This document shows positions 1 to 31,334 of a DNA stretch of 31,334 bases, piece by piece. The position numbers and the translations under genes are program-made. The first letter of the stretch is position 1. Each line of letters starts with the position of its first letter. Below the pieces are notes generated by a model that ran no database searches, had not been told where the DNA came from, and saw nothing but the letters and a program-made list of their open reading frames with translations. This DNA is from a virus: IMG/VR virus record IMGVR_UViG_3300049726_000028, positions 1-31,334 of that record. The stretch is one strand, 5' to 3'.

Positions 1-94
1 TAGCGTCAGGCTTTGTAAAAATAATTATTACACCGAGCAAAAAAATAGCCACAAGTAAAACAGTAGTTACAAATTTTCCAGTTCCTTTTATCAT
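1..94 (-). CDS. Small membrane protein, partial (C-terminus off the window)
   Basis: The gene reads leftward off the left edge, so only about 31 residues are visible. They begin MIKGTGKF and continue into a strongly hydrophobic stretch (roughly residues 8-27), which looks like one membrane helix or an uncleaved signal anchor. The start ATG at 94-92 overlaps the stop of the amidase gene in an ATGA, and an AGGAG lies ten bases upstream. Its place directly after the endolysin suggests a lysis accessory such as a holin or a spanin component, but that is inference. Too little is visible to name a family. Confidence 0.6.
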   Translation of the reverse strand, partial: MIKGTGKFVTTVLLVAIFLLGVIIIFTKPDA

Positions 95-597
95 GCTTCT
101 TCCACTCCTGTTAAATATATAAAGTTATCCCAAGGGAATACATCTATTCCCGTTCCCTTTTTAACATCGATTTTATCCACACAAACCGATGAATGATCTG
201 TTATTTTAATCCACGGATATCTAAAATGTATTTGGTGGCACAGTTCAATAGCCGACGTTAGTTGTCTATCGTCCCATTCCGTTAAACCTATGTCAGACGG
301 TCTGCCCTCAAGTTCGATTCCAATCGAGCACGGATTGAGAGACCCCCAGCCATAAGTAGGATAATCTTTTAAGCCTGATACTCCGGCATGCCATGCGATA
401 TTTTTTTCATCTACCATCTGTACTACTGTTCCCGCATGATCTATAACATAATGAGCCGACACTCTGGATTCTTTTTTCTTAAACCATGCTATTGCTTGTT
501 GCGTTGTACACGCTGTCCAGTGCATAATGATAAGCAGTGGCTTAATAAGACCTACGTTGTAATTAGACGTGTAGTCTTGTTTTATATTTAAATTCAT
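91..597 (-). CDS. Endolysin, N-acetylmuramoyl-L-alanine amidase (amidase_2/PGRP type)
   Basis: A zinc amidase of 168 residues that would cut the bond between N-acetylmuramic acid and the peptide stem of peptidoglycan. The family pattern is clear: the first zinc ligand is His26 in IIMHWTA, followed by SAHYVID (47-53), AWHAG (68-72) and SIGIELEG (91-98), with the second His135 in TDHSS and a likely acidic third ligand near 144-152. There is no signal peptide and no wall-binding domain, so export should depend on a holin. Upstream GAGG and an ATGA overlap with the next gene fix the start. The bare catalytic domain is typical of phages of hosts with accessible, thin peptidoglycan. Confidence 0.93.
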   Translation of the reverse strand: MNLNIKQDYTSNYNVGLIKPLLIIMHWTACTTQQAIAWFKKKESRVSAHYVIDHAGTVVQMVDEKNIAWHAGVSGLKDYPTYGWGSLNPCSIGIELEGRPSDIGLTEWDDRQLTSAIELCHQIHFRYPWIKITDHSSVCVDKIDVKKGTGIDVFPWDNFIYLTGVEEA

Positions 598-911
598 TGC
601 CTGATCCTCATTACTGCAAGTTCTTTAAAAATAAAAACGACAAGGCCAACAATTGTACCACCAAACAAGATAAACGCTCCACACAAAACCCCTATGATAG
701 TTTTTATGACAAAATTTCGAGATTCAAAAAACAAATCTCTCAATTCTTTCAATGTTTCTTTAACTCCAAGTTTATGTTCTTCCAAATCTTGCATTATTAT
801 ATCATGTATTGGACAAACCTTCTTGTCACCGATTCGTGTATTTTTTTTTCTCATCAAAGTTTCTACCTGTTCTATTGTTACAGGCTTTTCATCTCTACGT
901 TTTTTGCACAT
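594..911 (-). CDS. Small membrane-anchored lysis-module protein, candidate holin or accessory
   Basis: A protein of 105 residues. The first 65 residues are charged and helical, with Cys2 and a CPIH motif near 33-36. A single long hydrophobic segment covers about 70-97, followed by a short basic tail. This layout (soluble helical head, one C-terminal membrane helix) resembles small phage haemolysin/holin-associated proteins, but no family is recognised with certainty. The start is supported by AAAGGAG just upstream of ATG 911-909. Its stop overlaps the amidase start by four bases and its start overlaps the end of the four-helix gene by 17 bases, so it sits in a tight lysis operon. Confidence 0.75.
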   Translation of the reverse strand: MCKKRRDEKPVTIEQVETLMRKKNTRIGDKKVCPIHDIIMQDLEEHKLGVKETLKELRDLFFESRNFVIKTIIGVLCGAFILFGGTIVGLVVFIFKELAVMRIRQ

Positions 912-1437
912 GGTTTCTCCTTTTGTATTTAATTATATTTTTGTTAAAACAAAACAAAGCTTTGTAATAATCTAAAAGTTTGTATTGCAAAATCCTATTA
1001 CTGCTTCTTTGCCGATAAAAAATCCATCTTATTTTATCGTCAAGCCAAAATGCAAAAGGACATATTGTAAACCAGTAAATGGAATTTTCTAAACAAATTT
1101 GTCCAAGTAGATTTGCAAATTTATCTGCATAACTCCAAATGTTTAATGATAGCCACACGTTGAGAATCAAACCGGAAAAAAATTCCAATAATATTATAAT
1201 TATTCCGCCTATCAATGTATGAATAATCATAGGGTAATGCCTGATCGGTGAACGCTCGTTAAATTGGCCGAGAATTATTAATGATAGAGCGCCAATTACG
1301 CCCATCCATACTGACGACTCTCCGATTAATGATAAATTTTTATGATAGATAGCGCACGCGTTAACCTCTATGGCCTGATAAAAAAAATATCCAATCGCAA
1401 ATGTCAATAGTAACTTTTTTATTTCAAATTTTAGCAT
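895..1437 (-). CDS. Four-helix membrane protein resembling the putative ABC-transporter type IV (CmpB-like) family, candidate holin
   Basis: A hydrophobic protein of 180 residues with about four membrane helices. The middle carries EFFSGLILNVWL, then an Asn/Trp/Tyr stretch and GQICLENSIYW, ending in FAFWLDD. This spacing of Glu-Gly-Leu-Asn-Trp, Trp-Tyr, Gly-Gln-Ile-Cys and Trp matches, from memory, the family annotated as putative ABC-transporter type IV. The longer open frame starting at 1530 is not used: the AGGAG followed by ATG at 1437-1435 gives a natural start, and the extra residues would overlap the neighbouring gene. No ATPase partner is nearby. Next to the endolysin it may work as the pore-forming lysis protein; that role is inference. 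Confidence 0.75.
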   Translation of the reverse strand: MLKFEIKKLLLTFAIGYFFYQAIEVNACAIYHKNLSLIGESSVWMGVIGALSLIILGQFNERSPIRHYPMIIHTLIGGIIIILLEFFSGLILNVWLSLNIWSYADKFANLLGQICLENSIYWFTICPFAFWLDDKIRWIFYRQRSSNRILQYKLLDYYKALFCFNKNIIKYKRRNHVQKT

Positions 1438-1445
1438 TAGGTCTC

Positions 1446-1865
1446 CTATCTTATTAAATGAAATGCGTTCATCAAAAGAAACGATCCGGTTGCTCCAGAA
1501 GCAAGCGCAATAACGGACGTAATAGCCCATTTTATGCGCCGCTCGAATTTCTCCCGTCGGTGCCGATTCGAATTTGGATGAGGTTCTTCGCTCTCGATGT
1601 GTTTAGTCAAAAGTTCCTTTGTTTCAGCATAGAGAACCTTACTCGGACAACTCATAACCGCTCCGTGTACCAATTCGGGAATTTTATTCTCCCATCGAAG
1701 CAAATGATTTTTTACGTCTTTGGTAAAAGCCACATCGATAATCATTCTTGATTCAAGCAAAGCGTATTTTTTTTCAAGCCGTTCTATGCGTTCCGTTTCA
1801 CACATTCTATTTTCGTGGAAGTCTTTTCTAATTCCTTCTAACAATGTTTTTTCTTCGTCAGTCAT
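1446..1865 (-). CDS. Coiled-coil protein with one C-terminal membrane helix, lysis module
   Basis: A protein of 139 residues. The first 45 are rich in Glu, Arg and Leu with heptad spacing (coiled coil likely), the middle is polar, and one membrane helix lies near 113-133 (AITSVIALASGATGSFLL). The GTG at 1871 is in frame, but AGGAG sits at the right distance for ATG 1865-1863, so the shorter form is preferred. Overall shape is like the 105-residue protein closer to the amidase, though no clear sequence match is visible. It could be a holin partner or a membrane-anchored regulator of lysis. Function not recognised. Confidence 0.7.
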   Translation of the reverse strand: MTDEEKTLLEGIRKDFHENRMCETERIERLEKKYALLESRMIIDVAFTKDVKNHLLRWENKIPELVHGAVMSCPSKVLYAETKELLTKHIESEEPHPNSNRHRREKFERRIKWAITSVIALASGATGSFLLMNAFHLIR

Positions 1866-1873
1866 AAACACTC

Positions 1874-3223
1874 CTAAAAAACCAATTTTGCAACAACATT
1901 ATAACTTATATCACTTACAGAAAAAACATTCGCCGTTCCATCCTCTTTTATGACATCAGTTGAATTTGCACCAGATTGAAGTTTGAATGTATTTGTATCT
2001 ATATTTATAACTTCGACCCCCGAATTAGCTTGAACGTTATTTCTGAATCTTCCGATTCTTTTTGCATTTGTCCAACTAAAAGTTGTTGCGTCGGATTGCC
2101 ATATTTCTATATCAAATCTAAAAGCGTTTAGTCCTGTATTATGGTACATACTCGTATCGACGTCTTTGTCGGTTCCTGCATTACTTACGAGAGCGGTATG
2201 TCCAGATTGAGAAAAAGTCAAATGATTGTTATTCGTAACCCATCCTTTTCCGGTTGCTTTGATGCAGGTCAAAACGGTTCCAGTATTTGCAATAATAATA
2301 AAAGTGTATCCTGTTTCGGTTTCGGTTACCGTTTCGCCGATTAGTATTGTTCCTCCCGCATTCGCGTTGTAGGTGATGCGCTCCATACCTAATTCGTGAT
2401 TCGTCCAGTTAGCCGTATTGCGGCCTCCTGTTATCCAGAATAAAACACCGCTTATGATATGATAGTTCGACCCATCCCAAACTATTTCCACATTTTGTTC
2501 TTGCTCTGTTAAAAAAAGAAAGCTCATTCCTCCGAAAGTCTCTCCAGCATTAGGCCAGATAGTTACCGCACCAGCTCCCGCATCAATATGAGAGATTTTG
2601 TATTTCGTTCCAACGATGGGCGCAGATGGCATAGTAAGTCGCACCCCACCGGCTCCGGCAGTTAATGGCACATAACACGAAGGAGGAATTAAATTCCCGT
2701 TATCGCATGTAAAATTATATAGAAAATCGAATGCGTCGTTACTTGTGGAATATCCTTTGTACGAGTCGCTTCCGCCAACTCCGTTTATAATCCCTTCCGG
2801 GACTCCTGCCGCGTTTATCCAAACTATCCCGATCATGCGTTTTGTCTGCGTTAAATACCGACCGCCTTTAGTCCCGTCATATGATCCGGTAAAAGCTGAC
2901 GGTAAATTCGCTTCGCTCGTTGCTCCTCCTATCGATGTGATAATAATTGCAGGCACTCCAGCTGGAACTTGTAATTCGATTTGAGCCCAGCATGACGCGG
3001 TTAATCCGGCAACCGATATCGCGAGCGCAGCGGAATTCGATACTGCGTAATATTGCGATCCGTTGTAAAATCCGATCATTCCGGGTGAGAGATAAAGAGA
3101 GCCGGATATATAGAGTTTTGTCGAATTAAGGCCGAGTGCAAGATGATTTTGAGCAAGTTGTTTCGGCCCCCACACATTATAGTCACCGCCATCAGTGGGT
3201 TGGGGAATCGCAGTTATTGGCAT
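1874..3223 (-). CDS. Tail appendage or fibre protein, distal
   Basis: A protein of 449 residues, rich in Gly, Ala, Ser, Thr and Asn, without obvious enzyme motifs. It reads as beta-structured virion surface protein. Residues about 40-155 resemble the corresponding part of the upstream 299-residue protein: both have a G-x-Y-x-G block, a W-A/H-x-x-E-hydrophobic block, and a YDG-T/S-K-x-G-x-Y block followed by an R-M/I-I strand. The rest is unique and ends in a segment rich in V, N and F. AAGGAG lies just before the ATG. Last of the tail genes before the lysis module, it is the best candidate for a host-contact protein. Confidence 0.7.
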   Translation of the reverse strand: MPITAIPQPTDGGDYNVWGPKQLAQNHLALGLNSTKLYISGSLYLSPGMIGFYNGSQYYAVSNSAALAISVAGLTASCWAQIELQVPAGVPAIIITSIGGATSEANLPSAFTGSYDGTKGGRYLTQTKRMIGIVWINAAGVPEGIINGVGGSDSYKGYSTSNDAFDFLYNFTCDNGNLIPPSCYVPLTAGAGGVRLTMPSAPIVGTKYKISHIDAGAGAVTIWPNAGETFGGMSFLFLTEQEQNVEIVWDGSNYHIISGVLFWITGGRNTANWTNHELGMERITYNANAGGTILIGETVTETETGYTFIIIANTGTVLTCIKATGKGWVTNNNHLTFSQSGHTALVSNAGTDKDVDTSMYHNTGLNAFRFDIEIWQSDATTFSWTNAKRIGRFRNNVQANSGVEVINIDTNTFKLQSGANSTDVIKEDGTANVFSVSDISYNVVAKLVF

Positions 3224-3234
3224 AAAATTGCTCC

Positions 3235-4134
3235 TTAGGTTTCAAATATTGTGAAAATAAATCCTCGGTTTAAAACAGCATTTTGAAAAGCTACTGTATT
3301 GAATATACCTCCCGCAAGTGAGTACAAAGCAATAAGCGGACTTGATGGAGTCCAAATTACACCCAATCCACCAGCGGGAACCCCTGCTATACCCCCTGAT
3401 GTCGTGGCTGTATCAATAAAATAAATATTCCCTGTTCCGAAATTATCATCAAAAACAATCACTTTCATTGATTTTATTCTCAACAAAGTTTTGCCAAGAA
3501 ATCCTATAAAACAACTTTTTGAAGCTGAGCCACCACCAGCCATATACATGTTCCAGGCACCTATTTGAGATTCTATTTTTGCATAATATTTGTAAGATAT
3601 CCAGTTTTTAGCATTATCATAACAATTTACTATTTCGATATTTTTAAACCCCAATTTCCCACTCTCACAATTTACTATTCTTCCTACCGCAAGCGCAGTT
3701 CGAAGGAATACAAAAGCTATTATTCTTCTTGACGCTATTCGATAATAACCGTTTTTACTTCCATCGTAATAATTTTTCATAGTCAAACTCATGAAGCTTT
3801 CATCTGTCTCTCCTGCAAGCGGCGTCAAATACCACGTGACCGCGGTTCCCGACACCGAGAATTCCAAAGCGTGCCATAGATTGGCAGATGCACCCGCTGT
3901 GGTAATATTACCGGACACTGTAACTTCTATCGCTCCTTTTCCCGCGAGAGTTCCATCATAAATTCCTGCGAACCCACGACTTACGGTTATCGCCGATCCG
4001 GCAGTAGTTGCCTCAATAGAAAGTCCTCCGATTCCTCCCGCAAGAATAGTACGCATGACTGCATCATGATAGGAATTCAAATCTCCGTGATTATATGGCA
4101 AACGTTGAAAATTCGAAGTTAAAACTACCGGCAT
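3235..4134 (-). CDS. Tail appendage or baseplate-associated protein
   Basis: A protein of 299 residues. It starts MPVVLTSNFQRLPYNHGD, a common opening for proteins that dock on a phage baseplate. Residues about 45-155 share the module described for the downstream 449-residue appendage protein; the C-terminal 140 residues are different and carry a Gly-rich stretch (GGGSAS). No enzyme motifs are seen. AGGGG precedes the start and the stop of the tail hub gene is two bases away, so translation is coupled. Likely a structural adaptor between hub and distal fibre, by position and by paralogy. Function is inferred, not recognised. Confidence 0.68.
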   Translation of the reverse strand: MPVVLTSNFQRLPYNHGDLNSYHDAVMRTILAGGIGGLSIEATTAGSAITVSRGFAGIYDGTLAGKGAIEVTVSGNITTAGASANLWHALEFSVSGTAVTWYLTPLAGETDESFMSLTMKNYYDGSKNGYYRIASRRIIAFVFLRTALAVGRIVNCESGKLGFKNIEIVNCYDNAKNWISYKYYAKIESQIGAWNMYMAGGGSASKSCFIGFLGKTLLRIKSMKVIVFDDNFGTGNIYFIDTATTSGGIAGVPAGGLGVIWTPSSPLIALYSLAGGIFNTVAFQNAVLNRGFIFTIFET

Positions 4135-4135
4135 C

Positions 4136-5365
4136 TTATACCCCTAAATTAATTGATAAATCCGTGATACGTTGATTTATATCGCTCACAAGATTTTCCA
4201 CTCTCAACGGAAGTGCACCCAGTTCGATTGAACGAGATATTTTTTGTCCTGTTATTTTATATTTTATTTGAATGATAGACAATGTATCATCAATAGTTGT
4301 CCATTGCAAAGACGGGCCGCCTCCCCATAATCCGTCTCCCCACAATCCATCTCCCCAATTGTTTCCACTTACAGTTACCTGTTTTGAAGGCGGGATATTT
4401 GAAATAACCCTTATATATCCGTCCGCAACTACGACTTCTGGAAAATCGCTTTCTATTAGCCATTCGATAGATGCACTTCTCGTGGTTCGTTCTTTATCGG
4501 CAAGAATCCCGGCAGCCCAAAGTAGAGCGTCTGAATTTGATATATCTGGAGCTGATACTTTTTCTTCCCATGTCTCGTTGTTGAGAGCGCTATTGAGCGT
4601 AGAAATATATGTTCCATTCTTGTCCAATAAAATTATTTTTGTACGAGCTTCATTTTTATCTTCGGGTTCGTATGATTGAATTCCATATTTTCCCGATCTA
4701 CCAACTGTTAAAATAACTTTAGTTTCATCGCTCCTTGGCAAAAAAAAGAAGTATCCGTCTTTGTCCACTCCACAATTATACTCGGTTCCGGTAGAATTTG
4801 CAATCTTAATTAACGCGTCGAAAACATCTGATATTTGTCCGTAATTTGCAACCATTGAAGTAATTGTAATATTCGGAGGATTGATTCTATCGTTCGAATA
4901 AAGGATCGGCGATTTTAAAAGCAGAACGTTATTTATAACATCCATCAAAATATAAGCAATCGATTTTGATGCATATGATAAATAGCCCGTATTTAATCGC
5001 TGGAAATAATCGTTAAATCCAAACCCGGAATACTCAAAACCTTTTTTCGTGCTTCCTGGGATAGGTATTGTTCGCACAACACCGGTATAAAAATATTGTG
5101 ATGAGTTAAACAAATTTATTTTTATCCTGTCATTTTTTGCAATATCAACAGATTCTGCAAACTGCAAACTGAAATCTTGACACCCTTTCACCCCGTGAGC
5201 GAATTCCATACTTATCAAAGCGCATGATCCAACCTGATAGACTGCCTTAAAATTAAGGTTAAAATCCCAAACATGAATTTGAGTCGGAACATTAACCGGG
5301 AAAGACGGTGACGATCTGCCGTATAAACCGGCTCCGTAAAAATCGCGTCCGAATGTCCCGCTCAT
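4136..5365 (-). CDS. Tail hub/baseplate protein (tail-associated protein next to Dit)
   Basis: A protein of 409 residues immediately downstream of the distal tail protein. The position, size and content (mixed beta structure, motifs such as VGRSGKYGIQSYEP near 225) fit the tail hub ring that closes the tube and contacts the baseplate, like the N-terminal part of siphovirus Tal proteins. The N-terminus has an aromatic-Gly stretch (FYGAGLYG). Around 335-352 a short Gly-Asp-Gly-Leu-Trp unit is repeated, caused by 15-base tandem repeats at 4321-4355. The C-terminus (about 385-405) is a coiled helix. ATGA overlap with the Dit gene. No peptidoglycan hydrolase domain is present. Confidence 0.7.
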   Translation of the reverse strand: MSGTFGRDFYGAGLYGRSSPSFPVNVPTQIHVWDFNLNFKAVYQVGSCALISMEFAHGVKGCQDFSLQFAESVDIAKNDRIKINLFNSSQYFYTGVVRTIPIPGSTKKGFEYSGFGFNDYFQRLNTGYLSYASKSIAYILMDVINNVLLLKSPILYSNDRINPPNITITSMVANYGQISDVFDALIKIANSTGTEYNCGVDKDGYFFFLPRSDETKVILTVGRSGKYGIQSYEPEDKNEARTKIILLDKNGTYISTLNSALNNETWEEKVSAPDISNSDALLWAAGILADKERTTRSASIEWLIESDFPEVVVADGYIRVISNIPPSKQVTVSGNNWGDGLWGDGLWGGGPSLQWTTIDDTLSIIQIKYKITGQKISRSIELGALPLRVENLVSDINQRITDLSINLGV

Positions 5366-6147
5366 GCGTAAACTCGTTTAAATGATATTGTGACCGTACA
5401 GGCTGCGCCCCGATAATTAAAATTGTTAATCATCGATTGCAATCGCAACCAGGCCGAGCCTATATCCATATAGAGTCGTGCATCATTTGCGTTTAGTTTT
5501 ATAGTCCCTAAGCGATTGTCGATTACTAAAACAGACCCGGCATAAAACAACGCGCACGACATAGATAAAAACTGTCCTCCGTCATCCATGTTCGTGATTT
5601 TAAAGCTCGGAACGTCGACGCCTTGATCCGCTGCCACTGTTATAATAGGCAACATCACCCCATCCGATCCTAAAGCATCGGTTGCAAACGTCCCGTCACC
5701 TGCAAGAATATTCGTATCATCGGTATAGGCGGTATCTTGCCAATACGGGAACGGACAAATAAAAACAATCTGAATCATTTTTACTTGTGCGTATCGTTTC
5801 CAATCCGGAGATATTTTCGCATTTCTAACCTCGATATTTCTGTTAACAACGTCGGAATGTATCGAAAGGAATCCGCCCTTTTCAATCGCTAAAACTAAAG
5901 CCCGCATCTGTATTTCGAAATCAGCCGGGGTGTAAGAATAAATCGCACCCTCAACCGTGATTGACCGGGAAGATTTTTTTCCGTCCGCAGTCTGAATCCC
6001 ACCATCGGCAAAGGCTAAATCAGATATTGATGACCTCGACACAAGCGCATCCTCCGAAACAAAAAACGATGAGTTGAAACTATAGGCCGATCCGTTATCA
6101 TCCGTTAGTATTAAATAATTGTCTGTCAGTCGTTCTATTATCCTCAT
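5362..6147 (-). CDS. Distal tail protein (Dit-like)
   Basis: A protein of 261 residues just downstream of the tape measure gene, the standard Dit position in siphoviruses. The N-terminal 125 residues have the Dit-type pattern: SITVEGAIYSYTPADFEIQMRAL-like strand and helix, then FLSIHSD, RNIEVR, and a run ending in FICPFPYWQDT, which is typical of the belt domain border. The C-terminal half has the small beta-sandwich pattern, with NMDDGGQF and VIDNRLGTIKLN typical of the galectin-like domain. Dit forms the hexameric ring at the tail tip. The start is fixed by an ATGA overlap with the tape measure stop. Confidence 0.82.
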   Translation of the reverse strand: MRIIERLTDNYLILTDDNGSAYSFNSSFFVSEDALVSRSSISDLAFADGGIQTADGKKSSRSITVEGAIYSYTPADFEIQMRALVLAIEKGGFLSIHSDVVNRNIEVRNAKISPDWKRYAQVKMIQIVFICPFPYWQDTAYTDDTNILAGDGTFATDALGSDGVMLPIITVAADQGVDVPSFKITNMDDGGQFLSMSCALFYAGSVLVIDNRLGTIKLNANDARLYMDIGSAWLRLQSMINNFNYRGAACTVTISFKRVYA

Positions 6148-8924
6148 GTGTGCATCACCGCCTGGATTTGTTTAGCAAGAGTTTTATTGTACCTTTCAAT
6201 GTCAACATCCGAATTAACATCCCCAAATTGATTATTAATATTTATATCTCCACGGCCACCCGAAGAACCAGATTTTATAAAATTCCAAAGTCCGGCTTGC
6301 TGTTCGGTTGTTAATGTCATTTCTCCGCGCTTTAAAATTGCGGTTCCTTCCGGGGCTGCGTCGTAAACTCCACCTGAATGGAATGATGGAGCTTTAGGTT
6401 CCGCAGCGTAAATGGAGGCTATCTGTATTCCGCTTTCTATGGTTTGTGCGATTCCCGCAGCAAGTCCGACCGCAAACGGAAAAGTTGAAAAAGCATTCAG
6501 GACAGAGACAACTCCCAGAGCAGTCGCAAGAGATAATTGTAATCCCCATTGTATCTTTGCGGCCTCATAGGCACTTTGAGCTTTCTTTTTTTCATAAGCT
6601 TCTTCTATCTGGGCTCGCTTTAAAGCTTTTTCAGCATCTGCAATGATTTCTGCATTATTTCCCTCTTTAGCTTTAGCAAGATTTTTATCCGCAGTTTGTA
6701 CCGCTGTGTCTTGTAAAACTCCGGCAGCTTTTTCTTCGGCATACATTTCGTTGTCAAGGTCTTTCATGCGTTGATCGTAAACCGCAGAAAAAAGAGAAGC
6801 CACACCCTGCAATGCTCCAATTAATCCTTTTTCAACAGATTCAGTTACCTTTTCAAGTTCTTTTTTCTGCTTTTCAAGTTCTTCGTTCGTCTGTTTAATG
6901 GCATCCGTCGTGTCTGCTTCAGCTCCTACCACAACGTTAGCATATTTTTCCTGTTTTTGTGTTGTCTTTACCAGCGCATCATAATATTCGTTTAATTTCC
7001 TATTCGCCTTGTCTTGTTCGGCTGCCGTAGCACCGGATGCAGCAATCGATGCTAATGCTCGGTTCCGTTCGTTCTCAATAATCATTAAATCAGTTGCGCC
7101 TAAATCTTCGAGCTTTGCCTGATATGATTTTATAGATTTCTCTAAATCTTCGTTGGCTTTGAGCTGTTCGGAGGTAAGATGTTCTGAGATGCCTTGTTCT
7201 TTTTTTTGCTGGTCGGATAATTGTAAATATAAATTATCTCTTTCTAAAAGTAACTGATTTAATTCATTCCCAAGTTCGATTTTTTTTGCAGTATCTACTA
7301 TTTCCTGTTTTTGATCCGTCGTCCCCGGCCTTGTAGTGCTCATGTTAAAGTCTAGTTCAAACTTTTCATTTCCAATCGGAGTCTTATTCAATTCGTCAAT
7401 TTGTTTTTTCAATAATTCAGCTTGTTTATTTATATCTGCAATAGCCTGTTTTAATTCTGCCGCGCTCTGCTTGCCTTCTTTGGGATTGATAAACCCAATT
7501 TTTTTAAAATCTTCGATAGATTTTGTATTCGCATCAATCCAGTCTTTTTGATTTTTCCATTCCTTTGAAGTGTCGTGTAATTGACTTGCCAATCCGGCTC
7601 CAACCGCAATGATAAGACCAAATCCGGCCACAATGCCCGCGATAGGCAGCGCGGCCGCTCCAAGCAACCCGCCAAGTATTCCTATTGCTGCATTGATCCC
7701 CATTATTATAGGGATGCCGGCTCCCACAACTCCAACAAATATTTTAACCGGTGCCGGAAGTTCCGTGAACCACTGTACGGCCTTAGTGACAATATCCACG
7801 ATGAATCGCAACGCCGGCGCGAGTTCTTTCATGATCTGGATTCCGGCGACTTGGAAAGCGTTACCCATTGTCTGCGTAGCATCGCCAAGAGAGTTGTCGA
7901 GTATCTCGGCCATTTTAGCAGCTTCGCTGGTTCCTGTGATGCTTTTTGTATAATCCTCAATAGCTGATTGCCCTTGTTTTATCAAGGTTGCCATTGCGGT
8001 TCCTGCTCGTGCTCCAAAAATAGCTAGAGAATCCGCAGAGGTAATCCCTGCCTTACCCAATACGCCAATTATTTCCGCGAACGAATGCGTTTGAGGATTG
8101 ATCTTATCGAAAGTTATCCCGTATTGTTTTAAGTTTTTAACGAGAGCAGAGGTTGAATCAGACAAACCCGCCATAACCAATCTTAACGATGCGCCGGCAG
8201 CCTGCCCTTCCATCCCGGACGCACTCAACTTCTTGAGAACCGCAACAGTTTCTTCGATGCTTATATTCATTCCCGCAGCTATCGGCCCCACTGTACGGAG
8301 GGAGTCGGACAATTCTTGTACCGGCATCTTTGCGGCTGCAAACAAATTCGCTATTCGATCCGCTGAATCAGCACCGAGATTGAATTGTGACATTGTAAGC
8401 TTTAAAACTTGAGCCGTTTGAGTTAAATCGGTACCAGATGCTTTCGCTAAAAGTTGAGCAGAGTCTAATAATTTTATAGAAGTGGCTGCATCAAATCCTG
8501 CTTTGGCAAAAACATAGAGAGCATCGGCAGACGCCTTTGCGGAAAACTCTGTACTTGCTCCTGTTTTTAAAGCGGCTTGTTCCAATGCCGCGAAATCTTG
8601 CTCGCTCCCTGTCATTACTGATCGATTGCGCTGCATAGACTCTTCAAACTCTGTAAAAGATTTAACAGTCTCTTTCATCGCATCCGCAATAAGAGCGAAT
8701 GCAAGAACTCCTTCGAGCTTTAATCCTTCGAAGCCTTCTTTCCCTTTATCTGTAGATTCTTTCCAGTTCTTTCCGATCTGATCTGCTTGTGTTTTGTTTT
8801 TAGACACCAGGTTGTCAAACGAAGAGTTTATCGAGGCAATATCGCTTGTTAGTTTATCGAGTTTGATTCTAACATCTGAATAAATTGAACCCGCATCAAC
8901 CACGTAAAACTTCTTTCTCCTCAT
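6144..8924 (-). CDS. Tail tape measure protein
   Basis: A very long helical protein (about 926 residues) that sets tail length and is ejected with DNA. Residues about 85-370 match the conserved phage tape measure region (TGASTEFSAKASADAL, then GMNISIEETVAVLKKLSASG, then ALRLVMAGL-like blocks). Residues about 390-455 contain hydrophobic, probably membrane-inserting helices (GIPIIMGINAAIGILGGLLG). The remainder is charged coiled coil with an Ala-rich helical stretch, and the end is Gly-rich. The open frame can also start at TTG 8927; ATG 8924 directly follows it and is preferred. By length alone the tail would be well over 100 nm. It overlaps the upstream gene by about 30 bases. Confidence 0.95.
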   Translation of the reverse strand: MRRKKFYVVDAGSIYSDVRIKLDKLTSDIASINSSFDNLVSKNKTQADQIGKNWKESTDKGKEGFEGLKLEGVLAFALIADAMKETVKSFTEFEESMQRNRSVMTGSEQDFAALEQAALKTGASTEFSAKASADALYVFAKAGFDAATSIKLLDSAQLLAKASGTDLTQTAQVLKLTMSQFNLGADSADRIANLFAAAKMPVQELSDSLRTVGPIAAGMNISIEETVAVLKKLSASGMEGQAAGASLRLVMAGLSDSTSALVKNLKQYGITFDKINPQTHSFAEIIGVLGKAGITSADSLAIFGARAGTAMATLIKQGQSAIEDYTKSITGTSEAAKMAEILDNSLGDATQTMGNAFQVAGIQIMKELAPALRFIVDIVTKAVQWFTELPAPVKIFVGVVGAGIPIIMGINAAIGILGGLLGAAALPIAGIVAGFGLIIAVGAGLASQLHDTSKEWKNQKDWIDANTKSIEDFKKIGFINPKEGKQSAAELKQAIADINKQAELLKKQIDELNKTPIGNEKFELDFNMSTTRPGTTDQKQEIVDTAKKIELGNELNQLLLERDNLYLQLSDQQKKEQGISEHLTSEQLKANEDLEKSIKSYQAKLEDLGATDLMIIENERNRALASIAASGATAAEQDKANRKLNEYYDALVKTTQKQEKYANVVVGAEADTTDAIKQTNEELEKQKKELEKVTESVEKGLIGALQGVASLFSAVYDQRMKDLDNEMYAEEKAAGVLQDTAVQTADKNLAKAKEGNNAEIIADAEKALKRAQIEEAYEKKKAQSAYEAAKIQWGLQLSLATALGVVSVLNAFSTFPFAVGLAAGIAQTIESGIQIASIYAAEPKAPSFHSGGVYDAAPEGTAILKRGEMTLTTEQQAGLWNFIKSGSSGGRGDININNQFGDVNSDVDIERYNKTLAKQIQAVMHT

Positions 8925-9558
8925 CAAGCACCGTCCATGCTTGGAGGTTGATATCGTCTTTCATGAAATCCGTAAAGTCACCATGTAAATGATCTGACGG
9001 GTTGTCGTGTCCTCGTTCCGCAAGATAAGCTGCGTTTAAAAGCATCTCTCTGCTAACCTTGCGTATATCGCTTTCATTTATTCCGAGCACGAAGGCAACA
9101 ATAAAAGAAGAAGTCTCTGATGGTATAATCAAATCATACCAAATACGCAATCCGTCAAGCTCTTCTTCAAATGCTTGCTTCCTCGGCCCTCTCGGACATT
9201 CATTTATTTTATTCTGTAAATCTTCGATCTGTTTTTTTATAAGTTCGTTTTTCTCTTTTATGTTTAAGTAAGAAAGTAATTGCTCATACGTGGGAGAAAC
9301 AAGACACTCCTGCAAAATCTTATTATTTCTTTCAGCAAATGCGACCATTTCTTTGACAGTAAATCTTCCGTTCTGTTCTTTTATACGATTCTCGAAAGAC
9401 GCGATAAGCGTAATATTGCCGCACGATTTAATCTGTGCTGCCGTTAGTCGCCTAACCTGAAAAGGTATCGCAGTCCCAAAAAAGGGAACTGCGATTATAG
9501 GATATTTTGCGATCTCTATTTTTTGTTCAATAGAGACTGGAGGTCTTTTTATTTTCAT
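8896..9558 (-). CDS. Tail assembly chaperone-like protein
   Basis: A protein of 220 residues between the tail tube and tape measure genes, the place of the tail assembly chaperone (lambda G-type). The first 55 residues have an IPFQVRRLTAAQIKSCG segment that resembles the chaperone N-terminus. Residues 100-140 form a charged coiled coil (ELIKKQIEDLQNKINE). The C-terminal third is helical with an Ala/Asn/His-rich section. It ends inside the tape measure start, leaving no room for a separate T-type extension, so the usual programmed frameshift is not evident. Start by ATGA overlap with the tube gene. Confidence 0.65.
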   Translation of the reverse strand: MKIKRPPVSIEQKIEIAKYPIIAVPFFGTAIPFQVRRLTAAQIKSCGNITLIASFENRIKEQNGRFTVKEMVAFAERNNKILQECLVSPTYEQLLSYLNIKEKNELIKKQIEDLQNKINECPRGPRKQAFEEELDGLRIWYDLIIPSETSSFIVAFVLGINESDIRKVSREMLLNAAYLAERGHDNPSDHLHGDFTDFMKDDINLQAWTVLDEEKEVLRG

Positions 9559-10538
9559 ACGTTATAAACATTGAGCGCGTTAAATTCCGAAACATCGAGC
9601 CGTTTTCTGATTACCGCACCTGTCTCAACTCCCTTGCTGTCGGTGTAGTTAGTTCCGACAATATCGTAATTCATAGGCATGATAGATTTGTCTTTAGTTC
9701 TTTCTGATACCGATCCAGAACAGGTGAGATATATTGTCATTTCCCAATATGAGATTTGAGCGAGCTTGTTTGGCCCCTGATTGTAGACCGGATTGAAAAC
9801 CTCAATCTCAAAATAACATTTCGATGCGTTCTGATCTGGGTCGTGGTATGCTCCGTTTGCATCGATATACCCATTCTCGATGAGAGAATCAAGCCAGTAA
9901 TTGACTTGTGTTTCGACTGATTTGATCGTGATGCCTTTCTTATATCCGTCGATGATCACGTCAACAGAAGCCCCGGTTGCCGGTTCAATTGATATCGTCT
10001 CATCGTCTTTTTTCGTCGGAGATTCGGCGAAAGACTTAAACGTATCTGAAACTATGAACTGTTGTCCTTTGCCCTGTCCGATCCGTGCGAGTTCTGCGAA
10101 ATCTCCGTATGTCTGGATATAATCCGGGTCGTCGGTTCCGTTGTAGACGAGCAGCAACCGAAGCGTGACGGCTTCTTTTGATGCAAGCATATCGGTCGGT
10201 GCAGCGATATTTATTGCAGTCACCAGTTCATCTACTGTTACCATGGTAAGATCAACCGCCGGTGTTATATCGATATTTGTAATCTCTTCCGCCCCTGAAT
10301 CAAATTTTATTTTCAAAGGGATTGCGGCCGGAACTACAGCATTAGAAAAATCGAATGGGCCCGTTCCTCCGATAATACGTCCGTTTCCGGTTCCTGAATT
10401 ATATGATCCGTCTTTTTGCAAACCGTCATAATTTCCTTTTGAATCAAGGCCGCCCTTGATTCTCGTGTAGTCATCATTGAGAGCACGGAATCGAACAAAC
10501 CGTAGACCCTCATTAAAAAATGCATTACCTCTTAACAT
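9555..10538 (-). CDS. Major tail tube protein
   Basis: A protein of 327 residues that begins MLRGNAFFNEGLRFVRF and is predominantly beta-structured. It has an AIPLKIKFDSGAEE segment, a block containing ASVDVIIDGYKKG (about 190-205), and a C-terminal stretch with YWEMTIYLTCSGS (about 265-280), as expected for a tube subunit that stacks into a hollow tail. It precedes the chaperone-like and tape measure genes, which is the canonical place. A long inserted region (about 90-175) is larger than in minimal tube proteins and may be surface exposed. AGGGGG precedes the ATG. No sheath gene follows, so the tail is non-contractile. Confidence 0.75.
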   Translation of the reverse strand: MLRGNAFFNEGLRFVRFRALNDDYTRIKGGLDSKGNYDGLQKDGSYNSGTGNGRIIGGTGPFDFSNAVVPAAIPLKIKFDSGAEEITNIDITPAVDLTMVTVDELVTAINIAAPTDMLASKEAVTLRLLLVYNGTDDPDYIQTYGDFAELARIGQGKGQQFIVSDTFKSFAESPTKKDDETISIEPATGASVDVIIDGYKKGITIKSVETQVNYWLDSLIENGYIDANGAYHDPDQNASKCYFEIEVFNPVYNQGPNKLAQISYWEMTIYLTCSGSVSERTKDKSIMPMNYDIVGTNYTDSKGVETGAVIRKRLDVSEFNALNVYNV

Positions 10539-10548
10539 TATGTGCCCC

Positions 10549-10905
10549 CTAAAACTTAATTAACGGCATTAGGAATACACGTTCCATAGCTATTGTGCCG
10601 TCGTCGTTACCTATGATAATTTGATCACCGCCTTCGAATCCTTCATCGAGCATATTCAATGCTCCCTTGGGAGAAGTGGCGGAATAGTTGCTTAATAAAA
10701 TCGATAAATCATTTGTCACAAAATCCTGTAGCAAATCCTGATTGCCTGGTTGCATGTGAACGATGATTCTAAATGCCTGACTGCCCGTGGGATGCGATTC
10801 GAGCTTTACAACAATGTAAGGAGGTTGTGGTAATGGAAGCGATCCGAATAAAACCACATCCTCAATGCGTCCTGTCCGCAATTTCTCAACAATTTTAGTC
10901 AGCAT
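10549..10905 (-). CDS. Tail terminator or neck protein
   Basis: A protein of 118 residues directly upstream of the tail tube gene, where siphoviruses carry the tail terminator (gpU/gp17-like). It opens MLTKIVEKLRTGRIEDVVLFG, continues with a PPYIVVKLESH strand that is typical of this fold, and then a NQDLLQDFVTNDLSILLSN helix. The start overlaps the end of the gp10-like gene by 11 bases. The ribosome site is weak, so translation probably relies on coupling. Assignment rests on order, size and fold pattern rather than on a decisive motif. Confidence 0.6.
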   Translation of the reverse strand: MLTKIVEKLRTGRIEDVVLFGSLPLPQPPYIVVKLESHPTGSQAFRIIVHMQPGNQDLLQDFVTNDLSILLSNYSATSPKGALNMLDEGFEGGDQIIIGNDDGTIAMERVFLMPLIKF

Positions 10906-11254
10906 ATAAATCTTGTACGTCCCTTATAAATCTTCCCGCGAATCTTTGCACTATTGGTCTGATAGCTTCATTCGCTCGGTTATTCGCAAGTTCGAGATAG
11001 ACCCCGTAAGAAACAAAGTGAGCCATAAACCATCCGATCTCATCATCCTCACGTATTCCACCAACAAAAACTTCGAGAGCAGCCGACCCGGTTCTGTTGT
11101 TCCAAAACTGGCCCTTTGTTCCTGGACTCGGAGGCTGAACACTTCTAAAATAATTCAAAGCCTCGGCTCCCCATTTCAAACCGTAAGCATAAATAGTGGC
11201 TCGTCTACGGTTGTAAATCTGCTCTATATTTTTTACTATCTCTGATACGTCCAT
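10895..11254 (-). CDS. HK97 gp10-like head-tail completion protein
   Basis: A protein of 119 residues. The order of elements fits the HK97 gp10/phage neck family: an N-terminal helix (EIVKNIEQIYNRR), a helix with ALNYFRS, the FWNNRTGSAALEVFVG block, and a YGVYLELANN strand-turn, then a Pro-containing final helix (IRPIVQRFAG). In that family the W-N-x-T-G and Y-G-x-Y-L-E motifs are characteristic, and both are present. It would sit at the neck and help complete or join the tail. The ATG is preceded by GGAG about nine bases away and lies 50 bases inside the previous gene. Confidence 0.8.
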   Translation of the reverse strand: MDVSEIVKNIEQIYNRRRATIYAYGLKWGAEALNYFRSVQPPSPGTKGQFWNNRTGSAALEVFVGGIREDDEIGWFMAHFVSYGVYLELANNRANEAIRPIVQRFAGRFIRDVQDLYAD

Positions 11255-11423
11255 CTATCAATAACACTCCAGACAAATAATTTATCATATTCAAAGCTTC
11301 GATATTTGTTAAAAATTCTTTTTCGAATCCTGGATTGTTGATGTAAGCATCGTTAATGTCCGGTATCCCGCGTATTTTTTCGCGTCCATCAATTTTTCCA
11401 TCAACAATGTCGTCTATGGTCAT
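11205..11423 (-). CDS. Small connector-region protein, unknown
   Basis: A protein of 72 residues in the head-tail connector operon: MTIDDIVDGKIDGREKIRG then a polar helical middle. The start ATG overlaps the upstream stop as ATGA, which is the strongest support. The last 50 bases overlap the gp10-like gene in another frame, an unusually long overlap here. No family recognised. It may be a small neck accessory protein. An alternative is that only its first part matters and it serves to couple ribosomes into the next gene. Confidence 0.6.
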   Translation of the reverse strand: MTIDDIVDGKIDGREKIRGIPDINDAYINNPGFEKEFLTNIEALNMINYLSGVLLIDGRIRDSKKYRADLQP

Positions 11424-11812
11424 GTTCCCGTTTTCTCCTCATCGATGTTTATCAACGATGCTCGATACCCGATTGTATCACCGAATCGCCTTACTGTCTC
11501 TACCATTTTGACTCGATAAGTTTTCCCATTAGTTTCAAAAACATCATCACGCAATAGTACATTGTCGATATCGCTTATAGCGTGCATACGCATGCTTTCC
11601 GAAACTCCTACAGGACTCGGCATATCACCTGCTTTGGCTTCTTGAGCAATTCGCATTTTTATTTTAACAGGAACCGGAACCGAAAAAGGATTAACAACAT
11701 CATCCCCGATGGTATTCTGTCTGATATATTTCCGGTTGATATCAACGATAACAGGATTCTCATCTATCGTTTTATTCCATGCGTCGCGAGCCTGCGCGGA
11801 TAATTGATTCAC
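11420..11812 (-). CDS. Head closure (stopper)-like connector protein
   Basis: A protein of 130 residues starting with GTG, preceded by a very good GGAGGT and overlapping the upstream stop as GTGA. It has a helical start (MNQLSAQARDAWNKTIDENP), a region of charged strands (VPVPVKIKMRIAQEAKAGD) and a terminal DDVFETNGKTYRVKMVE-VRRFGDT pattern of short beta strands, which suits a small beta-barrel head-closure protein. Its place between adaptor and gp10-like genes supports that. No diagnostic residues can be pointed to, so the role is inferred from gene order. Confidence 0.6.
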   Translation of the reverse strand: MNQLSAQARDAWNKTIDENPVIVDINRKYIRQNTIGDDVVNPFSVPVPVKIKMRIAQEAKAGDMPSPVGVSESMRMHAISDIDNVLLRDDVFETNGKTYRVKMVETVRRFGDTIGYRASLINIDEEKTGT

Positions 11813-12300
11813 AAATTACCTCCGGCTATTCTTGGTCGCTTGATTGTGCCATATTGCCCGGTCGTATTATTAGAGTTCTCATCCTCTTGCTCTTTAAACA
11901 TAGTGATAAGATTTTTATAGAAATCGTATAAGTCTCTTAGGGATGTATATGTAGCCGATTCTGTACCGGACGATATCGATGACAATCTCATTTCCTGCCC
12001 AAGTTTGGCAAGGATCAAACGCAAGCATCTATATACCGTGTCATCGTGGCCGTAATTATCCCAAATAGACGCTATTGTAATGTCAGCAAGATATAATTTC
12101 GGTTGCACCCAGTCCGTTATAGCAGGACTTGATTTGTCTGTAATGTAAAATTTGCCTGTGGCAATAGATTGATAAGCCGTTTGAGCAACAGGACTTAACG
12201 GAAAATGTGTTTCATCTGCGATCTGCAAAACATTAACAATTCCAACCGGATCGTTTATTACAAGTCGAACAGCTTTTACATCGTCGAACGTAGCATTCAT
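11809..12300 (-). CDS. Head-tail adaptor (connector) protein
   Basis: A protein of 163 residues, the first connector gene after the sugar/methyl cassette. It is helical with two regions typical of gp6/gp15-type adaptors: VQPKLYLADITIASIWDNY-like helix near 65-85 and a C-terminal helix SLRDLYDFYKNLITMF followed by a polar tail ending in a basic RPRIAGGNL. The adaptor would bind the portal after packaging and receive the closure protein. Start by ATGA overlap with the methyltransferase-like gene. Confidence is from order and size more than from motifs. Confidence 0.6.
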   Translation of the reverse strand: MNATFDDVKAVRLVINDPVGIVNVLQIADETHFPLSPVAQTAYQSIATGKFYITDKSSPAITDWVQPKLYLADITIASIWDNYGHDDTVYRCLRLILAKLGQEMRLSSISSGTESATYTSLRDLYDFYKNLITMFKEQEDENSNNTTGQYGTIKRPRIAGGNL

Positions 12301-12812
12301 TTAATCACCTTCCACCAAGTATTGTCATCTCCGGTCTTACATCCTGAACATAATTCGTCAACCGCTTTTTTCACATTGCCCTGATTCGTCCCGTAATCGT
12401 GGCCGGAAATCATTCCGCCCGCTTTGACTTTTGGGAGCCATGCCTTTATGTCGCGTGAACACCCTTCATAAGAATGATCCGCATCGATAAAAACAAAATC
12501 TATTGATCTGTCTTTATAAAACGATGCACCTACGGCGCTGTCACATCTAACGACGCTCGATCTCCCCTTATATTCCGATGCCATTTTAACAACGCAATAA
12601 TAAGCGGAATCGAATTCTTTCTGCGACAGTTTCGCGATCATAGCTCCACTCTTAACATACTCGCTGTTTTGATCCGGGATCATCCAGGAGTCTACACCTA
12701 TCCAGATTAGATTCGGAACCCTCGATAAAAGATTGCGAGCCATCTGCCCCAAATAAACTCCGACTTCTACGAAGACAATCGTCCTGTTTTTAGGGATAAG
12801 ATTAATTACCAC
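12297..12812 (-). CDS. Class I SAM-dependent methyltransferase, small
   Basis: A protein of 171 residues with the Rossmann methyltransferase pattern: motif I FVEVGVYLG at 14-22, an acidic end of strand two (Asp41 in GVDSW), and a DFVFIDADHSYEG block at 105-117, which is the signature of the Methyltransf_24/class I O-methyltransferase-like group, then a GGMISGHDY strand at 132-140. The start is GTG at 12812 and the ribosome site is weak; the gene overlaps its upstream neighbour by 11 bases. The substrate is unknown. With a glycosyltransferase next door, methylation of a sugar is a reasonable guess. Confidence 0.82.
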   Translation of the reverse strand: MVINLIPKNRTIVFVEVGVYLGQMARNLLSRVPNLIWIGVDSWMIPDQNSEYVKSGAMIAKLSQKEFDSAYYCVVKMASEYKGRSSVVRCDSAVGASFYKDRSIDFVFIDADHSYEGCSRDIKAWLPKVKAGGMISGHDYGTNQGNVKKAVDELCSGCKTGDDNTWWKVIK

Positions 12813-14220
12813 GTCCCAGCGCCTGAGCGCGTGCCGCTTCGATAGTTTCGTAACCGGATGGACTCCTTTCGATTAAAATAAATCGCGTGATAAAGGGATT
12901 CTTTTTCAAATCGCTTACAGGTGAGGTTATAATCGTGCTTACTCTATATTTATTTTTCGTCCATTCCGAAACGAGCGCGGTCAATTGATCGTGAGTAAAG
13001 GAAAACGGATCGGTAATTGAAGGTTCTTTCGCATGGCATCGAGTGTGTTCGATAACGAGAATTCCCTTTTTAGAAAGTTGAGAAAGCCAGACTTTTAAAG
13101 TCTGTTCGGGAGCGAACGCGTGGTCAAACGCATTAGAATAAATAAAATCCGCCTTACCCGTCCATTCGTCATTGACTTTATTAAAATCATGTTGAACAGT
13201 ATTTGGAATTTCTTTAGCATAATCTGCAATCTCGGTGCCTATAACCTTACAACCTGGAAAAAGTTCCATGAAATATTGTTGCTCAAGTCCTTTGCGTGTC
13301 CCGTGGCATAATCCGAACTTCGGATTGATTTTCTTTTTGAGCGACCGGACAAGAAAAGAAATATGCGGTTGTTTAACCCATACATTTTCACGCTTTTCGA
13401 CTGCTGCCGTTTTTTGTGCATTCAAATATTGCTCGTACGAGGTGTATTTGAAAAGAGCTAATCCTGGTGTCTCACTAATATTTATATTCAGTCCGCACTC
13501 TCGCGCGAGCGATTGCCAAATATCGAACGCTAAGACATGTCCATTCCGGTCACCTGACAAAACCGCTCTCCGTAAAGGTTCTTTGACATGGATAATCATT
13601 GTCTTGTCATTAACTAAGTCCCAATGCTCAACACATGAATTCCATTTTAAACAATCGAACGGCTTAACTATCGCAGTATGTTTTTTTTGTGCAAGTAGAT
13701 ATCCTAGTGATGCCTGATTCATTCCTCCGAATTGTGTTCGCCATTTTTGATGGAGCGGACTTGCTCCGTGAGTGCCTTCTGCGTATAAAAGATTATCCGC
13801 GGCCACCCAGTCGCGCATAAACTGCCGAGCCGGCTCTGTATTCGCTACAAAAACAGCCCCGCCATTCCACGGGAGGTTCGCTCCATGCCGCCCCTTCCCT
13901 CCTCGCCCGTTACTTCTGCATGATAACCCTATGTCAAAGTCTTTTATAAACGCAACCGATAAATCATGCAAAACAATCATATCTGCATCGAGTAAGATAA
14001 CGTCATCATTAGCTTTCTCGATAAAATCCAACCAGAATTGTATTTTATAGTTGTTCGAATCGAACGTGGGATTTTCTTTTTTACGTTTCGGAGCTGGGAG
14101 CTTTAACCATGTGAACTCTGCTCCAGGGCAATTCTTTTTGACGGAATACTCAAGAACCTTTCCTAATTTCGTGTAACTATCGCCGTTCCCGTAATTAAAA
14201 GACGCGGTTAAAATTTTCAT
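12802..14220 (-). CDS. Glycosyltransferase fused to a methyltransferase
   Basis: A bifunctional protein of 472 residues. The N-terminal half is a GT-A-type glycosyltransferase: a nucleotide-sugar fold start (MKILTASFNYGNGD), the metal-binding DAD at 78-80 in VILLDADMIVL, an NGGAVFVAN block at 119-127 and a late His at 211 that could complete the metal site, as in GT8-like enzymes. The C-terminal half (about 300-455) is a class I methyltransferase-like domain with a Gly-containing loop at 303-311, the acidic residue Glu330 in VIGTE, ADFIYSNAFDH at 357-367 and an ILVIEHT strand. It would attach a sugar and methylate it, or methylate a linked acceptor; target unknown. Starts by ATGA overlap. Confidence 0.82.
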   Translation of the reverse strand: MKILTASFNYGNGDSYTKLGKVLEYSVKKNCPGAEFTWLKLPAPKRKKENPTFDSNNYKIQFWLDFIEKANDDVILLDADMIVLHDLSVAFIKDFDIGLSCRSNGRGGKGRHGANLPWNGGAVFVANTEPARQFMRDWVAADNLLYAEGTHGASPLHQKWRTQFGGMNQASLGYLLAQKKHTAIVKPFDCLKWNSCVEHWDLVNDKTMIIHVKEPLRRAVLSGDRNGHVLAFDIWQSLARECGLNINISETPGLALFKYTSYEQYLNAQKTAAVEKRENVWVKQPHISFLVRSLKKKINPKFGLCHGTRKGLEQQYFMELFPGCKVIGTEIADYAKEIPNTVQHDFNKVNDEWTGKADFIYSNAFDHAFAPEQTLKVWLSQLSKKGILVIEHTRCHAKEPSITDPFSFTHDQLTALVSEWTKNKYRVSTIITSPVSDLKKNPFITRFILIERSPSGYETIEAARAQALGRGN

Positions 14221-14909
14221 AGTACTCGATTTCCTTCTCCATCCACCCAGTCTTTTAAATATTCAGGATTACTAATCTTTCTTACCGCTCCGCCTTTATA
14301 TCGATAGATTGCGGTATAAGAATTTGCCGGTCTTTCTACGAATTCAAAAGCTTCCTGATTTTTTTCCATAATGTCACGCTGGTATTTTCGTCTGATAACA
14401 TCGTGAGTTGTGTAAAAATAAAAATCCATGAGAAAGAAAAGCGTTCCTGGATAACAGAATGGTATAACTAAATCGAGCAGATGGTCGAACATTGGCTTTT
14501 TTGAGCAGATATCATCGACTACCAAACCAATTTTTTTATCAGTCTCAAATTTCTGTTCTATAAAATCTCCTTGATGGATTATGGGATCAATACCAAATGG
14601 TTCTACGTTCTTTTTAAAAATATCGAGAATAGATTGTCCGTCTTTGAGAGTGATACCAATTTTTTTTGCCTGAGTTACAAGGTGCGGATATGTAATCCAC
14701 ATGTCGAAGCAATGATATTCCGGGGTGAACGGTGTTTGCTTAATTCCTGACATCACAAATCCGGTCGTAGAGCCAAACCATGATCCGGTCTCAATGATAA
14801 TTTCGTTTTCTTTTATTCCAGCACCCGCATTTTGCAATTGACGGGGAATGCTTGTACCTCCGTTTCCTATCGAAGGTATTTTTTTTGCTAAATTAAAATA
14901 ATCTGTCAT
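14217..14909 (-). CDS. Methyltransferase-like protein of the sugar cassette
   Basis: A protein of 230 residues. IIIETGSWFGSTTG at 36-49 looks like the cofactor loop of a class I methyltransferase, HCFDMW near 66-71 like the strand-two acidic position, and LVVDDICSKKPMFDHLLDL and FFLMDFYFYTTHDVIRR like the later core strands. The canonical Gly-x-Gly is partly altered (TGSWFGS), so binding may be atypical. AAGGGG and an ATGA overlap give the start. It sits between the dehydrogenase-like and glycosyltransferase genes. It could act on a sugar or on the same acceptor; it might also be inactive as an enzyme. Confidence 0.65.
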   Translation of the reverse strand: MTDYFNLAKKIPSIGNGGTSIPRQLQNAGAGIKENEIIIETGSWFGSTTGFVMSGIKQTPFTPEYHCFDMWITYPHLVTQAKKIGITLKDGQSILDIFKKNVEPFGIDPIIHQGDFIEQKFETDKKIGLVVDDICSKKPMFDHLLDLVIPFCYPGTLFFLMDFYFYTTHDVIRRKYQRDIMEKNQEAFEFVERPANSYTAIYRYKGGAVRKISNPEYLKDWVDGEGNRVL

Positions 14910-15664
14910 TTTATCCCCTTATCTTTTTTGTATGTGTCGTTTGTTGCACGAACCGATTTCATTAGTTGCATGTCGATTCCTACATTTTTTGCGAATTGTA
15001 TTATTGCAGGAATGTCTTTATCCAGACATTTACTTTCATAATACGGATGATCTGCATAAACTAAAGTGTGAGACCTTCCAACTCTCGGATCAACTACAAA
15101 GAGCTCTCGCATTTCATTATAGTCCACTCCCAAAGCGGAAGATAGTCTGTAAAACTCATTGCAAAAAGTGACCTTTGTAGCTAAAAAACTGTTTTCCATA
15201 TATTTAACAAGTTCTGCGGTTTCAAATGTAGTTTGAAATATTTTTAATTCTCCGGTGTTTATGCTTTTAAACGCTTCGCATACTCGCGAGGTGTTTTTTC
15301 TGTCTCCACCTAAAATAATAAAATTGTATTTATATCCATTTGCATGAACAGTTTCTCCGTAATATTCAGGCATGAACACAATATTTTTTCCATACTCGCT
15401 TGATATCCGTGAACAGGTTCCGGGAGATATGGTTGATCGAATGCAATAAACTCTTGCCTTGACCGAATTTATTGCATCTATGACTATAGAAGTGCAACAT
15501 TTTCCATCTTCCTCGCAGGGAGTGGGAACGCAAATAAAAGCAATGTCATAACATATTTGAGGATCACAAAAAATGCCTTGCGGAGGATCATGCACGACTG
15601 CATCTGGAAAAATCTTTATCATGTTCTTTCCTACAATCCCGTTTCCAACTATCAGTATCTTCAA
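14906..15664 (-). CDS. UDP-glucose/GDP-mannose 6-dehydrogenase-like protein, short form
   Basis: A protein of 252 residues related to nucleotide-sugar dehydrogenases, which oxidise the sugar C6 to an acid with two NAD. Visible family features: Rossmann GxGxxG (GNGIVG at 7-12), FICVPTP at 43-49, RSTISPGT at 76-83, the central helix with ELVKYMENSFLATKVTFCNEF (151-171), and Cys213 in SKCLDKD, the position of the catalytic Cys with the following Lys-Asp. The usual third domain of about 150 residues is missing; typical family length is 400-450. The start is TTG with an excellent GGAGG. It may be an active minimal form or a binding-only remnant. First gene after the capsid terminator. Confidence 0.82.
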   Translation of the reverse strand: MKILIVGNGIVGKNMIKIFPDAVVHDPPQGIFCDPQICYDIAFICVPTPCEEDGKCCTSIVIDAINSVKARVYCIRSTISPGTCSRISSEYGKNIVFMPEYYGETVHANGYKYNFIILGGDRKNTSRVCEAFKSINTGELKIFQTTFETAELVKYMENSFLATKVTFCNEFYRLSSALGVDYNEMRELFVVDPRVGRSHTLVYADHPYYESKCLDKDIPAIIQFAKNVGIDMQLMKSVRATNDTYKKDKGIK

Positions 15665-15681
15665 AGTGTCCTCCGCTTTTT

Positions 15682-15714
15682 TTAAAAAATAACCGCGCAG
15701 TTTCCCACGCGGCT
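15682..15714 (-). terminator. Intrinsic terminator after the major capsid gene
   Basis: On the minus strand an eight-pair stem (CCGCGTGG with CTGCGCGG, including two G-T pairs, at 15712-15693) closes a GAAA tetraloop and is followed by TTATTTTTT. It lies between the capsid gene stop and the first gene of the sugar/methyl cassette, so it ends or attenuates capsid-unit transcription. Confidence 0.8.
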
Positions 15715-15735
15715 ACTAAGGAGATGATCTTTATT

Positions 15736-16932
15736 TTATGATTCAGGTTCTGCGGGTAAATCTATTTTAACAATAGCACCATAACCGGTTCCAAGCGTTG
15801 AGCCAGGCATCGATGATCCGAGAAAGTCAGCGTACCATTCTGTCTGGACTCCATACCATGCCCTCTCTTCTGTTGAGAGTTGAAGCACAGAACCTCGCCC
15901 TACTTCCATGGTAAGAGGCCGTTTAACTAGAGTATAGGAATACATATTCGGAACGAACAAATAGGCTTCGTTTATTCCGCATCCCTGAAATACTATTTTC
16001 TTTTTGCCCCATGTGAACGATGTACCGTTGTACTCAATGATTGTGTCAATCGGAAGAGAAGATCGAAGCTGGCCGCTGCCAGTGTTAGCTCCGGATACTT
16101 CCAGTTTGCCCTGTATTACTCGTTCACTTTCCCATCGTCGAGCGGAATTGATAAGCAGTGTAATTGAGGGAATCGATATCGTTAATCCATTCTGGGGATC
16201 AAGCAGTTGTTTGAGAAGAACATATGCCTCTCTATATGTGTCATACAGGTTTGCGTCAAATGATGTACCGGTATTGATGGCGTTGACTTTCTGTTTCGCT
16301 TTGAATGTCGTCGAGAAAAGATAACCCAATGCTCTATTGTTCCTCTCGTTGACATAGGCCTCGGCTGCTGCCTGTAAAACTTTTTGCATGTCAAAAAGCT
16401 TGTTGTACAAAAGATTCTTAAGCGTATCTTTCCAGCCAACCCCGAACGCTTCCATGATAACTGATCCGGCCGCTCCCGAATACTGTTCGATGAGTGGAAC
16501 AGAATCGTTTTCGAGTAACATCGGAAGCATTACTCCGCGATATTTGTAAATCTCGCGCAAGGAAACGGATTCGGGATAATCGAAGTTTGTGGTTTCGATA
16601 TTTATCTGGTTTGTGAAATCCGGAATTTCCATGACGCGCCGCGTGACATCCACGAAAAGAAGCTGGATGAGCGACGCTAGATTGGCCGGAACGCTGTTCT
16701 GATTGATTACTTTCTCGCGAAGGTCTTTTATCTGCGACCAGACTTTATTGTATAGGTCACTGTTTTCATATTTCCCGGCCATTCTGACAATTGCTTCTGA
16801 TGTCTGATAAATCTCCGGGGTTGCCGCCTGGGCATTCTCTTTCATGCTCCCCTGAAAAATAGCGATCTTCTGTGAGTGTTTGTTTTCGATCCTTTCGCGG
16901 AGAAAGGTCTCTTTGTTATAAATCTTCAACAT
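15736..16932 (-). CDS. Major capsid protein
   Basis: A protein of 398 residues in the position of the major head protein, after the protease/scaffold and decoration genes. An N-terminal helical arm of about 75 residues precedes a block with VPANLASLIQLLFVDVTRRV, and EAFGVGWKDTLKNLLYN and RNNRALGYLF appear in the middle, as expected for an HK97-like coat subunit of this size. The C-terminus is beta-rich (EVGRGSVLQLSTEERAW). No clear cleavage signal can be read. The ribosome site (GGAGGAAAATAT before the ATG) is one of the best in the window, and the gene lies in a unit with its own promoter and terminator, which suits very high expression. Confidence 0.8.
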   Translation of the reverse strand: MLKIYNKETFLRERIENKHSQKIAIFQGSMKENAQAATPEIYQTSEAIVRMAGKYENSDLYNKVWSQIKDLREKVINQNSVPANLASLIQLLFVDVTRRVMEIPDFTNQINIETTNFDYPESVSLREIYKYRGVMLPMLLENDSVPLIEQYSGAAGSVIMEAFGVGWKDTLKNLLYNKLFDMQKVLQAAAEAYVNERNNRALGYLFSTTFKAKQKVNAINTGTSFDANLYDTYREAYVLLKQLLDPQNGLTISIPSITLLINSARRWESERVIQGKLEVSGANTGSGQLRSSLPIDTIIEYNGTSFTWGKKKIVFQGCGINEAYLFVPNMYSYTLVKRPLTMEVGRGSVLQLSTEERAWYGVQTEWYADFLGSSMPGSTLGTGYGAIVKIDLPAEPES

Positions 16933-16950
16933 ATATTTTCCTCCCTCCTC

Positions 16951-17331
16951 TTAGGTCTCGTCCGGTTCGACCGGTTGAGCATATCGGAATTTATCGAATA
17001 CAATGACACCGTCTGCATTTTTGACCTCTGTCAAAAGCCCGGCGAATGTATATCCTATTTTGCGCTGATCGGAAAGCTTTGAAGTGATAGGATCGAAACA
17101 TACCAGATCACCCAGCGTTCCGAACGTATCCTCTCCTGCTTTAAAATCAGCCGCCTGTACCTGGATGCCTTCCTCGACCTCGAACGCTCCGTATTCTCCG
17201 TTTAACACGTCGTTTTCTGCGACGCAGTTAAACCCATGGAGCACAACGAATTCGTTTTGATCAATGTCGGAACCGGTATCGTTTAACATGCATAAGACGT
17301 CGTTTTTTATACTCTGAACATATACTTTCAT
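16951..17331 (-). CDS. Capsid decoration (cement) protein, DUF2190-like
   Basis: A protein of 126 residues between the protease/scaffold and capsid genes. It is a small beta-rich protein with the pattern V-L-H-G-F-N near 30-35, GAFEVEEGIQV and a C-terminal block (FGTLGDLVCFDP, then GYTFAG and VIVFDKFRYA), which matches the DUF2190 capsid cement type. Such trimers bind the outside of the capsid and stabilise it. GAGG lies seven bases before the ATG. The gene is short and its neighbours fix the interpretation. Confidence 0.72.
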   Translation of the reverse strand: MKVYVQSIKNDVLCMLNDTGSDIDQNEFVVLHGFNCVAENDVLNGEYGAFEVEEGIQVQAADFKAGEDTFGTLGDLVCFDPITSKLSDQRKIGYTFAGLLTEVKNADGVIVFDKFRYAQPVEPDET

Positions 17332-17340
17332 GCCTGCCTC

Positions 17341-18450
17341 TTATCCTTCGAAAACGGAGATAACCCCGGTCTTATCAGATGCTGAATCGACTTTGTAAAT
17401 CTGATTCTGATCTGATAGATAATCCGCCGCCTGTTCCGCGAGTTTGAGAGCGATAGGGCTTTTCTTGATTTCTTCGATTGCAGCATTTACGTCTGTGCAA
17501 TCTTTTTTTATTTTTTCATCGGCATACTGGCGAAGCGTATTTCTGCCATTTGTATCCGCTCCGAATGCAGTATCAAGAGCTGCATTTCTGACAATTTTCT
17601 GATCGGACTCGATCTTGTTCCGCAAAACAACGAGTTCTGCGACCGGGTCTTTAATCCCTGCCTCTTTGATCGCGTTAACCATTTTCAGCGCGTCTTCGTG
17701 TTCTTTTGTAGCTAAAAGGTTTTCTTGTCCCATCGCTTTCGCGATTTCAGGAAGCGTCACGCCCGAACCGGCGTGAACCTTTAGACTATCAAGAAATTCT
17801 TGTTTATTTGGCATTACCGCCTCCAAACATATAAATTCATCGTCGATTACATCGACGTCTCTCGTCTGATTCGTTACCTGAGACATGGCCCCTTCGCCAA
17901 AACTCACCGCATCGTTCCGCAAGCCTTGTGATCCACAATCGAGTATGTTACAGATAGATGTTCCGTCTTCATTCTTAACAATCTGCTTTCTCGCATATGC
18001 CACAACTGAAAAATGAACCATGTCGGATTTGCATTCGGTTATAAAATTGGAATTGTCGGACTCGGCTTTCGCAGGAATGTAATTTTTAAAATAGACCGAG
18101 CCGGATTTATCGGTTTTGGGTTCAATCTTTGCGCCAACCATAATAAAATCGGTTTTCGGGCGCACGCCGTACTGGAGATTATGCCCATCTTTCGAACCGG
18201 GGATCGGTCTATCTTTCAAATTTTCAATATACGATTCAAAAAATTTCTTCCCGTAATTCATTTCGTTTGCAACTATGGGATAATCTATTTTTTGTATTTT
18301 ATAATATGGATTTGTATCACCCTTGGAGAATTCCGCAATCGACGCTTCCGGTGACAGAGTGGGAATATCTACGGGATTAATGTTTAATTTTTCCTGTTTA
18401 TCGCCACTAACAAGTTTCAGGAAAACCTTTTCATAACTACTTACTGGCAA
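17341..18450 (-). CDS. Prohead protease fused to scaffold
   Basis: A protein of 369 residues. The first 160 residues look like a prohead maturation protease domain: KDRPIPGSKDGH with His90 as candidate catalytic His, DFIMVGAKIEP, and VHFSVVAYA at 145-153 with Ser148 as candidate nucleophile, followed by an acidic region. Residues about 215-369 are charged helical sequence like an internal scaffold. The fusion of protease and scaffold in one gene is common in phages that mature HK97-like heads. The start is TTG at 18450 with AGGGGGGTG upstream; no nearer ATG preserves the N-terminal domain. Confidence 0.75.
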   Translation of the reverse strand: MPVSSYEKVFLKLVSGDKQEKLNINPVDIPTLSPEASIAEFSKGDTNPYYKIQKIDYPIVANEMNYGKKFFESYIENLKDRPIPGSKDGHNLQYGVRPKTDFIMVGAKIEPKTDKSGSVYFKNYIPAKAESDNSNFITECKSDMVHFSVVAYARKQIVKNEDGTSICNILDCGSQGLRNDAVSFGEGAMSQVTNQTRDVDVIDDEFICLEAVMPNKQEFLDSLKVHAGSGVTLPEIAKAMGQENLLATKEHEDALKMVNAIKEAGIKDPVAELVVLRNKIESDQKIVRNAALDTAFGADTNGRNTLRQYADEKIKKDCTDVNAAIEEIKKSPIALKLAEQAADYLSDQNQIYKVDSASDKTGVISVFEG

Positions 18451-18463
18451 AACTTACACCCCC

Positions 18464-18489
18464 CTGATCAAGAGTGTTCCCTTAATCAG
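18464..18489. repeat. Inverted repeat in the leader of the capsid unit
   Basis: CTGATCAAG at 18464-18472 and CTTAATCAG at 18481-18489 are inverted copies with one G-T pair in RNA and an eight-base loop. It lies at the expected transcription start of the capsid promoter and just before the ribosome site of the protease/scaffold gene. It could be a 5' stabilising hairpin or an operator. Confidence 0.6.
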
Positions 18490-18493
18490 GCAT

Positions 18494-18523
18494 AGTATAC
18501 AGCTACATCTATATAGTTGTCAA
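18494..18523 (-). promoter_or_regulatory. Promoter of the capsid unit
   Basis: On the minus strand TTGACA (18523-18518), an 18-base spacer, and TATACT (18499-18494). Transcription should start near 18487. The -35 box overlaps the last codons of the upstream 60-residue gene. It is one of the strongest promoter-like sequences in the window and drives protease/scaffold, decoration and capsid genes. Confidence 0.72.
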
Positions 18524-18691
18524 TAGTTTTTTTTCATTCTTCGCGATTAGTTTCGCGGTCTTTCGAAGCTTTAAAATAACAAACGGATTCTTTCTCCAGG
18601 TAACTCCATCGGTCATAAGCTTTGCCGATCCTTCTCTCTGGTCGAATTCGTGAACGAGTTGCATAAATATTTCTCGTGCTCGGTGTGTCAT
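18509..18691 (-). CDS. Small basic protein between head morphogenesis and capsid unit
   Basis: A protein of 60 residues beginning MTHRAREIFMQLVHEFDQREG and ending in a Lys-rich tail. A very good AGGAGGG lies nine bases before the ATG, which makes it more credible than the longer overlapping frame at 18534-18824. No membrane segment and no family recognised. It may be a head-internal or regulatory protein. Its stop overlaps the capsid promoter. Confidence 0.62.
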   Translation of the reverse strand: MTHRAREIFMQLVHEFDQREGSAKLMTDGVTWRKNPFVILKLRKTAKLIAKNEKKLLTTI

Positions 18692-18786
18692 GTCGGGAAT
18701 CCCTCCTGTATCTTTTTGCTTTCAATTTTGAGACTTTTTGAATTCCTTGAAGTGTTCTGTTACAAATAGATCGCCGTTTAATTAAG

Positions 18787-19764
18787 TCAAGTAGATTGTG
18801 AATAATAATTGTCATACCAGTCATCCATATACCCGACGTCCTCGCCGTTCACCCATGCTTTCACATCGTCGCGGAAATCCTGCGAATCGCGCAATCGAGG
18901 AACCAGGAAACATAAGCAATTACTATGCGGATAGTCTGGCACATCATCAGCTGGGTATGGACTGCCGTCCGCGAGTTCTTGACATGATGGATCGGAATTA
19001 CAAGTTTCAGAATCGCCACGTACCCAGTCAACTTCGCCCGTCGATCCCGGATTCATAAGCGCCGAGAGCGCATCCGCGTCTTGTACAGACTGATAAAGTT
19101 CACTTCGAACGATTCGCAAAGCGTTATAGTCGATGTCTTTTCGAATCCTCCGCGCCCAGCCATCGGAACCCTCAGTGAGTTTCCCGTATCGGGTCGCAAG
19201 TCCTTGACGCCCTCTTTTAACGTAAGCGCCCAAATCGTCGGCGATGTCTATCGGGTCGCGTCCCATTGAAATACCTTCGGTGATAACAGACTTAATCGTT
19301 TCCTGCATCGCCTCACCTGCGCCCCATATGCGGTCAGAAAAAGTATATCCGTCTGTATAAACGCGATTGACCATCGACGAGACTAAGCGACGATTGACCG
19401 AGGAAAACATATTCGTGATGCCTGCTTCAGTAAGCCGTCCGCCCGATATGCCGACAACGTCAAACAAATATTTCTGCTGGATACCTGTTGCAATATCGAT
19501 TCCAGATTCCACGGTGATTTGAGTCTTAGCTCGAAGCGATTCTCTTAGTTTCTCGGCCTCTGTTTGTAATTGATGCTCGATTTGTCGCCATGAACCGGAT
19601 GTTAATTCAGAAAGGTTTGCGATTTCAGTATGCCTGATTGTTTCTGCAACGCGGTCGGCTGCCTCTGTATAAACCGCCTTGAGTCGCTTCATGGCGTCGC
19701 GGGTGAGTTTTGGGTAAGTAGCTCGTGCGCGTCTATATGCGTCTGTGTATTGTTGTACTGTCAT
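18787..19764 (-). CDS. Head morphogenesis protein (SPP1 gp7 / Mu F-like)
   Basis: A protein of 325 residues right after the portal gene, the usual place of the minor head protein. The C-terminal third carries the family's ending: AYVKRG-like helix, ALRIVRSELYQSVQDADA (214-231), then a Cys/His/Asp cluster (SETCNSDPSCQELADGS and PHSNCLCFLVP) typical of the phage Mu F-like domain. The N-terminal 130 residues are helical. The ATG follows the portal TAA directly with no clear Shine-Dalgarno site, so translation probably restarts after the portal stop. Confidence 0.88.
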   Translation of the reverse strand: MTVQQYTDAYRRARATYPKLTRDAMKRLKAVYTEAADRVAETIRHTEIANLSELTSGSWRQIEHQLQTEAEKLRESLRAKTQITVESGIDIATGIQQKYLFDVVGISGGRLTEAGITNMFSSVNRRLVSSMVNRVYTDGYTFSDRIWGAGEAMQETIKSVITEGISMGRDPIDIADDLGAYVKRGRQGLATRYGKLTEGSDGWARRIRKDIDYNALRIVRSELYQSVQDADALSALMNPGSTGEVDWVRGDSETCNSDPSCQELADGSPYPADDVPDYPHSNCLCFLVPRLRDSQDFRDDVKAWVNGEDVGYMDDWYDNYYSQST

Positions 19765-21237
19765 TTATTTTTTAATTTCAGGACTTGCTGACGCCTTCGG
19801 TTCATTCCCTGGCTCGGTATCCTCTCCTGTCATGTCCGCGATTATCTCATAAGGAGCCGCCGCAAAAGCTTTATGCTTCGCCATCTCGCCGAGTCCGTCC
19901 GCGAAAGTCTGATAGTCGTCGTCTGTAGCTTCCGGGTAGGCTTTCTTAAACATTTTCCAGACCATCTGCTTCGTAATTCCGGCGGAATTGATGAGCGCAG
20001 CTATTCCTGACGCGAAATTCGTCAGGATCGTCGCCTTTGCAGATTCGCTGATTAGGTCAAGAGCGTTCCACTTGATCTCTCGTATGATCGACTGATTGTC
20101 ATTAAACGATGCGGTGTTTCTTAATCGCAAGGTTGCCTCGATAAGCTTTTTATATGACCGGCTTTTTTGTCTTTGTTTGGATTCAACAAATTGAATTACT
20201 GAATCAATCTGATTATCGTTGCTTCCCTGCGATCCTTCAACCTTTGTTCCCCAGAGTATTTCCGGGATTGCCGATCCCTGTACTATTTTCCAGAAAATCT
20301 GGTTCAGTTTATCCAGTCCCGCCTGATGAGCGCCTGAAGGCCATGCGAAATCTGTTGATTCTTTCCCGTAAAGATTCAAAACAAAATCTCTCCGCGCTAC
20401 ATCTATTTCATCGAGATTGGTTATTCCGTTGTTTTTTTTCCATTCATCGACGTCCTGTACACCCTGAATCATTTTAGGCGCAAACTTGACAAGTAGTTCT
20501 GATACTGCAAGATCGGTGTCGTGGTAATTTTTAAGGTCTGAAAGAATGCGTTCATAATCAGAATGGCCACGTACTTCATCGCCTTCTTTGTTGTTGGCGA
20601 AAGGAATTGGCAGTTCTCCGGTTATGTTGCGAAAGATTCCACCTTCAAGTCCTTGCAGAACCATCGTGTTTTCAAGCCACTCGATTTTTATCGCATCTCG
20701 CGTGAAAGTCCTGCGTCGTCTAACGTACCCCTGAACATTATACGCAGTACTAATAAGAATTTGCTCGTCTGTGATTATTGCTTGAAGCTCTCCGGTTTGC
20801 ACGTCTCGTAAAATATCGGAAATCGTATCGTCCGGGATAAACTCCCAGCAATCTTTCTGTAATTTGGCAGAATAAAAAGGCCACACCCACGCGGTAGCGT
20901 CTCGATGTGAAATTAAATGCAACATGTGGCAGTCGTCGGAATGATCTTCGATGACTTGCGCTGCGTCAACCTGTTGCTGATCGTCATCGCATTTTGGAAC
21001 AGGGAGTCCCATTAAAAACAAAGGAACTGCAATCGGTATGTAAGCGAGCGATCCGGCGAGTTTTAAACCAGAATAGGAGTTATGAAAAAGCCCCTGCGTA
21101 AGCTCCGAGTTAATCGTCCATTGCTCAGTCCAGTCTCGCGTGACCGGTCGCCGTGGCGATTGCTTTATGGGGTTTTGGACATCTTGTGTCTCCTTGGGAG
21201 AGAACCATGAAAAAGGGTTGAACCAATTAAATTTCAT
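19765..21237 (-). CDS. Portal protein
   Basis: A protein of 490 residues between the large terminase and the head morphogenesis gene. It has portal-like features: LFHNSYSGLKLAGSLAYIPIAVPLFLMG near the start, HRDATAWVWPFY near 110, a YNVQGYVRRRRTF region near 166, the crown/stem helices, and a charged Pro/Glu/Thr-rich tail (about 470-490). It forms the dodecameric ring for DNA passage and docks the terminase. AAGGAG lies about 13 bases before the ATG, longer than usual, with a short ATGATGTAA mini-frame in between. Confidence 0.9.
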   Translation of the reverse strand: MKFNWFNPFSWFSPKETQDVQNPIKQSPRRPVTRDWTEQWTINSELTQGLFHNSYSGLKLAGSLAYIPIAVPLFLMGLPVPKCDDDQQQVDAAQVIEDHSDDCHMLHLISHRDATAWVWPFYSAKLQKDCWEFIPDDTISDILRDVQTGELQAIITDEQILISTAYNVQGYVRRRRTFTRDAIKIEWLENTMVLQGLEGGIFRNITGELPIPFANNKEGDEVRGHSDYERILSDLKNYHDTDLAVSELLVKFAPKMIQGVQDVDEWKKNNGITNLDEIDVARRDFVLNLYGKESTDFAWPSGAHQAGLDKLNQIFWKIVQGSAIPEILWGTKVEGSQGSNDNQIDSVIQFVESKQRQKSRSYKKLIEATLRLRNTASFNDNQSIIREIKWNALDLISESAKATILTNFASGIAALINSAGITKQMVWKMFKKAYPEATDDDYQTFADGLGEMAKHKAFAAAPYEIIADMTGEDTEPGNEPKASASPEIKK

Positions 21238-21270
21238 AGCTTACATCATACTCCTTATAAAGCACATTTG

Positions 21271-22599
21271 TCAACGCCTTCTATATCTCGATGCCATTTG
21301 CGCGCGGGATTCTGATGACATTTTAAGCGATGCACCACAATAAAAACAGAGTAAAAGCGCATCTGCTTTGTCTGGAGATTTACCGAATCTTTTCTTGTAG
21401 TCTTTTTTCGATTCGATGATTCGGCGATTCGATCCTGGTTCAAAATCGTACAACCTACCAGAAAGTTGCTGCATTAAATCTTGATCATTCGGGATTTGTG
21501 CATACTCAATCGGGAATTCAAACCACATCTCATCAGCGCATGATTTATATTTATTCATATTTTTTGCGACTCCTCCAAAATTGATTCTACGAATAGCCGC
21601 GCCTAATTCCTTGAGTCGGTCAGATACACCTCCACCGACTCCCGTATCGTCGACCTTGATAATAATCGACTGGTCTTCGTTCGCGAGTGCCCAGGCTTCT
21701 TTTGCAGTTCTCATCGTGTCCTGTCCTATCCACGATCTATCGGCAATAACTTTAAGGCCATGCCGTTTGTAAATCTGCGTTGTATCGTCTCCGAATCGAG
21801 CAACATCAACGCCTATTTCGATAACCCCTGAAGGATCAACGATTCGATTCATAGCTGCACGAATAGCGACGCGACTCATTACAGAATTCTGTCCTTGCTT
21901 GCGAGGGTTCCCGCCGTATACGTGTTCGGCTTCGTCGGGATTTGTTTTATATAGCTCATCCATTTCTTTCTGAAGCCCGTCGTTCCACCAAGGGTTATCT
22001 TTTAACCCAGGTTCGACACGAAGTTTGAGAATATCGTCTCTATCGGAATTCCAAAAGCGTACAGTACAAGGATCGTAATCTGTTTCGGGATTATATGAAA
22101 CGAAAAGCCGCCATCCATTATTCCTAACGAGAGTAGGCATGAGCTTTGACCATGATTCGTCAATAATCGTTGCGGCCTCATCAGCCCATACAATATCATA
22201 TCCCTCGAGCCCTTTTATCTGATTGGCTGCTCGTAAATCTCGAAGCCCTCTGAAGATTATAAAGGAGCCGGTTTTTTTATTCGTTATCCTGTCAAGCGTA
22301 GGATGCCAGTCATTTATATATCCCAGTCTATTTATTGTGTCGATGATAAGTTGATAGACAGATTCTTGTAAGGTTAATTGTACTTCTCGCAAGCAGGCAA
22401 CGCGATGATATTCATACTGACAAAGCTGCACGATTAACGACGCTATGCCCCAAGATTTCGCGCCTGCGCCCCGGCCACCCTGCACTATAACAATCTGTTT
22501 GTCGGTAGTTCGCGCAAGTTCGAGTTTGGGGGAAACGAGTTCTTTTTCGTCTTGCTCTCTTAATAAAAGCTCTTCGATCTCTTCATCGATTAAGGACAT
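21271..22599 (-). CDS. terL: Terminase large subunit
   Basis: The packaging motor and nuclease, 442 residues. The ATPase half shows a Walker A-like loop GRGAGAKS at 42-49, Walker B IVWADEA (136-142, Asp140-Glu141), and SYNPE at 168-172 as the coupling motif. The nuclease half is RNase H-like with GVDVARFGDD (263-272, Asp265), KVDDTG (315-320) and SPDKADAL (408-415, Asp413). The last Gly of the usual GxxxxGKS is Ala47, a variant that occurs in this terminase type. GGAG before the ATG; overlaps the upstream gene by ten bases. Confidence 0.97.
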   Translation of the reverse strand: MSLIDEEIEELLLREQDEKELVSPKLELARTTDKQIVIVQGGRGAGAKSWGIASLIVQLCQYEYHRVACLREVQLTLQESVYQLIIDTINRLGYINDWHPTLDRITNKKTGSFIIFRGLRDLRAANQIKGLEGYDIVWADEAATIIDESWSKLMPTLVRNNGWRLFVSYNPETDYDPCTVRFWNSDRDDILKLRVEPGLKDNPWWNDGLQKEMDELYKTNPDEAEHVYGGNPRKQGQNSVMSRVAIRAAMNRIVDPSGVIEIGVDVARFGDDTTQIYKRHGLKVIADRSWIGQDTMRTAKEAWALANEDQSIIIKVDDTGVGGGVSDRLKELGAAIRRINFGGVAKNMNKYKSCADEMWFEFPIEYAQIPNDQDLMQQLSGRLYDFEPGSNRRIIESKKDYKKRFGKSPDKADALLLCFYCGASLKMSSESRAQMASRYRRR

Positions 22600-23663
22600 G
22601 TTACTCCATTATGCAAAAATCTGAACGAATAAGTATTTCGGTTAAAAGATAATGATTTGTTTAATGATTTGTTTCCTTTATTTTTTCCTGTTCTGCCGCT
22701 TCTTATTAAAATCCATCTATTATCTTTCATTAACATTTTAGCGAAATTATTCAAAGATGTAGTAATACCAAAATATTCTGGTTTATAAATATTCGATATT
22801 GCTATCATCATTTTTTTAGATATACCTATCCCTTGATAATCGGGTAAAACAACGATTCTATGTATCTTCCACATGTGATGATGTATTGGGTGTGGAAAAT
22901 TAATAACAGAACAAAATGCAATGGGCTTGTCATTATAGAAACCAACATATTCATGACCTGATTTATTTATTTCATGATTCAAATAATGATAACGTCTAAA
23001 ATATTCCCAATATCCTTTAACTCGTTTGATTTCAATTTTAATTTCAGGTCTTCGACAAAGTTGCCCCCTTGGAAGATTAGTCATACTATCGGTTGAAAAA
23101 ATCCAATCGGGTTGAAGCCATTCAATAACATCGAAATGACACGTTATCGCTATAAACTTTTTATTTAGTTTTCTTATAGTTTTTTGAACAGCAAGAGAGC
23201 CTATTCGAGCAACTTCTCTATCAATAACCGAGGTATATTCGTCAAATGCTATGATCTCTTTTTTTTGACATAGTGCCCTGGCCAAGTCTATTCTCATTTT
23301 TTCGCCATTTGATAGATTATAATACGTTTTTAACCATGACGGCGGAGAAGAAAATCCAACTGAAGATAATATATAAAAAAGTTCATCTGCATTTATGTCT
23401 TCTTCGAAATCGTCAATAACACTCTCGGCATTATATTGAAATTCGCAAATGTATTTAGAGAACAATTCTTTAGCTATAGAACTTTTATCGCTTCCCGACT
23501 TCCCTACAATAACACCTATATTCCAACTGTCGGGAATGTCTATTGCGCCTTTAAAGTTTTCAGTAATAATATTTTCTTGCATATCAAATTGATCGTAAAT
23601 CTGAGCAACTCTATAGCTTTTTTTTGATATTGTTTGTTTTTTTATAATGTTGAAATTTTGCAT
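22590..23663 (-). CDS. ABC-type ATPase fused to a GNAT acetyltransferase domain (COG2401-like)
   Basis: A protein of 357 residues with two domains. Residues about 20-200 are an ABC ATPase without membrane segments: Walker A-like GKSGSDKS at 54-61, signature LSNGE at 117-121, Walker B IIAFDE at 137-142, a D-loop-like SVIDR, and the H-loop His176. Residues about 205-345 are GNAT-like: HYLNHE, YVGFYNDKPIAF, then RIVVLPDYQGIGIS at 269-282, the acetyl-CoA-binding loop. The P-loop Gly before Lys is Asp59 (one base change from Gly). Such fusions occur in phages and archaea; their substrate is not settled. It lies between a ParB-like gene and the large terminase. Confidence 0.85.
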   Translation of the reverse strand: MQNFNIIKKQTISKKSYRVAQIYDQFDMQENIITENFKGAIDIPDSWNIGVIVGKSGSDKSSIAKELFSKYICEFQYNAESVIDDFEEDINADELFYILSSVGFSSPPSWLKTYYNLSNGEKMRIDLARALCQKKEIIAFDEYTSVIDREVARIGSLAVQKTIRKLNKKFIAITCHFDVIEWLQPDWIFSTDSMTNLPRGQLCRRPEIKIEIKRVKGYWEYFRRYHYLNHEINKSGHEYVGFYNDKPIAFCSVINFPHPIHHHMWKIHRIVVLPDYQGIGISKKMMIAISNIYKPEYFGITTSLNNFAKMLMKDNRWILIRSGRTGKNKGNKSLNKSLSFNRNTYSFRFLHNGVTCP

Positions 23664-24256
23664 TTCAATCCTCTATTCGTGAATTCGTTGAATAATTTTT
23701 CAACATTATTTGAATCGACTTCAATTATTATTTCTATTTTATTTTTATACTCTATTTCTTCGGATTCTTTATTGTCAACATCAACACTTATAGCAATCTC
23801 TTTATCTGTCAATCTAAACATCTCTCGAATTTCCTCGTCAATCTTACTCATCCACTCATCCAGCTGATCTTTCTGAAACTCGCCGTATTGCGAGGTGATC
23901 GTCAAAAGCTTCTGCCGTGCGTCCGCTTCGTTCTCGGCATCAATAAAACACACCGGGAATAGATTAGGCAGAATAATTCCGGCCTCGCGCATCGAGTTTA
24001 GAACCGTCGCTCGTTGATGCCCGTCAATACACCATCGCTCGCCGCCATTCTCCCAAATAAAAAACGGCGCGCAGAATCCGTTTATGAATAACGAAGTTGC
24101 AAGTCTTATTGCGTTTTCTTGTGAAAGTTTTTTCAATTTGCCCTGGAAGTTTTTGATAACGTCAAACGGCAGTTCGTCGGCACCTTTACATTTTATCTGT
24201 ATTGTCCCGTGTCTCTGTTGCAGTTCCAGAAACCTTGTTTTCAATGTTTCGTTCAT
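23642..24256 (-). CDS. ParB/sulfiredoxin-fold protein
   Basis: A protein of 204 residues. The N-terminal 110 residues are the ParB-like fold: an N-terminal strand-helix block and the diagnostic CIDGHQR at 76-82, which in phage and plasmid relatives forms a nucleotide- or DNA-binding and sometimes nuclease pocket. The C-terminal part (about 115-204) is helical and acidic, then a short strand-rich end. AAGGAG lies just before the ATG, which is 71 bases inside the small terminase-like gene. Gene order (small terminase, ParB-like, ATPase-acetyltransferase, large terminase) ties it to packaging or to DNA modification. Confidence 0.82.
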   Translation of the reverse strand: MNETLKTRFLELQQRHGTIQIKCKGADELPFDVIKNFQGKLKKLSQENAIRLATSLFINGFCAPFFIWENGGERWCIDGHQRATVLNSMREAGIILPNLFPVCFIDAENEADARQKLLTITSQYGEFQKDQLDEWMSKIDEEIREMFRLTDKEIAISVDVDNKESEEIEYKNKIEIIIEVDSNNVEKLFNEFTNRGLKCKISTL

Positions 24257-24656
24257 CCGATCTTCTCCTTAGTTCGTCTAATCTCTGTTTGCGCTGTTCC
24301 GGTGTATATTGCGTAATATCCATAGCACCCGATACCTCAAGTTTTTCAATCGCTTTCCCGAACCCTCGATCAGTCAGCCATGCTATAACATCAACGCGAC
24401 CGCGCAAAAAATCTGACAATAGTGCTTTCGCAATTCCGCTTATAAAAATAGGCGCTTTCGAATCAGACGCCATAGCCTGTATTTCTTCTCTCGATTTACC
24501 GTAAAACTGTTTAACCATGAGCACGATATCGAGCGCTGAAAGGCTATTGTCTTTGATATAGCGACGCAGCTTGGATGGCTTTCGACCATTGTTTGTAGGC
24601 TGCGAAGATGCAGAGAATCGAGTCTTAGTATTGTCAAAGTTTTCCGGGAATGCCAT
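24186..24656 (-). CDS. Terminase small subunit, putative
   Basis: A protein of 156 residues, first gene of the leftward packaging operon. The N-terminus (SQPTNNGRKPSKLRRYI) resembles the basic GRP-type opening of small terminases and DUF5681-like proteins. The middle is helical (ALDIVLMVKQFYGKSREEIQ, then APIFISGIAKALLSDFLRGRVDVIAWLTDRGFG), and the C-terminus is polar and charged. It would recognise the packaging site and feed DNA to the large subunit. The promoter lies 20-50 bases upstream. Family is inferred from order and sequence flavour. Confidence 0.68.
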   Translation of the reverse strand: MAFPENFDNTKTRFSASSQPTNNGRKPSKLRRYIKDNSLSALDIVLMVKQFYGKSREEIQAMASDSKAPIFISGIAKALLSDFLRGRVDVIAWLTDRGFGKAIEKLEVSGAMDITQYTPEQRKQRLDELRRRSDERNIENKVSGTATETRDNTDKM

Positions 24657-24678
24657 TCCGTTTAATCTCCGTTTGGTA

Positions 24679-24707
24679 ATAATACTCTTAATTTAACTAT
24701 TTGTCAA
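24679..24707 (-). promoter_or_regulatory. Leftward promoter of the packaging/late operon
   Basis: On the minus strand TTGACA (24707-24702), a 17-base spacer, and TATTAT (24684-24679). Transcription should start near 24672, leaving a leader of about 16 bases before the small terminase ATG. The spacing is ideal and the -35 box is perfect. Confidence 0.78.
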
Positions 24708-24737
24708 TATTTCGAGTTGAGGATGGAAATGATCCTT

Positions 24738-24841
24738 TCACGTCATAGGCTGCACGTGTTTATATAACCTCTCTATAGTAAATTTTACATTGTAATTTAC
24801 TTTTACAAATAGATGACGTCTATGACGTGAGACATAGACGT
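24738..24841. repeat. Cluster of CTATGACGT-type inverted repeats, candidate operators
   Basis: TCACGTCATAG at 24738-24748 is an exact inverted copy of CTATGACGTGA at 24820-24830. A second inverted pair, ACGTCTATG at 24816-24824 and CATAGACGT at 24833-24841, overlaps the second copy. A TTACATTGTAA palindrome lies between at 24785-24795. They sit between the divergent promoters and look like binding sites for a repressor or regulator. Confidence 0.62.
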
Positions 24842-24867
24842 AACAACGTTTTAACGCTAGAAAATTA

Positions 24868-24913
24868 AAGTTTCACATATAATATGTGATTTTTTTTATG
24901 AAAATTGAAACTT
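24868..24913. promoter_or_regulatory. Palindromes beside the rightward promoter
   Basis: TCACATAT-A-ATATGTGA at 24873-24889 is a perfect 17-base palindrome followed by a T tract. AAGTTTCA at 24868-24875 and TGAAACTT at 24906-24913 form a second inverted pair that encloses it and runs into the -35 box. Candidate operator or upstream control site of the rightward promoter. Confidence 0.5.
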
Positions 24914-24940
24914 GACAGATTTTGAATTTTAGTTTATATT
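24912..24940 (+). promoter_or_regulatory. Rightward promoter of the early operon
   Basis: TTGACA at 24912-24917, a 17-base spacer and TATATT at 24935-24940. Transcription should start near 24947, about 100 bases before the Bro-N gene and ahead of a strong terminator hairpin. Confidence 0.75.
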
Positions 24941-24946
24941 GATCTC

Positions 24947-25028
24947 AAGCTTGATTGCACCAGGCGATTGATTTGGCTTGTAAGCCCCTGGAATTGAGGT
25001 GCAATCTCGATTTCGGGGGCTTTTTTTT
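24947..25028 (+). ncRNA. Leader RNA or terminated small RNA upstream of the antirepressor gene
   Basis: An RNA of about 82 bases between the promoter and the terminator. GATTGCACC (24953-24961) is exactly complementary to GGTGCAATC (24998-25006), nine pairs. The 3' half of that pair lies in and beside the loop of the terminator hairpin, so the two structures compete. A small GGCT/AGCC hairpin (24975-24986) sits between. Position before a Bro-N gene recalls the C4 antisense RNAs of P1-like phages, which sit upstream of antirepressor genes, but no match to that family is claimed. Confidence 0.55.
24982..25028 (+). terminator. Strong intrinsic terminator in the antirepressor leader
   Basis: A stem of about 17 pairs (24982-24998 with 25006-25022, three of them G-T) with the loop GTGCAAT and eight T from 25021. 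It lies 20 bases before the Bro-N ATG, so the downstream early operon is expressed only when transcription reads through. Confidence 0.82.
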
Positions 25029-25047
25029 ATTGAAAAGGACGGTGTTT

Positions 25048-25593
25048 ATGGACGATTTAATGAAAATGTTTGATTTTAACGGTAATATTGTGAGAACAGT
25101 TATAGAAAAGAGAGGTGAATCATGGTGGGTTGCTTTAGATGTTTGTAATATTTTAGGATTGTCTGATGTTTCGAAATCCTTACAAAAACTTGATGCAGAT
25201 GAAAAGCTGATACGAAAACTATTCGTATCAGGTCAGTATAGAAACGTCTCTATCATCAACGAATTTGGGCTTTATTCATTAATTTTAACTTCAACAAAGC
25301 CAGAAGCCAAAGCTTTTAAAAGATGGTTGACGCACGAAGTTATCCCACAAATAAGAAAAACAGGTAAATACAATTATGCCTTTGAAACAAATCGGTTGAT
25401 TGAAAAATCGATTGAATTAAGATGTACCTGCATTATCGGAGAAAATCAATATCTGAAACAGCGAATATTAGAATTAGAAAAAAACATTGAATTACAAAGA
25501 GTTTCTAAATCGAAAAAAATGACAAATAAAGAAATGAATGCTATTTTTGATTCGTGGAATATTAAGGGGTTTCGTTTTAAGGAGTTATCATGA
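25048..25593 (+). CDS. Bro-N domain protein, antirepressor-like
   Basis: A protein of 181 residues. Residues about 5-110 form a Bro-N domain: FDFNGNIVRTV, ESWWVALDVCNILGL, then SIINEFGLYSLILTST and FKRWLTHEVIPQIRKTG, the standard ending of the domain. The C-terminal 70 residues are a charged helix followed by a short tail and do not look like the usual KilA-C or ANT domain. In phages such proteins act in lysis-lysogeny control. The open frame begins at 24955 but the ATG at 25048, preceded by AAGGA, lies after the leader terminator and is preferred. It overlaps the primase start as ATGA. Confidence 0.88.
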   Translation: MDDLMKMFDFNGNIVRTVIEKRGESWWVALDVCNILGLSDVSKSLQKLDADEKLIRKLFVSGQYRNVSIINEFGLYSLILTSTKPEAKAFKRWLTHEVIPQIRKTGKYNYAFETNRLIEKSIELRCTCIIGENQYLKQRILELEKNIELQRVSKSKKMTNKEMNAIFDSWNIKGFRFKELS

Positions 25594-27767
25594 AATCGTG
25601 GATCGCTTCTCATTTTAAAGTAGCTCGACAAGGCGATATTGAATGGGCAGTGCATTGTCCGGCTCATGACGATAAGAATCCTTCGGCATCGATTAACATA
25701 GAAAAAAAAGTTATTAATTGTCAACGGTGTGGTGGGATGTCTTTGTTTAAACTTGCTGAAAGAATGGGATGGGAAAGTCCGCCTGTTAGCGGGAATGGAT
25801 ATAAGCCAGACTTGACCGAAATTGCTCGATATGATTATCGAGACGAATCAGGAAAGATTCTGTATCAACAAATAAGATTTTTATTATCTAACGGTGAAAA
25901 AAGTTTTAGAGGGTATAATTCTGAAACCAAACAATGGAAGCTTGAAGGAATCAGGCGCGTGCCCTATCGCTTGCCTGAATTGCTAAAAGCGATTGAATCG
26001 AGACAGCAGATTTTTATTTGCGAAGGGGAAAAAGACGTTGAAACGCTTGTTTCGTGGGGATTGTGTGCTACGACTAATTCGAATGGAGCAAGATCGACAA
26101 AGATTTGGCATGAGTTCTCGCACTGGTTCGTTCCAGGACTTGTTATTTTTATTTGTCCCGATGCTGATTTAGACGGGATGAAACACGCTCAAACGGTTAA
26201 AGAAATACTTGATAAAAAACAGTGCAAAGTTAGAATTCTTAATTTCGGGTATCCTGTTGTCGAGAAACACGGGAAGGATGTAACAGACTGGAAAGCAGAA
26301 GGACATGACTTTGAAAATTTTATCAATTTGTTTACGGAAGACATGGAGGATGAGACACAGCCAGAAATGGAATCGCCTCCAGTTGAAAGTGACTGGGGTC
26401 ATGCCTGCACACTCGCGCCGTATTTTACTGGGAAATTCCGGTACGCCTCACATTTAGAATCATGGATGGAATATACCGGGAAAGTCTGGGCACCCATTAG
26501 TGATGAAAAATTAAATTGTATTTCGGCCGAGTTTTTGTTGAAACATTATTTTGAAAAAGTACAGATTAGTATGCAGTCGTTTGATAAAGAAGCTTTGAAA
26601 AGATCAATGACGGCGTGGAAAGAAGCGCAGAAATACTACAAGATTCAAGGAGCTATCAACTTTCTCAAAGGTTGGAAAGGGATATTGACTGAATATTTCG
26701 AATGGGATCAGTACCCTTGGTTGCTTAACGTGAACAACGGAATTATCGACTTGCGAGAGGGCGTATTGCTCGATCACGATCCTGACAAAATGCTAACACA
26801 GTTAGCGCCGGTTGATTATGATCCAAAAGCGGCGGGTGCAGTGTGGACGGCTCACCTTGAAAAGTTTTTGCCTGCTCCTGATCTAAGAAGGGAAGTTCAA
26901 CGTAATCTTGGTCTTGCTCTTTGTGGTGCGCAAAACTCCGAGATTTTCCCGATCTGGTACGGAACGGGAGCGAACGGGAAGAGCACTACTATCAAGGCAA
27001 TACAGCAAGTCATGGGGAATTATGCTATCAAGGCCGCGGCTGACATTTTAATAGCATCCAAATTTGACAAACATCCAGCAGAAATAGCGGATTTATGCGG
27101 AGCGCGGTTGATTTTCTCAGTCGAAACGGATGATCAGAAAAGACTTGCAGAAGCTAAAGTCAAAGAACTTACCGGCGGCGATACGATTAAAGCTCGAAAG
27201 ATGTATGGAAGCTTTTTCCAGTTTGAAAAAACTTGGACTATTTTTTTATTGACGAATCACAAGCCTATTATCCGTGGGACAGATAACGCAATATGGAGAC
27301 GTGTACGGTTAATCCCATGGGGCGTAAGGATAAGCGACAAAGACAAATTGCCTCAAGATGAGGTGGTAAAATATTTACGCGAAGAAAGTCCTGCTATTTT
27401 AAACTGGTTATTGGAAGGCTTGAGAGACACGCTTGATAATCCGACATGGGAAGCTGGAGAAGTTAAATCAGCCACGGATGACTATCGACACGACCAGGAT
27501 TGTCTATCAGGCTTTCTGGATTCCGAATGCGAAGCAGGAGCAAAATATAAGGCTGCTACCGTAGAGACCTATCAAGCATACGATGCGTACTGTCGAGGGA
27601 TCAATGAAGAACCATATAAAACTCGAACTTTTATGAAAATGATGAAAGATCGGGAGTATTGCATAGATAGACACGGAAAAACAAGTGATTTCGTCGGCAT
27701 CCGCCTTAAAACAGGATCGCATTCTAATGAGCCTGCAGACACTGGTAACGAAGATTTTTTCTCTTAA
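25590..27767 (+). CDS. Phage replicative primase-helicase (P4 alpha-like)
   Basis: A protein of 725 residues that combines primer synthesis and unwinding. A zinc-binding start has Cys23, His26, Cys44 and Cys47. A TOPRIM core follows, with FICEGEKD (142-149, Glu145) and CPDADLDG (189-196). The helicase part (about 370-620) is SF3/P4-type: D5-N-like segment, Walker A GTGANGKST at 458-466, an acidic Walker B region near 508-515, LLTNHKP (553-559) and the RRVRLIPW ending at 570-577. It would open the origin and prime replication. Start by ATGA overlap with the Bro-N gene, with AAGGAG upstream. Confidence 0.92.
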   Translation: MKSWIASHFKVARQGDIEWAVHCPAHDDKNPSASINIEKKVINCQRCGGMSLFKLAERMGWESPPVSGNGYKPDLTEIARYDYRDESGKILYQQIRFLLSNGEKSFRGYNSETKQWKLEGIRRVPYRLPELLKAIESRQQIFICEGEKDVETLVSWGLCATTNSNGARSTKIWHEFSHWFVPGLVIFICPDADLDGMKHAQTVKEILDKKQCKVRILNFGYPVVEKHGKDVTDWKAEGHDFENFINLFTEDMEDETQPEMESPPVESDWGHACTLAPYFTGKFRYASHLESWMEYTGKVWAPISDEKLNCISAEFLLKHYFEKVQISMQSFDKEALKRSMTAWKEAQKYYKIQGAINFLKGWKGILTEYFEWDQYPWLLNVNNGIIDLREGVLLDHDPDKMLTQLAPVDYDPKAAGAVWTAHLEKFLPAPDLRREVQRNLGLALCGAQNSEIFPIWYGTGANGKSTTIKAIQQVMGNYAIKAAADILIASKFDKHPAEIADLCGARLIFSVETDDQKRLAEAKVKELTGGDTIKARKMYGSFFQFEKTWTIFLLTNHKPIIRGTDNAIWRRVRLIPWGVRISDKDKLPQDEVVKYLREESPAILNWLLEGLRDTLDNPTWEAGEVKSATDDYRHDQDCLSGFLDSECEAGAKYKAATVETYQAYDAYCRGINEEPYKTRTFMKMMKDREYCIDRHGKTSDFVGIRLKTGSHSNEPADTGNEDFFS

Positions 27768-27778
27768 AAGGAGAGCAT

Positions 27779-28690
27779 ATGAAAATAAGTCCAACGCTAT
27801 GGTATCATGCGGTTGCAATTGAACGTGAATGTTTAAAACAAAGCGAACCCTTGACAAGGCAATTGCTAAAAGATGGTTTAAAAATACAAGACAATTTAGC
27901 CAGAGAAATAAAATTTTCGCTCGATAATAAAGACATAATACAACTTAAACAAAAAGAAATTGCGATAGACAACGACAGAACGAGTTTGATAATTGCCGAT
28001 CCGCATTGTCCCTATCACGATGTTTTAGCATGGGAAAAAATGCTTGAGTTTGCTGAACAGCAAAAAATTACAGACATTGACATAATCGGTGACCTTATAG
28101 ACATGTATGAGGTATCCTGCTTTGTTAAAGTTGATCGCAAACTCAAAAAGTCTGTCAAGAATGAAATTGACACCACAAAAAAAGTTTTGGCCGATTTGCG
28201 ATTAAGATTCCCCGATGCAAAAATCCGCTATAAAATGGGGAACCACGAATCGCGAATGGAGAGGTATATTATGACCGGTGCCGAAGCTCTTGCGGATATG
28301 CTTGAAGGTTTTTTGGCAGAAAGACTCGGCTTATCACGATTAGACATTGAATACATAATAGAGCCCTACAAAGTGGGTAAATTATATTTCCTTCACGGAC
28401 ACGAATTTTACAGCGGTGGGGGCGTGCAGAAGGTATGCTCAAAGGGATGGGGGTTTATCCATGATCATTTCGTATGTGGACATTTTCATCGTACCGATTC
28501 CGAAACAAAAGTACATATCGATAAAGACAAGCTATTCAATTTAAATTCTATAGGTTGGCTCGGCTCGAAGGATGCTGCAAGTTATGCACCACTTAATAGA
28601 TATAATCAAGGTTTTGGAATTGTCAAGTTTCAAAGCAATGGTAATTTTATTTTAAATAATTATAGAATGGTTTGTGGTGAAATATTTTAA
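27779..28690 (+). CDS. Metallophosphoesterase of the calcineurin-like family
   Basis: A protein of 303 residues. The metal site is complete: DPHCPYH (74-80), GDLID (104-108), GNHE (154-157), HGHEF (206-210) and CGHFH (233-237). Residues about 20-55 are helical with a possible helix-turn-helix (LTRQLLKDGLKIQDNLAREI), so it may bind DNA. Phage proteins of this family are often placed near replication genes and are thought to trim nucleotides or DNA ends; substrate unknown. AAAAGGAG lies before the ATG. Confidence 0.88.
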   Translation: MKISPTLWYHAVAIERECLKQSEPLTRQLLKDGLKIQDNLAREIKFSLDNKDIIQLKQKEIAIDNDRTSLIIADPHCPYHDVLAWEKMLEFAEQQKITDIDIIGDLIDMYEVSCFVKVDRKLKKSVKNEIDTTKKVLADLRLRFPDAKIRYKMGNHESRMERYIMTGAEALADMLEGFLAERLGLSRLDIEYIIEPYKVGKLYFLHGHEFYSGGGVQKVCSKGWGFIHDHFVCGHFHRTDSETKVHIDKDKLFNLNSIGWLGSKDAASYAPLNRYNQGFGIVKFQSNGNFILNNYRMVCGEIF

Positions 28691-28703
28691 GGAGGAATAA
28701 TTA

Positions 28704-28826
28704 ATGAATCAAAATAGAACAGGTTTATACATGATAGTGTTGGCTAATTTGAGCGTTAAAATAGAGACCATAATAAAAGACTTGACGATAATTAAAAACG
28801 GTCTCATAAACACAGGGGACAAATAG
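28704..28826 (+). CDS. Small protein, unknown (40 residues)
   Basis: An ATG with an excellent AAGGAGG opens a 40-residue frame that begins MNQNRTGLYMIVLANLSVK and ends at a TAG directly followed by the ATG of the next gene. The middle is helical and moderately hydrophobic, not a clear membrane segment. No family recognised. The exact stop-start contact (TAGATG) suggests coupled translation with the glycyl-radical stub. Confidence 0.68.
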   Translation: MNQNRTGLYMIVLANLSVKIETIIKDLTIIKNGLINTGDK

Positions 28827-29018
28827 ATGCGTTCCCTTTTTGACATCGATTTTGACATCGAAATTGAGAAAGAAAAACTAACAACTGTTATAGGAACAGA
28901 ATGTGAGGTCTATACTCGTATCGTAGGCTACTATAGACCCATAAAAAACTGGAACAAAGGGCAGAGGCAAGCATTCAACGAAAGAACAGTGTTTGATGTG
29001 CCGAAAACGAAGGAGTAG
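28827..29018 (+). CDS. Free-standing NrdD-like glycyl-radical domain
   Basis: A protein of 63 residues. Residues 27-55 (EVYTRIVGYYRP, then NWNKGQRQAFNERTVF) read like the extreme C-terminus of anaerobic ribonucleoside-triphosphate reductase NrdD, where the Gly in R-x-x-G-Y carries the radical; here it would be Gly34. The large reductase body and the Cys4 zinc site are absent (only Cys26 remains). This resembles the way YfiD/GrcA supplies a spare glycyl-radical end to pyruvate formate-lyase, but for NrdD. The 12-base unit TTTTGACATCGA is repeated in the N-terminal codons. Function inferred. Confidence 0.72.
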   Translation: MRSLFDIDFDIEIEKEKLTTVIGTECEVYTRIVGYYRPIKNWNKGQRQAFNERTVFDVPKTKE

Positions 29019-29039
29019 AAGGCAAGGAGTGTTAGAATT

Positions 29040-29219
29040 TTGAACCCAGGAAACGATGAAGCGATTAAAGCCGGATGTACTTGCGCTGTCATGGATAATT
29101 GTCACGGAGAAGGCATCCCGACGCGGATCGGCAAAAAAACCGAGGTATGTTTTTGGATAAGCGCAGATTGTCCGATACATGGAAAGGTAAAACCAAGTGG
29201 AAAGAATACAATTATTTAA
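29040..29219 (+). CDS. Small Cys-rich protein
   Basis: A protein of 59 residues with a TTG start, ten bases after AAGGAG. It carries GCTC (12-15), a further DNCHGEG (19-25) and ISADCPIHG (40-48). Cys13, Cys15, Cys44 and His47 could bind a metal. Similar short proteins with G-C-T-C, D-N and C-P-x-H-G are common hypothetical proteins in phages. It overlaps the methyltransferase start by 23 bases. Role unknown. Confidence 0.62.
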   Translation: MNPGNDEAIKAGCTCAVMDNCHGEGIPTRIGKKTEVCFWISADCPIHGKVKPSGKNTII

Positions 29220-29964
29220 CGATCATTTTCAGAATTTCAAGAGATATGATATCCCAAAAGCTCAATTGGTTTTGACCGATATACCTTATAATGTTGGGGT
29301 CAATGCTTATGGCAGTAATCCGTCTTGGTATGTTGATGGTGATAATAAAAACGGTGAAAGCAAGCTCGCAGGGACGTCTTTTTTTGATACCGACGAGAAA
29401 TTCAAGATTCCCGAATTCTTGCATTTTTGCAGTAAAATGTTGAAACCGGAACCGAAAGAGCGAGGGGATGCTGCCTGCATGATTGTTTTTTGTTCTTATG
29501 AACAGCAGTTTATTTTAATTCAAGAAGCAAAAAATCACGGATTAAATAATTATATTAACCTTGTTTTTAGAAAAGATTTTTCAGCGCAAGTTTTAAAAGC
29601 AAACATGCGTATAGTTGGAAATTGTGAATATGCCCTTGTTCTTTATCGCGAAAAATTACCCAAATTCAATAACGACGGACATATGATTTTTAATTGCATG
29701 GATTGGCCGCGAGATAAAACCACTCCGAAAGTGCATCCTACTCAAAAGCCGGTTTTGCTGATGGAATTATTAATCCGAATATTTACCGATGAAAATGACG
29801 TTGTTATTGATCCATGTGCCGGAAGTGCTGTAACGTTGTTAGCTGCAAACAATCTTAATCGAAAAGGATATGGGTTTGAAATTAAAAAGAATTTCTACAA
29901 AGAAGCTAACGAGAATATTTTGAAATATTCGAATAAATATTTGTTCGAGAATATTGACAAATAA
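29197..29964 (+). CDS. DNA methyltransferase (N6-adenine or N4-cytosine type)
   Basis: A protein of 255 residues with permuted beta-class order: the catalytic loop TDIPYNVG near 27-34 (DIPY in place of DPPY) comes first, then the target-recognition region, and HPTQKPVLLMELL (176-188) and DPCAGSAVTLLAA (206-218, the AdoMet loop) come last. It would methylate an exocyclic amine in DNA, for self-protection or regulation. No restriction endonuclease is adjacent, so it is an orphan in this window. The GTG start follows AAAGG. The stop overlaps the promoter of the second RNA element. Confidence 0.9.
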   Translation: MERIQLFNDHFQNFKRYDIPKAQLVLTDIPYNVGVNAYGSNPSWYVDGDNKNGESKLAGTSFFDTDEKFKIPEFLHFCSKMLKPEPKERGDAACMIVFCSYEQQFILIQEAKNHGLNNYINLVFRKDFSAQVLKANMRIVGNCEYALVLYREKLPKFNNDGHMIFNCMDWPRDKTTPKVHPTQKPVLLMELLIRIFTDENDVVIDPCAGSAVTLLAANNLNRKGYGFEIKKNFYKEANENILKYSNKYLFENIDK

Positions 29965-29987
29965 TCAAAAATTGATTAAGATATAAT
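29954..29987 (+). promoter_or_regulatory. Promoter of the second leader RNA
   Basis: TTGACA at 29954-29959, a 17-base spacer and TAAGAT at 29977-29982, with a perfect TATAAT overlapping at 29982-29987 but at 22 bases. The stretch is AT-rich and lies at the very end of the methyltransferase gene. Confidence 0.5.
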
Positions 29988-29989
29988 CA

Positions 29990-30075
29990 GAGTTGCGGTC
30001 AGGCAAATCAACAAAATAATGTTGCGCAATAAAAACCCTCTGGGTATAGCCTGACCGCTTCCAGAGGGTTTTTTT
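29990..30075 (+). ncRNA. Second leader or terminated small RNA
   Basis: An RNA of about 85 bases. GCGGTCAGGC (29995-30004) is exactly complementary to GCCTGACCGC (30049-30058), ten pairs. The 3' strand is the loop of the terminator hairpin. A small CAACA/TGTTG hairpin (30009-30024) sits between. The stem order A, hairpin, T, A', T' is the same as in the leader upstream of the Bro-N gene. Both stems are unlikely to form fully together because only two bases separate A' from T'. Confidence 0.6.
30031..30075 (+). terminator. Intrinsic terminator of the second leader RNA
   Basis: A perfect 13-pair stem (30031-30043 with 30061-30073) closes a 17-base loop and runs into seven T. Because the 5' arm begins with five A, it could also stop transcription on the opposite strand. 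Confidence 0.85.
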
Positions 30076-30101
30076 ATTTAAACGGAGACAAAGGAGAGGT
30101 T

Positions 30102-30188
30102 ATGGAAAGTATTTCGGACATAATTTGGGCTGCGGGATCGTGCGTAATAATAGGTTTATTGATTTACAGTCTTTACATCAAAAGATAG
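30102..30188 (+). CDS. 28-residue membrane peptide
   Basis: ATG with AAAGGAGAGG upstream opens a frame of 28 codons that begins MESISDIIWAAGS and ends YIKR. The middle (about 7-24) is one membrane helix. It is the first gene after the terminator of the second RNA element, so its expression would depend on read-through. No family recognised. Confidence 0.6.
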   Translation: MESISDIIWAAGSCVIIGLLIYSLYIKR

Positions 30189-30651
30189 GTGGGAGGTAAA
30201 AGAATTCTGTCATCACGAGGATTGGTATGGTAATTGCTTTTGCATAGAAGCTATTATGCAGGCTGAAAAGGAAAGCGATCTTACCCCGGCGTTGCCGGAC
30301 AAGATACCGGATCGTTGATTCGGATGATTTAACTTTTTATTATTCAGCATAGAGGAGGATCAGCCAAAACAAACTTGAGGGGTACGGTTCCCAAAATCGT
30401 ATTTGTTGTATGAGTAATGAATTGAAGCACGTTGATGTCGGGAGAACTTAATATGTAATCCTGACTAACATCACCTGTATGGGCGATGATCTTAATAATT
30501 ACGGGATAATAAGGGAATACAGGGCATGAGGAGCCAATCTTCGATCACAGATTTTAATTGACGAAGTCCGGTCAACCCCACGGCCGGACTATTTTAACGC
30601 GAGTGGGATCGGCTCGCTCTGAGAGCGCAGCACGAAATCGACGAGAAGGCG
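30189..30651. other. Stretch without a clear gene
   Basis: About 460 bases hold no gene I can support. One frame is open to a stop at 30316-30318 and would encode Cys- and His-containing sequence (EFCHHEDWYGNCFCIEA), but it has no start codon near the good GGGAGGT at 30191-30197. A hairpin (AGTCCGG at 30565-30571 with CCGGACT at 30584-30590) precedes ATTTTAAC and could be a weak terminator. Several tiny frames (13-16 codons) are not convincing. Confidence 0.5.
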
Positions 30652-30789
30652 TTGCGGATATTGGCGGTGACTGTTGGCTGTCCACCGGTAGGGAATGAGA
30701 AAGAGTGTGAAGATATCACATGTAGTGATTGCCGGATCGCCTATGCCCGCGAGAAAGCGAAAATAGTAGAGGAGGCGTTGATATGTTAA
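30652..30789 (+). CDS. Small Cys-rich protein, putative
   Basis: A frame of 45 codons from TTG 30652 to TAA 30787-30789, with GAGAAGG upstream. The frame is open from about 30601, so a CTG at 30619 is also possible. It contains Cys at about 10, 19, 24 and 27 (CEDITCSDCRIA) and ends in a charged helix. The stop lies just inside the next gene start (ATATGTTAA), as in other coupled pairs here. Role unknown. Confidence 0.5.
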   Translation: MRILAVTVGCPPVGNEKECEDITCSDCRIAYAREKAKIVEEALIC

Positions 30790-30965
30790 GGAAAGGCGAC
30801 AAAGTACGATTTATTATCGATCCAGAGACTATCGGAATTTATTCCAAATGGAAAAAAGGCGACATTGTAACGCTCACATCAGATCGTACTGAATTAGGTT
30901 GTTATGCAATAACCGGAGATTTTTTAGTTTTAGAAAAAGACATATCGCCGGACGTGGTGAAATAA
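30783..30965 (+). CDS. Small protein with an SH3-like pattern, unknown
   Basis: A protein of 60 residues starting MLRKGDKVRFIIDP at an ATG with GGAGG upstream; the longer frame from 30729 is not used. K-G-D-x-V near 4-9 and K-K-G-D-I-V-T-L near 22-29, followed by short strands, suggest a small beta-barrel of the KOW/SH3 kind. It overlaps the helicase start as TAATG. Function not recognised. Confidence 0.65.
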   Translation: MLRKGDKVRFIIDPETIGIYSKWKKGDIVTLTSDRTELGCYAITGDFLVLEKDISPDVVK

Positions 30966-31334
30966 TGTCTCAAGACTGGAATCACCAGACAAAACTTGTC
31001 AATCGAACAATAACCGAATTTAATTCAGGCATTCGACGTATTGTCTTGCAGTGTCCTACTGGATCGGGTAAGACAAGAATGATCAGAATGATCGTAGATT
31101 ATTATAAAGCTCTTGGTAAGACAATTTATCTCGTGACTCACAGAACGTCGCTCGTCGAACAGCTCGGAACCGAATTGAAAGAAGCCGGGATATTTTTCTC
31201 TTACGTTTTGCCTGGTTTTCCCATGTTGCGTTGTCGTGTTTTGGTTTGTAGTCTAATGACACTTGTTAGGCGGTTTGAAAAAATGCAGATTCCGGGAATG
31301 GTTATAATCGATGAGGCACATCACAGTATGAGCG
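30965..31334 (+). CDS. SF2 DEAD/DEAH-type helicase, partial (3' end off the window)
   Basis: The first 123 residues are visible. They include the opening W-N-H-Q block, Walker A CPTGSGKT near 32-39, motif Ia-like VTHRTSLVEQL near 59-69, and Walker B IIDEAHH near 113-119. This is a superfamily 2 helicase or a restriction-like/recombination helicase of the phage replication region. The start overlaps the previous stop (TAATG). The rest of the gene lies beyond 31334. Confidence 0.9.
   Translation, partial: MSQDWNHQTKLVNRTITEFNSGIRRIVLQCPTGSGKTRMIRMIVDYYKALGKTIYLVTHRTSLVEQLGTELKEAGIFFSYVLPGFPMLRCRVLVCSLMTLVRRFEKMQIPGMVIIDEAHHSMS

Follow-up and report, generated by a model that had tools for sequence, protein, structure and literature searches.

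A candidate self-pairing RNA attenuator before a phage early operon, recurring with different letters in related phages

Premature termination of phage early operons under the control of RNA is known from a small number of coliphages, usually as isolated examples. In phage N15, the CA RNA reportedly controls antA (Ravin and co-workers). The C4 RNA of P1 acts on a downstream ribosome-binding site, and in the plasmids pT181 and pIP501 RNA pairing sets terminator versus readthrough in the leader before the replication gene. In P4, the CI RNA pairs with seqA and seqC, resulting in termination of the replication operon (PMC4825925). In the case of IsrK of Gifsy-1, one promoter has two products: a small RNA when transcription terminates, or the mRNA of an antirepressor-like gene on readthrough, with alternative structures involved (PMC4825925).

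The window analyzed here comprises the 31,334 nucleotides of IMG/VR virus record IMGVR_UViG_3300049726_000028 (positions 1 to 31,334). It carries two leader elements of comparable layout, W1 and W2, the former preceding a Bro-N antirepressor-type gene (Table 1). Positions 24679-24912 form a divergent control region, in which a promoter TTGACA-17-TATTAT (24707-24679) points left, to the packaging and structural genes, and ACGTCTATG...CATAGACGT (24816-24841) is an inverted repeat that resembles a repressor operator. A protein encoded on the leftward strand at 22590-23663, immediately upstream of the terminase, combines an ABC-ATPase-like portion with a GNAT acetyltransferase domain (PHROG 11143, E 4.9e-96). 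A 63-aa ORF at 28827-29018 matched the C-terminal end of anaerobic ribonucleotide reductase only (NRDD, E 5.5e-7), and its product is a small protein resembling a glycyl-radical spare part.

Table 1. Positions of the two leader elements of the window and of the neighboring genes
Feature	Position	Strand	Basis or remark
W1 promoter, TTGACA-17-TATATT	24912..24940	+	Predicted sigma-70-type, 11/12
W1 5' hairpin of the leader (H1), loop ACCAG, segment A inside	24946..24980	+	MFE fold
W1 segment A, GATTGCACC	24953..24961	+	Exact reverse complement of 24998-25006
W1 intrinsic terminator hairpin, then T tract	24982..25022	+	Hairpin -28.3 kcal/mol
W1 segment A', GGTGCAATC, terminator top and loop	24998..25006	+	Complement of segment A
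Bro-N antirepressor-type gene, first behind the W1 terminator	25048..25593	+	Pfam PF02498 E 6.6e-22; PHROG Ant E 4.9e-44
D5/P4-type primase-helicase, second gene of the operon	25590..27767	+	
W2 promoter, TTGACA-17-TAAGAT	29954..29982	+	10/12, predicted
W2 segment A, GCGGTCAGGC	29995..30004	+	Unique in the window
W2 terminator hairpin	30031..30073	+	
W2 segment A', GCCTGACCGC, within the 17-nt terminator loop	30049..30058	+	
Short ORF behind W2, 28 aa, hydrophobic, SD AAAGGAG	30102..30188	+	Sequence

A preliminary description of the locus had claimed a promoter before Bro-N, a strong terminator of 17 pairs and a nine-base complementarity between an upstream segment (A) and the terminator (A'). 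The promoter prediction is borne out, the complementarity is exact and the terminator is indeed strong, with 19 pairs when G-U is included in the count; leader and terminator together fold at -39.3 kcal/mol compared to -20.8 +/- 3.0 for shuffles (z -6.3). The leader is approximately 75-80 nt long, given the predicted start site, and neither W1 word recurs on that strand of the window. The corresponding match in W2 is 10 bp. Bro-N starts about 25 nt 3' of the W1 hairpin with the SD AAAAGGA, and no promoter-like site was found between the terminator and the gene. Transcripts starting at the W1 promoter or farther upstream must therefore cross the terminator to reach Bro-N and the genes behind it, and from this position W1 is predicted to act as a switch for the whole operon. 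Two other modes of control were rejected for W1. Leader-peptide attenuation of the trp/his type does not fit, as between start and terminator the leader lacks an ATG preceded by a Shine-Dalgarno site and His_leader scored 14.5 of 49 bits, nor does antisense action on the ribosome-binding site, since within the first 63 downstream nucleotides the leader has no match longer than 4 nt.

Through the Bro-N protein and the primase a contig near-identical to the window was found (L003, 99.9%), together with two relatives, L004 (primase identity 72%) and L007 (68%). In L004, an 88-residue ORF occupies the place of Bro-N and the layout before it is unchanged: TTGACA-17-TAATAT is followed by a small hairpin with the loop ACUCACAC and by a terminator whose seven-base 3' bulge, GUGUGAG, is the exact complement of CUCACAC within that loop. 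In L007, the H1 loop AUCGCGC stands opposite the terminator bulge GCGCGA. The early region of this phage also contains a tRNA gene (L007:10191-10263; Rfam tRNA, 53.7 bits). The leaders of L004 and L007 could not be aligned with those of the window. Prophage relatives were not found in the genome contigs searched.

The three contigs were scanned, with complementarity ignored, for sites combining a promoter (at least 10/12), a terminator and an SD-preceded start codon. The scan returned exactly seven sites: 24982 and 30031 in the window, 9795, 12368 and 14511 in L023 (the contig of L004), and 7602 and 2773 (minus strand) in L024 (that of L007). The elements of the three phages are labeled W1, W2, A1, A2, A3, B1, and B2. 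The promoter spacer is 17 nt and the gap from A to A' 36-48 nt in all seven, and each has a match between leader and terminator, of 9, 10, 7, 8, 7, 6, and 8 bases. That of 8 bases in A2 needs one G-U pair, and the 6-base match is of loop to bulge, the same element having a 7-nt match elsewhere. Exchange of partners among the seven elements reached the observed sum in 2/5040 cases by length, 4/5040 with one G-U allowed and 1/5040 by duplex energy. The elements have neither a common sequence nor a fixed structure, and no alignable pair of leaders was found for classical covariation, although the genes are 70-85% identical. Nevertheless the two partner segments change in concert and in full from one relative to the next, so that the proposal survived a test on which the preliminary description had staked it, namely covariation among related phages. 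The W1 match taken alone (p ~0.004-0.008 against shuffles) is suggestive; it is secured by the recurrence of such matches at other sites.

A DNA methyltransferase adjoining several elements served as seed for a wider survey, which added approximately 138 IMG/VR loci (~2 Mb) and, being seeded in this way, gives no measure of true abundance. None of the 12 survey contigs tested (G004-G015, from the first methyltransferase search) contained a relative of the window primase. The same scan revealed further elements in L051, L054, L055, L057 (three), L155, L164, L183, L192, and L195. Each of those in L057 (5079-5145, 5843-5908, and 8236-8302) has two contacts. In one, the H1 loop faces the 3' bulge of its terminator (e.g., UUGACCC / GGGUCAA); in the other, a single-stranded stretch of the leader matches the apical loop over its full eight bases (AUGUGGCA / UGCCACAU). 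Elements 1 and 2 of this phage have the H1 loop core UUGACC in common, and cross-talk between them is possible. At L051:16493-16571 and L051:10883-10953, leader and terminator match over ~13-16 bases with small interruptions. In L164 and L055, seven Watson-Crick pairs are lengthened to 13 by G-U pairs. L183 and L188 have the region of the downstream gene in common (85% over 78 bases) but not the leader, and in L188 two exact matches were read from the sequence, TTGACAA/TTGTCAA and TGGCTAC/GTAGCCA. The promoters of L151 and L188 appear, from their letters, to be of the Bacteroidota type (TATATTTG).

Leaders of this outline do not always contain a match. In unrelated contigs fetched by DNA pattern, promoter, leader, terminator and gene were present and the match did not exceed 3-5 bases, while scanning of the named cultured phages SMO_1P, T25, AcaML1 (part), Fern (part), Tuc2009 (part), and GMA4 (part) gave no clear element. 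Leaders of the unrelated phages L032/L039 (e.g., L039:9624-9759) and L045, the last with two tandem terminators, combine a promoter, a strong terminator and a gene start without self-complementarity; these represent another kind of promoter-proximal terminator.

For statistics, we used a set of 26 non-redundant sites from IMG/VR phages, chosen by promoter, terminator and start codon alone. The complementarity of cognate partners was reached by none of 100,000 partner permutations on three measures. Summed match length was 175, against 128 +/- 4.3 in dinucleotide shuffles of each leader (maximum 141 in 1000). The enrichment was carried by the strong-promoter sites (7.28 vs. 5.03 shuffled, z 10.9); in promoter class 9/12 the mean match was 5.5 vs. 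4.7, and some of the weaker-promoter sites had no match. Direct repeats, examined as a control, were not enriched. A control with reversed leaders was mildly high (234/20,000), which is probably an effect of composition; a composition artifact as the source of the match itself is removed by the per-element dinucleotide shuffles. Permutations and shuffles together exclude chance as the source of the match on this set.

Folding of growing prefixes of the seven elements showed that A:A' is dominant in six of them once A' is made (P 0.74-1.0), and that in most elements the terminator replaces it 4-12 bases later, with the appearance of the 3' arm. In W2 and B1 the terminator prevails only near full length, while A3 at the decisive length forms mostly H1 and less A:A'. 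In the full-length fold, the terminator is preferred by 3 to 21 kcal/mol. As modeled, the succession of folds in the prefixes is the behavior of a co-transcriptional switch. Within the hairpin, A' was unpaired at 0.55 compared to 0.25 for the rest of the interior (p 0.002). It sits in a loop or bulge, whereas textbook antiterminators use the 5' arm. A:A' and the terminator could thus coexist as a pseudoknot and need not exclude each other. In W1 the modeled A:A' helix is lengthened by pairing with the 5' arm of the terminator, and in this model the A:A' structure is a true antiterminator.

We consider it fairly probable that such an element is an RNA-only attenuator, i.e., a conditional terminator gating an early phage operon, perhaps self-regulated by its own terminated leader. 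RNA polymerase would start at the strong promoter and make a leader of ~75-125 nt, in which segment A emerges first and later pairs with A', holding the RNA in a non-terminator fold. Termination would be conditional, with A:A' as the ON state: should this fold last past the T tract, readthrough into Bro-N and the primase would follow, and should A be blocked or A:A' be displaced in time, the terminator hairpin would form and a short RNA would be released. The released RNA would expose A' in a loop and, in many cases, also present A in the loop of a hairpin; by annealing to segment A of the next leader being transcribed, it could drive that leader towards termination. Such action in trans we regard as conceivable but doubtful. 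The outcome would be self-limiting operons and, by analogy with the CI RNA of P4, immunity in the lysogen. A protein might also help the switch.

A rather unlikely alternative is that the element mainly serves to make the short terminated RNA, which acts in trans, as an immunity or regulatory RNA in the manner of P4 CI, N15 CA or IsrK of Gifsy-1, with readthrough secondary and A/A' serving recognition between copies and no cis switch. The position of A' in loops and bulges and of A often in the H1 loop is that of kissing antisense RNAs. Furthermore, A and A' of W1, W2, A1, and B2 occur once each in their own genomes, which leaves another copy of the same leader as the sole possible partner, and leaders that cannot be aligned between relatives with neighbor genes 70-85% identical are to be expected of immunity specificities. 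However, the constant spacing from A to A' and the prefix folding suit a cis switch equally, each element directly precedes a gene start, and no trans target was found.

Protein-dependent antitermination is improbable. The pseudoknotted leader would here serve as a platform on which a phage antiterminator lands, or would act directly on RNA polymerase, as with lambda Q at PR'-tR' or HK022 put, and the polymerase would then read past the terminator. Lambda PR' with its early terminator has a layout like that of the elements, a similar promoter and terminator are annotated in N15, and the presence of an element before several operons of one phage would suit a common factor. A mechanism of this kind needs a conserved sequence, and none exists between elements, even within one phage; moreover, no antiterminator gene was recognized among the window genes tested, and the private A/A' words would be left unexplained.

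It is very improbable that the elements are ordinary constitutive terminators or transcription dampers with complementarity as a chance event or by-product: unrelated phages do have such leaders without a match, but chance is excluded on the site set. Even less credible are A and A' as DNA operator half-sites of a repressor rather than RNA partners, since these inverted repeats near the promoter vary among the elements of one phage, so that no single repressor would serve all, A' is located in the terminator loop or bulge, and the G-U pairs that continue the long matches favor RNA pairing over DNA symmetry.

The attenuator reading has consequences beyond this locus. The compact design is present in two or three copies within one genome and also in several phages that are not related, and its partner segments co-change, which suggests that temperate phages commonly gate early operons by private self-pairing RNAs. 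The chances are about even that the elements belong to a large class of phage riboregulators defined by architecture alone (promoter, 5' segment A, terminator with A' in the loop or 3' bulge, gene start) and spread over unrelated phages and possibly, given the Bacteroidota-type promoters of L151 and L188, several host phyla. A private A/A' code for each operon would then provide dozens of orthogonal, self-regulated switches invisible to sequence and covariance surveys. Private, non-conserved words would explain the absence of the elements from databases of conserved RNA families. As they are 75-125 nt long, self-contained and naturally orthogonal, they would be ready-made parts for synthetic circuits.

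Regarding described families, no Rfam family, riboswitch or other cis element, matched the elements when the window and seven related loci were searched. The literature searched, in which few subscription papers were covered, yielded no description of their layout, in which the terminator hairpin itself holds the antisense word and several operons are each preceded by a private copy. In the plasmids pT181 and pIP501 the regulator is a counter-transcript, whereas here both partners are on one transcript. The preliminary description had offered an attenuator or a C4-like RNA. The former has gained good support from the recurrence, in 7/7 sites and in several other phages, and from prefix folding, while the likeness to C4 of P1/P7 is positional only: in both, a short RNA lies just before an antirepressor-type gene, but the W1 leader has no complementarity to the ribosome-binding region of Bro-N, and a search with the C4 model (RF01695) gave no match at the gathering threshold or among hits with E<=10.

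IsrK has in common with the elements the choice between small RNA and readthrough from one promoter, as well as alternative structures. It differs in acting on orf45-anrP translation and in pairing outside its terminator, and the elements match neither its sequence nor its Rfam model (RF01394). The N15 antA leader has the same order of promoter, short leader, intrinsic terminator and antirepressor gene, and its word ACAAGAAG, as read from the sequence, has a complement, CTTCTTGT; this complement is downstream of the terminator, while that of the elements is within it. Here, as for P4 CI and N15 CA, a strong promoter is followed by a leader that is not translated and that precedes an early or replication operon. 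A separate processed antisense RNA with a second downstream target was not found, A' being in the terminator and no further copy of A or A' occurring in the window. In the P4 immunity system (PLE leader, CI RNA, seqA/seqB/seqC), as in the elements, complementary segments lie inside one leader, and premature termination takes place in an untranslated leader before a replication operon with a P4-type primase. The P4 leader is long and processed, with the CI RNA cut out of it, in contrast to an antisense word in a compact intrinsic terminator hairpin, a leader of 75-125 nt and, within one phage, as many as three private copies. On these comparisons, the elements fail the tests for C4, fit no named family and would work like the group of P4, N15, and IsrK.
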